This document shows, piece by piece, positions 1-64,000 of a DNA stretch of 64,000 nt; position 1 is the first letter of the stretch; every line of letters starts with the position of its first letter. The translations under genes and the position numbers were made by a program. This DNA is from Candidatus Obscuribacterales bacterium. GTDB taxonomy: Bacteria > Cyanobacteriota > Vampirovibrionia > Obscuribacterales > Obscuribacteraceae. The notes under the pieces were generated by a model that searched no databases, was not told the DNA's origin, and saw nothing but the letters and a program-made list of their open reading frames with translations. The DNA lies in assembly GCA_020050835.1 (NCBI GenBank), contig JAGVKB010000142.1, positions 1 through 64,000 on the forward strand, read 5' to 3'.

Positions 1-1053
1 ACTCTGTTTGATCTGATCGGCTCGCTTCTGGATAGCCTCTTCTAAAGACTTGCGCACATCGTTTTGTTCTACCAGCGGCACGCTCTTAAGTGTTTCTTTG
101 AACTGCTGGTAATTTTGCAAATCTTGCTTGTCTTTAGCTGAAAGAGAATGCTCGGAGCGGCCATTTTCGAGCGCCTTTTGAACTTTCATGCCATCATCGA
201 TCCGAGTAACTGCTTCCGGAGCAAGCTTTTGAGCGACCTGCTCCGGTGAATTACCAGAGCTTTTCATCAGGGTTTGATCCCACTTATGCACCGGATTGGT
301 CACCCATTCCTGTAATTCTTTGATCGGATTTGTCGCTTCAGCGTTGGCTTCAACTTTAGCTTGGACCGGCTCCGCTCTGACCGTTTCGCCTAGCGGCCCC
401 CGACCCTCCGCAGTCTCTGGAGCCGCTTGTGATTTGCCAGGTTGCATTTCGGTGCCGCCTGAATTTACACCAGGTTCGGATTGGCTCCCTCTGAGCTGCT
501 GGGCTCTTTGCTGAACCGCCGCCTCCAAACTGCGCTGGACGTCTGCCTTGTCGACCAGCGGAATATTCTTGATGGTGCTCTTAAACTGCCAATAGTTGCT
601 CAAGTCGAGTTTTTCTTGAGCGGTAAGTGACCCCTCGCTCCGACCTTTATCCAGCGCCGCTTGAACTTTCAGCCCGCTATCGATGCTCACTACAACTTCC
701 GGACCGAGCTTCTTAGCCACTTGCTCCGGTGAGTTGCCTGATGATTTCATCAGGTTCTCATCCCATTTGTGAACAGGATTGGAGACCCATTCTTGCAACT
801 CTTGCCAGGCACTGTTCGGCGCGCTGACCGTTTGCGGCCTGCCAACCGATTCTCCTCTTTTCTCCTGACTGCCGCTCTGACCGGTAAGCGCAGCCCAACT
901 CTTACCGAGAGACTCCAGAAACTGTTTTTGCAGCGGGGCTGCTTCCTTCTGTTTCCCTTCCAGCTCGGACTGCTCGGCTGTACGCTTCGACTTTACCGAA
1001 TCGTCGCGTTCCTTTGAAGCGTTTTTCGACTTGCCAGCCTGACCGTCGCCCAT
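1..1053 (-). CDS. Partial protein with a duplicated 104-residue unit
   Basis: The frame is open from ATG at 1053 to the window edge (351 codons), so the C-terminus is missing. Residues 1-84 are charged and low-complexity. Residues 85-188 and 246-349 are two copies of one unit, both opening with ELQEWV and carrying NPVHKWD and KSSGNSPEQVA. I count about 69 identities in 104 positions. A 57-residue Gly/Pro/Glu-rich linker separates them. No signal peptide or membrane segment is visible. A GGAG lies about 11 bases upstream of the ATG. I do not recognise the family. The next gene upstream (1303-2349) has the same orientation but lies 249 bp away. Confidence 0.82.
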   Translation of the reverse strand, partial: MGDGQAGKSKNASKERDDSVKSKRTAEQSELEGKQKEAAPLQKQFLESLGKSWAALTGQSGSQEKRGESVGRPQTVSAPNSAWQELQEWVSNPVHKWDENLMKSSGNSPEQVAKKLGPEVVVSIDSGLKVQAALDKGRSEGSLTAQEKLDLSNYWQFKSTIKNIPLVDKADVQRSLEAAVQQRAQQLRGSQSEPGVNSGGTEMQPGKSQAAPETAEGRGPLGETVRAEPVQAKVEANAEATNPIKELQEWVTNPVHKWDQTLMKSSGNSPEQVAQKLAPEAVTRIDDGMKVQKALENGRSEHSLSAKDKQDLQNYQQFKETLKSVPLVEQNDVRKSLEEAIQKRADQIKQS

Positions 1054-1265
1054 GAGAAGAACACTCCACTGCCCCTTTAATCTTTCATACTAAAGCAGCC
1101 AAGGTCTCTGCCTAATAGTCTTATACCCATTTTCGGCGGTCTGTAGCCGCTCCTGTAATAGCGCTCAGTCCGTCGCCTAATAGTTCAAAGCTTAGACGGC
1201 TACCCTGGGAATCAACCCGGCTACTCGAACACCATGACATCATACGCCTGAATTGGCAAAACGTC

Positions 1266-1283
1266 ACTGTGTAATTACACAGT
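1266..1283. promoter_or_regulatory. Perfect 18-bp palindrome, candidate operator
   Basis: ACTGTGTAATTACACAGT is a perfect palindrome in the 249-bp gap between the genes at 1-1053 and 1303-2349. It lies about 210 bp upstream of the former's start. Its centre GTAATTACAC recurs at 46687-46696 in front of another gene. It looks more like a dimeric-regulator site than a terminator, as there is no loop or T-run. The regulator is unknown. Confidence 0.4.
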
Positions 1284-1302
1284 TCCTGCCGAATTCAAGA
1301 GA

Positions 1303-2349
1303 TTAGCTGAGCGCGTAGGAGTGTCCGCAATTCAAGCAAAATGAAAAGTCGTGATCGCATTTAGTCCCGCATCGTTTGCAAATGACATCAGACGGCGCTT
1401 CAGATAATACGTTTAGAGCAGCCGGCGAAAGAGATCTGGCAACGCCACTACCAGTGATATCACTATCAGGCTTGCGGAATGCTGCGTCCATTTGCGAGTC
1501 CGCCAGGGCGGATCCAGTAGAAGCGAGGGTCTGATCCTTAGTGACAAACGGTTCGTAGCTGGTCAACCCTAACCCTTCCGGAAAGCCGCCCGAGTCAGCC
1601 CAATTTTTTGTCGGCTCGACGGTTTGGATCGCATTTTGTACTAAATCGACAACCTTGCCGTCCAAGTCGGCGGGAAACACCGCCAGACCGCCCTGGTTGC
1701 TGCTGGTACCAACCGCCTCGCGCTTGCCGCCTGACTGTCGCTCCTGACCAGCTACCCGCTCTTGCTTGCGTTCTATCCTTCGCTTACTTTCAGACGAACT
1801 CTTGCGGTCCCTTTCTTCGGCATTGTCTTTTGCTTGTTTCTGTACTTTTGCCTGGCTTTCGGCCCGGCGGTTGGCCTCCGACTGCGGCTTCAGCCATCGT
1901 TTAACCTGCTCATCGTAGTCCGTTTCATTGAGCTTGCCGGATTCTTGAACGTTGCGCCGGCGAATCTCCTGTTCTGCTTCCTTAAGCTTTCTTTGAAAGT
2001 CATCTGTAATTTGAGGAGCAGGGCCGCTCGAGCTCAAACGGCTATCGCCATAATTGCCGGAAGCGGTTCTACGCTGGCGCGAAAACTTATCTTCATTGAC
2101 GAGCCGAACAGTCTCATTGTGAGAATCGACCGCACCGTGCCCAACAAACGACGCAATCAGATAGAGAAGAGGCCAGCTCCACCACCAGTGCCAAAACCAA
2201 TTCGCTACGACAGCAAAGCCGATTAGATACCAGCATTGCTTCTTGTTGCCGCTGGCATAGAGATTGCCCAAGCCGATTAAGACGACATTCAAGACCCAAA
2301 CGAGTGCCGCAGACTTGAATTGCGAAACATTAGGTGTCGGCTCAGTCAC
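1303..2349 (-). CDS. Membrane protein with C-terminal zinc ribbon
   Basis: This 348-residue protein starts at GTG 2349, with GGAGGA seven bases upstream. Residues 12-65 form two closely spaced hydrophobic segments around a Gly/Tyr turn (GLGNLYASG), loosely like a TM2-type hairpin. Residues 85-220 are highly charged and rich in Arg, Lys, Glu and Gln, probably coiled coil or disordered. The C-terminus carries CKRC and CLNC 12 residues apart, a compact zinc ribbon. It is probably anchored in the inner membrane with the tail in the cytoplasm. The function is not recognised. The lipoprotein gene upstream is co-oriented, 73 bp away. Confidence 0.8.
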   Translation of the reverse strand: MTEPTPNVSQFKSAALVWVLNVVLIGLGNLYASGNKKQCWYLIGFAVVANWFWHWWWSWPLLYLIASFVGHGAVDSHNETVRLVNEDKFSRQRRTASGNYGDSRLSSSGPAPQITDDFQRKLKEAEQEIRRRNVQESGKLNETDYDEQVKRWLKPQSEANRRAESQAKVQKQAKDNAEERDRKSSSESKRRIERKQERVAGQERQSGGKREAVGTSSNQGGLAVFPADLDGKVVDLVQNAIQTVEPTKNWADSGGFPEGLGLTSYEPFVTKDQTLASTGSALADSQMDAAFRKPDSDITGSGVARSLSPAALNVLSEAPSDVICKRCGTKCDHDFSFCLNCGHSYALS

Positions 2350-2422
2350 AGAAGAGTCCTCCCTGCACCTGACTTAATGTGCCCAGTTTCGCCGCTCAAA
2401 TTTCACTTTCTATACAAGCGCA

Positions 2423-3205
2423 CTATTGCGAGTGAGTGTTTTCGAACAGCGCCAGATACTTTTTGGCTGCTTCATTCTTCGGGTCTTTCGCCAGAACGTT
2501 CTTGATCTCCTGGACCGCCTGCGGCAGTTCGCCGCTGTCGTGCAGCGCGACCGCCAAGCCGAGCCTGGCCTCTACGTTATCCGGATTCAGCCCGACCGCC
2601 TTCTTCTCTTCGGCGATCTGCCCTTCTAGCTCGCCAGCCTGACCGAGCACCTGGGCCAGCCGATGATGAAGACTATCGTTGTCCGGATCAAGCTGGATGG
2701 CATTTCTCAATTCATCGCTCGCCAGCTGCAAATCGCTCTTGCCCAAAGCAGCTTCGGCCAGTTGCCGGTGTCCGGCAATTTCGCTCGGTTCTAATTCGAT
2801 CGCTTTTTTTGCCTCTTCCATCGCCTGATCGAAGAGCTGCTTATGATTAAGCGCGTCGGCAAACACATAGTGAGCGATTGCGTTTTTCGGGTCTACGCTC
2901 ACTGCTTTCTTGAGCACTTCGACCGCCTCATCGTACTTTCCTTCGGTATTCAGGACCACTCCCAGATTATTTGCCGCCGTCGAACTGTTTGGCTCCATCT
3001 TGAGCGCTTTGCGATACTCGGATTCCGCCCGGGCGTAGTCACCTGATTTGAAGTACTCATTGCCGGAGATCAGATACTCGGTGCCAGTCTTGAGTCCGCA
3101 GCCGCTCAAACTACAGACCACAGCCAAGGCCAATAGCGCAGATCGGCTTGGCGCCGACGACATTGAGCGTCGTCTCATTGACTTGCCTGAGAATCTGGAA
3201 GACAT
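2423..3205 (-). CDS. TPR lipoprotein
   Basis: The 260-residue protein starts at ATG 3205, with GAGGGG about seven bases upstream. A TTG one codon earlier and an ATG at 3178 are alternatives. The N-terminus is basic, followed by a hydrophobic run ending in a lipobox (LSGC), so it should be a lipid-anchored envelope protein. The rest is a tandem array of about six tetratricopeptide repeats with the usual Ala/Gly/Tyr spacing and repeated DP.N and EP elements. TPR proteins act as scaffolds, and this lipoprotein layout recalls PilF/NlpI-like assembly factors. No specific partner can be named. The small gene at 3387 is divergent. Confidence 0.85.
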   Translation of the reverse strand: MSSRFSGKSMRRRSMSSAPSRSALLALAVVCSLSGCGLKTGTEYLISGNEYFKSGDYARAESEYRKALKMEPNSSTAANNLGVVLNTEGKYDEAVEVLKKAVSVDPKNAIAHYVFADALNHKQLFDQAMEEAKKAIELEPSEIAGHRQLAEAALGKSDLQLASDELRNAIQLDPDNDSLHHRLAQVLGQAGELEGQIAEEKKAVGLNPDNVEARLGLAVALHDSGELPQAVQEIKNVLAKDPKNEAAKKYLALFENTHSQ

Positions 3206-3322
3206 CAAAAGCCCCTCGAGATGCGCCTTTCGGCTCTACCGAATTCTAACACGGTGGAGACCGTCAGCACGCTTGTATTGTGGTCCTAATGCCAATCGAC
3301 GGGGTTATTATCAAAAATACAC

Positions 3323-3351
3323 TTGGCTAAGATTTGCAAAGCCCCTAGAAT
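3323..3351 (+). promoter_or_regulatory. Sigma-70-type promoter candidate for the 3387 gene
   Basis: TTGGCT (3323-3328) and TAGAAT (3346-3351) are separated by exactly 17 bases. The second box ends 35 bases upstream of the GTG start at 3387. This is a reasonable housekeeping promoter match, found by eye only. Confidence 0.4.
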
Positions 3352-3386
3352 TAGATCTTCCCTCAAAGCTTTCAAGAGGTAATCCC

Positions 3387-3689
3387 GTGGATGCCAACCA
3401 GACCGCCACTAATGGCGGCCATGTTGTGCCGAGCATGCAACAGAACCAACCGACCGCGATCGAATTTCTCGAAGGACAGACGGTCAGACTGATGCTCAGG
3501 GACAGTACCGTTTTACAAGGGCGGCTTGAACGAATCGGCTGGATGAGCGCAGACTCCGAAGCGATCTCCTATCTTTGCCTGCGTTTGGATAATGATTCAG
3601 TCTATGTTTTGTCCGCCCAGGGCATCAGTACCCGCAGCGGTCTTGTTTTCATTCCCTGGGACTGGGTATCCTGCGCCGTCGCCCCCTGA
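3387..3689 (+). CDS. Small protein, possible Sm/SH3-like barrel
   Basis: The start chosen is GTG 3387, with AAGAGGT six bases upstream. It gives a 100-residue protein. The open frame extends further upstream but has no ribosome site there and looks non-coding. Residues 25-95 alternate hydrophobic and polar positions with the pattern GQTVRLMLRD..VLQGRLERIG and a later VYVLSAQGIS. That resembles the strand order of Sm/Hfq-like or other small SH3 barrels. The Hfq RNA-binding signatures are not evident, so any RNA role is speculation. It is convergent with aspS, 43 bp apart. Confidence 0.7.
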   Translation: MDANQTATNGGHVVPSMQQNQPTAIEFLEGQTVRLMLRDSTVLQGRLERIGWMSADSEAISYLCLRLDNDSVYVLSAQGISTRSGLVFIPWDWVSCAVAP

Positions 3690-3732
3690 TAGGCCAGCAA
3701 AAGCACCAACCTCTTCAACTAACTTGCGCCGC

Positions 3733-5532
3733 CTACTTCGCTACCGCCGCCGGCTCGCAGGCGACATTTTTCACCTGCAATTCCTTCAACTGTTCACTCG
3801 CGGCCGCCGACGGAGCGCTGGTCATCAGGCAGCTACCAGACTGAGTTTTCGGAAAGGCGATCACGTCCCGGATCGACTTTCCGCCAGCCAGCAACATCAC
3901 TATCCGGTCCAAACCGAGCGCAATTCCGCCGTGCGGTGGAGCGCCCGACTCGAGCGCATCCAACAAGAAACCAAACTTGTCTTTGGCCACTTCGGCGTCC
4001 AAGCCGATCGCCTGAAATGCCTTCGACTGAACCTCCTGGCTGTGAATACGGATAGACCCGCCACCGATCTCCACACCGTTATAAACGATGTCATAAGCAC
4101 GTGCCCGTGCCCTGGCCGGATCGTTTTCCAAAAGATGCACATCATCGGGATGCGGGCTGGTGAATGGATGATGCACCGCCATCAACCGTCCTTCCTGCTC
4201 GTCATACTCGAACATCGGAAAGTCCGTTACCCAGAGCAGCTCATGCCTGCTGATATCGATCAGCCCCAGCTCTTCGGCCAGCTTCAATCGGAGCCGGCCT
4301 AGAACATTTGCTACCGCTTTCGGCTTGTCGGCCATCAAAAGTATCAAGTCACCAGTTTTCGCTCCAGCCAGCTTCTTCATCGACTCGAGCTGATCGGCGC
4401 TGAAATGTTGGGCGATTCCAGACGAGCGCACAGCATCGGCACCGAATCCAATCCAGGCCAATCCTTTGGCACCGGCCGATTTCGCAAAGGCTTGCCAAAG
4501 ATCGAGCTGTTTGCGCGAAGCTTGCTCATTACCGCCTTCAATGCACAAGGCTTTCAATTGCCCGCCTTCCTCACAAACCTGACGAAAAGCGTTGAATTGG
4601 CAAGCTCTTGCTATTTCCGAAAGATCCTTCAGCTCTAATTCGAAACGCAGGTCCGGCTTGTCGTTGCCAAACCTTTCCATCGCCTCCTGATAGCCGAGAT
4701 GGCGAAACGGAACATTTAGCTTTACGTCTATGCACTTAAACGTTTCAACCAGGATGCCTTCCGTAATCGCGATGATCTGCTCTTGATCGATAAAGGCCAT
4801 TTCAAGATCGAGCTGAGTAAACTCCGGCTGCCGATCGGCGCGCAGATCTTCATCCCGGAAGCACCGCGCGATCTGATAGTAGCGTTCAACTCCGCTGATC
4901 ATCAGAGTTTGCTTGAAAAGCTGCGGTGATTGCGGTAAAGCATACCAGCTGCCAGGATTGAGCCTGCTGGGCACCAAGAAGTCCCTGGCCCCTTCCGGAG
5001 TGGCTTTCGAAAGAATCGGCGTTTCCACTTCAATGAAGCCGTTAGCATCGAGAAAACGTCGCATGGACTGCGCGATTTCGTGCCGCAGCCTCAAGTTGCG
5101 TTGCATCTCTTCTCGGCGAAGATCGAGGAACCGATAGCGCAAACGCAAGGCCTCATCAACCTGATGGGCCTGGTCCAACTGAAACGGCAAGGGCCGACAA
5201 GTATTTAACAGCTCTACTTCCTCGGGATAAATCTCGATCAATCCGGTCGGCGTCTCTTTGTTTTCGCTGCCTGCCGGGCGTTTTGTCACTGCCCCTGCCG
5301 CTGCGATCACAAACTCGCTACGCACTTGAGAGAATACCTCATGGACTGCTTTATTACGGTTGGGATCAGCTACCAGCTGAACCTTTCCGGTCGCATCACG
5401 TAGCTCGATAAAGATCAAGCCGCCCAGGTCGCGTCTCGCATCTACCCAGCCGGCTACTTTCACCGACTTACCATCTTCCGCCGCACCGAGAGTTCCGCAG
5501 CCGGTCTTGCCTTTAAGCGCTATCTTTCCCAC
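3733..5532 (-). CDS. aspS: Aspartate--tRNA ligase
   Basis: This class II synthetase charges tRNA-Asp (and possibly tRNA-Asn in non-discriminating forms). Its order is the bacterial one: an OB-fold anticodon-binding domain (to about residue 115, with [18 protein letters not shown]), the catalytic core with motif 1 and motif 2 ([18 protein letters not shown]), a GAD insert, and motif 3 ([11 protein letters not shown]) followed by the FPKTQSG tail. The length of 599 residues is normal. I chose GTG 5532 because GGGGAG lies ten bases upstream; a TTG six codons earlier has no ribosome site. Whether tRNA-Asn is also charged cannot be decided here. Confidence 0.97.
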
Positions 5533-5648
5533 CTTCCAATATCTCCCCAAAAAACGAAGTTCATTATATCGGTTACGGGTTGTACACTATCAAATAGGGC
5601 ACTTTTTGCGCTCGATTAGAGTTACGTCTCCTTACTTACTAAATACAA

Positions 5649-6173
5649 ATGGACATCAAAGACATCCTGGTAGCTACCATCTTTATTGCGCTTGGCCTTT
5701 CGTTTGGTTACAAGGCGATTGAAGCGACCTTCTTCGGTCGCACCTGGTACTGGACCGGATTCTTCCTCTTTGGCTTAGTTTCTCCGTTCTTGATCCATTG
5801 GCCGCCTGGTAAACGCTCTCTTATCAAGAAGGTTCAAGGCTGGTGGATACACGTCACATTGGGACCGGCTTTTTTCCTCTGCGCGCTTCTGTTTACAGCC
5901 AGCGGTGCGGAAAAATTGGGCTTCAATAGCGCCGAAATTATCAATTACGTACTGACTCTTGGCAGAGAGAATGCGCCTTCGGCAATTACCTACTCAAAAG
6001 AAAGCGGCTACAAATTCCCGATTGTGCCTAGAATGCAGGCAGCTCTCTTTAAGCTCATCTCGTCGCCAGTCAAGATGGAAAAGGATCAATCGCTGACCGG
6101 TCAGGCAGAGAAGGAGAGCCAGATGCAAGGTCCTACCGGCATGCCCGGCGAGCAACCCGCACCGAAGAAGTAG
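5649..6173 (+). CDS. Small integral membrane protein
   Basis: The 174-residue protein has three likely transmembrane helices in the first 90 residues (around 6-24, 33-52 and 72-90). A soluble C-terminal part of about 85 residues follows, with a Gln/Gly/Pro/Lys-rich end. No conserved motif is recognised. The start ATG 5649 lacks a clear Shine-Dalgarno sequence. It is divergent from aspS and precedes the EF-G-like gene by 133 bp on the same strand. Confidence 0.75.
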   Translation: MDIKDILVATIFIALGLSFGYKAIEATFFGRTWYWTGFFLFGLVSPFLIHWPPGKRSLIKKVQGWWIHVTLGPAFFLCALLFTASGAEKLGFNSAEIINYVLTLGRENAPSAITYSKESGYKFPIVPRMQAALFKLISSPVKMEKDQSLTGQAEKESQMQGPTGMPGEQPAPKK

Positions 6174-6306
6174 AGCTCCAGTTCGCAGATTTTTAATTAA
6201 TTCACGGTCGGTTCACTTGCTGAAAAGAAGCAAGGGACGATAGTCTTGTCCGTTAGTAAAGAAATTTATTAGCCTCTTCCCCCTTGCCAACCAGAGGAGA
6301 ATGATC

Positions 6307-8403
6307 GTGGCCACTTCCGTTTCTCACATTAGAAATGTAGCGTTCATCGGCATCAACCATAGCGGCAAAACAGGTCTGGTGGAAGCTGCCCTGCACCTGA
6401 CAGGAGCGATTTCGCGGCGCGGAAAGATTCAGGACGGAACGATGACAACCGACTTCGAGCCGGAAGCGATCACCCGCCAGATGTCCACGCAAGTCGCCAT
6501 GGCCCGGCTCAACTACAGAGATTATCTCTTCAACATACTTGACTGTCCCGGGTTTGTAGACTTTTCGGAAGAAGTAAAGTTGGCATTGATGGGCGTGGAC
6601 GCCGCCGTCTTCGTCGTAGAGCCCGATCCCGGCCGAGTGATTCAGATGGATACTCTCTTGCGCTTCACCGAAGAGATTGGCATCGCTCGCCTGGTCTTCT
6701 TAAACAAGCTGGACAAGCCTGACTTGGATGTTAGCGGTACACTCGATGCGCTTAAGAACATGGCGGGAACCAAGGTGCCAAGACCGCTCGCTGCGATACA
6801 TTATCCGATTGGAAGCGGGCAAACTTTCGCCGGTTATGTAGACGTTCTGAAGAAAGAAGCCTTCAAGTATGGTGCACAGGGAACGCCGGAAAGAATTGAT
6901 GTTCCCGCTGACCTGCAATCCGATCTCGACCTCGCCCGCGAAAAGCTGATTGAAACTCTCGCGGACACCGACGACGCCTTACTGGAAATGGTGCTCGAAG
7001 GAACTGATGTTCCGCTCGAAGCTCTAGAAAAGGATCTAAACAAGGCCGTCAGAGCCGGAACATTCGTTCCGATTCTGGTCGGATCCGCCCACTGCGATCT
7101 GGGAGTGCTTACACTTTTAGATACGATCATCTCGCTTTGCCCATCACCAGCCGATCGCGAGTATAAGGACAAAGATGGCAAAGCGATCACAATCAAAGAG
7201 GACGGCCCGGTGATCGCCCAGGTGATCAAGACCTACATTCACCCGCAATCGGGCAAGCTGTCACTGACAAGAGTCTTCTCCGGCACGATTACCGGACACA
7301 GCGAGCTGGCCGACAGCACCCGCGGCGGGCACAAAGAGCGGGTTGGTGGTCTCTACTGGCTCCAGGGCAAGAAGAACGAGACTATGCCGCAAGCCGGTCC
7401 AGGCTCGATCGTAGCGATCGCCCGGCTGGAGTCGCCACACACTGGCGACACCCTGGTAAGCGAAAAAGAATCGACAATCATGCCCACACCGCCGCCGCCG
7501 CCGCCGCTCTACTCTCTGGCGATCGCACCGAAAAATCGCAACGACGAAGCCAAATTGTCTACACTTCTGCATAAATTGATAGAAGAAGACAGCGTACTCA
7601 AGGTAGACAGAGACCCTGACACGCACGAATATTGCTTGTATGGACAAGGTGAGGTCCACCTGACGCTTTCACGCCAGCGCCTGGAGCGAAAGTACAGCAT
7701 CCAACTCGACGTTCACAAACCGAAGATCGCTTACAAAGAGACGATCACCAGCAAATGCGAAGCACATGGCAGGCACAAGAAACAGACCGGTGGACGCGGC
7801 CAGTTCGGTGAAGTTTACTTCAAGATCGAACCGCTCGAACGAGGCGCCGGTAATAAATTCAGCGAGTCAATCGTGGGCGGCTCAGTACCCAGACAGTACA
7901 TTCCAGGCGTTGAAAAAGGAGTGATTGAAGCCGAACAGCGCGGGCAGCTGGCCGGCTTTCCAATCGTCGACGTTCATATCAATTTATTCGACGGCTCATA
8001 CCACGATGTGGACTCCGACGAAATGTCATTCAGAATGGCGGCGATTCTGGCAATGCGTGAGGGGTTGACCAAGGCCCATCCGATCATTCTCGAGCCAATT
8101 ACCGAGATGCAGGTAGTTGTTCCCAGCTCATACACGGCCGGAGTGCTCAGCCAGTTGAACGGCCGCCGCGGGCACATTCTTGGTTACGGAGCAAGCGCCA
8201 GCCGCCCCGGCTGGGACGAAGTAAATGCTCATGTCCCGCAAGCGGAGCTCTGGGATTACATAATCGATTTGCGAACATTGACCCAGGGTCTGGGCTACTA
8301 CACCTGGAAATTCGCCCACCTCTCGCCGGTACCACCGAACATCTCGCAGGAGTTGATTGCACAATGGGCGGCACATAGCGAAGCGGCTCACTCCTCCCAC
8401 TGA
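6307..8403 (+). CDS. Elongation factor G-like GTPase
   Basis: This translational GTPase of about 698 residues has all EF-G domains. The P-loop is GINHSGKT, G3 is DCPG (canonical DTPG) and G4 is NKLD. Domain II follows, then domain III after a short polyproline stretch (about residue 397). Domain IV has GGRGQFG and VEKGV, and domain V has [14 protein letters not shown]. The altered G3 and switch I suggest a paralogue of the EF-G2/EF-G-like group rather than the main fusA. The role could be ribosome recycling or a specialised one. The GAGGAG at 6294 sits against ATG 6301, so GTG 6307, seven bases away, is the better start. Confidence 0.9.
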
Positions 8404-8518
8404 CCTCTCTCACATTTTGGTCTTCGTTGAAAGGCCTCATGGATAGTCGCTTTTCAACTTTATCACCCAAAATTCTTAATGATCATTCTGCTAAGAATGG
8501 GTCCGGCTGGGCCTCCTA

Positions 8519-8547
8519 TTGTTCACGACTATCGAAAATGCTAGTAT
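8519..8547 (+). promoter_or_regulatory. Promoter candidate for rpsU
   Basis: TTGTTC (8519-8524) and TAGTAT (8542-8547) are spaced by 17 bases and lie about 65-95 bp upstream of rpsU. The match to sigma-70 boxes is fair. Just upstream, ATTCTTA (8472-8478) and TAAGAAT (8492-8498) form a weak hairpin after the EF-G-like gene. Confidence 0.4.
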
Positions 8548-8612
8548 TACGGAATCCGGTGTCCAACTGGAAATTTTCTACCGCTAATTTTCACGAAAAA
8601 GGGGGAGGTCCC

Positions 8613-8786
8613 TTGTCAGAGGTTAGAATTGCAGAAGGTGAGAGCATCGAAACCGCTCTCAAGCGTTTCAAAAAGAAGATTCAGAAAGCCGGCATCTTGT
8701 CGGAAATAAAGCGCCGCGAACGCTATGAGAAGCCGAGCGTAAAGCGCAAGCGCAAAGCTGAAGCCGCGCGCAAGCGTCGTTCGTAG
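8613..8786 (+). CDS. rpsU: 30S ribosomal protein S21
   Basis: The 57-residue basic protein matches S21. It opens [20 protein letters not shown] and ends in a Lys/Arg-rich tail ([17 protein letters not shown]). The start is TTG 8613 behind a very strong GGGGGAGGT, so gene finders that prefer ATG may extend it wrongly to 8427. S21 binds the 30S platform near the anti-Shine-Dalgarno region. It appears monocistronic, with its own promoter candidate and terminator. Confidence 0.95.
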
Positions 8787-8818
8787 ATTCGGCAACAGAT
8801 TTTCGCTGGATTTTTTGA

Positions 8819-8850
8819 ACCTGAGTTTTGTCATAAAGCAAAACTCAGGT
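8819..8850 (+). terminator. Hairpin terminator after rpsU
   Basis: ACCTGAGTTTTG (8819-8830) and CAAAACTCAGGT (8839-8850) form a perfect 12-bp stem with an 8-base loop. A short T-rich stretch follows. It lies 33 bp after the rpsU stop. Confidence 0.8.
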
Positions 8851-9001
8851 TTCTGATTATGCTCTTCTCTTGAGAAAAAAGGCATATGTAAACCCCAGAT
8901 CTGCTTGGCAACCTAATTGTGTGAAATCTCCACTTCGACCGGGCATATTCGATTCAGACCACTCGGAAGCAGCAGGCGTCGTCTGAAAGGAGATACCGGA
9001 C

Positions 9002-9265
9002 ATGGGTAATTCTCACGGAACACCAGGAGATTTGAAGCTCGTCAACGTCGCGACGGATAGTCTGAAAGACAGGCTAAATAAGGTCTACGACGCTCTCCGG
9101 TCCCGCCCGGCAACATTATCAAACTCGGGATTGTTCGACTATCTCTGGGAGATGAAAGAGCTCGCGCTGCTCGAGGGACGCAGCACCGTGCCGGTTCCGA
9201 CGACCTGGCTCGAAGAGCTGGAAGACAGTCTCAGTCAACTCGACAACGCCGGTCGAGGACACTAA
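9002..9265 (+). CDS. Small hypothetical protein
   Basis: The 87-residue protein starts at ATG 9002 behind a good AAAGGAGAT. It is soluble and acidic overall, with predicted amphipathic helices (residues 18-35, 43-60 and 68-82). The latter half reads LWEMKELALLEGR and TTWLEELEDSLSQL. There is no cysteine, signal peptide or known motif. The stop lies 30 bp before the exported glycosidase-like gene on the same strand, so the two may be co-transcribed. The function is unknown. Confidence 0.75.
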   Translation: MGNSHGTPGDLKLVNVATDSLKDRLNKVYDALRSRPATLSNSGLFDYLWEMKELALLEGRSTVPVPTTWLEELEDSLSQLDNAGRGH

Positions 9266-9295
9266 AGTAGCGCCCACGATGCCCGAGGGAAGATC

Positions 9296-11260
9296 ATGCG
9301 TTTGGCCATAACAGTGGCATCGGCCGCGCTTTTTGCCAGCCTTTGTCTTGGTCCACAGAGTCAAGCAGCCGATCGAGCGACGGTTTACCAACACGCCGGT
9401 CTCGGTCCGAGCGGCAAGCCGTCGATAGCAGTCATTCCGCCTCAACCACAGACTATCGACGAACTGAAGGAGCTGCGCCTGAAGCAGCTGTTTCGCCGCG
9501 TACCGCGCGCCAAAGAAGCGGTCGAGAAAGTGGCGGAGAAGATTCGCCAATCGTACTCCACAAGCGACAGCAGAGAGATGGCTTGCACTCAGCGGTTAGA
9601 GCGGCTCTTCTACCAGCTCGTGATGGCAACCGGCACACTGTCTGAGGATCGCCTCAATGAGGCCGCCGACCTGCTGTCAGATTTAGCCGGTCCTTACAAA
9701 CAGCCTTCCGAAGCCGAATTGGAACAACTTCGAGAGCGGTACAAGAAAGTTTGCGCTCAATTGGACGATCTCATCTTCGTAAAAGATCTCGAGCCTGCAC
9801 TGCACGCTCACGATCGTCTGATCGTCAGAACAGCCGTTGGCATCTGGGACAGAAACAAGATCGAAGCAGAGCTCCAAAAGCTCGCCGAGTCGATTCCGAA
9901 AGCACCCGACATTCCCTATGGCCGATCTGAACTCCTGCGCAACCTCGAGGGGAAACGTCTCCTGCCTCCGGTCAAGGGCGGCTACATTGGTATCTCCACC
10001 GATGGTGCCTGGTTGGGAGAGAATCTGTTTGTCTCAACCGACCGACCATCTGTTGGCATTCTGGAAGAGGCCACCGGAAGCGCGATGCAGTTAGAAAGCA
10101 TCAGTTTGCCAGTGCAGAGCAGCGATGGTAACCCGATCGATCTCGAACAAGCCGATCGCCCGTGGACAGACTTTCCATTTTCGCCGCCGATATCGCTCTG
10201 GATGAAGACCAGATTATTAGAAGGACATGTACCGGTCGTCTGTTTCAACCTGCTCGACAGGCAACCTTCACCCAACTACAACAGCTACTCACCTTGCTAT
10301 CAACCTGGTCTAGGCAAGCCACCACACCCGGTGGGAGCTTACGACCGCGGTCCGAAAGTCGGCAACGACGCAAGCAAGATTCAATCGATTCAAGACGTTC
10401 TCGACGGCAAATTGGATGACTACTTCAGACACAACTTTCAGCTGATTGCAGCAATGAAGGCACCGGTGCTAGTCTGCTTGTTTGACGGTTTCGACCAGAG
10501 CGCTGCTGCCAGCGCCTTCGGCAGCGATGGTAGAACACCATATTATCTATTGGTCGATCCAAAGCTGACCAAGCTACCGGCCGAGAAATTGACAGCGGAA
10601 GTTCTGCAAAAACTCAGCAAGGGAACGCTGGTAAAAGACATCGGAGCGGAGCTTCGCAATCAGTACGGTGACCCGTCCGTGCCTGATGGACCGGAGAGAG
10701 TGCGTGACGCCTGGAAGCGCATCCATGGCATTGCCACTGCCAGTGGAGCCACTAACGTATCGCTAGCCGCGTGTGCTGGAGCTCTGCACGGCAACAAGAA
10801 AGCGCTTGCCGGGCAGCCGTTGGCCGGAGCGCAAGATTGGAACAAACTCGAATTTTATTGGCCGGGCGAAGGCGTGCTTGATTGGTTCGGCATCACGGAC
10901 GTCTGGGCCGATGCGGGAAAGGTAAAAGGCACCTTCTCCTTTGCTGATTGTCTCGATGGCTTCATCCAGGAAGTTCGCAACTCCAATTGGCGCTCGACAC
11001 CTCTAATCGTGCATGACATCGCACCTGCACGCGAAGACCCGCTGAACGAAGACAAGTGGATCAACGCTTGGTTCTCCGAGTTGCTCCCAGCCAGTTTTCC
11101 CGAGCTAAGAGCATGCCTGGTAAGCTTTCCGGAGGCGCTAACACTATGGGCACCGGATGGGTTCGGGGCCTTTCGACGCAGTGTGACCAGCAATCCGTAC
11201 TTCAAACAAAAGGCCCGTCTGGTTCCGGCGAAACAGCAGCAAGCCAGCTCGTCACAGTAA
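9296..11260 (+). CDS. Exported GH26-like protein, catalytic acids apparently absent
   Basis: This 654-residue protein has a clear signal peptide with probable cleavage after SQA (about residue 24). A helical region spans residues 50-210. From about 225 onward the layout recalls glycoside hydrolase family 26 (beta-mannanase clan): GGYIGIS..GAWL, then DGKLDDYFR, APVLVCLF, RVRDAWKRIHGIATASGATNV, GVLDWFGI and a final SNPYFKQKARL. Where GH26 enzymes carry the acid/base Glu (HEMNG-type motif) this protein has LFDGFDQ. Where the nucleophile Glu is expected it has IVHDIAP. It may be a non-catalytic carbohydrate-binding relative. The family call is by eye. A GAGGGA precedes the ATG. Confidence 0.72.
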   Translation: MRLAITVASAALFASLCLGPQSQAADRATVYQHAGLGPSGKPSIAVIPPQPQTIDELKELRLKQLFRRVPRAKEAVEKVAEKIRQSYSTSDSREMACTQRLERLFYQLVMATGTLSEDRLNEAADLLSDLAGPYKQPSEAELEQLRERYKKVCAQLDDLIFVKDLEPALHAHDRLIVRTAVGIWDRNKIEAELQKLAESIPKAPDIPYGRSELLRNLEGKRLLPPVKGGYIGISTDGAWLGENLFVSTDRPSVGILEEATGSAMQLESISLPVQSSDGNPIDLEQADRPWTDFPFSPPISLWMKTRLLEGHVPVVCFNLLDRQPSPNYNSYSPCYQPGLGKPPHPVGAYDRGPKVGNDASKIQSIQDVLDGKLDDYFRHNFQLIAAMKAPVLVCLFDGFDQSAAASAFGSDGRTPYYLLVDPKLTKLPAEKLTAEVLQKLSKGTLVKDIGAELRNQYGDPSVPDGPERVRDAWKRIHGIATASGATNVSLAACAGALHGNKKALAGQPLAGAQDWNKLEFYWPGEGVLDWFGITDVWADAGKVKGTFSFADCLDGFIQEVRNSNWRSTPLIVHDIAPAREDPLNEDKWINAWFSELLPASFPELRACLVSFPEALTLWAPDGFGAFRRSVTSNPYFKQKARLVPAKQQQASSSQ

Positions 11261-11317
11261 ACTTTCACTTGTACAAAGCAGCTTGATACCGTTACATTAT
11301 GGGTTGAGCTTTAAAGT

Positions 11318-11923
11318 TTGGAATCCTCAGTTTTGTCGACATTGTCAGCTTATCTATTGACGCTTGTCTCGGCCACGGCGCTTGCCATTACCGGCAGTAC
11401 CACTATGGCGGCCGCGAAGCAACCCAGCAAAGCCGAACTGGTGCAACGTCTCAGCAAAGCAATCGAATTCAATCAACAAGCGGAAGTAGAGCTCTTAAAA
11501 CAACTCAAGATCGTGACACGCTGGGTTGCCGAGTTTCATCAGCGCTACGACCACTATCCGCGGTCTCCCCAAGAGATCGGCTTGTTTCAAACACAGTTAG
11601 GAAAGCTTCTGCCGGATAACCCCTTTGAGATAAAGCAGCCGAAGTCGACCGAGGAGCAACCGCTCTTGATGCAACACCGGGATCCCCTCAATCCAACCGA
11701 TTCGGACGCGCCCAGAATTCAAGTCATGTACGATCCCAGTCTCAACATCACAGCACTCGAGATGGCCAAACAGAATCCGCCCGGCAACTGGTTTTCCAAT
11801 CCCGGCACGGTCGCAATTGTTACCGATGGCTTGAATCTCTGCGCAGTCTGGATAGGTGGATTCGACGGAAGACCGCTAAGAGATACGACCAACAACCGGA
11901 CAATTTTCTACGTCATAAGGTAA
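11318..11923 (+). CDS. Exported hypothetical protein
   Basis: The 201-residue frame begins at TTG 11318 without a convincing ribosome site, so the exact start is uncertain. The N-terminus has a hydrophobic stretch (about residues 8-28) that fits a signal peptide. Residues 40-85 are helical (QAEVELLKQLKIVTRWVAEF), and a compact C-terminal part ends FYVIR. The RYDHYPRSPQEIG segment and VAIVTDG recall periplasmic domains built on a pseudopilin-like plan, but no prepilin peptidase site is seen. It lies 57 bp after the GH26-like gene on the same strand, so a shared transcript is plausible. Confidence 0.65.
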   Translation: MESSVLSTLSAYLLTLVSATALAITGSTTMAAAKQPSKAELVQRLSKAIEFNQQAEVELLKQLKIVTRWVAEFHQRYDHYPRSPQEIGLFQTQLGKLLPDNPFEIKQPKSTEEQPLLMQHRDPLNPTDSDAPRIQVMYDPSLNITALEMAKQNPPGNWFSNPGTVAIVTDGLNLCAVWIGGFDGRPLRDTTNNRTIFYVIR

Positions 11924-11935
11924 CAAGTTGCGACC

Positions 11936-12550
11936 TTACACTTTGACCCGGCCACGAATAGACTTAGTACGATTCTCGATTTGAGAGGCTTCATCATCCT
12001 GGCCGAGACTGCGCAACAGTTGGGCATAGCGCTCCATGCGCGGGATCATGAGCGGATGATTTGGACCGAGTATTTTCTCCCACATCTCCAGCATGCGGCG
12101 GTGCAGCGGTGCGGCTTCGGCTAATTTGCCTTGAGAGATATAGTTGCTCGCCAGTGTGTGCAAGTTAATCGCAATATCGGGATGCTCCGGTCCAAGCACC
12201 CGCTCCAGGATAGTAAGCGCTTGCTGGGCAAAGGTTTCCGCATAATAGTAGCGGCCCAGGCTTTCATAGACTGCCGAAAGGCCAAGCAGGCTCATAGCAA
12301 CATCTCGATGCTCCGGACCGAAGGCCTTCTCACGCATAGCAAGGACAATCCAGTAAAGCGCTTCTGCCTCAGCCAGCTTTCCGGAAGTATGGTAATCATC
12401 TGCCAGATTGTTTAGTTTAGCGGCCAGCTCGAGATGCTCGACATCGAGAATCGTGTCTAGCACGTGAATTGCCTGCTTGTGCAGCGGTTCGGATTGAAAG
12501 TCCACACTGCTACGACCCAGCATCTTAGCCGCACCCTCTTCGGCGCTCAC
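11936..12550 (-). CDS. Kinesin-light-chain-like TPR protein
   Basis: This protein of about 204 residues holds three TPRs of the kinesin-light-chain type, about 42 residues each, with the repeated FGPEHRDVA, LGPEHPDIA and LGPNHPLM linkers. GTG 12550, with GGAG eight bases upstream, is preferred; TTG 12580 would add ten residues and lacks a ribosome site. No signal peptide is visible, so it is probably cytosolic. It lies downstream of another TPR gene on the same strand (108-bp gap). Such proteins bind peptides, but the partner is unknown. Confidence 0.8.
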   Translation of the reverse strand: MSAEEGAAKMLGRSSVDFQSEPLHKQAIHVLDTILDVEHLELAAKLNNLADDYHTSGKLAEAEALYWIVLAMREKAFGPEHRDVAMSLLGLSAVYESLGRYYYAETFAQQALTILERVLGPEHPDIAINLHTLASNYISQGKLAEAAPLHRRMLEMWEKILGPNHPLMIPRMERYAQLLRSLGQDDEASQIENRTKSIRGRVKV

Positions 12551-12592
12551 AGGGCAACTCCATATTAAAGCCCATGACAATCTTTCATTGTC

Positions 12593-12612
12593 GCAAAATC
12601 GGACGATTTTGC
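12593..12612. repeat. Perfect hairpin dyad between TPR genes
   Basis: GCAAAATC (12593-12600) and GATTTTGC (12605-12612) pair perfectly around GGAC. A second small stem, CCCCT/AGGGG, lies at 12624-12643. On the minus strand both follow the gene at 12659-14179 and precede the one ending at 12550. They could attenuate read-through. No T-run follows. Confidence 0.4.
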
Positions 12613-12658
12613 AATAGCGGCTACCCCTATCCCTTCAGGGGATTTACCTAGACTCGCC

Positions 12659-14179
12659 TTAAATTGCCAGCATAGAGCGCAAGCATTCCTGAGCATCTGA
12701 ACTGGAAAGCTCGCCGAGCTTCTGCATCAAGACCGATAGCTCTCGATTGACCGCGAACGAGCTCCTGCTGCCTAATCTGGCCAATTCGGAGTTAGCCACT
12801 CCGCCCGCCAGCAAACGCAATAACTTAAGGTCGATTCGTCCCAGATCCTGCTGGCTGGGACGTCCGCTGGCACTTTGAACGCCAGAATCTACCGCAGAAC
12901 TTTCCTGCTTCACAGGCGATCTGCCACGGGCAGCCACCGCCTCAGTTATAGCCATGGCCTGCCTGGCAAACGAGCTAGCTTGATCGTTCAATCCTTTCAT
13001 GTTGCTCATATCTGCAATGCAATTGAACAGCTGAGCAGCGAGCGGGCTTTCCAGATCGCCGCTGCATTCCAATATTCGAACGGCTCTCGAAAGTGCATTT
13101 TCTGACTCATTCAAGTCACCTTGCGCGAGGCACGACTTTGCCAGGACGCACAAGACAGCTGCGACTTCCGAGTGACTGTTGCCGAATAATGCCTCCTTGA
13201 TTGCCAGCGACTTCCGGTAATGAGCCGAAGCTCGCGCATACCTGCCGGTCCGGAAAAGACACGCTGCCAACTGCTCCAGGCTGCGCGCTACCGAATGATG
13301 TTCTGTCCCGCTGGCTCTTACATTTAAGACCAGCGCTCGTTTGGCCAAAGTTTCAGATTCAAGATAGCGTCCCTGACAGAAACAAGCGGTCGCCATCACT
13401 TGCATAGAGTGTGCAAATGTGGCCAGATGAGGAAGAAGATTATCCTCAGCCTCCGGTCTTTCAGACTCCAGCGTAAATAGCGATTCGGCCGCCGAACCGG
13501 AATCTTCAGCCTTGGCGATCGCCCGGCGGAAGAGCCGAGCAGCCTGACCATATTCTCTCTGTCCCTGATAAAACAGCCCCAATTCGAAATATGCTTCGCA
13601 CGCTGAGAGCAACTGCCCATCGTCAAGTCGCCGATTTGCCAGAAACCGCTCGACGATCAAGGATGCCAAACGCTCGAGGAGATCTACTACCTGCGCATTG
13701 TCTGGTCCGTGTAAATTTTGCAGCGTCGACTGAGCCTGCCGGTAGGTTTGCTCAGCTTCACTGTACTTTCCTTGAGCAAGATAAACACCGGCCAGATCGC
13801 TTAGAGAGCGTGCAAGCATCGAACCTTCACCGTCCGCAACGCTGCTCTGCCAGCCGGCAGCGATCTTCTTGTATATCGGTTCGGATCTCTCATAAAGTTG
13901 CATCGAGTCATACAAGAGCGCCAGATCGCAATAGCCGGATAGAAGCAAAGGGTCACTGTCTGCCAGCAGCCTCTCTCTAATAGCGTTGGCACGAAGGTAA
14001 AGCGACTCGGCTTCTAATTGCTTACCTTGACTGGCATGGCTGTCGGCCATCCGGGTCAACTCGGCAGCCAAATGCAGATCGCCTGACCGGGTCTCTGCGA
14101 TCACCGGGTTAGCCAAACGATTAGCTTGGCCACCGTCGTTCAGGACTGCCCGCATCATGCTCTGCAACGCTTCACTCAT
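12659..14179 (-). CDS. Large TPR-repeat protein
   Basis: The 506-residue protein is almost entirely TPR and kinesin-light-chain-like repeats, at least eight. Clear examples are around residues 35-75 (ADSHASQGKQLEAESLYLRA), 130-165 (LAGVYLAQGKYSEAEQTYRQ) and 300-345 (LAACLFRTGRYARASAHYRK). The last 80 residues leave the pattern, with a Ser/Gln-rich linker and a small helical domain (LKLLRLLAGGVANSEL). There is no signal peptide. AGGGAG precedes the ATG by 11 bases. It is probably a cytosolic scaffold, with no substrate or partner inferable. Confidence 0.85.
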   Translation of the reverse strand: MSEALQSMMRAVLNDGGQANRLANPVIAETRSGDLHLAAELTRMADSHASQGKQLEAESLYLRANAIRERLLADSDPLLLSGYCDLALLYDSMQLYERSEPIYKKIAAGWQSSVADGEGSMLARSLSDLAGVYLAQGKYSEAEQTYRQAQSTLQNLHGPDNAQVVDLLERLASLIVERFLANRRLDDGQLLSACEAYFELGLFYQGQREYGQAARLFRRAIAKAEDSGSAAESLFTLESERPEAEDNLLPHLATFAHSMQVMATACFCQGRYLESETLAKRALVLNVRASGTEHHSVARSLEQLAACLFRTGRYARASAHYRKSLAIKEALFGNSHSEVAAVLCVLAKSCLAQGDLNESENALSRAVRILECSGDLESPLAAQLFNCIADMSNMKGLNDQASSFARQAMAITEAVAARGRSPVKQESSAVDSGVQSASGRPSQQDLGRIDLKLLRLLAGGVANSELARLGSRSSFAVNRELSVLMQKLGELSSSDAQECLRSMLAI

Positions 14180-14470
14180 GAAAAGATCGCTCCCTAGTAG
14201 TCACCACAATTCGATCAAGTAGTGCCGGTTCGAATTCAGATTCACGCATAGGCGGGACTCTTAGATCGCAGCAGATGGTAAGAGACAGAGTCACCGTATC
14301 TGGTGAGATTATCTTCAAAATCAGCCAGTTTGTCCAGCAAGAAATTTGGCGGGCAAAGCATATGCATCAGCAATTCAAAGCTTCTTCTAGCATCATGCCG
14401 GAAACGCTAGGCTAGAAAGACAAGATGCCGGCATCTGTTGCATCTTTGGACTCGGAAGGGGGCTTATAAA
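14180..14470. other. Non-coding gap
   Basis: No convincing gene or RNA is seen between the TPR gene start (14179) and the terminator hairpin at 14471. The region should carry the promoter of the TPR gene on the minus strand, but no clear box pair stands out. Confidence 0.5.
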
Positions 14471-14537
14471 ACTGGCGAGGGACTGCCTGACGCTATTGCT
14501 AATTCTGTGCCAAGTCGCCCCGCCAACCCTCGCCAGT
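14471..14537 (-). terminator. Long-arm terminator of the response regulator gene
   Basis: ACTGGCGAGGG (14471-14481) and CCCTCGCCAGT (14527-14537) are perfect 11-bp arms around 45 bases. Read on the minus strand, the stem ends in GTTTTAT, a short U-run. It sits about 60 bp past the stop of the 14596 gene. Confidence 0.65.
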
Positions 14538-14595
14538 GGAAATAGCCCTGTGGTTTACAGCGAAAGGACATTCATCGATCCGGACAGCAGTTACA

Positions 14596-15270
14596 TCAGT
14601 CCGGATCGATCGCATAGCCGACACTATATACGGTGCGAATAATTGAAGATTGCCCTTCGACATCGACTTTATCGCGTATTCTCCGGATGCAGGTGCGTAC
14701 TGTATCAAGCGTAACAGCCGCATCCGTTGACCAGACCCTGTCGAGCAACTCCTCCTGACTGAAGACCCTGCCAGCGTTCTTGAGCAGGAATTCCAGCACG
14801 GCAAACTCTCTCGGGAGCACATTCAGCTGTATACCATCTCGCTTGACGGTATGAGCCAGGCAATCCAGCTCGATATCTCTTACTTTAAGCATGTTACCGG
14901 TCAACGCTGCTGGGCGCCTGAGGAGCGCTCTCACTCGTGCAGTCAACTCCCGGGGATGCACCGGCTTCGTGACATAGTCGTCCGCTCCGTTATCAAAACC
15001 AGATTCCTTGTGATCGAGCGAGGCATTGGAGGTAAGCATTAAGACCGGTACGGACTCTCCGCGTGCACGCAACTTTCTGCAGATCTCCAGACCGCTCACT
15101 TCCGGAACATTCCAGTCGAGTACGATCAGATCGTACTGATACGTAGCGAGCATATCCAGAGCCATTTGGCCATCCTCGGCCAGATCTACCAGATGCCGAT
15201 CCGCTTCGAGCGTGTCATGCACCATCGCGGCAAACTCGCTATCATCCTCTACTACGAGTATCTTGGCCAT
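14596..15270 (-). CDS. OmpR/PhoB-family response regulator
   Basis: The 224-residue two-domain regulator has a receiver at residues 1-118, with acidic pocket E8-D9-D10, phospho-acceptor D52 in LIVLDWNVP, T80 and K102 in YVTKP. The C-terminal winged helix (about 127-222) has the family signature LPREFAVLEFLLKNAGRVFSQEELLDRVW and TVRTCIRRIRDKV. It should bind direct-repeat operators when phosphorylated. No histidine kinase is adjacent, so it is an orphan here. A strong terminator follows. The dinB gene ends 149 bp upstream on the same strand. Confidence 0.95.
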   Translation of the reverse strand: MAKILVVEDDSEFAAMVHDTLEADRHLVDLAEDGQMALDMLATYQYDLIVLDWNVPEVSGLEICRKLRARGESVPVLMLTSNASLDHKESGFDNGADDYVTKPVHPRELTARVRALLRRPAALTGNMLKVRDIELDCLAHTVKRDGIQLNVLPREFAVLEFLLKNAGRVFSQEELLDRVWSTDAAVTLDTVRTCIRRIRDKVDVEGQSSIIRTVYSVGYAIDPD

Positions 15271-15419
15271 AAGACAATTGCCTGCTTTTAGGTTCGATCT
15301 CTTCTACAAAGCGCTGACACTATATACCACGCGCCGCTAACGAATCAGCCGCATGTTTTCAAACAACAATCCGATCCGCCAGTCTACCAGTTTACATTGG
15401 CCAGCTTGCCGCCAAAAGC

Positions 15420-16520
15420 TCATGTAAGCGACAATGTCAGCTGCACATATTCATCATCTTCGCGCTCGCAATCAAGATTTGACAGAGCAAGTCCGAGCAA
15501 GCGAACGCGCTTTGCCTCAGCCTCAGTGGAGTCGAGCAACGCAATTGCAATTTTCATGATCTCTTCGGCATCAGTCACTGATTCGACCAGTGTGCGACTG
15601 CGGGTTACTTGCTGATAGTCTGCATACTTGACCTTCAAAGTGAGCGTCCGGCCGCTCGTCTGGTCCTTTTCCATCCTGCGCTTGAGAGTGTCAGTAATAG
15701 CCGTAAGGGCAGCCAGCATCTCCTGCCGGTCAGTCAGATCCTCCGCAAAGCTCTCTTCAGCACCGACAGACTTACGAACCCGATTGGGCGTAACCGGACG
15801 AAAGTCCTGACCACGAGCAATTTGGAAGTAAAAACTGCCAACCTTGCCGAATATTCTTATCAGATCATTTTCCGACCACCGCTTCAAATCAGCTCCCACG
15901 AACACTTCCAGCTTGCGGAACCGCTCCGCCGTAACCGGGCCGATTCCGTAGAACTTCTCAATCGCCAGTTGCTCTACAAATGATTCCGCTCGCTCAGGTG
16001 GAATCAGGAAGAGCCCATTCGGTTTATTAACCGCAGAGGCGGTCTTAGCCAGAAATTTATTGACTGAGATGCCTGCCGATGCTGTGAGTTGCGTCTCCTG
16101 CCTGATTCGCTCCTTGATCTCTTTGGCGATCAAAGTAGCCGAAGGCAAACCGCGCTTATTATTGGTGACATCAAGATAGGCTTCGTCCAGAGACAGCGGC
16201 TCAACCAGATCCGTATACTGATGAAAGATCTCCCGAATCTGCTCTGAAACTGCGCGATAGACGGAAAATCGCGGTTTGACGAAAACGAGCTGGGGGCATT
16301 TTTGAATCGCCGTTCTAGAGGGCATCGCTGAATAGATGCCAAACCGTCGCGCTTCGTAACTGACAGCAGCAACCACACCGCGTTGTTCAGGAGAACCGCC
16401 AACCACCACCGGTCGTCCACGATATTCTTCGTTGTCGCGCTGCTCGACTGAAGCATAGAACGCATCCATATCGACATGAATGATCTTGCGAATAGTCTGA
16501 TTCATCGAATGCACCGGCAT
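15420..16520 (-). CDS. dinB: DNA polymerase IV (Y family)
   Basis: This error-prone translesion polymerase is 366 residues from ATG 16520. The palm opens RKIIHVDMDAFYASVE. The second catalytic acid pair is in EPLSLDEAYLD (about residue 110). The helix-hairpin-helix thumb is around 165-230 (KFYGIGPVTAERF), and the little-finger domain follows. There is no obvious C-terminal clamp-binding peptide of the QLxLF type, although the protein ends VQLTLSLT, which may serve. An in-frame TTG at 16583 would add 21 unlikely residues. No LexA-type box could be recognised upstream. Confidence 0.95.
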   Translation of the reverse strand: MPVHSMNQTIRKIIHVDMDAFYASVEQRDNEEYRGRPVVVGGSPEQRGVVAAVSYEARRFGIYSAMPSRTAIQKCPQLVFVKPRFSVYRAVSEQIREIFHQYTDLVEPLSLDEAYLDVTNNKRGLPSATLIAKEIKERIRQETQLTASAGISVNKFLAKTASAVNKPNGLFLIPPERAESFVEQLAIEKFYGIGPVTAERFRKLEVFVGADLKRWSENDLIRIFGKVGSFYFQIARGQDFRPVTPNRVRKSVGAEESFAEDLTDRQEMLAALTAITDTLKRRMEKDQTSGRTLTLKVKYADYQQVTRSRTLVESVTDAEEIMKIAIALLDSTEAEAKRVRLLGLALSNLDCEREDDEYVQLTLSLT

Positions 16521-16623
16521 CGGTTGCGATCTCTCTTGAAAGTCTACACTAGTGAAAGGCACCGTTTTGTGCGTTGCCACCAAACACTGCTAAACTAATT
16601 GCGCAGAAGAGGAGCATTCTTTT

Positions 16624-17274
16624 TTGCTTTTGACGAATGACTATCAAATGGAGCTAGTGTGTAAGCAAATGGCAACCTCCGCACCAATTCAAGTTTTGTC
16701 CGTCACGGGCAACGACGGAAACAGGCTCACCATGCGCGAGCTCCTTGCCGGTCTCCAGGGGATAACGCTCGCGGATGAAGCCTCCAACGAGATAGAGGCA
16801 TTGCAGAAGCTAAAGGCCAAACATGTGGATGTCGTTCTGCTCGACTTGAGCTTGCAAGATGTGGACGGCGTCCGGCTGACTCAACTGATTAGAAAGTCAC
16901 ATCCCACCGTCCGGGTGTTGATCTCCACCGCCTTCCGGCGTGCCGCTGATATTTTTGCGGCGCTGGACGCTGGAGCAGATGGCTATGTGTTGAAGAGTAA
17001 TAATGAGGGTCTCGCAGTCGCTATCAGTAGCGTGAGACTGGGTGCCGTCTGGCTTGATCCGGGTATCGCCACACAGGTGCTGGAAGTAGTGGAGTCGCAG
17101 GCAAGCTCTGTTACGGCACCAATGCGCACGTTGCCGACAGGACTATTTCCGATTCCACTATATCCGCACGAAAAAAACCTTTTGAACAAGGTAGCAACGA
17201 GCAGCTGCGTTGATGGTGTCTGCATGGTAGATCCTGCTTTCGTCATAAAACTGCGAGGTTATGCGCCCAAGTAA
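16624..17274 (+). CDS. NarL-type receiver protein with degenerate output domain
   Basis: The start is TTG 16624, nine bases after AGAGGAG, giving 216 residues. The receiver (about 20-140) has the phospho-acceptor D74 in VVLLDLS and K124 in YVLKS. The acidic pair that normally binds Mg2+ near the N-terminus is replaced by SVTGND. The C-terminus begins like a LuxR-type helix-turn-helix (YPHEKNLLNKVA) but continues VDGVCMVDPAFVIKL instead of the recognition helix. It probably does not bind DNA in the usual way. It is divergent from dinB, 103 bp away. Confidence 0.85.
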   Translation: MLLTNDYQMELVCKQMATSAPIQVLSVTGNDGNRLTMRELLAGLQGITLADEASNEIEALQKLKAKHVDVVLLDLSLQDVDGVRLTQLIRKSHPTVRVLISTAFRRAADIFAALDAGADGYVLKSNNEGLAVAISSVRLGAVWLDPGIATQVLEVVESQASSVTAPMRTLPTGLFPIPLYPHEKNLLNKVATSSCVDGVCMVDPAFVIKLRGYAPK

Positions 17275-17428
17275 ACCACGGGCCCAAAATTACTCGGGAT
17301 CGTTGCCAACCTACTAATCGACAACCCCCGGCTATCCACCGGGGCAGATCTAGGCATAACCCTATGTGTTGGCCAGTTGGTCTGCCTTAGTCTAACTACA
17401 GACACGTGACAAAACGGAGGCAAAGCCG

Positions 17429-20062
17429 ATGAGAGTTAATTTCGAGCGGCCCGGTGGGCTTGCTCTTATCTCTGCGCTGGTTATAGGCGCACTGGGAACC
17501 ACTACTGCTACTATGCTTTCTGCCGGCGCGCAGCATATGGCAGCCACTACCGGCATCGCCACGCAGAAACCATCTCAGCGCCAGCTGTCCGGCTTCAAAT
17601 CAGCTGATTCGGGCAGTCTGGCAGTGCTGGACACTCACGGCAAAGCAGTCGGGAAGTGTCCGCTCAAACATACAGACGTCAAAGCAAAGATCTCCGGCTA
17701 TGTAGCACGTGTAACAGTCAAACAGACGTTCGAGAATCCATTTAAGGACAAGATCGAAGCGGTCTACACCTTTCCACTCTCAGATTCGGGCGCAGTCGAC
17801 GATATGGTCATGAAGGTCGGCTCAAGGACCATTCATGGCACCATCAAACGCCGGGAAGAAGCGCGCAAAATTTATGACGACGCCAAAGAACAAGGGCATG
17901 TTGCCTCTTTGCTCGATCAAGAACGCACAAACATCTTCACCCAATCAGTGGCTAACATAAGACCGGGAGAAAAGGTCGAGATTACTCTCACTTATGTCGA
18001 TCTGCTTCCATATGAATCCGGCGAATACAGCTTCATCTTTCCGACCGTAGTCGGCCCACGTTTCAATCCCGGCCAGGCAACCGGTCATCAAGGCACGGGC
18101 TGGTCCGCCGATACGTCTCAAGTACCCGACGGCTCCAAGATCACTCCACCGGTCACGCCGCAAGGAACACGCTCCGGACACGATCTTTCGATGGAGGTAT
18201 CGATCGATTCGGGAGTACCGATCAATCAGGTTTCATCAAAGCTGCACGAAGTATCAGTCAATCGAGCCGGAAGCGAGAGTGCCACCATTCAACTAATGGA
18301 TAAAGCTACCATCCCCAACAAAGACTTCGTTCTGTCGTGGTCGGTAGCCGGCGATCGTTTGAAGAGCGGCTATTTGACGCATCGCACCGCTGATACCGGT
18401 TACTTCAGCTTGATGATCCTTCCACCCAAGAGAGTGACTCCGGCCGAAGCAGCGCCTAAAGAGATGGTCTTCCTGATCGATTGCTCCGGCTCGCAATCCG
18501 GGCCACCACTGCAAAAGGCAAAAGAGACGATGGATTACATACTGGATCACATGAATCCGCAAGACACCTTCCAGGTCATATCCTTCAGCAGCCAATTAAA
18601 GACTCTTTTTGACAAACCGGAGATGGCTTCTGATTCCATGAGGCATAAGGCGAAGAAGTTCGTCGCCGACCTGCAGGCCAATGGTGGTACCTGGATTGCA
18701 CCGGCAGTGGAGACGGCTTGTTCTATCCCTGCTGATGACCACAGATTGAGGATCGTAAGCTTCATGACCGATGGATACGTCGGTAATGACTATGAAATCC
18801 TGGGCATGGTCCGCAAACTCAGGGGAACTTCACGCTGGTTTCCCTTCGGCACCGGCAATAGTGTCAACCGGCTCTTGATTGACGGTATGGCCAAGGAAGG
18901 CGGTGGCGAACCTGATTACGTCCTTCTCAACAGCTCGGGCGCAGAGGTCGGAAAGAAATATTACGACCGCATAGCATCACCTGTTCTCACTGACGTGAAA
19001 GTCGATTTCGGTGACCTGGCAGTTAAAGATGTCTTTCCCAACCAGATATCTGATGTCTGGGCGGAGCGCCCGTTGTACATCAAGGGAACATACACCAAGC
19101 CTGGTGCAGGCACCGTGACGATTTCAGGGTTTTCTGGTGGCAAGCCTTATGTGCAGAAATTGGCAGTCACATTTCCGGAGAAGCAATCTGCAAATGCGGC
19201 AATCTCTTCGATCTGGGCAAGGGCAAAAGTAGATCGTCTAGTGTCCGAGGATTATGCCGGAGCGCAGCGAGGCGCACTCAACCCGGAACTCAAAGAGGAA
19301 GTAATCAAGGTAGCTCTCGACCATCACATCATGACAGAGTACACCTCATTCGTCGCAGTCGAGGAAACAGTCATCACAGATGGTGGCACACCGAGAACGA
19401 TCGCCGTACCGGTAGAGATGCCAGAAGGCGTGTCCTACTCAGGAGTTTTCGGAGAAGCTGACGGCGGTTATGGTGGCGCAGGTGGATCGCCATCTCCGGT
19501 CCGCACCCGTTCTATGCACCAGTCATACAAAGCTCATCGGGCTGGCAGACTAAGCAACGTTAGCGCAAGCCTCGGTCGCAGCATTGGTGGCACCCTCGGG
19601 AAGGTGCAGATGCAGAGCGCTGCCGGACAGCCGGCTCCGGTTTCTATCCTTCCTGCTCCGCCGATGCCGGGTGCTCCCAGTTTGGCGGCTCAGGAGTTCC
19701 GCGACGCCAAGGAATCTGAAGCCAGCAAGCCCAAACCACTTACTGCAGCAGATGAGCGCCGGCAAAAGCTGAGTAGAAAACTAGCTCAATCTCTGCAAGG
19801 GCTCACGGAACAGCTGAACAAAGCGGGAAAGGAGGCAAAGATCGCCGGAGTTGAAATTGAAAACGGTAAGGTGACTGTTCAAGTATGGCTTTCGGACAAT
19901 TCCGATGCCGCCCTGGCAAAATTGAAGCGAGCCGGACTGGAAATCATCTTTCAATCAAGCACCGCAAAGATGGTAATCGGCAAGATCCAGTACCAAAAAC
20001 TGGAAGAGCTCGCTCTACTCGATATAGTTCGACTGGTCGAACCGCCAAAAATGGTTAAGTAA
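17429..20062 (+). CDS. VIT and von Willebrand A domain exported protein
   Basis: This 877-residue protein starts at ATG 17429 behind GGAGG. The N-terminus has a signal-like hydrophobic segment (residues 10-35). A VIT domain follows (about 50-180, with VKQTFENPF and EAVYTFPL), then a linker. The vWA domain starts near residue 345 with a complete MIDAS (DCSGS, later a Thr and MTDGY). The C-terminal 200 residues are Gly/Ser/Pro-rich, then mixed. The domain order is that of inter-alpha-trypsin-inhibitor-like bacterial surface proteins. No LPXTG sorting motif or C-terminal membrane anchor is seen. It probably mediates metal-dependent adhesion outside the cell. Confidence 0.92.
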   Translation: MRVNFERPGGLALISALVIGALGTTTATMLSAGAQHMAATTGIATQKPSQRQLSGFKSADSGSLAVLDTHGKAVGKCPLKHTDVKAKISGYVARVTVKQTFENPFKDKIEAVYTFPLSDSGAVDDMVMKVGSRTIHGTIKRREEARKIYDDAKEQGHVASLLDQERTNIFTQSVANIRPGEKVEITLTYVDLLPYESGEYSFIFPTVVGPRFNPGQATGHQGTGWSADTSQVPDGSKITPPVTPQGTRSGHDLSMEVSIDSGVPINQVSSKLHEVSVNRAGSESATIQLMDKATIPNKDFVLSWSVAGDRLKSGYLTHRTADTGYFSLMILPPKRVTPAEAAPKEMVFLIDCSGSQSGPPLQKAKETMDYILDHMNPQDTFQVISFSSQLKTLFDKPEMASDSMRHKAKKFVADLQANGGTWIAPAVETACSIPADDHRLRIVSFMTDGYVGNDYEILGMVRKLRGTSRWFPFGTGNSVNRLLIDGMAKEGGGEPDYVLLNSSGAEVGKKYYDRIASPVLTDVKVDFGDLAVKDVFPNQISDVWAERPLYIKGTYTKPGAGTVTISGFSGGKPYVQKLAVTFPEKQSANAAISSIWARAKVDRLVSEDYAGAQRGALNPELKEEVIKVALDHHIMTEYTSFVAVEETVITDGGTPRTIAVPVEMPEGVSYSGVFGEADGGYGGAGGSPSPVRTRSMHQSYKAHRAGRLSNVSASLGRSIGGTLGKVQMQSAAGQPAPVSILPAPPMPGAPSLAAQEFRDAKESEASKPKPLTAADERRQKLSRKLAQSLQGLTEQLNKAGKEAKIAGVEIENGKVTVQVWLSDNSDAALAKLKRAGLEIIFQSSTAKMVIGKIQYQKLEELALLDIVRLVEPPKMVK

Positions 20063-20089
20063 CTCGCTTGATTGTCCCGACGACGCGAG

Positions 20090-20116
20090 AGAGGGCAGCG
20101 CTAAGCGCTGTCCTCT
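20090..20116 (+). terminator. Hairpin terminator after the VIT/vWA gene
   Basis: AGAGGGCAGCGC (20090-20101) pairs with GCGCTGTCCTCT (20105-20116) with one G-U wobble and a TAA loop, followed by TTC. It lies between convergent genes and may serve both directions. Confidence 0.7.
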
Positions 20117-20127
20117 TTCGTTGAGCC

Positions 20128-20766
20128 CTACTGCTTCTCCGCCTTCATAATCTTGTCGAGCAGCGCGAGCACTCGTCCATCCTGCGGATCGAGCTTCAAT
20201 GCATAACTGAGCTGTTTCTTCGCTTCCAAAATTTGTCCATCAGCGAAGAAAACTTCTCCGAGATGGAACATCGCATTTTCGTAGTCCGGTTTCAAACTCA
20301 AAGCCGCTTTGTACTCTTCAATCGCTGGTTTGAGCTCCTTTTGTGCAGACAGCGCGTTGCCTAAAACCGAATGGTAAACTGCTTGCTTTGAATCTAGCGC
20401 GACGGCCTTTTTCGCTTCCAGCACCGCTTCGGCGGGATTGCCTTTATCCAACAAGACAACGGAAAGATTGGAATGCGCTTGAGGCAACGCCGGATTCAAA
20501 GCAGTCGCTTCCCGCAATGCACTTTCAGCGCCAGCGGCATCACCATGCTGGCGCAGAGCCCAACCTAAATCGTTTTGAGCATCGGCATCCTTTGGATTGT
20601 CCTTCACCCGCTTACGGCAAACATCAACCGAAGGCGATCCCTGGGCGGCAGAATGCCAGCTACCAGACCTACCATCGACTTCGGGGGTCTTTCCCTCTGC
20701 TACCGTGCCAAGCAGAGCCATTGCTCCGCAGACGGCAAATACCGCTCCAAGACGCCTACCCTTCAT
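20128..20766 (-). CDS. Exported TPR protein
   Basis: Translation should begin at ATG 20766, where GAGGT lies six bases upstream. The longer open frame lacks this. The 212-residue protein has a signal peptide (basic MKGRR, hydrophobic to about residue 22, AEG) and four canonical TPRs between residues 55 and 200, with DP and KPDYENA linkers. It is probably periplasmic. The small membrane protein gene at 20810-20995 lies 43 bp upstream on the same strand and is probably co-transcribed. Confidence 0.85.
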   Translation of the reverse strand: MKGRRLGAVFAVCGAMALLGTVAEGKTPEVDGRSGSWHSAAQGSPSVDVCRKRVKDNPKDADAQNDLGWALRQHGDAAGAESALREATALNPALPQAHSNLSVVLLDKGNPAEAVLEAKKAVALDSKQAVYHSVLGNALSAQKELKPAIEEYKAALSLKPDYENAMFHLGEVFFADGQILEAKKQLSYALKLDPQDGRVLALLDKIMKAEKQ

Positions 20767-20809
20767 ATCTACCTCACCAAAAAATTGATTCCAAATTACG
20801 AAATTCGAC

Positions 20810-20995
20810 TTAACCAGGCGGTCCCACGATCGCCACACCAACCAAGAACAATCCGACAACTACCCCAAACAGCGCAAACAGCGTCGATTCAATCAGATCC
20901 TTTGCTTCCATCGAATCTTTGATGAATCGCGCACCGGCGCCGATGAATATTCCTCCCACCACGAACAGCAACACTCTTAAAAGTAGCTGGTCCAT
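20810..20995 (-). CDS. Two-helix small membrane protein
   Basis: The 61-residue protein consists of two hydrophobic helices (residues 4-22 and 39-57) joined by a charged loop (KDSMEAKDLIES). GGGTGG lies a few bases upstream of ATG. It precedes the exported TPR gene by 43 bp and may be part of its operon. No family is recognised. Confidence 0.65.
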   Translation of the reverse strand: MDQLLLRVLLFVVGGIFIGAGARFIKDSMEAKDLIESTLFALFGVVVGLFLVGVAIVGPPG

Positions 20996-21177
20996 TTTGC
21001 CACCCGATTGTACTAGCCAAGCGTCAGCCGCGCTCGGCGAGCTTCCAGCGCCCAGATATTAGCATGCCTAGGGTTTTGTTGATTTAGACTTAGTCGGCAA
21101 GGTTAGATGACCGGCCAGAGCTACGGTTACCGCTCACCAAGGTGGAGAGTACAGCGGCGACGATTGCTTACCTTGAT

Positions 21178-22428
21178 TTAGGGATCGGGCTGATGGCGGC
21201 TGGGAAAACCTGGACTGACCTGATCATTTTCAATTATCACCGGCAGCCGGCGCCGGCCCCAGTTGCCCTTATATTGCTCGAAGACGCCGGCGACTTTACC
21301 ATCACAAAATGAGCACCGATCGGCCTGTAAGCGATAGACTCCCAGCTCGAACCAGTCTCGCTCAATCAATACTTCTTTGCATTGCGGACAGTACGTGCTC
21401 TGCCGCTCGACATCATAAACGTTGCCGACGTAAGCGTACTTGATACCGGCTTTAAGGGCCTGCTCGCGAGCACGTATTAGCGTTGCGTGCGGAGTAGCCG
21501 GTCGATTCATCAATTTGAAGTCCGGATGGAACGCCGTGAAATGTATCGGCACATCGTCTCCGACATTTTCAATCAGCCAGTCGCACATTCTGGCCGTCTC
21601 CTCCGGTGAATCATTTTCTTCCGGGATCATCAAATTCGTTATCTCGAACCAGACATCGCTTTCGTGCTTCAACCACTTAAGTGTGTCGAGCACCGGCTCG
21701 AGATGCGAGAGACTCAGGTGCTGATAGAAGACTTCCGTAAACGCCTTCAAATCCACATTTGCCGCATCCATTACCGAGTAAAACTCCGGGCGGGCCGCCG
21801 GACTGATGTAACCGGCTGTCACTGCGATCGTTTTGACTCCACGCTCATGGCAGGCTTTGGCAGCATCGATTGCATATTCGGCCCAGATCACCGGATCGTT
21901 ATAGGTGAATGCCACGCTGCGGCATTCGAGTTTTACTGCTGCTGCCGCTATCTGGTCAGGAGTAGCATGCTCACTTAACGACGCGACCTCTCTCGACTTG
22001 CTGATCGACCAATTCTGACAAAATCTGCATCCGAGATTGCAGCCGGCGGTTCCAAATGACAGCACGCTTGTGCCCGGCAAAAAATGATTGAGCGGCTTCT
22101 TTTCGACCGGATCAACACAGAATCCGGTGCTGTAGCCATAAGTAGTGAGGATCATTTGACCAGACTGATTCTGCCTGACAAAGCAGAAACCGCGATCTCC
22201 ATCCTTCAATACGCAAGCTCGCGGACAGAGGTCGCAATAGATGCGCGCGCCATTATCCACTTCATGCCAGTATCGTCCGGGATAGCGACCGCTCAAATCT
22301 TCCGGATTCGCAGGCTTCTCATGCGCGATCTCTTCCATCGCCGCAAGAGCCTGCGCTTGTTTCAACTCTTCTGTTTTAATGAGATCGTCCGGTTCGCTTC
22401 CAGTCGACCCGCTTAGACAGCCACTCAT
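21178..22428 (-). CDS. amrS: AmmeMemoRadiSam-system radical SAM enzyme
   Basis: This 416-residue radical SAM protein carries the 4Fe-4S cluster motif C130-x3-C134-x2-C137 (GCNLGCRFCQNW). Upstream is a cysteine cluster CDLCPRAC (65-72) and C82. The C-terminus adds CPQC and CSFC, likely a zinc or second-cluster site. The ribosome site is weak, and the first 40 residues are poorly conserved in appearance, so the start could be later. The partners that give the family its name (AMMECR1 and MEMO1-like proteins) are not in the window. The substrate is unknown. Confidence 0.9.
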   Translation of the reverse strand: MSGCLSGSTGSEPDDLIKTEELKQAQALAAMEEIAHEKPANPEDLSGRYPGRYWHEVDNGARIYCDLCPRACVLKDGDRGFCFVRQNQSGQMILTTYGYSTGFCVDPVEKKPLNHFLPGTSVLSFGTAGCNLGCRFCQNWSISKSREVASLSEHATPDQIAAAAVKLECRSVAFTYNDPVIWAEYAIDAAKACHERGVKTIAVTAGYISPAARPEFYSVMDAANVDLKAFTEVFYQHLSLSHLEPVLDTLKWLKHESDVWFEITNLMIPEENDSPEETARMCDWLIENVGDDVPIHFTAFHPDFKLMNRPATPHATLIRAREQALKAGIKYAYVGNVYDVERQSTYCPQCKEVLIERDWFELGVYRLQADRCSFCDGKVAGVFEQYKGNWGRRRLPVIIENDQVSPGFPSRHQPDP

Positions 22429-22540
22429 GGCAGTAGCCCCGGCAAACCATTTACCTTGTGGAGACAGGCTCCACCCACATACATCTTATCGCGCCGGAAC
22501 ACAGAAGTATCAGCAGTACAAACTTTTGAGACGGAGTAAT

Positions 22541-22975
22541 CTAGCTTGCCACAGCCGTAGCCGATCGACGGCCTCGCCGCTCTTCTGCGAAACTGTCCAA
22601 AGTGAGCTTAGACTCCATCAGACTGAGCATCGTCACAAACAGCTCATCGTCCGGCTGTCCTTTGCAGTAAAACGCATCCGCTCCAGCTTCCATCGCCCGA
22701 CCGGCAAACCCGTCCTCAAACCAATGGCTGCGACTGCATACGATGATTCGGCAGAGCGGAAATCTTCTTTTCACTTCCCGAATCAAAGATACATACGGGA
22801 CTCCAGCCATCAACGGATCTATGATTGCTAAATCCGGAGATTCATATTCATCGTCATAAGGCACGGCATCGCAAGCTCGAGTCCGACCGGCCATTCCCAG
22901 CCCTCTAAGCCAGAACTTCAATCCCAGCGCATAAATTCGATCATCATCGATGATTAGTACATGTAGCCGTTTCAT
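22541..22975 (-). CDS. Stand-alone receiver domain protein
   Basis: ATG 22975, behind AGGGTGG, gives a 144-residue protein that is a single response-regulator receiver: D10-D11-D12 pocket, phospho-acceptor D53 (LAIIDPL), S82 in the Thr/Ser position and K105 (FYCKG). The region after residue 120 is only a charged tail (EERRGRR), so there is no output domain. Such CheY-like proteins act by protein contact. The longer frame upstream to 23098 lacks a ribosome site. No kinase is adjacent. Confidence 0.85.
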   Translation of the reverse strand: MKRLHVLIIDDDRIYALGLKFWLRGLGMAGRTRACDAVPYDDEYESPDLAIIDPLMAGVPYVSLIREVKRRFPLCRIIVCSRSHWFEDGFAGRAMEAGADAFYCKGQPDDELFVTMLSLMESKLTLDSFAEERRGRRSATAVAS

Positions 22976-23685
22976 TACCAGAACCACCCTTTCCAACAGC
23001 GCGCACAACTTCCCCGCCGCACCGCCGGGTAATCCCAAAACCACGCAAACACGAGCCCGAGCGATACTTCTTTTATCCGCCACATTTCGGTCGGGCACTC
23101 ATACCAGACTAGCGGTCCGATCAAAAACCGCACATCCCGCGTTAGTGGTATTTCATAGAACTCGATCAGGTTATCAGCACATAGCTAAACCTCTCTCAAC
23201 TGTTTTGGCACTATCCTCAAAACGGCCTGCACCGCCTGTAATGGCACGACGTCAACATGAGTCTCCAAGCGCATTTCGGAGAAAGAAATTGCATCGCAAA
23301 CGGCGGTCTCGTCACAACCGACACAAGGTTCTTGCGGCAGCTCTTTAGACTGCCGTCCACAGTGAACCACCAGACAAATCATTAGCTCGGCGAAAACTTA
23401 ATGCTCGCTCGAACAATTGGCTAAAATTCTGCTCCAGAACATTAATGTTCGATCTCGGTCAACAACCGTCTAATTCTTCCAATTTTCGTATAGATAAGAT
23501 ATGTCGGCAAACGCGCTCTTTGAGGTCTGTACTTACCTCTGGACCGCCGCTGCCAGCGACGGAAAGCCAAGCCAGAGCAGCCATCGCGCGGCAGAGCAGG
23601 CTTGACAAGGCGATAACTGCCAGCTGACAATGGAATCTACAAAGTTCCGCGGTTAGGTTGGCGCGGAGGTTAAACCCAATCCCTT
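22976..23685. other. 710-bp gap without a convincing gene
   Basis: Only short unsupported frames occur here. The best is a 65-codon minus-strand frame (23185-23382) with a Cys-rich middle but no ribosome site. A GGAGGT at 23657-23662 lies 23 bp before the ATG at 23686, farther than usual. No structured RNA was recognised. Confidence 0.4.
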
Positions 23686-25686
23686 ATGGTTTCAGATAGC
23701 ACTCAAAAAAAGCCCGAGCCAAAGCCTGATGCTCAAGATCATCAGCCCGAGCTAGAGCACAAGGACGCAGACGAGAATTGGCTTGCCAGCAAGAACGGCC
23801 TGCTCGGTCTGGTAATCGACGAAGTGAAAGAGCATGTTGATTCGGTGGTAACAGCCGTTGAATCGTGGGTTAAGGTTGACGACAGCACTTTCAAGAATAA
23901 GAACGGGCAGACAGTCACCGTCGTGGACTCAAAACAACAGGAGCAAAAGTCCGCTGCCGTTTTTGAATACGATTGGAATCAACTTAGCTGGGCCAGCCTG
24001 TTCGCTTCGGAGCACGCCGGTCAGCAGATCGGCTCCGAAAGCAAGAACGATGGCAAGACACAAAGCGCCAAACGACAAACTACCGAGCTTGGTGACGGAA
24101 CGAAGATAACCAGGGACGGATCAATTGAATTTTCATCCGCTGGAGCCGAAACAGATGATTCGAAGAGGCACATTGTGCACGAATGGACAGACGAGCACGG
24201 TGAAAAGCATCGCGTCGAGCTGAAAAACGGCTGTGCTTATCACAATAACACCGAGGTCTCTGCCTCGAAAATAACCAGAAAGACCGGGGAACAGACGACC
24301 ACAATTGAAAAAAATTCAAGCCACGCGATTTCGGTCCAAGACGCTCTCGGTATCTTCAATCAGATTCTCACCGCCGATGGTCTCCTGCGAACGCTGCAAA
24401 TTAACGGGCAATCCTGGAAATTCGAAGGCAAGGATAATCAATGGTCGCTTAAGGACTGCTCGACCGGCGAACAAAAAGCACAGATAACTGACAACGGCTT
24501 GTGTGTTGGTAAGCCGGATGATCCTCTGCTAACCCTACTTAACCCGGGCAAGAAGGTCGACTTGGACCTGCTGCATTCCTTGAAGAATCAAGGTGTGCTG
24601 GTAGACAAGGAAGGACACATGGGCACCATCTTACAGGATGGAACGATCGTTCGATTGACCACTATCAAACAAGGAGACAAGGAAGTCGACATCGTTTCGT
24701 TGACAAAGGGCGATCTCGAAATTCAAATCTCGGAGGATGGTCGTCACATACGCATGCGCCAGGGTAAAGGTCCCTGGCATGAAGTTGCTGGCGATCAGCT
24801 ACCGAAGGAGCTCAGAAAACACATCGATGGTGACAATATTCACCTCGACGGGAAGAAAAGCTTTGATTTCAAACACCGGCGCATAACCTGTGACGAGCCG
24901 GGTCGCGGCCGCCGAGTGCTTTGGGAGTCCAAAGGCGGAAAGTGCTCTGTCGTTCACATTGAGGACGGCCCGGTCGTCACCGTCAAGGACAATCAGTTCG
25001 AATTTCGCGATCCCAAGCACGAGGAAAAGAGCCCAGTCAATTGGGATGTCCGGACGAAGTCGCTCACGACGCCGCTTGGAACTATCTATTCCGACAAAAC
25101 TGAATTTAGAACAGGCAATGTCTTTTACACTGACGGCAGCGGCAGTTTCTTAAACGCCAACGGAACCCGCGATATCGTGAACCGAAACGGCGACTACTGT
25201 GCCGCCGACGGCACCAGAATTAACGCCGACGGCACTGTCAGATGCGGCGACGGCAAAACATTCAGCAACGCTTACGGCTCATCCGTTCAAGAAGGACTTG
25301 TAATCGGCTCTCCCGAGCATGCAGCTGCTGTTGCCGGGCAGGCAGACACAATTGCAGCCATAGTGGCGGGGAAAGCGCTGATTGACTTCAACGACATCCA
25401 ACAATTATCGGATCAGCAAGGAAATGTGTCCGGATTAATCGCCATCTGTATGGGTCACGGCGATTTAGGCTCTGTCGTTAGGCTACTGTCAGCGATGAGT
25501 AGGCTCTCAGAAGCTCTCGCCTACGCCGTGCCGCGTGCTCAAGCCTGCGAAGTTGCCCGACAAATGGGGATTTTTGCTCCCGGTTTGATTCAAGAGATGG
25601 AAGCCAATATTTACGGCAAGTCTCCACTGCAAGCCGTCCGCTCCGACCTGGAATTCCACGGGTTGCTCAAGAAACAAGATGCTTAG
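23686..25686 (+). CDS. Large DG-rich hypothetical protein
   Basis: The 666-residue protein has no signal peptide or membrane segment. It is acidic and rich in Lys, Asp and Gly, with many short beta-type repeats containing DG or NG turns (TDGSGSF, NANGTR, NRNGDY, AADGTR, NADGTV at about 482-525). This suggests stacked beta-hairpins as in Rhs/YD-like or other extracellular repeat proteins. The last 130 residues are helical. The family is not recognised. The stop codon touches the 93-bp tandem repeat that follows. Confidence 0.82.
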   Translation: MVSDSTQKKPEPKPDAQDHQPELEHKDADENWLASKNGLLGLVIDEVKEHVDSVVTAVESWVKVDDSTFKNKNGQTVTVVDSKQQEQKSAAVFEYDWNQLSWASLFASEHAGQQIGSESKNDGKTQSAKRQTTELGDGTKITRDGSIEFSSAGAETDDSKRHIVHEWTDEHGEKHRVELKNGCAYHNNTEVSASKITRKTGEQTTTIEKNSSHAISVQDALGIFNQILTADGLLRTLQINGQSWKFEGKDNQWSLKDCSTGEQKAQITDNGLCVGKPDDPLLTLLNPGKKVDLDLLHSLKNQGVLVDKEGHMGTILQDGTIVRLTTIKQGDKEVDIVSLTKGDLEIQISEDGRHIRMRQGKGPWHEVAGDQLPKELRKHIDGDNIHLDGKKSFDFKHRRITCDEPGRGRRVLWESKGGKCSVVHIEDGPVVTVKDNQFEFRDPKHEEKSPVNWDVRTKSLTTPLGTIYSDKTEFRTGNVFYTDGSGSFLNANGTRDIVNRNGDYCAADGTRINADGTVRCGDGKTFSNAYGSSVQEGLVIGSPEHAAAVAGQADTIAAIVAGKALIDFNDIQQLSDQQGNVSGLIAICMGHGDLGSVVRLLSAMSRLSEALAYAVPRAQACEVARQMGIFAPGLIQEMEANIYGKSPLQAVRSDLEFHGLLKKQDA

Positions 25687-25687
25687 C

Positions 25688-25900
25688 GCGCAGGGCGAGT
25701 GGAACGAGCCCGGTTATGTTCCGGAGTTTAGCGTAGCGCAGGAAAGCGAGGAGCTTTCCGGAGTGGAGCGTCGACTACGCGCGCAGGGCGAGCGGCACGA
25801 GCCCGGTTATGTTCCGGCGTTTAGCGTAGCGCAGGAAAGCGAGGAGCTTTCCGGAGTGGAGCGTCGACTACGCGCGCAGGGCGAGTGGAACGAGCCCGGA
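25688..25900. repeat. 93-bp tandem repeat, 2.3 copies, with internal hairpins
   Basis: Copies start at 25688, 25781 and 25874 (the last is 26-27 bases). Copies 1 and 2 differ at three positions. Each full unit has GGAAAGC-gagga-GCTTTCC (25741-25759 and 25834-25852), flanked by GCGTAG and CTACGC. The units resemble palindromic intergenic (REP-like) elements. They fill the space between the stop codons of two convergent genes. The plus strand is open through the repeats (31 residues per unit), but I regard this as incidental. Confidence 0.85.
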
Positions 25901-25903
25901 GCG

Positions 25904-26551
25904 CTAATAATATAGATTCCCCCAAACCTGCTCGAGCTCATCCATCTGGCGATAGAGAATATTTTGCTCGTGCTTGTCCCTGGCACAATAAGCTTGCCAG
26001 TAAAGCTCCCACCAATCCTGATAAGCCTTCTCTTTACCAACTTGTGATTCTTGATGAAGCACTTCCTGACCCAACACAACCGGTTGCAGGAAACAGCCGT
26101 GCTCGCCGCAGGAAGGCCCTGCAAAATCAGCCGGTTTAACCATTGCGCCCTTGGTTTTCCAAGCACCAGACAGCTTGTACTGAGTGGCCGGATAGAGGTG
26201 TTTGACGTCCATCAGAAAGATATCATCCGCTCGGCGGCAGCCTTCGGGATGAAACTCCACGACTCCCGATTCGGGAAACGCCTCCTTCGGCATTATCTGT
26301 TTTCCGGCTTCATCTGCGACTAGAACGTAACCAGGGAAGGAAGTGATTAACTTATCGAACAGCGCCTGGTGTATCCGTTTCCACAGCTGTTTGGTCAGCT
26401 TAAACTGATTTCCGTCAGCGACCTTCAAGGCATAAGTTACCGTCTTGAAGCATTTAGCCAGCTTATATAGGTTCGGCGCATCGCCGTTCTTGTCCAGAGA
26501 AATGTAATAGTGATATGACTCATCAAGAGCCAGCTTCTGTCGACGATCCAT
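25904..26551 (-). CDS. Hypothetical protein with Cys motif
   Basis: From ATG 26551 this is a 215-residue soluble protein. A TTG at 26644 would add 31 residues of unlikely sequence, so the start is uncertain. It has a YHYYISLDKNG segment, a central strand-rich part and a PSCGEHGCF motif near residue 150. The end is Trp/Tyr-rich and helical (YQDWWELYWQAYCARDK). No family is recognised. It lies downstream of kdsC on the same strand with a 134-bp gap, which does not establish a link. Confidence 0.75.
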   Translation of the reverse strand: MDRRQKLALDESYHYYISLDKNGDAPNLYKLAKCFKTVTYALKVADGNQFKLTKQLWKRIHQALFDKLITSFPGYVLVADEAGKQIMPKEAFPESGVVEFHPEGCRRADDIFLMDVKHLYPATQYKLSGAWKTKGAMVKPADFAGPSCGEHGCFLQPVVLGQEVLHQESQVGKEKAYQDWWELYWQAYCARDKHEQNILYRQMDELEQVWGNLYY

Positions 26552-26685
26552 CCTCTCAATCGCCCCCCTGAAAGTACCTTGAACCTGGGTTAACCCAGCA
26601 CTGTCTTTATACCCAGAGGATTGCTTTATAACCGGACTCTTCAAGAAGCGCTGCCAAGCCCGCTTCTAATTGCTGCGGATTTTAC

Positions 26686-27246
26686 TCATAGACTGATGTC
26701 GAACTCGGATAATGCGTTATCCCAAAGCCCCTGCGCTTGCAATATAAGCTCGACCGCTTCTCTGACGGCACCCTCTCCCCCTCTGGCGCTTGTCACGAAG
26801 TGAGCAGCCGCCTTAACCTCCGGGCGAGCGTTCGCAACGGCAATAGCCAGGCCGGCTCTCTTCAAGAGAGGAACATCAGTCAGATCGTCGCCGATGAACG
26901 CTACCGACTGATCGGCAACTCCGGCGTCGCGCAAAATCTCCTCATATGCAGATTGTTTTTTCAGCAAGCCTTGATAGACGTATGTAAACTTGAGTTGGCG
27001 TGCCCGTTCGCTGAGCGCCGGCGACTGGCGACCGCTAATTACTCCGGTCCGGATCCCTACGACATGGCAGAAGTGCAGCCCAAGCCCATCCTGCGCATTA
27101 AATCCCTTTGTTTCGAAGATCTCGCCATCCGGTCCCGGCAGATAGAACAGAAGACCATTGGTGAGAACGCCATCGACGTCCATCAATAGCACCTTAACCT
27201 TCGCAGCGCATTCCTTGAGAGATTGGTTCATTTCCACAGCTTGCAT
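26686..27246 (-). CDS. kdsC: KDO-8-phosphate phosphatase (HAD family)
   Basis: KdsC hydrolyses 3-deoxy-D-manno-octulosonate 8-phosphate to KDO, a step in LPS inner-core synthesis. The 186-residue cap-less HAD protein has motif I DVDGVLTNG (nucleophile Asp in LLMDVDG), motif II ISGR, the catalytic Lys in the LLKKQSAY region and motif IV FIGDDLTDVPLL. AAGGA lies seven bases upstream. The gene implies an LPS-type outer membrane. The neighbouring genes are not KDO genes. A different C0-HAD phosphatase is the main alternative. Confidence 0.92.
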   Translation of the reverse strand: MQAVEMNQSLKECAAKVKVLLMDVDGVLTNGLLFYLPGPDGEIFETKGFNAQDGLGLHFCHVVGIRTGVISGRQSPALSERARQLKFTYVYQGLLKKQSAYEEILRDAGVADQSVAFIGDDLTDVPLLKRAGLAIAVANARPEVKAAAHFVTSARGGEGAVREAVELILQAQGLWDNALSEFDISL

Positions 27247-27449
27247 TTCAAATTCCTTTACCGGAGCGTTTCGCTCTATTCTAATGCCAGAAGCTCAAAA
27301 TACCGGCACCGACCAAAACGTCAAAAACAATTGCCAAACAAATCTTCGGCTTGACCGTCGTCCGACAGCCGCCCGGAAGGCGGGTATAAGATCGACAGAC
27401 CCAGTAACTAACGTCCTTCCGAGACTGCAACCGAAAAAAGGTGCCGCCA

Positions 27450-28070
27450 GTGAGCACAGACATCAGCGTACTAATTGTCGAAGATCATCAAGTCACGCTC
27501 GACGGCCTCAAACATGGTCTTTCGCGCGAACAAGGTGTCAATGTAATCGGCTCAGCCTCCAACAGCGACGAGGGGCTGGAACTGGCAAAACGACTCAGGC
27601 CGGATATCATCTTGCTCGACCTTCATCTGCCCGGGTCAGCTGGACCAAAATCAATGGTAAAGGCGTTTTGCAGCGTGCCCGGCTCGCGTGTCGTAGTCTT
27701 TTCCGGCGAAAGCCGAATGGCTTTCATTCAAATAGTTCTGGCCATGGGAGCTGCCGGCTACCTGCTCAAGTCCGAAAGTGTCGGTACGGTAGCTGAAACG
27801 ATTAGACAGGTCATGTCCGGCAAGAAATCGATCATCTCCGAAGAGCTCTTGAACGGTGAGCAAAAGGTCACTCGCTCGGAGCAAGAGGTGCTGAAGATGC
27901 TAGCCAGAGGAATGAAGTATCAAGATATCGCTGATATGAGAAGCACGTCGCCTGCCACAGTTCGCAAACAATGCGAACTGTTGTTGCTGAAATTAGGGTT
28001 GGCCAGCCGCGAGGAGTTGATCGCCTGGGCGGTGCAAAACGGCTACGGCAGCCTGGAACTTGAACCATGA
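27450..28070 (+). CDS. NarL/LuxR-type response regulator
   Basis: GTG 27450 fits the AAAAGG eight bases upstream; GTG 27441 is an alternative. The 206-residue protein has a receiver (VEDH, phospho-acceptor Asp in ILLDLHLP, Lys in YLLKS). A LuxR-type helix-turn-helix follows (TRSEQEVLKMLARG...YQDIAD, then SPATVRKQC). Its TGA overlaps the ATG of the next gene as ATGA, so the two are translationally coupled. The following NarX-like kinase is the expected phosphodonor. Confidence 0.94.
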   Translation: MSTDISVLIVEDHQVTLDGLKHGLSREQGVNVIGSASNSDEGLELAKRLRPDIILLDLHLPGSAGPKSMVKAFCSVPGSRVVVFSGESRMAFIQIVLAMGAAGYLLKSESVGTVAETIRQVMSGKKSIISEELLNGEQKVTRSEQEVLKMLARGMKYQDIADMRSTSPATVRKQCELLLLKLGLASREELIAWAVQNGYGSLELEP

Positions 28071-29710
28071 CCCTATTCAAGAAAGCGTTCGAACTGGCAG
28101 GAAGGATGCTCAATCCAGGTCGCAACCGCTCTGTCGATCGTTATGTCGCGCCCCAGAAGGATGTCGAGCGAGCAGCGCAGACGATTCGCCCACCGCAAGT
28201 CTCACCTGCCGCCAGCGAAAACACTTCGACCGAGCCGGCACGGGGTAATACTTCCGAGCAGATGGACGCCGAAACCTTACGTCACCTTCTAAGCGAGCTT
28301 GTGAAGTCGACCTCTCCCGGCGGGCTGGTAGAAGCAGCTCCAGATAGCTCGCTCAATCCGTCCACAACTAAATCCGGATTGGTAGACCAGCTGATTCCGG
28401 CCACTCTGGAAGAGCACAACTCAGACTGGCGAACGCTCTGGCTGACACAGCTGGTCTGCCAGGTATCACCAGGAATTTTGGAAGAAGTCTTTCCCGCCGC
28501 TGAAGCCGACCAAGAGCAGCTCGACCGCTACACCAGACAGTTGGTCAATCTAACTTTCGATGCGCTCGATAATCTCTCTAACGAGCTGAACACTCTCTTG
28601 CCGGCCTCTCAGCCCCGAGTAACCACTACAAAGCCTGCCGACTTCCGAGAAACTCTTAGTTTCGAAATCTCCGGACAAAGCATGGGAATGAGGCCGAAGG
28701 TAGCCTATTATCGCTGCCGAGCCTCGACATCCTTCTGGAGTCTTTCAGTCCGAGGCCGGTCCGGCGCTGTCGAGTTCTTCCTTGTGCCTGGTAATGAGGT
28801 TATGCTTCTGTCGCAGGCCGAGCCAGAATCTCGGCTCAAAGTACGACTCAGGCTATATCAAAATTCCAGAGGCTCCTGGTGGACTCTAGACGGACTGCCG
28901 GTAAACGAAGCCGACCTGAGATCTTTAGTCAGAAGTCTAATGAAGGACCTGCTGCTAAAGTCAGCCAGCGGCGAGTCTGCCGAATTGGACACTTTGTCCA
29001 ATCTGCTCAATCTGGAAGGCGAGCGGCTGACACAGGCAATTCACCAGCTGGTAATGGAAAAACAGAATCTGGTGCAAAAAATCGTTATGCAACAAGAGGA
29101 GATTCAAAATCGCATCGCACGCGACCTGCATGATGCGGTAATTTCAGACGTGATGCTGCTAAAACGATCGCTGTCCGAAAACAAGCGCTTATCAGAAGGT
29201 GAGATCAATCTAGTGCTTGACCGCATCACGAGCCAACTACGAGAGATTTGCCACGACCTGGCACCAAGAGACTTGAAAGATTGGGGTCTGCAAACAGTCA
29301 TTGACGACATGTTACAGCGAGTCTCGGAGCGAATAGGAGCCGATTGCGCGCTGCATTGCGAATCCGAGATTCCGGATTTGCCCAATGCTGTTCAACTGCA
29401 CATTTTTCGCATTGTTCAGGAGTGTTTGAACAATATTGAGAAGTATTCCGCCGCTTCTCGTGTGCTTGTGCGAATCGAGGTAAACGAGGATACCTTGAGT
29501 CTCACAATTGAAGACAATGGCAAAGGCTTCTCTCCGGAGGCGGGAAAAGCACGCCGCTTGCGTGAAGGCGGATCGGGATTAGGCAGCATTCGGGAGCGTG
29601 CGGAGCTAATTTGTGCCTTCTATCCGGCCAATCTCTCAGTCGAATCAGTCCCCAATAGCGGGTCGAAAATCACTCTGCTAGTGAGCTTTCTGGGCACAGC
29701 CAAACCTTAA
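28067..29710 (+). CDS. NarX-type sensor histidine kinase, cytosolic
   Basis: The 547-residue kinase has no membrane segment. Residues 1-100 are low-complexity. Residues about 164-297 form an input domain that is clearly shared with the protein at 29944-30714 (FD.L...S.E.N, then R.ST.F.SL..RG....EF...P...V..LS.AE). A HisKA_3 region follows (NRIARDLHDAV, phospho-acceptor H355). Next is a HATPase domain with N box (QECLNNIEKYS), G1 (DNGKGF) and a glycine-rich lid (GSGLGSIRER). It pairs with the coupled response regulator. The signal is unknown but must be cytosolic. Confidence 0.93.
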   Translation: MTLFKKAFELAGRMLNPGRNRSVDRYVAPQKDVERAAQTIRPPQVSPAASENTSTEPARGNTSEQMDAETLRHLLSELVKSTSPGGLVEAAPDSSLNPSTTKSGLVDQLIPATLEEHNSDWRTLWLTQLVCQVSPGILEEVFPAAEADQEQLDRYTRQLVNLTFDALDNLSNELNTLLPASQPRVTTTKPADFRETLSFEISGQSMGMRPKVAYYRCRASTSFWSLSVRGRSGAVEFFLVPGNEVMLLSQAEPESRLKVRLRLYQNSRGSWWTLDGLPVNEADLRSLVRSLMKDLLLKSASGESAELDTLSNLLNLEGERLTQAIHQLVMEKQNLVQKIVMQQEEIQNRIARDLHDAVISDVMLLKRSLSENKRLSEGEINLVLDRITSQLREICHDLAPRDLKDWGLQTVIDDMLQRVSERIGADCALHCESEIPDLPNAVQLHIFRIVQECLNNIEKYSAASRVLVRIEVNEDTLSLTIEDNGKGFSPEAGKARRLREGGSGLGSIRERAELICAFYPANLSVESVPNSGSKITLLVSFLGTAKP

Positions 29711-29943
29711 GCACTTCTAACCCGCCTGCATCACCTGACTAAAATACGCGTACAAATGACATTCTGAGCGTGTTTCATTCAATTTATACACACTTTCGTT
29801 AATCCCGTTTTGTGAATTCACGAACTTGGCAGCCGCCTCTATAGTTGAAGATGCAAGGCTCGTTGGGCTGCGCACTTACTAGGACCAACCATCAATCTTT
29901 CCGCTCAGGTGCTTTTATCCCTTTGCACCAAGGGGGTTTTCAC

Positions 29944-30714
29944 ATGTCACGAAGCTCATCATCAAAGTCTTTGAACCCGCTGGCCGTTCGTTCTTCATCT
30001 ACAGAATTCAATAAAAGCCGTTGGGCCGAACTGGAACAGGGGCTCAAGAAAACCGTCGACAAACAGCATTATGCAATTACTGCTTTTCGCGACGATCCGT
30101 CTTCGCTAACCGAGCAGATCCTCGCCAATTACAAGACCTGCACGAATGACTCGCGAGTTAGCTGGATGCAACAACTGGCCAAGGAATCCATGCATTTTCT
30201 GGCTCAACAGCGCGGCATCAAGCTCCAAGTAGTGCTTAAAGAGACGGTCTACAACCAGGCGATCTGGGAATTACTCACTCGCGTCTTCGACCAGCTGCAA
30301 ACCTATTCTTTCGAGTTCAATCATGTTATGGGTTGGAACGAGCTGAGGACAACTACTACTCGCCCGGCGCTCATTACAGAAGTACTCCGCTACAACAAGT
30401 TTCGCGAACCGCTCGAGACTACTACTTGCTTTCGCGGGCGCTTATCGACACGATTCATGAGCCTGGTGATTCGAGGCAAAAAGGATTGCCTTGAATTCCT
30501 GTTCTTGCCGGTTGAAAAGGTAATCGGATTGAGTAAAGCAGAGAGCTACTACGAGCCGGTTTGCACGATGAACGGCAAGTTATCCGATGGGCAGGTTACC
30601 TGGTACCTGAACGACCAGGAGCTCTCCAACGAGCAATTAACCGCAACCTGTATCGACCTCTTCACAGACTTGATCGCCCGCACGAAACAAGCCAGTCAGG
30701 CCGACCAAGAATAA
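29944..30714 (+). CDS. Stand-alone copy of the kinase input domain
   Basis: ATG 29944, eight bases after GGGGG, gives 256 residues. An earlier in-frame ATG at 29845 has no ribosome site. Residues about 115-245 align without large gaps to residues 164-297 of the kinase encoded just upstream, sharing TTT.PA, R.ST.F.SL, RG, EF and LS.AE positions. Residues 1-110 differ and are helical. There is no enzymatic motif or membrane segment. It may bind the same ligand or the kinase itself. The intergenic distance from the kinase is 233 bp, so it may have its own promoter. Confidence 0.8.
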   Translation: MSRSSSSKSLNPLAVRSSSTEFNKSRWAELEQGLKKTVDKQHYAITAFRDDPSSLTEQILANYKTCTNDSRVSWMQQLAKESMHFLAQQRGIKLQVVLKETVYNQAIWELLTRVFDQLQTYSFEFNHVMGWNELRTTTTRPALITEVLRYNKFREPLETTTCFRGRLSTRFMSLVIRGKKDCLEFLFLPVEKVIGLSKAESYYEPVCTMNGKLSDGQVTWYLNDQELSNEQLTATCIDLFTDLIARTKQASQADQE

Positions 30715-30800
30715 AGCTCCCCCATTTACCAGGTTTACCGGCAGACTGAAAACTGTTCCTAGCCTAGCCTGCCTTGCCCGTTCTAGGATATATTTGCTGT

Positions 30801-33038
30801 GTGAATCGGTCGAACAATCATCTTCGATCTCTTCTGGCGGCCGCTCTTGTCATCACAACGGCCGCCCTCCAAGGCAGTTACGCGTCAGCATCCCAGGCAG
30901 GAGACCAGTCCTTGAAGCAAGCAAGCCTTTCAGGAGACAGAGTGCTTTCGAACAAGCCGGAAGGATCAAGCAAACAGAAAGTCCATCCAGGCAGGTCGAA
31001 AAACATAGAACTGGTGGATATGCTTTCCGTAAGGGTCGGAAATCCAGCGGCGGCGGTCAAGTCATATACCGTCTCTAACCCACAGACAGTAATAGACTGT
31101 GACATCTTGATTGTCGGCGGTGGCATAGGCGGTGTCGCGGCAACGCTGCAGACGGCACAATCAGGATTGAAAGTATGTCTGGTCGAAGAGACTGACTGGC
31201 TGGGCGGACAAATGACTGCGCAAGGCGTTTCGGCCCTCGACGAAAACTATCTGATCGAGACTAGCGGGTCTACCCTGAAGTATCAGCAGTTTAGAAGTAA
31301 GATCCGCAAGCATTACCTAAGCAAGTATCAACCGACGAAAGAGGCCGCCGCTAAGCAGTTCCTAAATCCTGGCAACTGCTGGGTTAGCTATATCTCCTTC
31401 GAACCCAAAGTAGCCGTAAGCGTAATTGACGATCTTTTGGAACCGCTGACTCGAAACGGATCCTTGTCCGTTTACAAAAGGAGCAAGCCAATCCAGGTCA
31501 AAGCTGCAGGCGGGCGAATTACAGCGGTAGTCACAGTCAACCTGGAAAGCGGAACAACAACCGAATTCAGACCGAAAGTTTGTCTTGATGCAACCGAGTT
31601 AGGCGATCTCTTGCCGCTGAGTAAAATGAATTACCGTTCGGGCTCCGAGTCTCAGCTCGACACCCAAGAGCCGCATGCACCGCTGACAGGAGATCGGCAA
31701 AACGTTCAAGATTTCACATATCCGTTTGCAATAGAGTATCGCCCCGGCGAAAATCACACGATCGAAAAACCAGCCCTTTACGATCAGTTCAAAGACAGCG
31801 GTATCCTCTCGTTTTTTGGTTTCAAAATGTTTGAGCCTGCCACGCGCCAGGAAAAGGACGGTGGGACCAGCGAGCTCTTGCCGTTCTGGACCTATAGAAG
31901 GCTTCTGGACGCCAGCAATTGGGTCAATCCTCCCTATGACTATGATCTCGCCATGATTAACTGGATGGGCAACGACCTGCGCGGCGAAAACATTATCGAT
32001 CAACCAGTCAAGGCGATCGCGGAGCGGCTGGCACTAGGCAAAGCTCTCAGCCTCGCCTTCCTATACTGGCTGCAGACGGAAGCGCCACGCGACGAAGGTG
32101 GCAACGGCTATCCCGAAATCAGACTACGCCCGGAGGTGATGGGCACCAGCGACGGATTATCCAAGTATCCCTACATACGCGAATCAAGAAGGATAAAGGC
32201 CATTCACTGCATTGTCGAGCAAGAAATAGCCACTGCCACTACAGTCGGTGCGCGCGCCACGTCCTATTCCGACGCCGTCGGCATCGGATTTTATCCGATC
32301 GATATCCATGGCAAGGAGGAAAAGCCGGGGGCAGCACAGGCTACCAGGCCGTTTCAGATACCGCTTGGAGCGTTGATGGCAACCACGCCCACCAATCTAA
32401 TTGCCGCATGCAAGAACATCGGGACTACTCACATTACTAATGGCGCCTACCGCTTGCACCCGGTCGAGTGGGCGATTGGTGAGGCCGCGGGAGCGCTCTC
32501 TGCTCTTACAATCCAACTTGGTGTCAAGCCGAGCAAGATCTTGAAAGACAGGCGCTTGCTTCGCCGGCTCCAGCACGAGCTGGTAAGCAAAGGATCGCCG
32601 GTCTACTGGTACGATGACGTTGCAGTCTCCCACCCTGCATTTCCCGCCATCCAGTTTCTTGCAGTTTCCGGATTTATGACCGGCCGGGATTCCGACCTGC
32701 ATTTCAGACCGGACGACCCGCTCACCAGACAGGAGGCCGCCGAGATTTTGTCTTCCTGTTTGAATCTCGGCTCGGCAGAACCTGGCCCCTACCTGCCCGG
32801 AGACGTCGAAGCGAGTAACCCCATTGCAATCTGCATCTTGCAATGCGTAAAGCGAAAGCTTTTGTCCGTCGACGAGCAAAGTCACTTCAGACCGAACGCT
32901 CCTCTTGCCTGGAACGATCTCAAAGATGCCGTCAGAACCGGCAAATTCGCCGAACTGCCAGACTGCCCGCTGGAGACAAACATATCCAGATCAGAGTTTG
33001 CGCAGTGGCTCTACGAATCTCAGTTGGCACAACTCTAG
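30801..33038 (+). CDS. Exported FAD-dependent oxidoreductase with SLH domains
   Basis: GTG 30801 (AGGA about ten bases upstream) gives a 745-residue protein with a signal peptide cleaved near SYASA. The FAD-binding Rossmann motif DILIVGGGIGGVAATLQTAQ starts near residue 96, followed by WLGGQMTAQGV, typical of the FAD_oxidored/succinate-dehydrogenase-like group. The last 135 residues hold SLH-type segments (HPAFPAIQFLAVSGFMTGR, FRPDDPLTRQEAAEIL, FRPNAPLAWNDL). SLH domains tether proteins to cell-wall polymers, so the enzyme probably sits on the envelope. The substrate is not deducible. The combination is unusual. Confidence 0.88.
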   Translation: MNRSNNHLRSLLAAALVITTAALQGSYASASQAGDQSLKQASLSGDRVLSNKPEGSSKQKVHPGRSKNIELVDMLSVRVGNPAAAVKSYTVSNPQTVIDCDILIVGGGIGGVAATLQTAQSGLKVCLVEETDWLGGQMTAQGVSALDENYLIETSGSTLKYQQFRSKIRKHYLSKYQPTKEAAAKQFLNPGNCWVSYISFEPKVAVSVIDDLLEPLTRNGSLSVYKRSKPIQVKAAGGRITAVVTVNLESGTTTEFRPKVCLDATELGDLLPLSKMNYRSGSESQLDTQEPHAPLTGDRQNVQDFTYPFAIEYRPGENHTIEKPALYDQFKDSGILSFFGFKMFEPATRQEKDGGTSELLPFWTYRRLLDASNWVNPPYDYDLAMINWMGNDLRGENIIDQPVKAIAERLALGKALSLAFLYWLQTEAPRDEGGNGYPEIRLRPEVMGTSDGLSKYPYIRESRRIKAIHCIVEQEIATATTVGARATSYSDAVGIGFYPIDIHGKEEKPGAAQATRPFQIPLGALMATTPTNLIAACKNIGTTHITNGAYRLHPVEWAIGEAAGALSALTIQLGVKPSKILKDRRLLRRLQHELVSKGSPVYWYDDVAVSHPAFPAIQFLAVSGFMTGRDSDLHFRPDDPLTRQEAAEILSSCLNLGSAEPGPYLPGDVEASNPIAICILQCVKRKLLSVDEQSHFRPNAPLAWNDLKDAVRTGKFAELPDCPLETNISRSEFAQWLYESQLAQL

Positions 33039-33044
33039 CGTCTA

Positions 33045-33779
33045 CTATCCACCGATCTCGGCAAATGAGTTGACAGGCTCATGCCCTGGATTTTCAATCG
33101 CTGCGTTTCCGGGGCGGACTACCAGCAACGTTCTCATCCCAGCCGTTTCAGCGGCATCTAGCTCTGCCTTGGCGTCGCTCAAAAACAGTATGTCGCCAGG
33201 CTCGCGCTGCATGTCTTTTGCTATATTAATGTAGCTACCAGGTTCTCGCTTTGCACCGCATGTAGTATCGTAAAAACCGCTCAAGGCATAAGTCAGATCG
33301 CCATATTCCGTGTTGCCGAAGAACAGCTTCTGGGCTTGAACACTTCCGGACGAGTAGATGCGAATGTCGATACCATCTTTATGCCAAGCTTCGAAAGCAG
33401 GTGGGACGTCGGGAAACACGTGCGATTTTAGCTGACCGGCTTCGTAGCCTTCTTTCCAGATCAGCCCCTGCAACTCTTTCAATCCGGTAACTTTAGCATC
33501 ACTAGCCATCAACCTAAGAGCTTCCAGGGCGACTTTCTCTCTCTGATGCTCGGCATCCCTCTCGGCGGACAACCATTCGCTTAGATTGATGGCACCAGCA
33601 TCCTGAGCCATGAGCGAGCAGGCCTTTACTACTTCGGCTGCTTGCCATTTACTGCGCAGAAAACTTCCCAAGTTAGCTCTCGCGTAAGGAAACAGAACTT
33701 CGTAGACATAACTGATCGATGAAGTGGTTCCTTCTACATCCACCAGGATTGCCGTCGGCAGGTGCTGCTTTCCGCTCAC
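33045..33779 (-). CDS. mtnC: Enolase-phosphatase E1 (methionine salvage)
   Basis: MtnC enolises and dephosphorylates 2,3-diketo-5-methylthiopentyl-1-phosphate to acireductone. The 244-residue HAD protein has DVEGTTSSISYV (nucleophile and acid), SSGSVQAQKLLF-like motif II and LFLSDAKAELDAA (motif IV). The GTG start overlaps the mtnD stop by four bases (GTGA), with AAGGTGAG upstream. It is the last gene of mtnB-mtnD-mtnC. Confidence 0.95.
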   Translation of the reverse strand: MSGKQHLPTAILVDVEGTTSSISYVYEVLFPYARANLGSFLRSKWQAAEVVKACSLMAQDAGAINLSEWLSAERDAEHQREKVALEALRLMASDAKVTGLKELQGLIWKEGYEAGQLKSHVFPDVPPAFEAWHKDGIDIRIYSSGSVQAQKLFFGNTEYGDLTYALSGFYDTTCGAKREPGSYINIAKDMQREPGDILFLSDAKAELDAAETAGMRTLLVVRPGNAAIENPGHEPVNSFAEIGG

Positions 33780-34357
33780 AGACTCACCTTAGATTCGAAC
33801 GACTGCCCTTCTGCGACGCTCCGAGCACCGAAGCAGAGCGGTTCGTACCTGACATCAACACCATTTTCCAGATAGATCGGCGACCAGCCGCTCATGTCCT
33901 TGAACAATCTAATAGTCTTGATTGTCTTGCTCGTGCAGAGATTGAACCAGTGCCTGGTGCCGGCTGGCACGTTGATTAAATCACCCGCCTCCATTTCCAC
34001 CGAAAACACGTCGCCACCGTCCGGATTGATATGAAAGATACCAGCACCATCTACAACGAAACGCACCTCATCTTCGGAATGCGTATGCTCTTTGTTGAAC
34101 TTAGACAGCATTTGATCGAGCCCGGGTGTTTCCGGATTTACACTAATGACGTCCGCCGTGACATACCCGCCGCGTTGCTTGAGCTGCTCTATCTCCGGCT
34201 CATAAACCTTGAGAATCTCCTTAGAGCTTGCCGACCTTTCGATTCGACCGGCTACGTCCCAGCGTTCATACCTAATGCCGTGCTGTAAAAGATATTCAGC
34301 TATCGCTTTGGGCCCGCTCATAGTGATCTGCTTGTCCGGAACATTCAAAATCGCCAT
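33776..34357 (-). CDS. mtnD: Acireductone dioxygenase
   Basis: This cupin metalloenzyme of 193 residues oxidises acireductone to 2-keto-4-methylthiobutyrate and formate (Fe form). Metal ligands are visible as H-x-H-x4-E in EHTHSEDEVRF and a later His in GTRHWF. The length and the closing FYDE-like region (MSGWSPIYLENGVDV) fit the family. It lies between mtnB (20 bp gap) and mtnC (overlapping), so the three are one transcript. The ribosome site is weak. Confidence 0.95.
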   Translation of the reverse strand: MAILNVPDKQITMSGPKAIAEYLLQHGIRYERWDVAGRIERSASSKEILKVYEPEIEQLKQRGGYVTADVISVNPETPGLDQMLSKFNKEHTHSEDEVRFVVDGAGIFHINPDGGDVFSVEMEAGDLINVPAGTRHWFNLCTSKTIKTIRLFKDMSGWSPIYLENGVDVRYEPLCFGARSVAEGQSFESKVSL

Positions 34358-34377
34358 TGGATACTACTCGCTTGCAA

Positions 34378-35052
34378 CTAAGACCCGATACTCAGGCGCC
34401 GGGCTTTCACCTCCAGCAAAAACTCCACCGCTTCCACGTGCCGTCTTGCCTCTGCCAGTGATCTGCCCCAGGTGTACAAGCCATGCCGGCGCAGAATGAA
34501 GGCATGCGACAGAGGCGTCTTTCGATCCAGGAGCATTGAGCAGACAGTCTCAGCGAGTGTTTCAATGTCCTGAGAATTCTCCAGAATAGGTATCCACAAT
34601 TCGTGCTCGTGGCTTGTCACACCGGCCAGCGCCTTCAGCATTTCGAATCCAGCGACTCGAATGCCATCGTCCTTTTCATGGACGTCGGAGAGCAGCGTCG
34701 ACCACACGGAATGCGTATGGAGTACTGCTCCGGCTCCGGCGCCTTTGGCGATGGCTATATGCAGCATTGTTTCTGCCGATGGCTTCAAATCTCCAGCCGC
34801 TTCCGGACTGCCTTGCTCATCTACCATCAAGAAGTCGCCGGCGCTCAAATTCCGCTTGTCCTTTCCGCTGGCCGTCATCAACAAGCGCAGCGGCTCTCGC
34901 TCGATCACAACGCTGTAATTGCTGCTGGTAGCAAGCGACCAATTCTTTTGATAGAACAGTCTGCCAATTTCTTGAAGAGCTGCTAATTCCGGCAAGCTCG
35001 AAAGATCGACTACAGACATGGTTTGGGCGCACTCCCGATGATGACAAGACAT
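34378..35052 (-). CDS. mtnB: Methylthioribulose-1-phosphate dehydratase
   Basis: MtnB dehydrates 5-methylthioribulose-1-phosphate. The 224-residue class II aldolase-like protein has the N-terminal ATSSNYSV (phosphate-binding) segment, the zinc ligands in VLHTHSVWS, a catalytic Glu in KPSAETMLH and a third His in ILRRHGLYTWG. It is the first gene of mtnBDC. ATG 35052 lies about ten bases after GGAGGGGG; a second ATG at 35019 is also possible. MtnA and MtnK or an MTA phosphorylase are not in the window. Confidence 0.95.
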   Translation of the reverse strand: MSCHHRECAQTMSVVDLSSLPELAALQEIGRLFYQKNWSLATSSNYSVVIEREPLRLLMTASGKDKRNLSAGDFLMVDEQGSPEAAGDLKPSAETMLHIAIAKGAGAGAVLHTHSVWSTLLSDVHEKDDGIRVAGFEMLKALAGVTSHEHELWIPILENSQDIETLAETVCSMLLDRKTPLSHAFILRRHGLYTWGRSLAEARRHVEAVEFLLEVKARRLSIGS

Positions 35053-35202
35053 TATACGACAACCCCCTCCGACGATCGCAGACAGCTGCCGCGACCGGAT
35101 TGCGAGACCTTAGCCAATATTCATAACGCCGGATTCAAAGCATGTTTATGATCTGTGAATGTTCGAAATTGGTCCTTTCCAAGACTTTACAAGCGAGGAA
35201 GT

Positions 35203-35691
35203 ATGACAAGCAAAGTAAACCCAATTCCAACGGGTTACCACACGATCACTCCGACTCTCACTGTCAAAGGAGCAGATAAAGCGATCGACTTTTACAAACA
35301 GGCCTTCGGCGCCGAAGAGAAAGAGCGTTGTTTCGGTCCGGACGGCAAGACGATCATGCACGCCGAGCTGAAGATCGGTGATTCGATCCTCATGCTCAAC
35401 GACGAATTTCCCGAAATGGCATGCCGCGGGCCGGAATCGCTCGGCGGTACTCCGGTGTCTCTCTACCTGTATGTAGAAAATGTGGACGCTTCCTTCGAAC
35501 GCGCAGTCAAGGCGGGAGCAACGGTCACAATGCCGCTGACCGACATGTTCTGGGGAGATCGCTTCGGTCAGATTACCTGCCCGTTCGGACACAAGTGGTC
35601 GCTCGCCACTCACACTAAGGATGTCACGCCGGAAGAGATGAAAAAGGCTCAGGAAGCCTGGCAGAAAGAACAAACAGCTTGCGCAAAGTAA
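35203..35691 (+). CDS. VOC-family (PhnB/glyoxalase-like) protein
   Basis: ATG 35203 with AGGAAG upstream gives 162 residues. It shows the vicinal-oxygen-chelate fold of the PhnB-like group: TITPTLTVKGADKAIDFYKQ, then FGAEEKER, and the second half VSLYLYVENVDASFERAVKA with FWGDRFG and the closing FGHKWSLATH. Metal-binding positions of active glyoxalases are only partly conserved. The substrate is unknown. It is divergent from mtnB and convergent with pyk, with a hairpin terminator between. Confidence 0.9.
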   Translation: MTSKVNPIPTGYHTITPTLTVKGADKAIDFYKQAFGAEEKERCFGPDGKTIMHAELKIGDSILMLNDEFPEMACRGPESLGGTPVSLYLYVENVDASFERAVKAGATVTMPLTDMFWGDRFGQITCPFGHKWSLATHTKDVTPEEMKKAQEAWQKEQTACAK

Positions 35692-35725
35692 CTGCCTGTC
35701 TCAGTAACTGACTGCTGCTAATCGG

Positions 35726-35768
35726 GGAGCGGAGGAGAGCAATACTCTCGGCCGCTCCTCTGCTTTTT
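35726..35768. terminator. Hairpin terminator between VOC gene and pyk
   Basis: GGAGCGG (35726-35732) pairs with CCGCTCC (35752-35758), and inside GAGAG pairs with CTCTC around CAATA. TTTTT follows at 35764-35768 on the plus strand. Confidence 0.8.
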
Positions 35769-37578
35769 AGACCACTACCTCAACGCGCACGCCGCGTGAC
35801 CTGCCCGCTGCTCCCTTAACGCTCTCCATCACCACCACCAGATCACCGGGACCGAAAAGACCTTTACTGATACCAAGCGGGACAGTGCCGGGATGCATCG
35901 TCTCGCTCGACTGTCCTTCAAGATGCAAAGGATAAACGCCCCAGGCAAGCGTCATCTGCCGGCAGACTTGCAAGTCCGAAGAGGTAGCGACGATCAAACA
36001 GCGAGGACGGAAGTGGGAGACGAGCCGGGCGGTTGTTCCGCTGTACGACGGCACGATAATCGCCTTGGCAGCAATTTCGGATGCCAAATGAACCGCTGCC
36101 AGCGTAATCGCTTCAGACATCTGCCGCTGGGCATCGGGATCGGTCAAATGATGGGGCCGCTCGACATCTTCGGCCTTTTCAATTATTCTGCGCATGGTAG
36201 CAACCGCTTCCACCGGATATTTGCCGGCGGCGGTTTCGTTCGACAGCATGACAGCGTCTGTTCCGTCGATAATGGCGTTGGCAACATCGCTGGCTTCCGC
36301 CCTGGTCGGCCGCGGAGAGCTAATCATCGAGTCGAGCATTTGCGTAGCAGTGATGACCGGCCGGCCGGCGATATTGGATGCCCTGATAATTTGCTTTTGG
36401 GTCATCGGCACGTCTTCAGAATGCAGCTCCACACCGAGATCTCCACGTGCCACCATAATGCCGTCGGCAACTGCGAGAATCTCCTGCAAACTATAGACTG
36501 CCTGCGGTCTTTCGATCTTGGCCACGACCGGCGTGCGGCTGCCATACCCGCGCAGTACTTCCTTCACCTCGAGAACATCGGCGGCCGATTGAACAAATGA
36601 CGCGGCCACCCAGTCCACACCACATTTGGTGCCGAATTCAAGATCCGCCTTGTCCTTATCTGTCAGGATTGATATCCCCAGCGGTGAGCCCGGGAAATTG
36701 ACCCCTTTGCGCGGACGGAGTGGACCTCCGACCTTCACCCTTGTCACCAGCGCTTCGTCAGTGACTTCTTCCACACAGAGCTCCAAATGCCCGTCGTCCA
36801 GCAGCACGACCGACCCGACCGCAATATCTTCGAGCAACCGGGGATAAGTTACACTGGCAATCTCGGCGGTAGCCACGACCGGACGCGGAACCAACTTGAA
36901 GGTCGAGCCCTGCACCAATTGAACCTCTCCATCCGTCACCTCGCCGATCCGAATCTTCGGGCCCTGGATGTCCTGCAAAATTCCGACGGTTTCACCAAGA
37001 CGACCGGCCACGGCCCGCACCCGATCGATGTTGGACTTATGATCGCTATGTTGGCCGTGCGAAAAGTTCAAACGAAACAAATTGACTCCGGCGGCGATCA
37101 TCTGCTCGATTGTCGCTTCATCCGAACAAGACGGACCCAGAGTCGCCACCAATTTCGTCTTCTTCTTGGCTGACTTCAACCCAACCGTCTCGGCCATCAT
37201 CGGACGACGCAACTGGCGTTGTCTTTCCAGCAGAGTCTTCAGCTGATACTCCGTAACATGCTTCAAATCGACCAGTATCTCGCCCAACCGGCGTCCGGTC
37301 TCATCTTGAATCGCCATCGCCTGCGAGAGCTGCTCCTGACTGATGAAGCCGTTACTGAGCAGCAACGAGCCGATGAATTGCTGTGAAAGATGCTCTCGCA
37401 AAGTACGATCGAGCTGCTCGATCGTCAAGATACCCATCGACAGTAAAATTTCCCCGATGCGGAGATGCGGTTTTTCGACCTGAATGAACAGCGCGGAAGT
37501 CACCTGGTCTCTGGAGACCAACCCGCGTGTTATCAGCAATTCACCGATGATTCGATTATCGTCCAGCTCCGTGAGCAT
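35767..37578 (-). CDS. pyk: Pyruvate kinase with N-terminal tandem MshEN-like domains
   Basis: The pyruvate kinase core (about residues 140-603) is complete: TLGPSC, FRLNFSHG, the active-site Lys region VVAKIERPQAV, ARGDLGVEL, and PTRAEASDVANAI. Before it lie four 24-residue motifs at 10-33, 40-63, 68-91 and 97-120. They follow the MshEN pattern RLGxxLLxxGLLxxxxLxxxLxxQ, paired with 5-6-residue spacers, as in c-di-GMP-binding GspE/MshE N-domains. Two keep the first Arg (40 and 97). Pyruvate kinases are normally about 470 residues, so the 135-residue extension is a fusion. ATG 37578 follows GGGAAG. Confidence 0.95.
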   Translation of the reverse strand: MLTELDDNRIIGELLITRGLVSRDQVTSALFIQVEKPHLRIGEILLSMGILTIEQLDRTLREHLSQQFIGSLLLSNGFISQEQLSQAMAIQDETGRRLGEILVDLKHVTEYQLKTLLERQRQLRRPMMAETVGLKSAKKKTKLVATLGPSCSDEATIEQMIAAGVNLFRLNFSHGQHSDHKSNIDRVRAVAGRLGETVGILQDIQGPKIRIGEVTDGEVQLVQGSTFKLVPRPVVATAEIASVTYPRLLEDIAVGSVVLLDDGHLELCVEEVTDEALVTRVKVGGPLRPRKGVNFPGSPLGISILTDKDKADLEFGTKCGVDWVAASFVQSAADVLEVKEVLRGYGSRTPVVAKIERPQAVYSLQEILAVADGIMVARGDLGVELHSEDVPMTQKQIIRASNIAGRPVITATQMLDSMISSPRPTRAEASDVANAIIDGTDAVMLSNETAAGKYPVEAVATMRRIIEKAEDVERPHHLTDPDAQRQMSEAITLAAVHLASEIAAKAIIVPSYSGTTARLVSHFRPRCLIVATSSDLQVCRQMTLAWGVYPLHLEGQSSETMHPGTVPLGISKGLFGPGDLVVVMESVKGAAGRSRGVRVEVVV

Positions 37579-37655
37579 CTTCTTCCCACCCGCAGCAAAA
37601 CACCACCAGGCCTCTATCCTTTGTTTCCACGGCTGGACTAACTCTAATCGCTTCG

Positions 37656-40600
37656 TTAAAAGGAGAACAAGAATTCAAGATCTTCTTGCGTCAGCTCTTT
37701 GGCGACGCCTTCATCTCCACCGATAACGAGTTCAGCGAGCTGCTTCTTCTTCTTCTGGAGCGCAAGAATCTTCTCTTCGACAGTTCCCTTGGTAATCAAT
37801 TTATAGTTGAACACATGCCTGGTCTGTCCGATTCGGTGTGCTCTGTCGGTGGCTTGATTCTCGACCGCCGGATTCCACCACGGGTCGTAGTGGATAACAT
37901 AATCGGCGCCGGTAAGATTCAAACCGGTTCCGCCTGCTTTTAAGCTGATCAGGAAGATCGGGATAGAATCATCGGCATTGAAGCGATTTACCTTGTCCAA
38001 TCTATCCTTAGCAGGAGTCTGGCCGTCCAGGTACTCATAAGAGTATGTCGTGCGATCCAGCTCGGCTCTAATTAGCGTCAACATTTCGACAAACTGGCTG
38101 AAGATCAGTACTTTATGTCCTTCTTCCACCAGTTCGTCAATCATCTCCAGAAGCGCATAAAGTTTCGCTGATGATGGCAGCTTGGTTTCTTTTCTGTTCT
38201 TTAGCAAGCGTGGATCGCAACAGACCTGCCGGAGCCTGAGCAACGCCGCCAGCACAGAGATCTGAGAGCGAGCGATGCCGCGCGAGGCGATCTCTCCAAA
38301 CACCTTCTGCCTGCACTCATCAAGCACATCCAGATAAAGCGACCGTTGTTCGTCGTCCAGTTCGCACAAGTTGATAATGTCCGTGCGATCTGGAAGCTCT
38401 CGCTCCACCTGGCTCTTCATTCTGCGCAATATGAACGGATGGACAATCTTTCTCAGCTTTTGACCGACACCTTCGACACCGGCTTCGATCTGCCTTTCGA
38501 AGTTGTCGTTGAAGTCCCTGTATGCTCCCAGGAAGTCCGGCATGAGAAAGTCGAAGATCGACCAGAGCTCTTTGAGCCGGTTCTCGACCGGTGTACCAGT
38601 CAGGGTAAGCCGGTGCAGCGCGTTGAGCTGCTTGCAAGCCTTGGCTCCGACCGACTCAGGATTCTTGATATTCTGCGCCTCATCGAGAATTACATACTCA
38701 AACGGAATGTTTTTAAGAGTCTCATAGTCACGCCGGATGATACCGTAAGTGGTGAAAATCACATCAGGCTTTCGCCCGCCATCTCTGCCCAGCTTCGACA
38801 GGAGCTCGCCTCGCTCCCGCCCGAGGAAAAGCTCGGTGGAAAGCGTGGGGGTAAAGCGTTGAGCTTCTGTCATCCAGTTATAGACAACCGAAGTAGGCGC
38901 CACCACGAGTGATGGCAGGCGCTGCTGCCCATCCTTGTGATGCGAAAGAAGCAGAGCCAGCGCCTGAATCGTTTTTCCCAGACCCATGTCATCAGCCAGA
39001 ATTCCGCCCAATCCGTACTCACGCATAAACGAAAGCCAGTTGTAGCCTTCCTTTTGATACTCGCGCAAAGTGCCCTTGAAGTGTTCGGAGATTGGGATCG
39101 GCGTCAATTCCTTGAAATTGCGCAGCTTGGTCAAGAATTCTTGAAACCCCGCATCAGCGACAATTTCGATGCCATGCGCCTCGAGCGCAGCCGCCACGGA
39201 CAATGCTTGATAAAGCGGGCGCCCCCGCTCCTTGCCAGGCTGCTCTTTCGTCTGCCCAACCGCTTTCAGCAAGCTGAGAAGAGTTTGCACCGGCAATCGA
39301 CAAAAGTCATTGCCGGCCAGCTTGAGATAATTCCTGTTCCTGAACACTATCTCGACGATCTGATCGAACGGCACTTCATCTCCGTTCGATCGAGCGGTCA
39401 AATTGAAGTCGAACTTGTAGGCGTTCTTCTTCAACGACAAACTGGCCTGCAAGCGCAAGGCCTCTTGCCGTACGCGATAGCTCTTGATCTCTTCACGCCC
39501 GGTGACATCCCAGTCGCTGCACTGTTCGGACGAAAGATAAAAAACGACATCGAGCGCCGGCTCTTCCATAAAGAAGAAGCGATCGGCTACCGTCCTGGTC
39601 GGTTGCAGGTTAGACAAAAAGCGCCTGACCTGACTTTCCATATCCCAAAGCCGCTTCACCCAAACGCTTTGCCCCGACTCCGAGATAGTCCTGGTGTACA
39701 GCTCCGACTCGACCGCACTAGTCTCGTCACGCGAAGGCAGCACCAGCTCACCGTACGCGAAACCGAGCGCCAGCTCCAACCCTTCCCGTTTTTCGGCCAG
39801 GCGAATCACCACCCGCGGTGGCTCAGTTACCGCCACCGGAAATGGTGCGGTGCTTTCGTCGAGCTCGACGGGAAGACGCTTCTTCAAGATCGGCAAATCA
39901 ACTGCCAAAAACTTAGGAACGAGCTCCAGCTTTACCGTCATCTCGCCATGCGAATCGAAAAACGGGAACAATCTGTGCAACGCGCTGAGATCGATACTGT
40001 AGTAGACATTATGCGAAAGCACCCAGCAAGACTGCCCGAGAAAGAAGACCGCATCGGACAGCGCCTCGCCGGCGGCGACAAATGCTTTCAATCGAATCAA
40101 AAGCTCGCCGCTCTCAGTCTCTGAAATCACTACCTGAGGTTTGGCGGCAATAGAGGAAAAGACGATTTCACCGCCATCGGAAGTGTTGACCAGCCGCGCG
40201 CACAGGCTGAGATGCCCGATCACAGCGCCTTCCTCCCCACGCGGAACCCGATGCCCGCCAGCAGGACCCTTGGTGGTTTGCGGTAGCATCGTCAGATACT
40301 TCGTCAGCCGCCAGATCCGCGACCCGTTTGGCAAGATATCCAGCACTTGCGGCGGAATTTTTAAAATATTGACCTTACCGTGCGGCTCATCCGGCATCGT
40401 ACCGAGAATCAAAGCAAGCGGCTTTTCGAGTACCAGCACCCCCAAGGTAAAATCAGGTGCCTGTTCAGTTTCGGGCGCCGAAGTTTTGGGGTCATCCAAC
40501 AACTCTTTGGCTTTGGGTGCTCGTTCCTCTTGACCGTCCCGCGGCCTTTCGGATTCATTCAGGTCAAATCTAATGCCCGGCTGCCGCTTCGCAATAAAGG

Positions 40601-40883
40601 TAAGCAGAACGGCAACCGAGTGCTTGCATACCTCTTCAAAATATGGGCAGGAACACTCTGCCTTGAACACGTCCTGTCCGTCGACCTTGACCGTCACTTT
40701 GTACGGTTGCGGCTCCGAACCGATCACAAGCGCTTCTACGGCCTCGCCGCCTTCGGACTCCTCGTACTTCAACACTTTCTTGCGCCGATAGTATTGGATG
40801 CCGCGCCGATAGACCGGCTCGCTACTGGCCTCTTGAACTGCTTGCAAGCAAAGAGTGGTTCGTTTACCAGACACAGGCTTCAT
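37656..40883 (-). CDS. SWIM-domain SNF2-family helicase
   Basis: This 1075-residue protein has an N-terminal SWIM zinc finger (CSCPYFEEVCKH, about residues 74-88). A long family-specific middle follows, then a SNF2 ATPase with Walker A in DDMGLGKT (about 635) and DEAQ in VILDEAQNIKNP (about 730). The C-terminal helicase lobe has FILRRMKSQVERELP, DGQTPAKDRLD and DRAHRIGQTRHV. It belongs to the RapA/HepA-like bacterial Swi2/Snf2 group and should translocate on DNA, remodelling protein-DNA complexes. The ribosome site at ATG 40883 is weak. It is 77 bp upstream of pyk on the same strand. Confidence 0.93.
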   Translation of the reverse strand: MKPVSGKRTTLCLQAVQEASSEPVYRRGIQYYRRKKVLKYEESEGGEAVEALVIGSEPQPYKVTVKVDGQDVFKAECSCPYFEEVCKHSVAVLLTFIAKRQPGIRFDLNESERPRDGQEERAPKAKELLDDPKTSAPETEQAPDFTLGVLVLEKPLALILGTMPDEPHGKVNILKIPPQVLDILPNGSRIWRLTKYLTMLPQTTKGPAGGHRVPRGEEGAVIGHLSLCARLVNTSDGGEIVFSSIAAKPQVVISETESGELLIRLKAFVAAGEALSDAVFFLGQSCWVLSHNVYYSIDLSALHRLFPFFDSHGEMTVKLELVPKFLAVDLPILKKRLPVELDESTAPFPVAVTEPPRVVIRLAEKREGLELALGFAYGELVLPSRDETSAVESELYTRTISESGQSVWVKRLWDMESQVRRFLSNLQPTRTVADRFFFMEEPALDVVFYLSSEQCSDWDVTGREEIKSYRVRQEALRLQASLSLKKNAYKFDFNLTARSNGDEVPFDQIVEIVFRNRNYLKLAGNDFCRLPVQTLLSLLKAVGQTKEQPGKERGRPLYQALSVAAALEAHGIEIVADAGFQEFLTKLRNFKELTPIPISEHFKGTLREYQKEGYNWLSFMREYGLGGILADDMGLGKTIQALALLLSHHKDGQQRLPSLVVAPTSVVYNWMTEAQRFTPTLSTELFLGRERGELLSKLGRDGGRKPDVIFTTYGIIRRDYETLKNIPFEYVILDEAQNIKNPESVGAKACKQLNALHRLTLTGTPVENRLKELWSIFDFLMPDFLGAYRDFNDNFERQIEAGVEGVGQKLRKIVHPFILRRMKSQVERELPDRTDIINLCELDDEQRSLYLDVLDECRQKVFGEIASRGIARSQISVLAALLRLRQVCCDPRLLKNRKETKLPSSAKLYALLEMIDELVEEGHKVLIFSQFVEMLTLIRAELDRTTYSYEYLDGQTPAKDRLDKVNRFNADDSIPIFLISLKAGGTGLNLTGADYVIHYDPWWNPAVENQATDRAHRIGQTRHVFNYKLITKGTVEEKILALQKKKKQLAELVIGGDEGVAKELTQEDLEFLFSF

Positions 40884-41063
40884 ATGGACTTACAGCGAAA
40901 AAATACCATAGTCCGACCCAACAGAATAAGGCACCGATACGCCCTTCCGAGAAAAGTACGGTCAGGCGGCACGACTGCCTAGCGCTATACAGCTTAGCAC
41001 GTCTTGCCGCCGGTCAAGCGACTGCCAATCCGAACTATCGCTAAAACGGACCCTGCTTTCTGG

Positions 41064-42185
41064 TTAACCCTTAATCCGAAATTGCACGAGATTACCCGGA
41101 ATTGAGATCGCTCGCTGATAGGCCTCATCCAAAATCCTCTTCATTTCGGCTTGGCTGTTCTCGAGTTGATGGCAGTATTCCTGCAACTGTTCTGCCTGTC
41201 CCTTCAAGTTCTGGGCATCGGCGGTCAAGGCCGGTATTAAGGTCTCTACCTCCTCTAGGAGCGCACTGGGGGGATGTAGCGGCTGGCGAATCTTCAACCC
41301 CGCTTGCGGCTCGGCAGTAGAGCTCGCATCGACAATTGAAAGCGATGCCCTTAACCTTTCCAGTGAATCCTTAAGTCTAAGCGCCCTCCGGTAGGTTTGA
41401 TCTGCCTCGCTCTCCAACCATTCCTTGCGAGCTCTCTGGGCCATCAATTCAGCCGTCAGGTGATCTAAAGCTTTCCGCCGGATCTCCAGCTCTTGCTGCC
41501 GGTGCTCGAGCTCCTTCTGCTTGATCTCTAGCCCACGCTGCCGAAAGAGGATCGAATAGATTAATGCTAATCCAAATCCAAGAGTCACCAGCGAGATCAG
41601 TAGATAGCCGCGCTTGGCGCCAGAGAGCTCCCACCAGCCAGTGCCCAAGAAGGTAGTCAGGTCTTCGGCAAAAGCGGGCGGCACCTGCCGGACGTAGTAA
41701 ACCCGACCAAGCACGCGGCTGGCCGGTATCTTTCCGACCTGAGACGCTATACCTACCCGCGGACCGCTATGCTCAAAAACCGGCTCGACCGGAGGCGGAT
41801 CGGTCAAAAAATCGTAGGGCTCGGTCGCTTTGGCCAGATACTCGGGACTCACAACCTTTTGCCAGGTCGCTTTGTGATAGACCTTTCCGGTACGGTATAG
41901 GATTGAGCGGCCTTCCGGGTCGGTAATCACTAGCCCGAAAATTCCATAGTTTGCGTCGAGTACCCTTTGAATCAGATCATCGCGTCCGGCTGAGATCAGA
42001 ACAGACAAAGTCGTGGGCAACGTATGATGCAAAATGTTGAAATCGACCGTCTGGACCCGAAAGATAGTTCCATCCCAGTAGCTTTCGTAGTGTGCTTTGC
42101 ACAAGTTGAACCAGATTGAAACCGCCGCCACAAAAACGATCGGCAGCAGCACTCGCTTTTTAAGTGAAAGTATCAGTTGATCCAT
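41064..42185 (-). CDS. Membrane sensor-like protein with coiled coil
   Basis: The 373-residue protein has a first membrane helix (about 12-28), an extracytoplasmic domain of about 165 residues with a Cache/PAS-like core (VLDANYGIFGLVITDPEGRSILYRTGK), and a second helix (about 196-214). A cytoplasmic coiled coil follows, rich in Glu, Gln, Arg and Leu. There is no kinase, cyclase or methyl-accepting motif, so it cannot signal by a known enzymatic output. It may partner with another protein. Its start is behind a modest GAG, and the 673-bp gap upstream contains an inverted repeat and a structured RNA. Confidence 0.82.
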   Translation of the reverse strand: MDQLILSLKKRVLLPIVFVAAVSIWFNLCKAHYESYWDGTIFRVQTVDFNILHHTLPTTLSVLISAGRDDLIQRVLDANYGIFGLVITDPEGRSILYRTGKVYHKATWQKVVSPEYLAKATEPYDFLTDPPPVEPVFEHSGPRVGIASQVGKIPASRVLGRVYYVRQVPPAFAEDLTTFLGTGWWELSGAKRGYLLISLVTLGFGLALIYSILFRQRGLEIKQKELEHRQQELEIRRKALDHLTAELMAQRARKEWLESEADQTYRRALRLKDSLERLRASLSIVDASSTAEPQAGLKIRQPLHPPSALLEEVETLIPALTADAQNLKGQAEQLQEYCHQLENSQAEMKRILDEAYQRAISIPGNLVQFRIKG

Positions 42186-42276
42186 TTCATCTCAGCGCCT
42201 CTAATCAAGCGCTTGCACCCGACCACCGAGTCTTCATGCATTTAGTTCCCGCAGGAATGCATACTTCAATCGACAG
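42186..42276. other. Start of the 673-bp gap between the sensor gene and sod
   Basis: No gene is seen between 42186 and 42858. The gap holds the inverted repeat at 42277-42314, the RNA candidate at 42452-42567, and a sod leader with ACACCC/GGGTGT arms at about 42776-42798. An extended -10-like TGGTATTAAT occurs at about 42757-42766. Confidence 0.45.
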
Positions 42277-42314
42277 TGTAATCCGCTTTACAAACAAATG
42301 TAAAGCGGATTACA
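42277..42314. repeat. Perfect 16-bp inverted repeat, candidate operator
   Basis: TGTAATCCGCTTTACA (42277-42292) and its exact reverse complement (42299-42314) flank AACAAA. Each arm is itself a partial dyad, TGTAA-N6-TTACA, so the element can be read as two opposed copies of one operator. It lies 92 bp upstream of the minus-strand sensor gene. There is no T-run, so a terminator is unlikely. Confidence 0.6.
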
Positions 42315-42451
42315 AATGACAGAGACTGTATTCTGCGCTACAAAACTGCCGGTTATAAACGGTCGAAATCCGGGTATGACAACTTTGAAGAGAAAACTTA
42401 TGGAGGTCTCTTTATAGAGAAATTTCCGTGAGATAGACAATTAGATACCAA

Positions 42452-42567
42452 AAGTTCCCAGTCTCTGGGATTTTCCGCCGCAAGGTGGTGACGCAAAATC
42501 GTTGGGTCTCAAATATGGGATTGCCAGGATAGCTTTTAGCTACCTGGCTTTGCGTTTCTAGGAACTT
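42452..42567 (+). ncRNA. Structured RNA, c-di-GMP-I (GEMM)-like riboswitch candidate
   Basis: An outer stem AAGTTCC (42452-42458)/GGAACTT (42561-42567) encloses a hairpin CCGCC-GCAA-GGTGG (42475-42488) with a GNRA tetraloop. GACGCAAA (42490-42497) comes two bases later, then GGGTCT (42504-42509), ATGG and GCCAGG. This order matches the GEMM-I core (GNRA hairpin, GG-GACGCAAA, GGGUCU, AUG, GCCGGG). The usual GGCAAACC strand is poorly matched (GGGATTTTCC). A competing hairpin GCCAGG-TAGCT/AGCTA-CCTGGC (42523-42548) and ACGCAAA/TTTGCGT could form a switch. The next gene is sod, 291 bp downstream. Recognition is by eye. Confidence 0.42.
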
Positions 42568-42858
42568 CGAAACTCTGTTTCAACCTGACTCCGTTATGCG
42601 CTTCACCGCCATTGAGCGAATGTCGCGCCAGCATGCCACCACATATGGTGAAAACCATCGTGCTCAATCATCGATAAGCCGGACTGTTAGTAGCGATCTA
42701 AAATCCGACGGCAGCCCAGCCTTAATCTAGTCTTTACCTGCTTGAAAATCGATCTGTGGTATTAATGGTTTCTCACACCCAGACTCTCAACGGGTGTTGT
42801 CAGTGCTCGCCGACGCGGGAATACCCCCGTCCCTATCAGTCGCTAACAGGAGAAAGTT

Positions 42859-43473
42859 ATGCTGCAGACCAAAATTCAATACAAGCCTTATGCAGAGAAG
42901 GATTTTAAACACCTGAAAGGGCTCAACGGGATCTCCGATCAAACTCTGGAAATTCACCTCGGTCTCTACGCCGGCTACGTAAAGAACACAAACATTCTGA
43001 ACGAAAAGGTAATTGAGCTAACCGAAGCCGGAAAGTCCGGAACACCTGAATATGCCGAACTCAAGCGCCGTTATGGCTTCGAGTACAACGGCATGCGCTT
43101 GCACGAGTATTATTTCGGCAATTTGAAAGCCGGCGGCGGCTCTGATTTGAAAGACAGCAGCGCTCTCGGCAAAGCAATCATCGAAACTTACTCCAGCATC
43201 GATGTCTGGAAGAACGATTTTTGCAAAGTCGGTGCGATGCGCGGAGTTGGCTGGGCCATTCTCTTCCAAGACCCGATCACCAAGACGCTTTCCAATCACT
43301 GGATCACCTTGCATGAAGAAGGCAACATCGCCGGCTTCGCGCCGATCCTGGTCATGGATGTGTGGGAGCATGCCTGGTTGCTCGACTACAAGCCGGCAGA
43401 TCGTCCGAAATACATCGAAGCGTTCTTGAGCAATGTCGATTGGGCAGCAGCTGAAGGTCGCTTGCTTAAGTAA
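42859..43473 (+). CDS. sod: Fe/Mn-family superoxide dismutase
   Basis: The 204-residue enzyme dismutates superoxide. Metal ligands are visible: His in LEIHLGLYAGYV, His in MRLHEYYFGNL, and the Asp/His of VMDVWEHAWLLDY. The second-shell His often found four residues after the first ligand in classical SodA/SodB is replaced by Tyr/Leu (HLGLY), a variant seen in some deep-branching SODs. AGGAGA lies just upstream of ATG 42859. There is no signal peptide, so it is cytosolic. A strong terminator follows. Confidence 0.95.
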   Translation: MLQTKIQYKPYAEKDFKHLKGLNGISDQTLEIHLGLYAGYVKNTNILNEKVIELTEAGKSGTPEYAELKRRYGFEYNGMRLHEYYFGNLKAGGGSDLKDSSALGKAIIETYSSIDVWKNDFCKVGAMRGVGWAILFQDPITKTLSNHWITLHEEGNIAGFAPILVMDVWEHAWLLDYKPADRPKYIEAFLSNVDWAAAEGRLLK

Positions 43474-43505
43474 GCCGACTGTCAGCAACCATCCGGATTA
43501 TAAAC

Positions 43506-43560
43506 GGCGGGGATTGAGCAATCAGTCGGTAGCGACTGCTCTCGACCCCGCCTTTTCTTT
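43506..43560 (+). terminator. Terminator after sod
   Basis: GGCGGGG (43506-43512) pairs with CCCCGCC (43546-43552). CAGTCG and CGACTG form an inner stem. TTTTCTTT follows directly. Confidence 0.85.
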
Positions 43561-43783
43561 AGATCCTCCCGACCCGGTGCTCTTACCAACCTGCATGAGA
43601 ATCCTCTGAGTTGTGATCGTGGTTTTTCTGACTAAACTGAAAGGGCGCAGCTTAACTTCCGATGGATCTAACCGGTTAAGCGATGAAGTACACGCGTCCA
43701 TATTCCACCGCCAATGGTGGAGAATGCGTCCCTGGCATCCCCAGCAAAATCTGCGTCACTAGGCACGAGAGAGGATGAACAAA

Positions 43784-44518
43784 ATGGTGGCTGAGACAGA
43801 GAAATCTCAAACTTCTCCGGATTCCAAGAATATAGCGCCCGACGCGGTCAACGCAGTCGACGAGCTGACCGAACCGGCTCAAGATGCTGCCGGCAAACAA
43901 CCGGACGGCTCAAGCTTCGATATTCCTCGGCCGTTCCTGACCCTGGAACAAGCGGCTGCAATCCTGGGCAAATCTCTGCGCGCGCTCGAACGCAGTATTT
44001 TAGGCAGATGGGGCAATAAACTGCCAGACGGCTGGGCGGCCCGCAAGATACCAACAGAAAAGGGGACGGAATGGCGAATCCTACCGCCGCCTGGTTTCAG
44101 ATTACGCCAGGTACACAACGCTGAAGAAGATGGACAAACTGAATATGGAGCCGATTCAACCGACGAACCGCTCGCTTCATTGACCGGCAGCGAAAGACGC
44201 AAGGCCGCCTGGCCGCAAAGCTTAGATCGCCACGCCATCATAATCGATCGCAGTGAAGAGGTTGAATATCTTCTCAGGGAGCTTGTACAGTCTCAAAAAC
44301 AGCTTTCTGAAGAGCGCCGACTGCGGATGGAGGATTTGCGCCTGATCACACAGATGCAAGGCTCGATGCGCCTTCTAGAAACCAGAGCTAACGAGACCAG
44401 CAAACTGAAAGATGAATTTTCAACGGCACAGCAAGAGCTGAAGCTTCTGAAGGATCAATATCTGGAGCTACTCCATCAGCCCTGGTGGAAACGCATCTTT
44501 CGCCGGCGCCCACAATAA
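43784..44518 (+). CDS. HTH domain plus coiled-coil protein
   Basis: ATG 43784 lies nine bases after GAGG; ATG 43775 touches it, so the later start is preferred (244 residues). An acidic, flexible N-terminus leads to a MerR/excisionase-like helix-turn-helix (about residues 50-100, FLTLEQAAAILGKSLRALER) with a wing (ARKIPTEKGTEWRI). A long C-terminal coiled coil follows (about 165-230) and a basic end (KRIFRRRPQ). It may be a DNA-binding protein that oligomerises. The targets are unknown. Its stop is 37 bp before a long hairpin and 119 bp before the selenoprotein gene. Confidence 0.8.
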   Translation: MVAETEKSQTSPDSKNIAPDAVNAVDELTEPAQDAAGKQPDGSSFDIPRPFLTLEQAAAILGKSLRALERSILGRWGNKLPDGWAARKIPTEKGTEWRILPPPGFRLRQVHNAEEDGQTEYGADSTDEPLASLTGSERRKAAWPQSLDRHAIIIDRSEEVEYLLRELVQSQKQLSEERRLRMEDLRLITQMQGSMRLLETRANETSKLKDEFSTAQQELKLLKDQYLELLHQPWWKRIFRRRPQ

Positions 44519-44555
44519 CAGACAAGCGAGTAAATCGACAGGCGCAAGGCGAACC

Positions 44556-44610
44556 GCCGACTTTAAACCGGCTGACTGGCAATCAATCAAGCCGGCAGGG
44601 TAAAGTCGGC
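44556..44610 (+). repeat. Two-part stem-loop upstream of the selenoprotein gene
   Basis: GCCGACTTT (44556-44564) pairs perfectly with AAAGTCGGC (44602-44610). Inside, CCGGC (44568-44572) pairs with GCCGG (44591-44595). The stem ends 28 bp before ATG 44638, and TATAAT lies at 44622-44627. There is no T-run. It could be an inefficient terminator of the upstream gene or a 5' control element. Confidence 0.55.
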
Positions 44611-44637
44611 AGTTGAGCGCTTATAATGGAATTTGTC

Positions 44638-44988
44638 ATGACAACCACCAACCCCTCATTCAAAATTACTTACTGCGGTGCTTGAGGTTATCGTCAACGG
44701 GCTGCCAGGCTGGCAGCCGACCTCGAAATCTATCTGGACGCCGACTCCCGGCTGGTACAGTCATCCGGTGGAGTGTTTGAAGTGGAATACAACGGCACAC
44801 TCATTTACTCGAAAAAAGCACGCGGTCGCTTTCCTTGCGATGGTGAGGTGTTGGATATAGTTCAAAAAATGGAATCCGGACTTGCCCTCGTGGAAGCGCA
44901 GCGTCAAGCGTCAGAGAACGCGCCGCAACCGATATCCTTTTTTGACTGGTTTAAGAAGTCCGTCAAACCCGGGGTCAACAAACTTTGA
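44638..44988 (+). CDS. selW: SelW/Rdx-family selenoprotein (in-frame UGA = Sec)
   Basis: The reading frame from ATG 44638 meets TGA at 44683-44685 and then stays open to the stop at 44986, 116 residues. Around the UGA it reads KITYCGA-U-GYRQRA, the same CGAUGY motif as selenoprotein W. The later FEVEYNGTLIYSKKARG matches the SelW segment FEV.V.GKLIHSKK. The CxxU pair (C13, U16) is the redox centre of this thioredoxin-like fold. The other genes here use UGA as stop, so recoding is specific. A hairpin right after the UGA fits a bacterial SECIS. An ordinary gene caller would keep only residues after GTG 44773 and lose the active site. ATG 44626 is an alternative start. Confidence 0.9.
44698..44719 (+). 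promoter_or_regulatory. Bacterial SECIS candidate
   Basis: GGCTGCC (44700-44706) pairs with GGCAGCC (44712-44718) around AGGCT. The A-T of the loop may also pair, leaving a GGC triloop. The apical loop starts 22 nt after the UGA and has G among its first two bases. This fits the described bSECIS model (stem-loop within about 16-37 nt of the UGA, early loop G). It would be bound by SelB. Confidence 0.75.
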
Positions 44989-44990
44989 TC

Positions 44991-45854
44991 ATGGACCTGA
45001 TCCTCGAAGGACAACTCTCTGCACAGTCAGGCATTCGGGAAGTGCTCCAAGCAGTCTTGAAGCAGACTTCCGAAGCCACCGGCATCTTGCGCATCTCTTG
45101 CCCAGGCAGGAATTTGAACGGGCGGCTTGCTCTAGTCAATGGCCAGTTTATCGTTGGCGCTCAAATTACCGACAGCGAAGAAAACGGCTATGATGCCGTC
45201 AAACAGCTGCTGACTGTTACAGAGGGAAATTTCGCATTTCTGGAAACGGACGACAACAAATCACTCGATCTTGGCCGGACTGTTCATATCAATCTGCTTT
45301 TACTAATCGACCGCTTGCCCGATTTGCCGGACAATCCAGCCGATCTCTTCGATCAACAATCGCTGCTGGATGAAGTATTCGGGCCGAACAATCAAGCGTC
45401 GAATCAACAATCATCAATCGACACGATGGTCTTGCCACGAGAACCGGCCAAACCGGAAAAACAGATGAACGGGTCCAATGGCAATTGGCAATTGCTTACA
45501 CCGTTGATGCAGGAGGATGCTCTGCCCTCCCATCGCCAGGCGCCAATACTGGGCAGCGGAGCGCTTGCTCCCAAGCCAGCAGTCGACAGCAAGTCTAGTT
45601 CGCTTTCTCCAGCTCTGGCTGCGCTTCCGGAAAAACGCGCAGTCTGGCCCGCCGTTCTGGCAATCGCCATGTTGCTCGCTCTAGCGGCAGTTGGTTGGCT
45701 TTTTTGGCCAAAGGCACCGCACGAGCAGAGCGGTCAGCCGACCCGCAAACATGGACTTGTTCACGGTAAGCGCCCGGTTGCGACTCTTGCTCCAGACCGG
45801 ATCGCCCGCACTGCCCGCAACTTATTGAAACGGAGCGACCGCGGCGCCTTGTGA
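44991..45854 (+). CDS. DUF4388-like protein with C-terminal membrane anchor
   Basis: ATG 44991 lies three bases after the selenoprotein stop, so the two genes are tightly linked and probably translated together. The 287-residue protein starts with a DUF4388/PATAN-like domain (about 1-120, GILRISCPGRNLNGRLALVN, then GYDAVKQLL...GNFAFLE), usually found in signalling proteins. A Pro/Ser/Gln-rich linker follows, then one transmembrane helix (about 222-242, VLAIAMLLALAAVGWLFW) and a basic tail. No catalytic motif is seen. A functional link with the redox selenoprotein is suggested only by the spacing. Confidence 0.82.
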   Translation: MDLILEGQLSAQSGIREVLQAVLKQTSEATGILRISCPGRNLNGRLALVNGQFIVGAQITDSEENGYDAVKQLLTVTEGNFAFLETDDNKSLDLGRTVHINLLLLIDRLPDLPDNPADLFDQQSLLDEVFGPNNQASNQQSSIDTMVLPREPAKPEKQMNGSNGNWQLLTPLMQEDALPSHRQAPILGSGALAPKPAVDSKSSSLSPALAALPEKRAVWPAVLAIAMLLALAAVGWLFWPKAPHEQSGQPTRKHGLVHGKRPVATLAPDRIARTARNLLKRSDRGAL

Positions 45855-45918
45855 AGAAGGTCGGACGTTTGCAGAAAGTGTCGTGTTGAGCGGAGAGGGT
45901 GGCTGTATCATTAGTGGC

Positions 45919-46644
45919 ATGAATTCAGGCGACAACGAGTTAACAACAATCACCACAAGCAGTGCTTCTCCCAAATCGCTGGTAATCGCAATTGACGGTC
46001 CGGCCGGCGCCGGCAAATCAACCGTCGCCCGGCGAGTCGCAGACGCTCTGGGCTATCTGTACATTGATACCGGCGCAATGTATCGGGCTGCTACCTGGCT
46101 GGTGCTGGCGCAAAACGTCAATACTCAGGACCTCGAATCAATCGTAAAGCTAGTGGCCGCTGCCAGCATCGAATTGAAGCAATCGCTCGATGGTGGTCCT
46201 CAAACCGTCTTGGTCAACGGCAAGGACGTCAGTGGGGAGATCCGCACCCAACAAATTAGTCGCCTGGTCAGCCCAATCTCAGCCATACCGGGAGTCAGGC
46301 AACATCTTGTCGTTGCCCAGCAGCAACTGGCGGCGGCGGGCGCCGTGGTAATGGACGGTCGAGACATCGGAACAGTGGTGTTACCGAAGGCAGATTTGAA
46401 AATCTTTCTGACTGCCTCGGCCGAAATCCGCGCCGGTCGTCGCTTGAAAGATCTCGAAGCAGCGGGTGAAAGACCGGACGAAGCGGTCTTGCTCCACGAG
46501 ATCAAGGAGAGAGACCGCCTGGATTCGACCAGAGCTGTCGCTCCGCTTCGGCAAGCGCAGGATGCTATTCCACTCAATACCGACAACCTGACCATAGATG
46601 ATGTCGTCTCCCGCATTCTCAATCTCTGCAAACGACAGGCATAA
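45919..46644 (+). CDS. cmk: Cytidylate kinase
   Basis: Cmk phosphorylates CMP and dCMP. The protein is about 241 residues from ATG 45919, with weak ribosome signals and an in-frame TTG at 45883. It shows P-loop IDGPAGAGKSTVARRVADALG, the LYIDTGAMYRA motif, MDGRDIGTVVLP and the lid KERDRLDSTRAVAPL. All key features of bacterial Cmk are present. Confidence 0.96.
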   Translation: MNSGDNELTTITTSSASPKSLVIAIDGPAGAGKSTVARRVADALGYLYIDTGAMYRAATWLVLAQNVNTQDLESIVKLVAAASIELKQSLDGGPQTVLVNGKDVSGEIRTQQISRLVSPISAIPGVRQHLVVAQQQLAAAGAVVMDGRDIGTVVLPKADLKIFLTASAEIRAGRRLKDLEAAGERPDEAVLLHEIKERDRLDSTRAVAPLRQAQDAIPLNTDNLTIDDVVSRILNLCKRQA

Positions 46645-46684
46645 TCGCCCAACTTAAAGGGGCAGTGTCTAATTGCAAAGGACT

Positions 46685-46714
46685 GCGTAATTACACCTTG
46701 ATTACAAGGTGTAA
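46685..46714. promoter_or_regulatory. Overlapping dyads upstream of the protease gene
   Basis: TTACACCTTG (46691-46700) and CAAGGTGTAA (46705-46714) are perfect arms around ATTA. The left arm overlaps GCGTAATTACAC (46685-46696), which shares GTAATTACAC with the palindrome at 1266. The site ends 61 bp before ATG 46776, a fitting place for an operator. Confidence 0.5.
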
Positions 46715-46775
46715 AGGCGGTACTTTGAGATTAGACAAGAGCAAAATTCCTTTCTGAACATGAGGGGTTAGATCA

Positions 46776-47948
46776 ATGGATGAAGCTAAAAAAGGTGGAC
46801 CAGATAACCCGGCCGCCAGCAGCAATGATTCATCTAATGAGCAACAGCGCAAGACCGGCAAGGATACCTCGGCCGATCTCGCCGTCCAAGCCTGGTCGGA
46901 ATTGGCAAAGAAAACCAGCACAGTCAGTATTCAAGCCGACAACAACAGCAATTTCTTGAGCCAGGAAAAATCTGGCGGCTCCGGCTTCGTAGTCACTGAC
47001 GGCGGCAAAGTCGTGACCGCCGCTCACGTCGTGGCCGGAACCGAAGGAATAACTGTCACCGGCTACGATCATAAAGGCGTTCAACACAAGCACAAAGCGC
47101 ACATAGAGAAGCTCGATCCCAAGCATGACATCGCCGTCCTGCAGTTGGACGACTACCAGAAATCGGAGCTGCCAGTGGCTAAGCTCGGTGACAGCAAGAA
47201 CCTCAAAGCAGGGGACAATGTCCAGGCTGTCGGTTATCCAGCCGACAAGCCGACGACACGTAAAGACAAAGGCGACACCAGCGACTCCAAATACACATCT
47301 GACGGTGACCGCAACCTCAAAACTGCTCACGGACAGGTTACCGGTCAGGAAAGCGACAGCAATATAGCGCAAAAATCAGCGAAGGATTTCGACAGCGAGC
47401 TGAAAGCTCAAGAAGCTCAGCTGAAGCAGTTGGAATCACAGAAAGGAGCGAGCGCCCAAGCGATCCAGAAGCTCGAGCAAAGCATTCAGGGTTTGACCAA
47501 CGCCTTGGCTCAAGCGCAAAAAGAGCTGCCTACTCGCAATACCGACAAGAATATGGTGGCGAATTTCGATAATCAGCAAGGCATGTCCGGCGGACCAGTC
47601 TACAAAGGTGACAAGGTTGTCGGCATGACCAGAGGGATGTTTGCCAACACCGGCCAAGAACACGACGCGAACAACGCCAATGTCGATACACTTGTTCCGG
47701 TCGATCAAGTCAATAAGGTATTGAACTCGAAGCCCGACGAGTACAAATACGATCAGTCCAAATACAGAACAAATGGCTCCTGGGGCTCCTGGCACCAGAA
47801 CATCGAAAACAAACCGTTAGCCGACAGCAGCATCATTTCCGGCGCCACTTTTACACAATTTCTGAAGCCGCAACCGGCAGCTGATGCTACCAAAGTTGAA
47901 AACAACAAACCGGCGGCTCCCGAAAACAAAAAACCGGAAAAACACTAG
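46776..47948 (+). CDS. Trypsin-like serine protease, no signal peptide
   Basis: The 390-residue protein starts behind GAGGGG. It has a chymotrypsin-like core with the triad H84 (VVTAAHVV), D118 (PKHDIAVLQ) and S271 (NQQGMSGGPVY). The residue before Ser is Met rather than the usual Asn or Asp (GNSGG). Between Asp and Ser is an unusual 90-residue insert, Lys/Gln/Glu-rich and coiled-coil-like (about 195-250). No signal peptide, PDZ domain or membrane segment is visible, so it is probably cytoplasmic or exported by an unusual route. Confidence 0.88.
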   Translation: MDEAKKGGPDNPAASSNDSSNEQQRKTGKDTSADLAVQAWSELAKKTSTVSIQADNNSNFLSQEKSGGSGFVVTDGGKVVTAAHVVAGTEGITVTGYDHKGVQHKHKAHIEKLDPKHDIAVLQLDDYQKSELPVAKLGDSKNLKAGDNVQAVGYPADKPTTRKDKGDTSDSKYTSDGDRNLKTAHGQVTGQESDSNIAQKSAKDFDSELKAQEAQLKQLESQKGASAQAIQKLEQSIQGLTNALAQAQKELPTRNTDKNMVANFDNQQGMSGGPVYKGDKVVGMTRGMFANTGQEHDANNANVDTLVPVDQVNKVLNSKPDEYKYDQSKYRTNGSWGSWHQNIENKPLADSSIISGATFTQFLKPQPAADATKVENNKPAAPENKKPEKH

Positions 47949-47960
47949 AACAAGCTTGCG

Positions 47961-50285
47961 CTATATGTCCTCTCGCACTTCGTTTCGATAAACCAGCCGC
48001 TCTACATCACCGCACAAGCGCAGCAGATTGTCCGAGATGCCCGGTGAGCGCATGAACTGGCGGCAGAGATCGACGGTCCGCCTCATCGATCGCACTACGT
48101 CGCCCTCATCATATATGGTGGCATTGCGCATCTCATCCCAGGACGCTCCGGAGGCCCACATTTCCGTAAGTCCAGCCAATACCGGACTGAATTCTACCGG
48201 AATTTCAACGTCAAAATCCCGCTGTTGCCGCCAGATTTTGCGTCCGATTTTCTGGATGTCTTGAAGCACCAACTCCACTGCTGGACTGACCCGCACCCGC
48301 ACCGCATCTTGCAATCGTCCTTCTTCCGAAACAATTGTAGTCATCACGGCGGCAAACTCGGCAGGCTGGAGATCGTCCAGGCAACCGCTGAAGACGACTT
48401 CACACAAGAAAAGTTCATTAGTACCGCGAATCGCCGCGGCCGCCTCACCTAATTTAGTCGGTGTGTTACCTTGCAGATAACCCTCGAGTCTCAAGATGTT
48501 AGCGAGCGCTTCAAATGTTCTCCAATAGCGAGTCGTCTCTCGCTCAATTCGCTTTGAGAGATCGCGCTTTCTGCTTTCCAGATGCCGTATGCGTTCGGTC
48601 TGTTTGCTGCAGGGCTTCTGGACCGGACAGCCGTGACAGGGCATGGCATAAGCTTCGTTCAACATGTCCTTCATCTCAGCTCGAAGCTTGAGCAGCACCG
48701 CTTGCGCTTCTTCCTCGCCGCCGCCTTTACCGCCGCGCACACCTTTTTCAGTCTGCTTAAGCTGCTTGTTTTTTGCGTGGACTGCTTGAAGTCTCTTGCC
48801 ATAGAGCGGAAGATCGCCGAGTTCGCCCGGACAGAGAGGATGAGAAAGCCTCTCGAGCTCTTGCTCCCAGGACAGCTGTTGCACGAAAAGCGGCTCGAGC
48901 TGCTGGTTGGTTACAAACTGTCCGAAGCTGCGCTCAATCAAATCGCGAGCTTCATCTTCAGAATGTCGCTGTAAAAGGTTCAGAACCATGCCGTAAGAAG
49001 GAGTGAATTGGCTCTTCAAGGGGTCGGCCGGAGCAGTTGCCAGCTTTGCTCCGTCGTCCACTGATTCGAAAGGATGATGGAGCACTACCACGTGACCGAC
49101 TTCATCCATGCCGCGGCGACCGGCCCGGCCGGACATCTGAAGAAACTCGCTGCCGGTCAAGTAGCGATGCCCTTGATCGTCTCGCTTGGTCAATGAGCTG
49201 ATCACTGTGGTGCGAGCAGGCATGTTGATGCCGGCAGCCAAAGTTTCGGTTGCAAAAACGACCTTGAGCAGCCCTTGCTGAAACAGCTTTTCGACCATCG
49301 CTTTCCAACTGGGAAGCATGCCGGCGTGATGGACGGACATCCCCTCATGCAGGTAAGGCAGATAGGGATGATTGGCCAGTGCAGGATTCTCTTTGACGAA
49401 GGCCGCGATCCGCTCGCGCAACAACAGCTCCTCTTCATGATTGACCAGCGGAATGCCTCGCGCTTTCTGCATCGCCTCCTCGCAACCACGCCGCGAAAAG
49501 AGGAAGTAAATTCCTGGCAGCATATTGCGGCTGGACAAAACGGCGAGCACGTCTCCGGACGCCGGTGATAAGGCGGTCACCAGGCGTTTTCTTTGCTGCC
49601 CAGCAAATCGTTTTCGATTGCCAAATCTGCTCTTGAGTTGCATGTTGAGACCGCGACCAGGACTCAAAAGCGGGTAGATTCGGCGATCTCCGAAATAATG
49701 AAAGCGCAACGGAACCGGCCGGAAGGTAGAAATGACAAGGCTGGTCGGCCCGTGAATTTCGTCTATCCAGGTCGTCAGCTCCTCGGCATTGGCTATTGTC
49801 GCCGACAAAGCAATCAATTGGATGTCTTTGGGCGCATAGATGATCGATTCTTCCCAAACCGTTCCGCGTTCGGAATCGTTCATGTAATGACATTCGTCCA
49901 GCACGACAAAAGATACATCATGCACGTTTCGGCGCACGTCACCGAGGATGGTGCCATACAGCATGTTGCGAAAGACTTCGGTGGTCATCACAACGATTGA
50001 GGCGTCACGATTGATGGAGATGTCGCCGGTCAGTAATCCGACTCTTTCGTCGCCATACTTTTGACGAAAGTCATGAAATTTCTGATTGGACAGCGCTTTG
50101 AGCGGGGTGGTATAGAAACAGCGCTGATTGGATCGCAGCGCGCACTCGACAGCATACTCGGCTACTACTGTCTTGCCAGACCCGGTCGGCGCACAGACTA
50201 CAACACTCCGTCCTTCTTCCAGGTGGCCAATGGCCTCTAGTTGAAAATTATCGAGCTGGAAGTTGAAAAGATGTTCGACTTGCAA
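47961..50285 (-). CDS. Ski2-like DEAD/DEAH RNA helicase
   Basis: The 774-residue superfamily 2 helicase opens with FQLDNFQLEAIGHLEEG, has Walker A APTGSGKT (about 34-41), motif II LDECHYMND and SALSAT-type motif III. A second lobe follows (SGRAGRRGMDEVGH). A C-terminal part has a CHGC...C cluster (PCHGCPVQKPC) and a DSHCT-like end. The family occurs in Cyanobacteria and Actinobacteria and is thought to act on RNA. The start is TTG 50285 because an in-frame stop lies just upstream and no ATG is near. The gene is convergent with the protease gene, 12 bp apart. Confidence 0.93.
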   Translation of the reverse strand: MQVEHLFNFQLDNFQLEAIGHLEEGRSVVVCAPTGSGKTVVAEYAVECALRSNQRCFYTTPLKALSNQKFHDFRQKYGDERVGLLTGDISINRDASIVVMTTEVFRNMLYGTILGDVRRNVHDVSFVVLDECHYMNDSERGTVWEESIIYAPKDIQLIALSATIANAEELTTWIDEIHGPTSLVISTFRPVPLRFHYFGDRRIYPLLSPGRGLNMQLKSRFGNRKRFAGQQRKRLVTALSPASGDVLAVLSSRNMLPGIYFLFSRRGCEEAMQKARGIPLVNHEEELLLRERIAAFVKENPALANHPYLPYLHEGMSVHHAGMLPSWKAMVEKLFQQGLLKVVFATETLAAGINMPARTTVISSLTKRDDQGHRYLTGSEFLQMSGRAGRRGMDEVGHVVVLHHPFESVDDGAKLATAPADPLKSQFTPSYGMVLNLLQRHSEDEARDLIERSFGQFVTNQQLEPLFVQQLSWEQELERLSHPLCPGELGDLPLYGKRLQAVHAKNKQLKQTEKGVRGGKGGGEEEAQAVLLKLRAEMKDMLNEAYAMPCHGCPVQKPCSKQTERIRHLESRKRDLSKRIERETTRYWRTFEALANILRLEGYLQGNTPTKLGEAAAAIRGTNELFLCEVVFSGCLDDLQPAEFAAVMTTIVSEEGRLQDAVRVRVSPAVELVLQDIQKIGRKIWRQQRDFDVEIPVEFSPVLAGLTEMWASGASWDEMRNATIYDEGDVVRSMRRTVDLCRQFMRSPGISDNLLRLCGDVERLVYRNEVREDI

Positions 50286-50546
50286 GGTAGCGCTGATCTG
50301 TATTCAAGTTGCCGGCGGTACTCACCACCCCAATAATAACAGCAGTCGCATCTTCCGCTTGCCCTATGCTAAACAGCCAACCGCTCAAAATTGCGCAATC
50401 TGCCTCCAGGCATGGGATTCAGCTGAGAGCACTTCATTTCGCGGCTTAACTTGGCAAAGCTTGAGACTCCCACAACTGTAACCGCTGAATACTTACGACT
50501 TCAGTCTTTTTCGCAAAAGCTGAGTAGGTCTATAATAAATAAGCGC

Positions 50547-50621
50547 CGGGACGTGGCGCAGGGGTAGCGCGCACCTTTGGGGTGGGTGAGGCCGGAGGTT
50601 CGAATCCTCTCGTCCCGACCA
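50547..50621 (+). tRNA. tRNA-Pro (anticodon GGG)
   Basis: A full cloverleaf is present. The acceptor CGGGACG pairs with CGTCCCG, the D-stem GCGC/GCGC, and the anticodon stem CACCT/GGGTG holds loop TTGGGGT (anticodon GGG). The T-arm is GGAGG-TTCGAAT-CCTCT and CCA is encoded. The acceptor begins with C1, typical of bacterial tRNA-Pro. TATAAT at 50531-50536 is a good -10 box; the -35 is weak. Confidence 0.95.
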
Positions 50622-50634
50622 TAACAGGAAGCCG

Positions 50635-50670
50635 GAACAGGTCTGAAAAGGACCTGTTCTCTGCCTTTTT
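50635..50670 (+). terminator. Terminator after tRNA-Pro
   Basis: GAACAGGTC (50635-50643) pairs with GACCTGTTC (50651-50659) around TGAAAAG. TTTTT occurs at 50666-50670. Confidence 0.85.
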
Positions 50671-50683
50671 GCTCCGATTCAAA

Positions 50684-50938
50684 CTACATGACGGCCGGAC
50701 GCACGTATCGTTTTCTGATCTCGGCTTTATGCCTGTTCGGACATTGATCTTCCGGACGCGGAACAGAGCTCGCCCCGGAGCCCCGAGGCTTCGGGTAATA
50801 AGTTATATCGATCGACGGAATGTCATGAAACCAAGGACTCAGATGGACAAATTCACGAAGCTTCAGTTTCAAGATGGCCCTTAAATGGTCGTCTAGATTC
50901 TCAAGAGAGATGCTTCGCTCCTTAATTACGCCAGCCAT
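50684..50938 (-). CDS. Possible small protein
   Basis: ATG 50938, with GAGG about six bases upstream, opens an 84-residue frame ending just past the tRNA terminator on the opposite strand. It reads as helical (SLENLDDHLRAILKLKLREF) then Pro/Arg-rich and basic. No family is recognised. The codon pattern is plausible but the frame could be chance. It would be convergent with the tRNA gene. Confidence 0.42.
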   Translation of the reverse strand: MAGVIKERSISLENLDDHLRAILKLKLREFVHLSPWFHDIPSIDITYYPKPRGSGASSVPRPEDQCPNRHKAEIRKRYVRPAVM

Positions 50939-51289
50939 TGCAACCTCGCGCCCAATTCCACACACTGTGCATAAGGCCAGAGCCTGATGCCTCTCTACCT
51001 GGATCACCAGCCGTCCGGTAGAACCAAACGCTGTGAATCTTACCAGGGCTTAATAAAGAGTCAATCAATGACAACCAGCAACAACCCATGTTTAATGTGT
51101 GCACCGCATAGCCATACGCAATGTATAACCGTTTCGCTCAGCACTATAGATCGATCGCATGCCATTTAACTGCTTGCCTCATTTTTAGCTCAGCTTGACG
51201 ACCCCGGTAGTCAAGCTGAGCCGGTTAAAGCAAAGAGCCATTTTTGCTGCAGCCGGGACGGCTGGTACAGCCGAAGCGAGCGGAATCAA
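50939..51289. other. Gap before pilT end
   Basis: Beyond the possible small gene at 50684-50938, no coding or RNA feature is supported here. A weak hairpin with CAGCTTGAC/GTCAAGCTG arms at about 51191-51219 lies downstream of the minus-strand pilT and may end that transcript; the T-run is poor. Confidence 0.4.
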
Positions 51290-52384
51290 TCAAACCATAG
51301 TTGCGCCGCGCAGAATTCTTTCCATCTCGCCCGGGTTCAATGAGTAGCTTCTAGCTGTTTCGGCATCGATAAATCCTTCACGATAAGCGTTGTAAATCGC
51401 GTGGTCCATCGTCTGCATGCCATCGAAGGAGCCGTTCTTAATGTACTCATAGAGTACATCGATCTCGCCGCGCAGGATAGCCTCCTGCACCGTCAAAGTA
51501 TTTACCATGATCTCGTGAACAGCCATCCGCCCACCTTCCAGAAGCGGGACCAACTGCTGCGCAACGACTGCCTTGAGAACATAAGCGAGCTGCATTCTAA
51601 CGACATCCTGTTCGGATGGGCTGAACATCCCGAGTATTCTTTGAATCGTCTTGGGAGCAGAGGCGGTGTGAAGCGTAGACAACACCAAAAGCCCGGTTTC
51701 AGCGGCTTTCAGCGCATACTGGACCGTCTCGTTATCACGCATCTCACCAATCAGAAGAACGTTTGGATCGGCACGCAGAGCAGATCTAAGCGCCGTAGCA
51801 AAGCTTTTCGTGTGATAGCCGACCTCTCTTTGCGTAACAATCGATTTCTTCGGGCGGAACACGAATTCAATCGGGTCTTCCATCGTGTAGATGTGGGCTG
51901 GCTCTCGCGAGTTGATTGCATCGATCATCGCCGCCAGTGTGGTCGATTTGCCGGCGCCGGTCACACCGGTAACTAGAATCAACCCCGAATGCGAATGAGT
52001 GAATTCCTCGACTACAGACGGCAGCCCGAGCTGATCGACCGATGGCACCTCGAGCGGAACGATCCGCATACAAGCTCCGACCGAATCGATGTCGGTGTGC
52101 AAGTTAACCCGCACTCTCGCTTTGTCTTTGAACAACAGCGCTGTATCCAGTTCATGGTTTTCTTCAAAGATCTGCTGTTGACGCCGGCTGAGCAAACCAA
52201 TCAGCATGCTGCGCAAGCCTTCGGGGTCGAAGACAGGCAAGCCGGCAACCGAGCGAATCTTGCCATCAATCCGAAAGACCGGCGACATATTGGCCTTAAA
52301 GTGAATGTCCGAAGCTTTGCATTCCAGTGCTAGACTGAGGATCTCTTCCATTGAGACCGGCAATTCTCTGGGAGACATTGACAT
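51290..52384 (-). CDS. pilT: Type IV pilus retraction ATPase PilT-like
   Basis: ATG 52384 with AGGT six bases upstream gives 364 residues. It is a GspE/PilT hexameric ATPase: N-terminal SLALECKASDIHFKANMSPV, Walker A GVTGAGKST (about 140-148), Asp box MEDPIEF, Walker B LLIGEMRDNETV and the His box LSTLHTASA. It drives pilus depolymerisation and twitching. Canonical PilT has AIRNLIRE near the C-terminus, but here AILRGEIDVLYEYIKNG is seen, so a PilU-like role is possible. The gene follows the sigma factor by seven bases and is probably co-transcribed. Confidence 0.92.
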   Translation of the reverse strand: MSMSPRELPVSMEEILSLALECKASDIHFKANMSPVFRIDGKIRSVAGLPVFDPEGLRSMLIGLLSRRQQQIFEENHELDTALLFKDKARVRVNLHTDIDSVGACMRIVPLEVPSVDQLGLPSVVEEFTHSHSGLILVTGVTGAGKSTTLAAMIDAINSREPAHIYTMEDPIEFVFRPKKSIVTQREVGYHTKSFATALRSALRADPNVLLIGEMRDNETVQYALKAAETGLLVLSTLHTASAPKTIQRILGMFSPSEQDVVRMQLAYVLKAVVAQQLVPLLEGGRMAVHEIMVNTLTVQEAILRGEIDVLYEYIKNGSFDGMQTMDHAIYNAYREGFIDAETARSYSLNPGEMERILRGATMV

Positions 52385-52391
52385 AATCGAC

Positions 52392-53144
52392 CTACAGCAC
52401 CTCGGTAGAAAGTACGTCCTTGAGCTTTCTAAGCGCACTGCGCACGGCTCTCGACACGCCCATCTCCGATATGCCCAATTGTTTGGCAGTTTCCTTCTGA
52501 GTCAGGTCATAGAAGAAAACAAACTCGACGATCTGTCTGGTCTTGTCGCCCAGCGACCTTAGCGCTTGAGCGATCAACTCGCGGTCTTCGGAAGCGAGCA
52601 CAAAGTCCTGATACTTACGATCGGCCACCATCTCTGAGAGCGCTCTGTTGTCGTCTCTTTCCTCTTCGCCGTCCGGGGTGTCGAAGGACTCATAACGTAA
52701 GCAGGCATCGACTGATTGCTGCGCCTCCAAAATATCGCGAACAGCAAAACCAGACCGGGCGGCCAACTCCTGTACTGATGGACTGCGACCGATCTCCTTG
52801 GTAAGTGACTCCTCGATCGGCGCCAGCTGCGCGTTGAGTTCGCTATATCGTCTTGGCACCTGCACCAGCGATGAATGGTCGCGCAGATAATGCCGAATCT
52901 CACCTCTGATGTAGCACGAAGCGACCGTTTTGAAGCTGGCCGTGCGTGCGCGCGCCGGATCATAGTATTGAATCGCCTTAAGCAACCCGACAGCGCCGAC
53001 CTGGATTAGATCTTCCTGGCAATCCGGACGGAAACGCGCATAACGCCTGGCTATCTGTTGAACCAGCGGCATGTACTGCTTGACCTGCTCGTCCGCCTGG
53101 GAAGCGGACGAGTCTTTAGTTCTAACGAGCTTCTCGGTCGCCAA
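52392..53144 (-). CDS. Alternative sigma-70 factor (SigB/SigF group)
   Basis: TTG 53144, six bases after AGGGAAGGAG, gives 250 residues; earlier starts lack such a site. Regions 2.1-2.4 include LVQQIARRYARFRPDCQEDL and GLLKAIQYYDPARARTASF, region 3 is IGRSPSVQELA and region 4 ends QKETAKQLGISEMGVSRAVR. It belongs to the group-3 sigma factors like SigB/SigF/SigG. No anti-sigma genes of the RsbW/RsbV type are adjacent. Co-transcription with pilT suggests it governs a motility- or stress-linked regulon, but this is only inferred. Confidence 0.93.
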   Translation of the reverse strand: MATEKLVRTKDSSASQADEQVKQYMPLVQQIARRYARFRPDCQEDLIQVGAVGLLKAIQYYDPARARTASFKTVASCYIRGEIRHYLRDHSSLVQVPRRYSELNAQLAPIEESLTKEIGRSPSVQELAARSGFAVRDILEAQQSVDACLRYESFDTPDGEEERDDNRALSEMVADRKYQDFVLASEDRELIAQALRSLGDKTRQIVEFVFFYDLTQKETAKQLGISEMGVSRAVRSALRKLKDVLSTEVL

Positions 53145-53240
53145 GTCGACTCCTTCCCTAAACCTCAAAGAGCGACCTCCACCTGCGGTCAACCTATAGG
53201 AAATAATTCCCTTTACAGCCGCGACTTAAACCGTGAAAAC

Positions 53241-53280
53241 CGGGGGATTTCAGGCTCGCCACCGGTATATATATCCCCCG
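53241..53280. promoter_or_regulatory. Inverted repeat between sigma and kinase genes
   Basis: CGGGGGAT (53241-53248) and ATCCCCCG (53273-53280) flank 24 bases. The right arm ends 13 bp before TTG 53294 of the kinase. It may overlap the ribosome-binding region and could control translation or be a regulator site. Confidence 0.4.
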
Positions 53281-53293
53281 AAAACCGCTAAAA

Positions 53294-55381
53294 TTGAAGG
53301 TGAGGCGGTACATTCACTCTCACGAGCAGCAGAGATTATTTCTCAATAAGGAATTGGCAGCACCTTTGAGCGTTCTCATAACCAACATCTACAGTACAGT
53401 GGTCAGACGGCTCGGGTCGGCACGCCAGGTCTGGGGGCGGATCTCCACTCAGAAGCAGCTGCTCCTTTTGGGACTAATCTCCATTTCGGCCCTGGTTACC
53501 TTTACGGCCTGGGTCGTGCTTGACCGCACTCAGTCGCTAATCAATCGCTCGGTCGAGCAATTCGGCCTGGCGCTGGCGCAGGCGCTCGCTCGCGGTGGCG
53601 CCGAAGCGATGGACAACCGCGGCAACGTCGAAGGGCTCAAGTATTACGTCATGACCGAAATGGGTCAGACTCCAGCCATCTCCTACGTCGTCTTTTGCGA
53701 CAACAACGGCAAGATATTGCTTGGCCGCTTGGCTCCAAACAAAGACGAGGAGAGTTCAAAGATTTATCAGATGTATCGCGAGCCGGTCAATTCTCGTGCC
53801 GTGCCGGGCGTTTACCCCAGTCCGGCCGGTTACCGCTCGATTACCAATATCGCCATTCCGATGAGGCGCAACAATGAAGATCTCGGCGTCTGTTGGGTCG
53901 GACTGGACAATTACGCATTTACGATTCTGGGCACGCCTCGTCAGACTCGCTACTTCCTGCTGTGCATCTTTGCGCTCGTCTGGCTCCTGGGTGCGCTCTG
54001 CTTGGCTGTCAATTACGCTTTGATCAACCGACCGCTCAAGGCGCTCTCCGAAGGCGCCACTCAGCTAGCTGCCGGACGTTTCGGGCACGTCATTACGAGC
54101 CAAGGAGCCGGCCGAGAGATAGATCAAGTAATCAACGCCTTCAACTACATGTCCAGCCGGCTCCAGCAATACGATAAGCAAAACGTCGATTCTTTGATGT
54201 CCGAACGCAACAAGTTCATTTCGGAGCGCAACAAGCTCGAGCTGGTGCTCATGTCAATCGCCGACGGCGTAGTGGTATGCGATCGCGAAAACAAGGTGCA
54301 AATCATCAATGCCGCTGCCGCACAGCTTTTCGACAAGGAAGCCCGCGAACTGCTCGGAAAACCGCTGGTTTTTTGCACCGAAGGTCCGGACAGCCCACAG
54401 ATCTGTCACGTGATCCAAGCCTTCACCGATACAGTCTCTCCGGGCAGCCAGGAATCAGTCGTTCAACAGATTCATCTGGGCGAACGCACCGTGCGGCTGC
54501 ACATTGCGCCGTTGGCTTTGAACAAAGAATTCCTCGGCTCGGTCATGATCATGCAGGACATCACGCGCCAGGCCGAACTGGAGCGCATGAAGAACGAGTT
54601 TATCTCTAACGTCAGCCACGAGTTGCGCACACCAATCACGTCAATCAAAAGCTACGTCGATACCTTGTGCAATCACGGCGAGAAGCTCGATGAGGAGACC
54701 AGTCGAGAATTTCTTCATATCATCGACAACGAAGCCGACCGCCTGATGTACCTGGTCAATGAAGTGCTCGAGATGAGCCGGCTCGATGAAGGCGATCGCG
54801 AGCTGGACATGGAGCCACAGGATGTCAGGCATGCGGTCGAGTATGCATTACGGGCGGTGAGCTTGATGGCCCGCGACCGGCAGATTGAAGTTCAGCTGGA
54901 GGCTGAAGATAGTCTGCCTCTGGTCAACATGAACGAAGAGTCGATTGAACGCTGCGTAATCAACTTCATGACCAATGCCATCAAGTACACCCCAGCCGGC
55001 GGACAGATCGCCATCAAGGTGAAGCATGAGCCGGCAAGCAACGAAGTCCGAATAGATGTGTCCGACAACGGCATCGGCATTCCGGAAGATTGCTTGCCCC
55101 ATATTTTCGACCGCTTCTTCCGCGTCGAGGCCAAGGTGCACACAGTGAAAGGAACCGGACTTGGCTTGACGATCGTCCAGAAAATTATCGAGAAGCACGG
55201 CGGGCGAGTTTCAGTCGTATCCGCGCTCGGTCACGGCTCCACCTTCAGTTTTTTCCTGCCGGCTTGCGAACAAGCGCCTTCGGCCGGCGATCAGCCCCGA
55301 ACCGATTCTTTTGAAGTCCCGCCGGGAGGCGATCGCTCGGCCGAGAATGTGGCGGCAATTCAGCCATCGAAAGGGGCTTAG
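53294..55381 (+). CDS. WalK/PhoR-like membrane sensor histidine kinase
   Basis: The 695-residue kinase has membrane helices at about 55-75 and 221-242 with a 145-residue extracytoplasmic sensor between them. HAMP follows (about 243-297), then PAS (about 315-425), HisKA with H442 in NVSHELRTP, and HATPase with N box NFMTNAIKYTP, DNGIGIPED and GTGLGL. The C-terminal 45 residues are low-complexity. The order matches WalK/VicK. No response regulator is adjacent. TTG 53294 is the farthest start and lacks a good ribosome site; the true start may be later, near residues 21-25. Confidence 0.93.
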   Translation: MKVRRYIHSHEQQRLFLNKELAAPLSVLITNIYSTVVRRLGSARQVWGRISTQKQLLLLGLISISALVTFTAWVVLDRTQSLINRSVEQFGLALAQALARGGAEAMDNRGNVEGLKYYVMTEMGQTPAISYVVFCDNNGKILLGRLAPNKDEESSKIYQMYREPVNSRAVPGVYPSPAGYRSITNIAIPMRRNNEDLGVCWVGLDNYAFTILGTPRQTRYFLLCIFALVWLLGALCLAVNYALINRPLKALSEGATQLAAGRFGHVITSQGAGREIDQVINAFNYMSSRLQQYDKQNVDSLMSERNKFISERNKLELVLMSIADGVVVCDRENKVQIINAAAAQLFDKEARELLGKPLVFCTEGPDSPQICHVIQAFTDTVSPGSQESVVQQIHLGERTVRLHIAPLALNKEFLGSVMIMQDITRQAELERMKNEFISNVSHELRTPITSIKSYVDTLCNHGEKLDEETSREFLHIIDNEADRLMYLVNEVLEMSRLDEGDRELDMEPQDVRHAVEYALRAVSLMARDRQIEVQLEAEDSLPLVNMNEESIERCVINFMTNAIKYTPAGGQIAIKVKHEPASNEVRIDVSDNGIGIPEDCLPHIFDRFFRVEAKVHTVKGTGLGLTIVQKIIEKHGGRVSVVSALGHGSTFSFFLPACEQAPSAGDQPRTDSFEVPPGGDRSAENVAAIQPSKGA

Positions 55382-55803
55382 ACCCACCCGCTTCAACCTG
55401 CTCTAACTGCTGCTTCAAAGTTGTCTGGCTCTGCCCCTGACCAGATTCAAGGTCAAACGCAACACCGGGAGCAAGCGAAGCTGGCCCAATCGGTTGCCAA
55501 CAGCCTATATGCAATCACGCCTGTCTGTATTTCTGATAATCATATTGTCGTATTGATGTCAAGAAGTATTGTCAAGCCGCAGCCTTGTCGTCCAAAAGTT
55601 GTTGACTTGCATATGCAAAGGAAGTCCAGCGGCAGAGCCAGACAGCTCTAAACATTAGAAGCTTATCGACTAGAGCTAACCGTTTCCAAGCATCCCCCGT
55701 GTTATCATTACCGCGTTGACAAGGTTTAGAAGCCCTCGTCGATTTTGTTTGGGGACTTTTCCATCAGATGCTGGAGCTTTTGCTCCGAAGGAGGTTTACG
55801 GGT
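55382..55803. other. Gap upstream of coaD
   Basis: No gene is supported. A 12-bp palindrome TTGCATATGCAA lies at 55607-55618. TTGACA (55716-55721) could be a -35 box for coaD but has only a weak -10 partner. The ATG at 55768 is bypassed by the TTG 55804 start. Confidence 0.45.
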
Positions 55804-56292
55804 TTGGTCAGAGCCATATATGCCGGCTCCTTCGACCCTATGACCCGCGGCCATCTGGACATCATTTTGCGAGCCAGCAAGCTCTTTGATGAAGTCATAA
55901 TGGCGGTCGTGGCGAATCCCGGAAAATCTCCGCTGCTCCCGGTCGATGTCCGAAAAAAGCTCATTGCACGAGCTACCGAAGGAATGCCTGGGGTTAAGGT
56001 AGATGACTTTCAAGGTTTGACTGTCAGCTACGCCCGACAAAAGAACTCAACAGTCCTGGTCCGCGGACTGCGAGCTATTACCGACTTCGAAAACGAACTG
56101 GCGATGGCTCAAACGAATAAGGAGTTGCTTCCTGAACTAGAAACTATCTTTCTCATGTCAAAAGCCGAGTATTCTTTTATTAGCTCGACAATGGTTAAGG
56201 AGATAGCCCGTTTGGGCGGTGACGTTTCCCACTTCGTACCTCCAGTCGTAAACGACTATTTGAAAGAGCATTTCAGCAGGGGCGCTGAATAA
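55804..56292 (+). CDS. coaD: Phosphopantetheine adenylyltransferase
   Basis: The start is TTG 55804, nine bases after AAGGAGG. An ATG at 55768 is in frame but would put the ribosome site inside the gene. The 162 residues match CoaD: AIYAGSFDPMTRGHLDI (the T/HxGH-type nucleotidyltransferase motif), ANPGKSPLL, LVRGLRAITDFENEL and the ISSTMVKEIA motif. It makes dephospho-CoA from phosphopantetheine and ATP. The next gene begins directly after its stop (TAA-ATG). Confidence 0.95.
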   Translation: MVRAIYAGSFDPMTRGHLDIILRASKLFDEVIMAVVANPGKSPLLPVDVRKKLIARATEGMPGVKVDDFQGLTVSYARQKNSTVLVRGLRAITDFENELAMAQTNKELLPELETIFLMSKAEYSFISSTMVKEIARLGGDVSHFVPPVVNDYLKEHFSRGAE

Positions 56293-56895
56293 ATGACGAC
56301 GACATTCTCACAAACAACCACAACTTACAAACAGACATCCATCTACAAACATATGGATCTGCTGGAGCACTTGATCGACGATGCCGCAGGGCTCTACAAG
56401 TTCAAGTTCATCAATGCCGACCAGTTTCTGGATGTTCTGGATAAGGCACGCGCGCGCTTGCCCGAAGAGCTGCGAGAAGCCACCGAGGTTCTCGAGCAGC
56501 GCGATGAGATTATCGCCGAGGCGCAGCGCCGGGCTGAACAGATTATCTCGATGGCACGCCGCCAGGCCGATGGCATGCTGCAAGAGTCAGAACTCTTGAA
56601 GGCCGTGCAATCCGAAGTCGAGCGCATCCGCAAGCAAGTGGTCGCCGAAGTCGAGCAGATGAGACGAGAAGCGTTGGCGGAAGCCGAGCGCATCCGCCTT
56701 GAAGCCGAGCAAGAGGCGCAACGCACCAAGGAAGGTGCGGATCATTATGCCGAGTCGGTTCTCACCCGGATCGAGGCGGACTTGAACAACCTTGGCCAGG
56801 TGCTGAACGAATCGCAGAATATCGTGCGAAACGGTCAACGTTTACTCGGTCAGGTTAAGCGTCACAGCACACCAGTCTTGATCGAACGTCAATAA
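56293..56895 (+). CDS. Coiled-coil protein, DivIVA/ATP-synthase-b-like
   Basis: The 200-residue protein begins at the base after the coaD stop. Residues 20-55 include LDLLEHLIDD-like helices (MDLLEHLIDDAAGLYKFKF). From about 70 to 170 it is a continuous Glu/Arg/Ala/Gln-rich coiled coil (SEVERIRKQVVAEVEQMRRE) like DivIVA-type or F0 b-type stalk proteins. There is no membrane segment. The coupling to coaD is shared by some cyanobacterial-type loci. The role is probably structural, perhaps at the cell pole or septum, and is not established. Confidence 0.82.
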   Translation: MTTTFSQTTTTYKQTSIYKHMDLLEHLIDDAAGLYKFKFINADQFLDVLDKARARLPEELREATEVLEQRDEIIAEAQRRAEQIISMARRQADGMLQESELLKAVQSEVERIRKQVVAEVEQMRREALAEAERIRLEAEQEAQRTKEGADHYAESVLTRIEADLNNLGQVLNESQNIVRNGQRLLGQVKRHSTPVLIERQ

Positions 56896-56909
56896 TCAAA
56901 AGCGCCGGC

Positions 56910-57992
56910 TTAACGGTGGCGCCTCCGATGCTTGTGCCGCGTGCGGCCGGCATTTTTGCTCGGTCTGGCAACTTCCGCCGGCGCGAATTTCGCATCTGGA
57001 ACAAGCGCAGCATATACGGTTCTCGACAGAGAACGAATCAACTCATTAGCTGTTCTGTCGTTGTGCGGCCTTTCCACCTGGGCAACTACAATGTAACGCT
57101 GCCCAGCCGGAGCAGTGACGATGCCAGCATCACCAACCATTCCTCCGATATCGCCGGTCTTGTGCGCAATCTTGGCTCCGACGCCGAGACCGGGTGGCAG
57201 CAAAGTCCTGGTTCTAGTTCTCTCCATGATTTTGAACATGAACTGCCGGCTATCTGCCGAGAGTATTTTGCCGGTGTCGGCGATTCCGAGCAGATAGGCG
57301 AGATCGTAAGGACTGGTTTTATTTGTGCCCGGAAAGTCCGGGAGCAGATTATTTATCCGAGTCTCTTTAAGCCCCCAAGCCGCGAACTGCCGATTCAACG
57401 GCTCGATGCCACCCAAATTCTCAATTATCAAATTAGTGGCAGTATTGTCCGAATGCGTAATCATTAACTCGGCCGCTTCCGAAAGCGGTATGCGCGTACC
57501 AATCGGACGCCACTGCAGATAGCCGGAACCACCGGCGACCAGATCTTGACGAATCGTCAGCAGCTGATCCATTGCCACCATCTTCTTGTCCAACGCTACT
57601 AGCATTGCCACCAATACCGGTACCTTAATCATGCTGGCGGCGGCGTAACTTTCATGTCCGTTCAAATCAGCATAACTACCGGTTGAAGGCTCAACAACAA
57701 ACAGCCCGGCGCGCAAATGCGGTTTGTCTGCTTGCATTCTCAACATCGTTTCCAATTCGCTCAGCTCTCTGTTCATGCGAAACGGCGGTACGGCAACTGC
57801 TGCCACCGGCACAGCTGTCTCTTGAGATGCGCTTGGATTCTCAGCCGGCTCCGAATAGCCCTGCAAAAAGACTATCAATCCGGCCAGTCCCAGATATACA
57901 AGCAATCGCTGCCCCGGCGGCAGTTTCTTGTTGATCTTGGCTCGCTCATTCTTGCCTGCGCGGCGCGGCGGTGCCGAGCTAAAAACTGCCAT
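56910..57992 (-). CDS. Class-A beta-lactamase-fold serine hydrolase
   Basis: The 360-residue protein has an N-terminal membrane/signal segment (about 29-46), then a Pro-rich linker. A class A-like domain has S120-x-x-K123 (AASMIKVP), S181-D-N (THSDNTATN) and K278-T-G (AHKTGDIGG). Where class A lactamases carry Arg164-x-Glu166, it reads TRINNLLPD, so the deacylating Glu is absent. It is therefore more likely a penicillin-binding or peptidase-like protein than an efficient beta-lactamase. The basic tail (RTRHKHRRRHR) may bind cell-wall polymers. ATG 57992 follows an in-frame TTG. Confidence 0.88.
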   Translation of the reverse strand: MAVFSSAPPRRAGKNERAKINKKLPPGQRLLVYLGLAGLIVFLQGYSEPAENPSASQETAVPVAAVAVPPFRMNRELSELETMLRMQADKPHLRAGLFVVEPSTGSYADLNGHESYAAASMIKVPVLVAMLVALDKKMVAMDQLLTIRQDLVAGGSGYLQWRPIGTRIPLSEAAELMITHSDNTATNLIIENLGGIEPLNRQFAAWGLKETRINNLLPDFPGTNKTSPYDLAYLLGIADTGKILSADSRQFMFKIMERTRTRTLLPPGLGVGAKIAHKTGDIGGMVGDAGIVTAPAGQRYIVVAQVERPHNDRTANELIRSLSRTVYAALVPDAKFAPAEVARPSKNAGRTRHKHRRRHR

Positions 57993-58021
57993 CAAGTGAG
58001 TCCCAGCGGTTTCCTATCTAC

Positions 58022-59014
58022 CTATTCTACCTTGTTGCTTTCCATTGGCCGACGCGGAGCAAAAAGATACACCGACAGACAGACGAGAGTAGCCAGGCTT
58101 ATCGCGAACTTTTGCTCAGCCAAAACGTCGGTACGCGGAGACAAAAAACCTTCAATCGTACCGGCGATCAACAACAGCGGTATGCAGCCGGCGAACAATC
58201 CAAGAGCCGGTCGCCCCGCCAGCTTTATTGCATCCGATCTTCTGTATTGCCCCGGAAACAACATTGATTTACCAAGCACCAATCCGGCTCCTCCACTGAT
58301 AAAGATAGCCGTCAGCTCCAGCACTCCATGTGGTGCCACAAAGGCCAGCAAATTGTCAAACATTCCAAACGACTGGCAGACACCAAATATAGTACCAATC
58401 ATCATGCCGTTCACAAACAAGACAAAGACCGTGCCAAGGCCAAAGGTTATTCCGTAAGCAAAGGCGAAAATCGCCACCTTGATATTGTTTGCAGCTATCT
58501 CACTGGAAGCAGTCGGGCTGTAGTCCTGCGTGGAATCGGTCCACATTTTGCGCTGCTCGATCATATGCCATAAGTGCTCCGGCACTAACGGCGAGCCCTT
58601 CCCAACCTCCAATTGAGCGAAGTTTAAATCTTTGAGCACCAAGCAGTAAGAAGCAACCATCGGAATGGAGAAGATGCAAAAGGCGACGGCTATATAGAGA
58701 AATTTTTCTCGCACCAGCTCAGGAAAGGTGGTGTAGAAAAAGTTGAGCAGGTCGAACCAGCGATTCAGGTCTCTTTGATAGACTTGGTTGTGACCCTTCA
58801 CGACCAGGTTATTGAGGTAGATCTGTGTATCGCCGCCAATTCTCAAGGCCCGAGCCCGAGAAAGATCGGCCGAAGCGGAACGATAGAGCCTCCCTAAATC
58901 TCGCAATTGCGAGCGGTCAAGCCGGGACAATCCACCCTGGTCAATCTTTCGCAACAGGCTTTCAAGCTGCTCCCAGAGCGGCCGTCTGCCGCGCACCCAG
59001 CGCTCAACATTCAT
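58022..59014 (-). CDS. SpoIIM/DUF95-family membrane protein
   Basis: ATG 59014 lies six bases after GAGG; ATG 59026 is only one base from GGAGG, so the later start is preferred (330 residues). The N-terminus is helical (NVERWVRGRRPLWEQLESLL, LGRLYRSASADLSRAR). Five or so membrane helices follow, with GMMIGTIFGVCQSFGMFDNLLAFVAPHG in the middle, a signature of the SpoIIM-like family. In many genomes it pairs with an RDD gene, as here with the divergent gene at 59082. The function is unknown outside endospore formers. Confidence 0.88.
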   Translation of the reverse strand: MNVERWVRGRRPLWEQLESLLRKIDQGGLSRLDRSQLRDLGRLYRSASADLSRARALRIGGDTQIYLNNLVVKGHNQVYQRDLNRWFDLLNFFYTTFPELVREKFLYIAVAFCIFSIPMVASYCLVLKDLNFAQLEVGKGSPLVPEHLWHMIEQRKMWTDSTQDYSPTASSEIAANNIKVAIFAFAYGITFGLGTVFVLFVNGMMIGTIFGVCQSFGMFDNLLAFVAPHGVLELTAIFISGGAGLVLGKSMLFPGQYRRSDAIKLAGRPALGLFAGCIPLLLIAGTIEGFLSPRTDVLAEQKFAISLATLVCLSVYLFAPRRPMESNKVE

Positions 59015-59081
59015 GCGTAACCTCATTCCTCCGTTCGGCTATACTTCGGAATTAAAACCATGCCAAAGGCAGTGAGTTAGG

Positions 59082-59858
59082 ATGAGCAAACCTGACTATT
59101 TGATCTCTACCCCGGAGAATCTCGACCTACACCTGGAGCTGGCCGGTCTGGGCAATCGCGTTCTGGCAGCGTTGATCGATACGCTTTTGACCTGGACGCT
59201 CGTTCTGCTTCTAGTGTTGGCTTGCACCCTTGCCCTGGGGCTGACGGAAAATTCCCCGCTGCTGGACAATCTTCGCACAGTGATTGATTACTGCGTGATC
59301 GCAGTGGCAGTCCTCCTGGCGCTCATAATCCTGTTTGGCTATTTCATTCTTTTTGAAGGAACCTGGCATGGTCAAACTCCGGGCAAGAAGGTAGCCAGAA
59401 TTCGGGTGATTGAGCAAACCGGGCAGCCGGTTACATGGCCGGCCGTCATTATCCGCAATCTCATTCGCACAGTCGATGTAGGACTGATGCTGATCGGGTT
59501 GGCATGCATGCTGGTTGACCGCAACGAACGGCGGCTCGGCGACCTGGCTGCCGGCACGCTGGTAATCAGAGAACGGCATCCAGCCGAAGGCAGCCACTCC
59601 TTGAAAATATCCGCCGGCGACTCCAATCACGGCTTCGTAGACATCGGCGGTGTCACGCCGCAGGAGTATGAGCTGCTCGTTTCTTTCCTGGGAAGACGCG
59701 AGCATATGAGTAAGAACGAGCGACCTTTGCTGGCAAAGAAGCTCGACAACTACTTCAAGGTCAAACTACAGGCTCACGACTCGACAGAACGTCCGGAAGA
59801 CTTCCTAGAAAAGATCTATCTGGCCTATCACGCCAGAGCCGAGCAGGCTGCCGATTAG
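59082..59858 (+). CDS. RDD-family membrane protein
   Basis: The 258-residue protein has the RDD domain in residues 20-165. The Arg is in LGNRVLAALIDTLLTWT, followed by a second helix, GTWHGQTPGKKVARIRVI and DLAAGTLVIRER. Four membrane helices are likely. A soluble C-terminus (about 170-258) is charged. RDD proteins are transport-related, and some are Na+/H+ antiporters. It is divergent from the SpoIIM-like gene, an association known from other bacteria. Confidence 0.88.
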   Translation: MSKPDYLISTPENLDLHLELAGLGNRVLAALIDTLLTWTLVLLLVLACTLALGLTENSPLLDNLRTVIDYCVIAVAVLLALIILFGYFILFEGTWHGQTPGKKVARIRVIEQTGQPVTWPAVIIRNLIRTVDVGLMLIGLACMLVDRNERRLGDLAAGTLVIRERHPAEGSHSLKISAGDSNHGFVDIGGVTPQEYELLVSFLGRREHMSKNERPLLAKKLDNYFKVKLQAHDSTERPEDFLEKIYLAYHARAEQAAD

Positions 59859-59896
59859 CCGTCGAAGCTTTCGCGGATTGTTTCAGGACGATCGAA

Positions 59897-59921
59897 AAGG
59901 GCGGCTGCTGGAGCCGCCCTT
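59897..59921 (-). terminator. Terminator of citrate synthase gene
   Basis: AAGGGCGGCT (59897-59906) and AGCCGCCCTT (59912-59921) pair perfectly around a 5-base loop. On the minus strand the stem ends in CCCTTTTCG. It lies 38 bp past the gltA stop, between convergent genes. Confidence 0.8.
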
Positions 59922-59958
59922 ACCAATTCTTGTACGCGCTTGCCCGGACCATCCGACG

Positions 59959-61074
59959 CTAGCGCTTTTCTACCGCCACGTATTCCAGATTGTTGGGACC
60001 GGTGTATTCCGCACGCGGACGAATCAATCTGTTGTTTGAATACTGCTCCAGTACATGCGCAGCCCAGCCAGCCATTCTGCTGCAAGCGAAGATTGGCGTG
60101 AACAGGTCTATGGGAATTCCAAGCATGTAATAAACAGAAGCCGAATAAAAATCGACGTTGGCGTACAAACCTTTGTCTGCCAGGACGAGCTCTTCGATCT
60201 TCCTGGACATCTCGTACCACTTAGTGTCACCGACCCTCTTTCCAAGAGCTTCGGACATTTGGCGCAGATGCCAGGCCCGTGGATCTTCCGTCTTGTACAC
60301 CCGATGGCCGAAGCCCATCACCTTCTTATGCTCTTCGAGCATCTTCTTGATAAATGACTCGACATTTGACGGTTCACCAATCTTGAGCAACATCTTGATC
60401 ACTTCCTGATTGGCGCCGCCATGCAGCGGCCCAGCCAGTGTCCCAATTGCAGCCACGATTGTTGAATAAATATCAGTTTCGGTTGCTGCCGCCACTCGCG
60501 CCGCAAAAGTCGAGGCGTTCAATTCATGGTCAGCATGCAGGATGAGCGCCAGGTCGAGCGACTTCGCTTCTACATCAGCCGGCATCTCCCCTTTCAGAAG
60601 AAAGAGGAAATTGGTAGCAAGATTGCAATCCTCGTTCGGCGCTAACAACTCTTTGTTGTTGCGGATTCTGTCCCAGTAAGCGACGATCGTCGGCAATTTA
60701 GCAGTCAGCCGAATTGCTTTGCGAACGTTTGCCTCGCGGCTCTTGTCGCTGACTTCCGGATCGTACATCGAGAGCACTGAAACAGCTGTTCGAAGCACGT
60801 CCATCGGATTGGCTGTTTTGGGGAAGGAGCGCATCGCACTTACGACTTCGTCGGGCAGCTTGCGATTACCCCGCAAGTCTCGAGAGATAGTCTCAAGCTC
60901 GGTTTTCGTCGGCAACCGTCCGTACCAAAGGAGGTAAACAACCTCCTCGAACGATGAGTGCTTTGCCAGGTCATGTATGTCATAACCCTGATAAATGAGC
61001 CTTCCTTCCTTGCCGTTTACGTCGCAAATCGTGGAAGTAGCGGCTACTATGTCTTCAAGCCCTGCCTTGACCAT
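59959..61074 (-). CDS. gltA: Citrate synthase
   Basis: ATG 61074 with GGGAG seven bases upstream gives 371 residues. The longer frame to 61122 is not supported. The active-site residues are visible: His in ILHADHELNAST, His in GFGHRVYK and Asp in YANVDFYSASV. LHGGANQEV and RPRAEYTGP also match. The length is that of the short Gram-positive/archaeal-type or 2-methylcitrate synthase group, so a methylcitrate function cannot be excluded. It catalyses acetyl-CoA plus oxaloacetate to citrate. Confidence 0.94.
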   Translation of the reverse strand: MVKAGLEDIVAATSTICDVNGKEGRLIYQGYDIHDLAKHSSFEEVVYLLWYGRLPTKTELETISRDLRGNRKLPDEVVSAMRSFPKTANPMDVLRTAVSVLSMYDPEVSDKSREANVRKAIRLTAKLPTIVAYWDRIRNNKELLAPNEDCNLATNFLFLLKGEMPADVEAKSLDLALILHADHELNASTFAARVAAATETDIYSTIVAAIGTLAGPLHGGANQEVIKMLLKIGEPSNVESFIKKMLEEHKKVMGFGHRVYKTEDPRAWHLRQMSEALGKRVGDTKWYEMSRKIEELVLADKGLYANVDFYSASVYYMLGIPIDLFTPIFACSRMAGWAAHVLEQYSNNRLIRPRAEYTGPNNLEYVAVEKR

Positions 61075-61402
61075 GGTCAGCTCCCGTTCTGATACATTCA
61101 AACCCACTAAAGTGAACCCCAAAGTAATTGTGTCTCCTGGGGTCAGTGTACCCCAGACGTGCTCCTCTCTGTGCGAGTGAAGCCATATTTCTGGCTTTTA
61201 TACACCAATTGACATCCTTTTTGTGTGCGTGGTGTCGATAGTGACGAAGCTCTCACCTTCGCGGATTCAAGCTTCACTACGCGCTCGAGGCAATTGCACA
61301 TAAACGGCAGCCACGGGCCTGTGCCGAGCGAGCAATTGCGAGCGGCCGGCTCACAAGCGCTGCCCGGGAAGCGTTGCATTGTCTTGAGAGTTTGATCATA
61401 AT
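61075..61402. other. Intergenic region between citrate synthase and methylase genes
   Basis: No coding feature is supported. AAGCCA/TGGCTT arms (about 61181-61198) form a small hairpin. Both gene starts are divergent, so promoters are expected here, and TTGACA occurs on the plus strand at 61210-61215. Confidence 0.4.
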
Positions 61403-63823
61403 TTGACGGTGCCAGCTGACATTACAACGATCATCGCCCGGGTTGAGAACAAGCCTACCCATAAAGAGCAGCTCGCTCTTACCGCCCGGCTGGTCAAACA
61501 GTTGCGCCGGATTCTATCTGCGCAATGTTCAAGCGACCGCCCGCAAGCGAGCAGCGACACGCTACTGCTGCTCCGGCTGGTCTGCCTGGCCATGCTTGGA
61601 CAGAGAGGATTAGCCCCAACCCTTTTCAATGGCTGCAACGTCGAGCCGCTGCTGAAGTCCGTCGCCGCAAACGAACCGCCGCAAGCGGATGCATCTTTCT
61701 TTGCAACCCAATTGGTCGGACCGCTCGGTCTAGCCGAACTGAGATTCCCCGGCGCCACCGAGCTGGCGTTGGCCAGGCTGTTTCAACAGCCTTGGGCACA
61801 GGACCTGCTGGCTGACCCGCTTGCCCCCGGTTGGGTTTACCAGCATCTGTCGCGCCAGCCGCGGGCCCGCCTGACCGGACTTCCGCCGGGAAGCAACGTA
61901 CAAAGCGCCTCGGCGCGCAACGTCAGCCCCGAGCTAGTTCCAGCTCTCACCCAGTGGTTTACACCGAAGTGGATAGCCGATTTTCTTGTTAACGAGACAA
62001 TCGATTCCTATCTCAATACCACCGGCAACAGCCTGTCGCGCCTGCGCTTTTTGGACCCAGCATGCGGCGCCGGGCATTTATTGGTGCCGGCTCTCAACCG
62101 CCTGGTGCGTGAAGCAGTCTCGCTTGAGGGGAAGGCACCGGCAGCTGCTCTGGCTACGGTACTGTCGAGTCATCTGTACGGCTGTGATATCGATCCCCTC
62201 ATGATTCAACTTAGCGGGTTTTCGATTTACCTGGCGGCCAGGCAGATAGCCAGCAACGTCGAGTTGCCGGTGCCACAGCTCTTTTGTTTTGGAGACCGCA
62301 ATGAAAGCGGGTCCGATTCGGCGCTGTTCGGCAGCTTCTGCCTGGGTGTCAAGGACTGCCAACCGGACGCCGAATTGACCGGACCGGCCGGACAGCTGAA
62401 ACTGTCTGATTTTGCCGGACCCTACTCGATCATCGTGACCAACCCGCCGTTTCTCGGTCATCGCTTGATTCCGGCTGAACTGGCCGCCTTTATCAAAAGG
62501 CACTACAACGCCGGGCGCTTCGATCTCTATGCAGCCTTTTTGAGCCTGTGCTCTCGTCTTCTAGCAGAAGGAGGGCGAATGGCGATGATCTGTCAGCAAA
62601 GCTTCATGTCTATCACCCGCTACGAGGCTCTGCGAGTCGAGCTAATGGAGAGCTGTGATATTGAGGCTCTGGTCCAGCTTGGCGCCGGAGCATTTGGCTC
62701 GGTCTCCGGGGAAAAGGTGAACAACGCAATCATCATCGCCGCAAAGCGCGGCGAGCAAATCCGATCGGCCGAGCCAATTTCTTGCTGGAGAATCCTTGAC
62801 CAGGCCGACAAGCAACAAGCCGAGCTCTCAGGAATTAGATCGATCCAGGCGCTTCAGCAGCCGAGAACCCAGTTCGCCACCAAGCACGGTGCCTCATTCT
62901 CTTTCTGGTGCCCAAGCGAGCTCATGCGTTTGTTTGACGAACATCCCCCGCTGCAAAGCGCCGAGTCGGGAATCGACTGCGTAAACGGTCTGTTCACATG
63001 CAACAACTCATTGTTTGTCAAACATCACCGCGAAGTCAGCGATGATGATCGCCAGAATTGGGCTCCTTACGACAAGGGCGGTGGGCACAAGTGGTATCGC
63101 TCGACGAAATTTCTATTGAACTGGGGAAGCAATGGAGAGTCCATTCGGCAGTATCGCCTACAGCACGGACAGTCTGCCTGCCTGCCCGGCGAGCGCTACT
63201 ACTTTAAGCCTGGTATCACCTATTCCTACATCGGTACAAAGGGCTTCAGCGCCAGATTGCTCAGCCCGGGATCGATTTTCGACATCGCCAGCTCATCGCT
63301 GTTCAGCAGGCGCATCGACCTCATGTTTGTGCTGGGTTTGCTCAATTCAGCCTTGGCACGCTTCTTACTGGGTGTGCTCAATCCAACTGTCAACTTTCAA
63401 ATTGGCGACCTGCGCCGGATTCCGTTCGCCATTCCGGATAGTACATTGCTAGCCGAAATTGCCGATTCAGCTGGGCGAGCCGTAGAGATTGCCAAGAAGC
63501 TCGAAACATTCGACCCGGACTCCCCTCATTTCGCCGGGCCGGTGCTGTTTCGATACGCCAGCGAAAGAAGCGGCTCCGAGAAACTCGCTGAGGCCTATCG
63601 CGAGCACATTCAACAGCTTGAAACGCTATGCAACGCTGAGTCTGAATGTCAGAATCGAATAGACAGAGCAGTATTTGAACTCTATAGAGTCAGTGCGGCG
63701 CACCGAACGACGATTATTGAAGATCCTTGGGTGGCCCGCACTAACAAACGGCTGGCAAACGTGCCTAGCTTTGACCGGTGCCGGACCGAGGCTGCCAAGC
63801 ACCTCGCGGCGACTAGCTCGTAA
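61403..63823 (+). CDS. N6-adenine DNA methylase of the Eco57I/type IIG class
   Basis: The 806-residue protein starts at TTG 61403 without a strong ribosome site. Residues 180-200 (TQWFTPKWIADFLVNETI) and DPACGAGHLL (motif I, about 218) lead to the SAM site. Motif IV is NPPF (SIIVTNPPFLGH), with RFDLYAAF after it. A C-terminal target-recognition-like region follows (FARLLSPG-like, LLNSALARFLLG, RRIPFAIPDS). It methylates adenine in a specific sequence. I see no PD-(D/E)XK nuclease motif with confidence, and no restriction gene is adjacent, so it may be an orphan or part of a larger defence locus beyond the window. Confidence 0.88.
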   Translation: MTVPADITTIIARVENKPTHKEQLALTARLVKQLRRILSAQCSSDRPQASSDTLLLLRLVCLAMLGQRGLAPTLFNGCNVEPLLKSVAANEPPQADASFFATQLVGPLGLAELRFPGATELALARLFQQPWAQDLLADPLAPGWVYQHLSRQPRARLTGLPPGSNVQSASARNVSPELVPALTQWFTPKWIADFLVNETIDSYLNTTGNSLSRLRFLDPACGAGHLLVPALNRLVREAVSLEGKAPAAALATVLSSHLYGCDIDPLMIQLSGFSIYLAARQIASNVELPVPQLFCFGDRNESGSDSALFGSFCLGVKDCQPDAELTGPAGQLKLSDFAGPYSIIVTNPPFLGHRLIPAELAAFIKRHYNAGRFDLYAAFLSLCSRLLAEGGRMAMICQQSFMSITRYEALRVELMESCDIEALVQLGAGAFGSVSGEKVNNAIIIAAKRGEQIRSAEPISCWRILDQADKQQAELSGIRSIQALQQPRTQFATKHGASFSFWCPSELMRLFDEHPPLQSAESGIDCVNGLFTCNNSLFVKHHREVSDDDRQNWAPYDKGGGHKWYRSTKFLLNWGSNGESIRQYRLQHGQSACLPGERYYFKPGITYSYIGTKGFSARLLSPGSIFDIASSSLFSRRIDLMFVLGLLNSALARFLLGVLNPTVNFQIGDLRRIPFAIPDSTLLAEIADSAGRAVEIAKKLETFDPDSPHFAGPVLFRYASERSGSEKLAEAYREHIQQLETLCNAESECQNRIDRAVFELYRVSAAHRTTIIEDPWVARTNKRLANVPSFDRCRTEAAKHLAATSS

Positions 63824-63838
63824 GATCCGCTGAATGCT

Positions 63839-63880
63839 GCCGGAGTTTCGCCGAAAGTTTCTAGCTGCCGAAACTTCGGC
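63839..63880. terminator. Hairpin between methylase gene and efflux pump gene
   Basis: GCCGGAGTTTCG (63839-63850) pairs with CGAAACTTCGGC (63869-63880) except for one G-U wobble. The arms are separated by 18 bases, and the hairpin lies between convergent genes. No T-run follows, so it is only a probable terminator. Confidence 0.45.
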
Positions 63881-63885
63881 ACAGA

Positions 63886-64000
63886 TTACATTGCCGGCTC
63901 AGAAATTGTCGGCGGCAGCTTACCCTCCCGCTTCGGACGCATGAATATTTCAAACAACGCTGGAATTACAATCAACGTCAGCGCTGTGCTGCTGAATAAC
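63886..64000 (-). CDS. RND efflux transporter, C-terminal fragment
   Basis: The minus-strand frame entering at 63999 reads LFSSTALTLIVIPALFEIFM then RPKREGKL and stops at 63886. STALTLIVIPALF is typical of the last membrane helix of heavy-metal (CzcA/CusA) or HAE1-type RND pumps. Only 38 codons are visible; the rest lies beyond the window. It should work with a membrane-fusion protein and an outer-membrane channel. Confidence 0.72.
   Translation of the reverse strand, partial: LFSSTALTLIVIPALFEIFMRPKREGKLPPTISEPAM

Follow-up and report, generated by a model that had tools for sequence, protein, structure and literature searches.

Positions 44638-44988 of the window, by which we mean the whole 64,000-nucleotide stretch of DNA analyzed here, raise the question of whether a TGA that breaks an otherwise open reading frame is a stop, an error or a codon for selenocysteine (Sec). 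We propose that this segment almost certainly encodes a SelW/Rdx oxidoreductase in which UGA 44683 is decoded as Sec by means of a SECIS element and the machinery of the host, and which likely serves in redox defense. The computed support for this reading covers family membership, the recoding signal, the machinery and conservation. The host is a non-photosynthetic cousin of the cyanobacteria, represented by a draft genome of 7.0 Mb (154 contigs, 95.7% complete, 4.1% contamination).

The reading frame

A sequence-only reading of this DNA had noted that the frame from ATG 44638 is interrupted only by a TGA at 44683 and then runs on to 44986. Translation bears this out: a single internal TGA (44683-44685) separates the start of the plus-strand coding sequence (44638-44988) from its terminal TGA (44986-44988). 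With the internal TGA taken as U, residue 16 of a 116-residue product, the translation is MTTTNPSFKITYCGAUGYRQRAARLAADLE...SGGVFEVEYNGTLIYSKKARGRFPCDGEVLDIV...FFDWFKKSVKPGVNKL-stop, and TGA is used twice in the one gene, as Sec codon and as terminator. The choice of ATG 44638 as the start stands only in part; an in-frame ATG is present there, but a further one lies at 44626 (MEFVMTTT...), after an in-frame TGA at 44614, so that the start is not fixed and the protein could begin four residues earlier. The same reading had expected ordinary annotation to yield a "headless" protein, and the table-11 ORF list indeed contains only the shortened ORF 44773-44988, with a GTG start. This is a warning that the gene may be shortened or missed by gene callers. 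The internal TGA is not a product of chance, since the Rdx match extends to both sides of it (E 7e-18) and the same TGA is found in a paralog and in orthologs.

Family membership and predicted fold

The product reads ITYCGAUGY...SGGVFEVEYNGTLIYSKK..GRFP, a pattern characteristic of SelT/SelW/SelH (Rdx) proteins. That CGA-U-GY is the redox motif of selenoprotein W, as had been proposed, is upheld by two family models, both above their cut-offs: PF10262 (Rdx) matches continuously across the UGA (E 7.3e-18; 65 bits against a cut-off of 22.6), and TIGR02174 matches with E 1.8e-14 (53.7 bits against 34.2). The Rdx domain occupies residues 9-76 (44662-44865, plus strand). TGA 44683 falls exactly on the second redox position of the CxxU motif, and the resolving Cys13 (TGC, 44674-44676) is invariant in 45 aligned proteins. 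The best NCBIfam match is the Campylobacter-type equivalog of SelT/SelW/SelH, NF041051 (SelTWH_Campy; residues 9-75), at 77.2 bits, which is below that model's cut-off of 88 and places the protein outside it.

In an AlphaFold2 model (mean pLDDT 84; residues 11-90 are modeled confidently), C13-G-A-U16 follows a strand (7-13) and precedes a helix (19-33), a thioredoxin-like placement. The best solved matches returned by Foldseek are SelW-family structures, including mouse SelW (2NPB), with E values from 6e-4 to 1e-6, and the predicted fold matches them. Set beside 2NPB and the bacterial SelW-related crystals 2OBK, 2FA8 and 2P0G, the protein has the same fold by Foldseek and a similar sequence, with 22-38% identity. 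Beyond the domain, the long ortholog group alone has a C-terminal extension (44866-44985, plus strand) with an SFxxWL/F motif conserved in the alignment; it is of low confidence and partly helical in the model.

The SECIS hairpin

In eukaryotic SelW, Sec depends on a SECIS element in the 3'UTR, whereas the element here is of the bacterial kind and lies inside the coding region. The segment 44683-44730 folds at -21.5 kcal/mol (z -3.5), and folding and covariation define a hairpin at 44700-44718 (plus strand) with an 8-bp upper stem and a 3-nt apical loop, GGC (44708-44710), 22 nt after the UGA. The bSECIS model describes an apical loop of 3-9 nt with G in its first two positions, an upper stem of 4-16 bp, a spacing of 16-37 nt and an MFE of at most -7.5 kcal/mol (PMC13188914), and the present hairpin agrees with it on every point (GGC, 8 bp, +22, -21.5 kcal/mol).

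The hairpin recurs directly after the UGA in 37 of 37 distinct Sec genes, with a GGU, GGC or GUU loop at +22 (one wider, at +21) and an MFE between -8.5 and -21.5 kcal/mol, the window's gene being the most stable. In a set of 33 distinct Sec genes, pairing extends to 95.1% of the stem cells, and in 22 cells both partners have changed; the covariation score was reached by none of 500 shuffles, and in slid versions of the stem pairing drops to 14-56%. Among the 11 Cys/Ser homologs, 52.3% of the stem cells are paired, and RNAalifold predicts no structure. The codons of the stem-loop are frozen (Val as GTC in 33 of 33, Arg/Ser as AGG or AGT only, Leu as TTG in 36 of 39), while Val and Leu outside it, in the same gene, are written with many codons. 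This is a direct trace of RNA-level selection, and it suggests that the presence of Arg or Ser at Sec+8 would be dictated by the SECIS loop.

Sec, Cys and Ser forms

A SelW homolog is present in 38 of the 53 genomes compared within the order; most of these homologs carry TGA at the same residue, some carry Cys and one carries Ser. Named relatives reached via the protein are Melainabacteria MAGs, one "Cyanobacteria bacterium" and one entry labeled "bacterium", which would place the host in the Obscuribacterales or close to that order. The host genome itself holds a second SelW paralog with TGA at the equivalent position (C112:69900-70151); its glutathione peroxidase and AhpC-TSA families contain no internal TGA. 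The Cys forms are orthologs, because they are situated at the same syntenic locus. When tRNA-Sec was scored in the 18 genomes of the family, the TGA form was found in 11 of the 14 positive genomes versus none of the 4 negative ones (Fisher p 0.011, kinship ignored); two of the latter have a Cys or Ser form only, and two have no homolog. When the Sec column is masked, the protein tree, poorly resolved over its 89 columns, requires three Sec/non-Sec changes and is consistent with Sec being the old state, with a few conversions.

Two orthologs depart from these forms. In G009 (L134:983-1324) the Sec position is occupied by Ser (CANS), so that the selenol/thiol residue is lost; this genome is without selA and tRNA-Sec, yet has selD above its cut-off. 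In L131 (G030:C2:43924-44238) the redox motif is broken by extra residues (YCTSLIDCK), possibly through an assembly error or in a decayed copy.

Gene order and selection

The gene sits in a conserved order, sod - coiled-coil-like gene - selW - DUF4388-like gene - cmk, all on the plus strand of the window: an Fe/Mn superoxide dismutase (42859-43473), a coiled-coil-like protein of unknown family (43775-44518), which is directly upstream in most relatives, the selW-like gene, a DUF4388-like protein (44991-45854) whose ATG is separated from the stop codon of selW by 2 bases, and cytidylate kinase (45883-46644). Of 56 loci compared, 36 have the coiled-coil-like gene alongside and 38 have cmk, the total including duplicate records of one place, paralog loci and short flanks. 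The 43775-44518 protein has no Pfam match, its C-terminal half is coiled-coil-like, and it is a possible partner of SelW. A promoter and terminator scan found nothing above chance. Downstream of the UGA, pN is 0.065 and pS 0.50 (pN/pS 0.13, pooled over close pairs), which points to purifying selection there, also on the 29 codons that separate the UGA from GTG 44773.

These data bear on two other accounts of the TGA. The first is that the codon is really TGC or TGT, misread in sequencing or assembly, and that the gene encodes an ordinary Cys-containing SelW-like protein; Cys homologs do exist in the same order, and the codons differ by one base. However, the same TGA appears independently in the paralog carried by this genome and in dozens of further assemblies, and the hairpin that follows the TGA is absent from the Cys forms. 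Given the conserved TGA, the SECIS, the selection, the gene order and the fold, such an error is practically excluded. The second, equally improbable, is that the gene is a pseudogene or the TGA a genuine stop, with only the "headless" product made or nothing at all, as mechanical ORF calling from GTG 44773 would have it; against it stand the purifying selection past the UGA and ahead of that GTG, the conserved residues before the UGA and the conserved synteny.

Selenocysteine machinery and a second selC-like tRNA

If the UGA is read as Sec, the organism should also make selenocysteine, and the four components expected were all found above curated cut-offs: selA (C2:15630-16970; 555.9 bits against 267.9), selB (C20:14140-16020; 342.1 against 242.25), with GTPase and winged-helix domains, selD (C74:16910-17836; 371.7 against 125), adjoining a TusA/DsrE-domain gene, and a tRNA-Sec with a UCA anticodon (C100:52026-52120; 70.2 bits against 47). 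The genes are scattered over different contigs of the draft, and the same set is found again in many relatives.

A second selC-like tRNA lies on the minus strand at G000:C17:124709-124808 (L111:3710-3809). It has an 8-bp acceptor, a 5-bp T stem, a long variable arm, a GCA anticodon, U73 and an encoded CCA, and searching the remaining 52 genomes of the order gave no full-length match to it. A tRNA-Cys of similar form, selC*, has been reported from Firmicutes, Thermodesulfobacteria, Nitrospirae and Proteobacteria (PMC7609411); the T stem here, however, is of 5 bp, in place of the bulged 8/4 form of selC*. It is not the sole tRNA-Cys of the genome, which has an ordinary tRNA-Cys(GCA) at C74:106338.

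A further account has the UGA read as another amino acid, for example Trp through a change of code or Cys by way of a selC-like tRNA, and the tRNA-Cys features of this molecule make a Cys-loaded SelB substrate conceivable. We give this account hardly any credence: the GCA anticodon reads UGC/UGU and not UGA, the sole tRNA-Trp among the best 30 tRNA loci has CCA, the selW-like gene itself ends in UGA, the residue at related positions is Cys or Ser and never Trp, and the tRNA with the UCA anticodon is an ordinary tRNA-Sec. A broader proposal would be that the lineage keeps an ancestral SelW-centered Sec trait with repeated Sec-to-Cys conversion and, in addition, that in the window's species the GCA/U73 tRNA is delivered by SelB, Cys entering by way of the Sec machinery under selenium scarcity. 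We consider the two together a long shot.

Discussion

Decoding of UGA 44683 as Sec would proceed along the usual bacterial lines. SelA and SelD would make Sec, the SECIS hairpin 22 nt downstream of the UGA would recruit SelB, and SelB would deliver the tRNA-Sec(UCA) that decodes it; UGA 44986, which is without a SECIS, would terminate. We infer both the actual insertion of Sec and the redox role at 44638-44988. The function of the SelW family itself is not settled; judging from the family, the protein would most likely act in thiol/selenol redox defense, possibly with a small thiol such as glutathione. The selW-like gene has a conserved superoxide dismutase gene as a neighbor.

In bacteria, CxxU SelW-like selenoproteins have counted as a standard family since 2004-2005. 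They were the most abundant family in the Sargasso Sea (PMC1088965), and in reviews they appear under PF10262, with the CxxU motif (PMC9312934). Our analysis confirms that the selW-like gene is real and its reading correct; proteins of this type had been described before. With the bacterial SELENOW-like family (PF10262; PMC1088965, PMC9312934, PMC13188914) it shares the Rdx domain, CxxU, the in-gene bacterial SECIS and small size, and in both sets Cys homologs occur side by side with Sec forms. It differs in its host (Melainabacteria, judging from the nearest named genomes), in having, within the long ortholog group, some 40 extra C-terminal residues that include SFxxW, and in the presence of two Sec paralogs in one genome.

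What is of wider interest is the setting. Reviews count the Cyanobacteria as one of the few groups that lack Sec (PMC9312934), though here a Melainabacteria-type order has a complete Sec system with target genes and SECIS elements. The Sec and Cys orthologs at one syntenic locus form a clean set for studying Sec gain and loss. We found no open-access paper on this group's Sec system; a Sec protein, PWT95605.1, is mentioned in passing in a Melainabacteria proteome (PMC9529120), the passage in question naming neither family nor mechanism, and it comes from the same broad lineage as the present protein. Sec is rare in the phylum, since selA exceeds its cut-off in only 8 of 386 genomes of a phylum-wide sample, the host genome included. 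The seven selA-positive genomes outside the class are G062, G066, G075, G085, G088, G100 and G103 (families f11, f21 and f27), and some of these assemblies may contain contaminating sequence.
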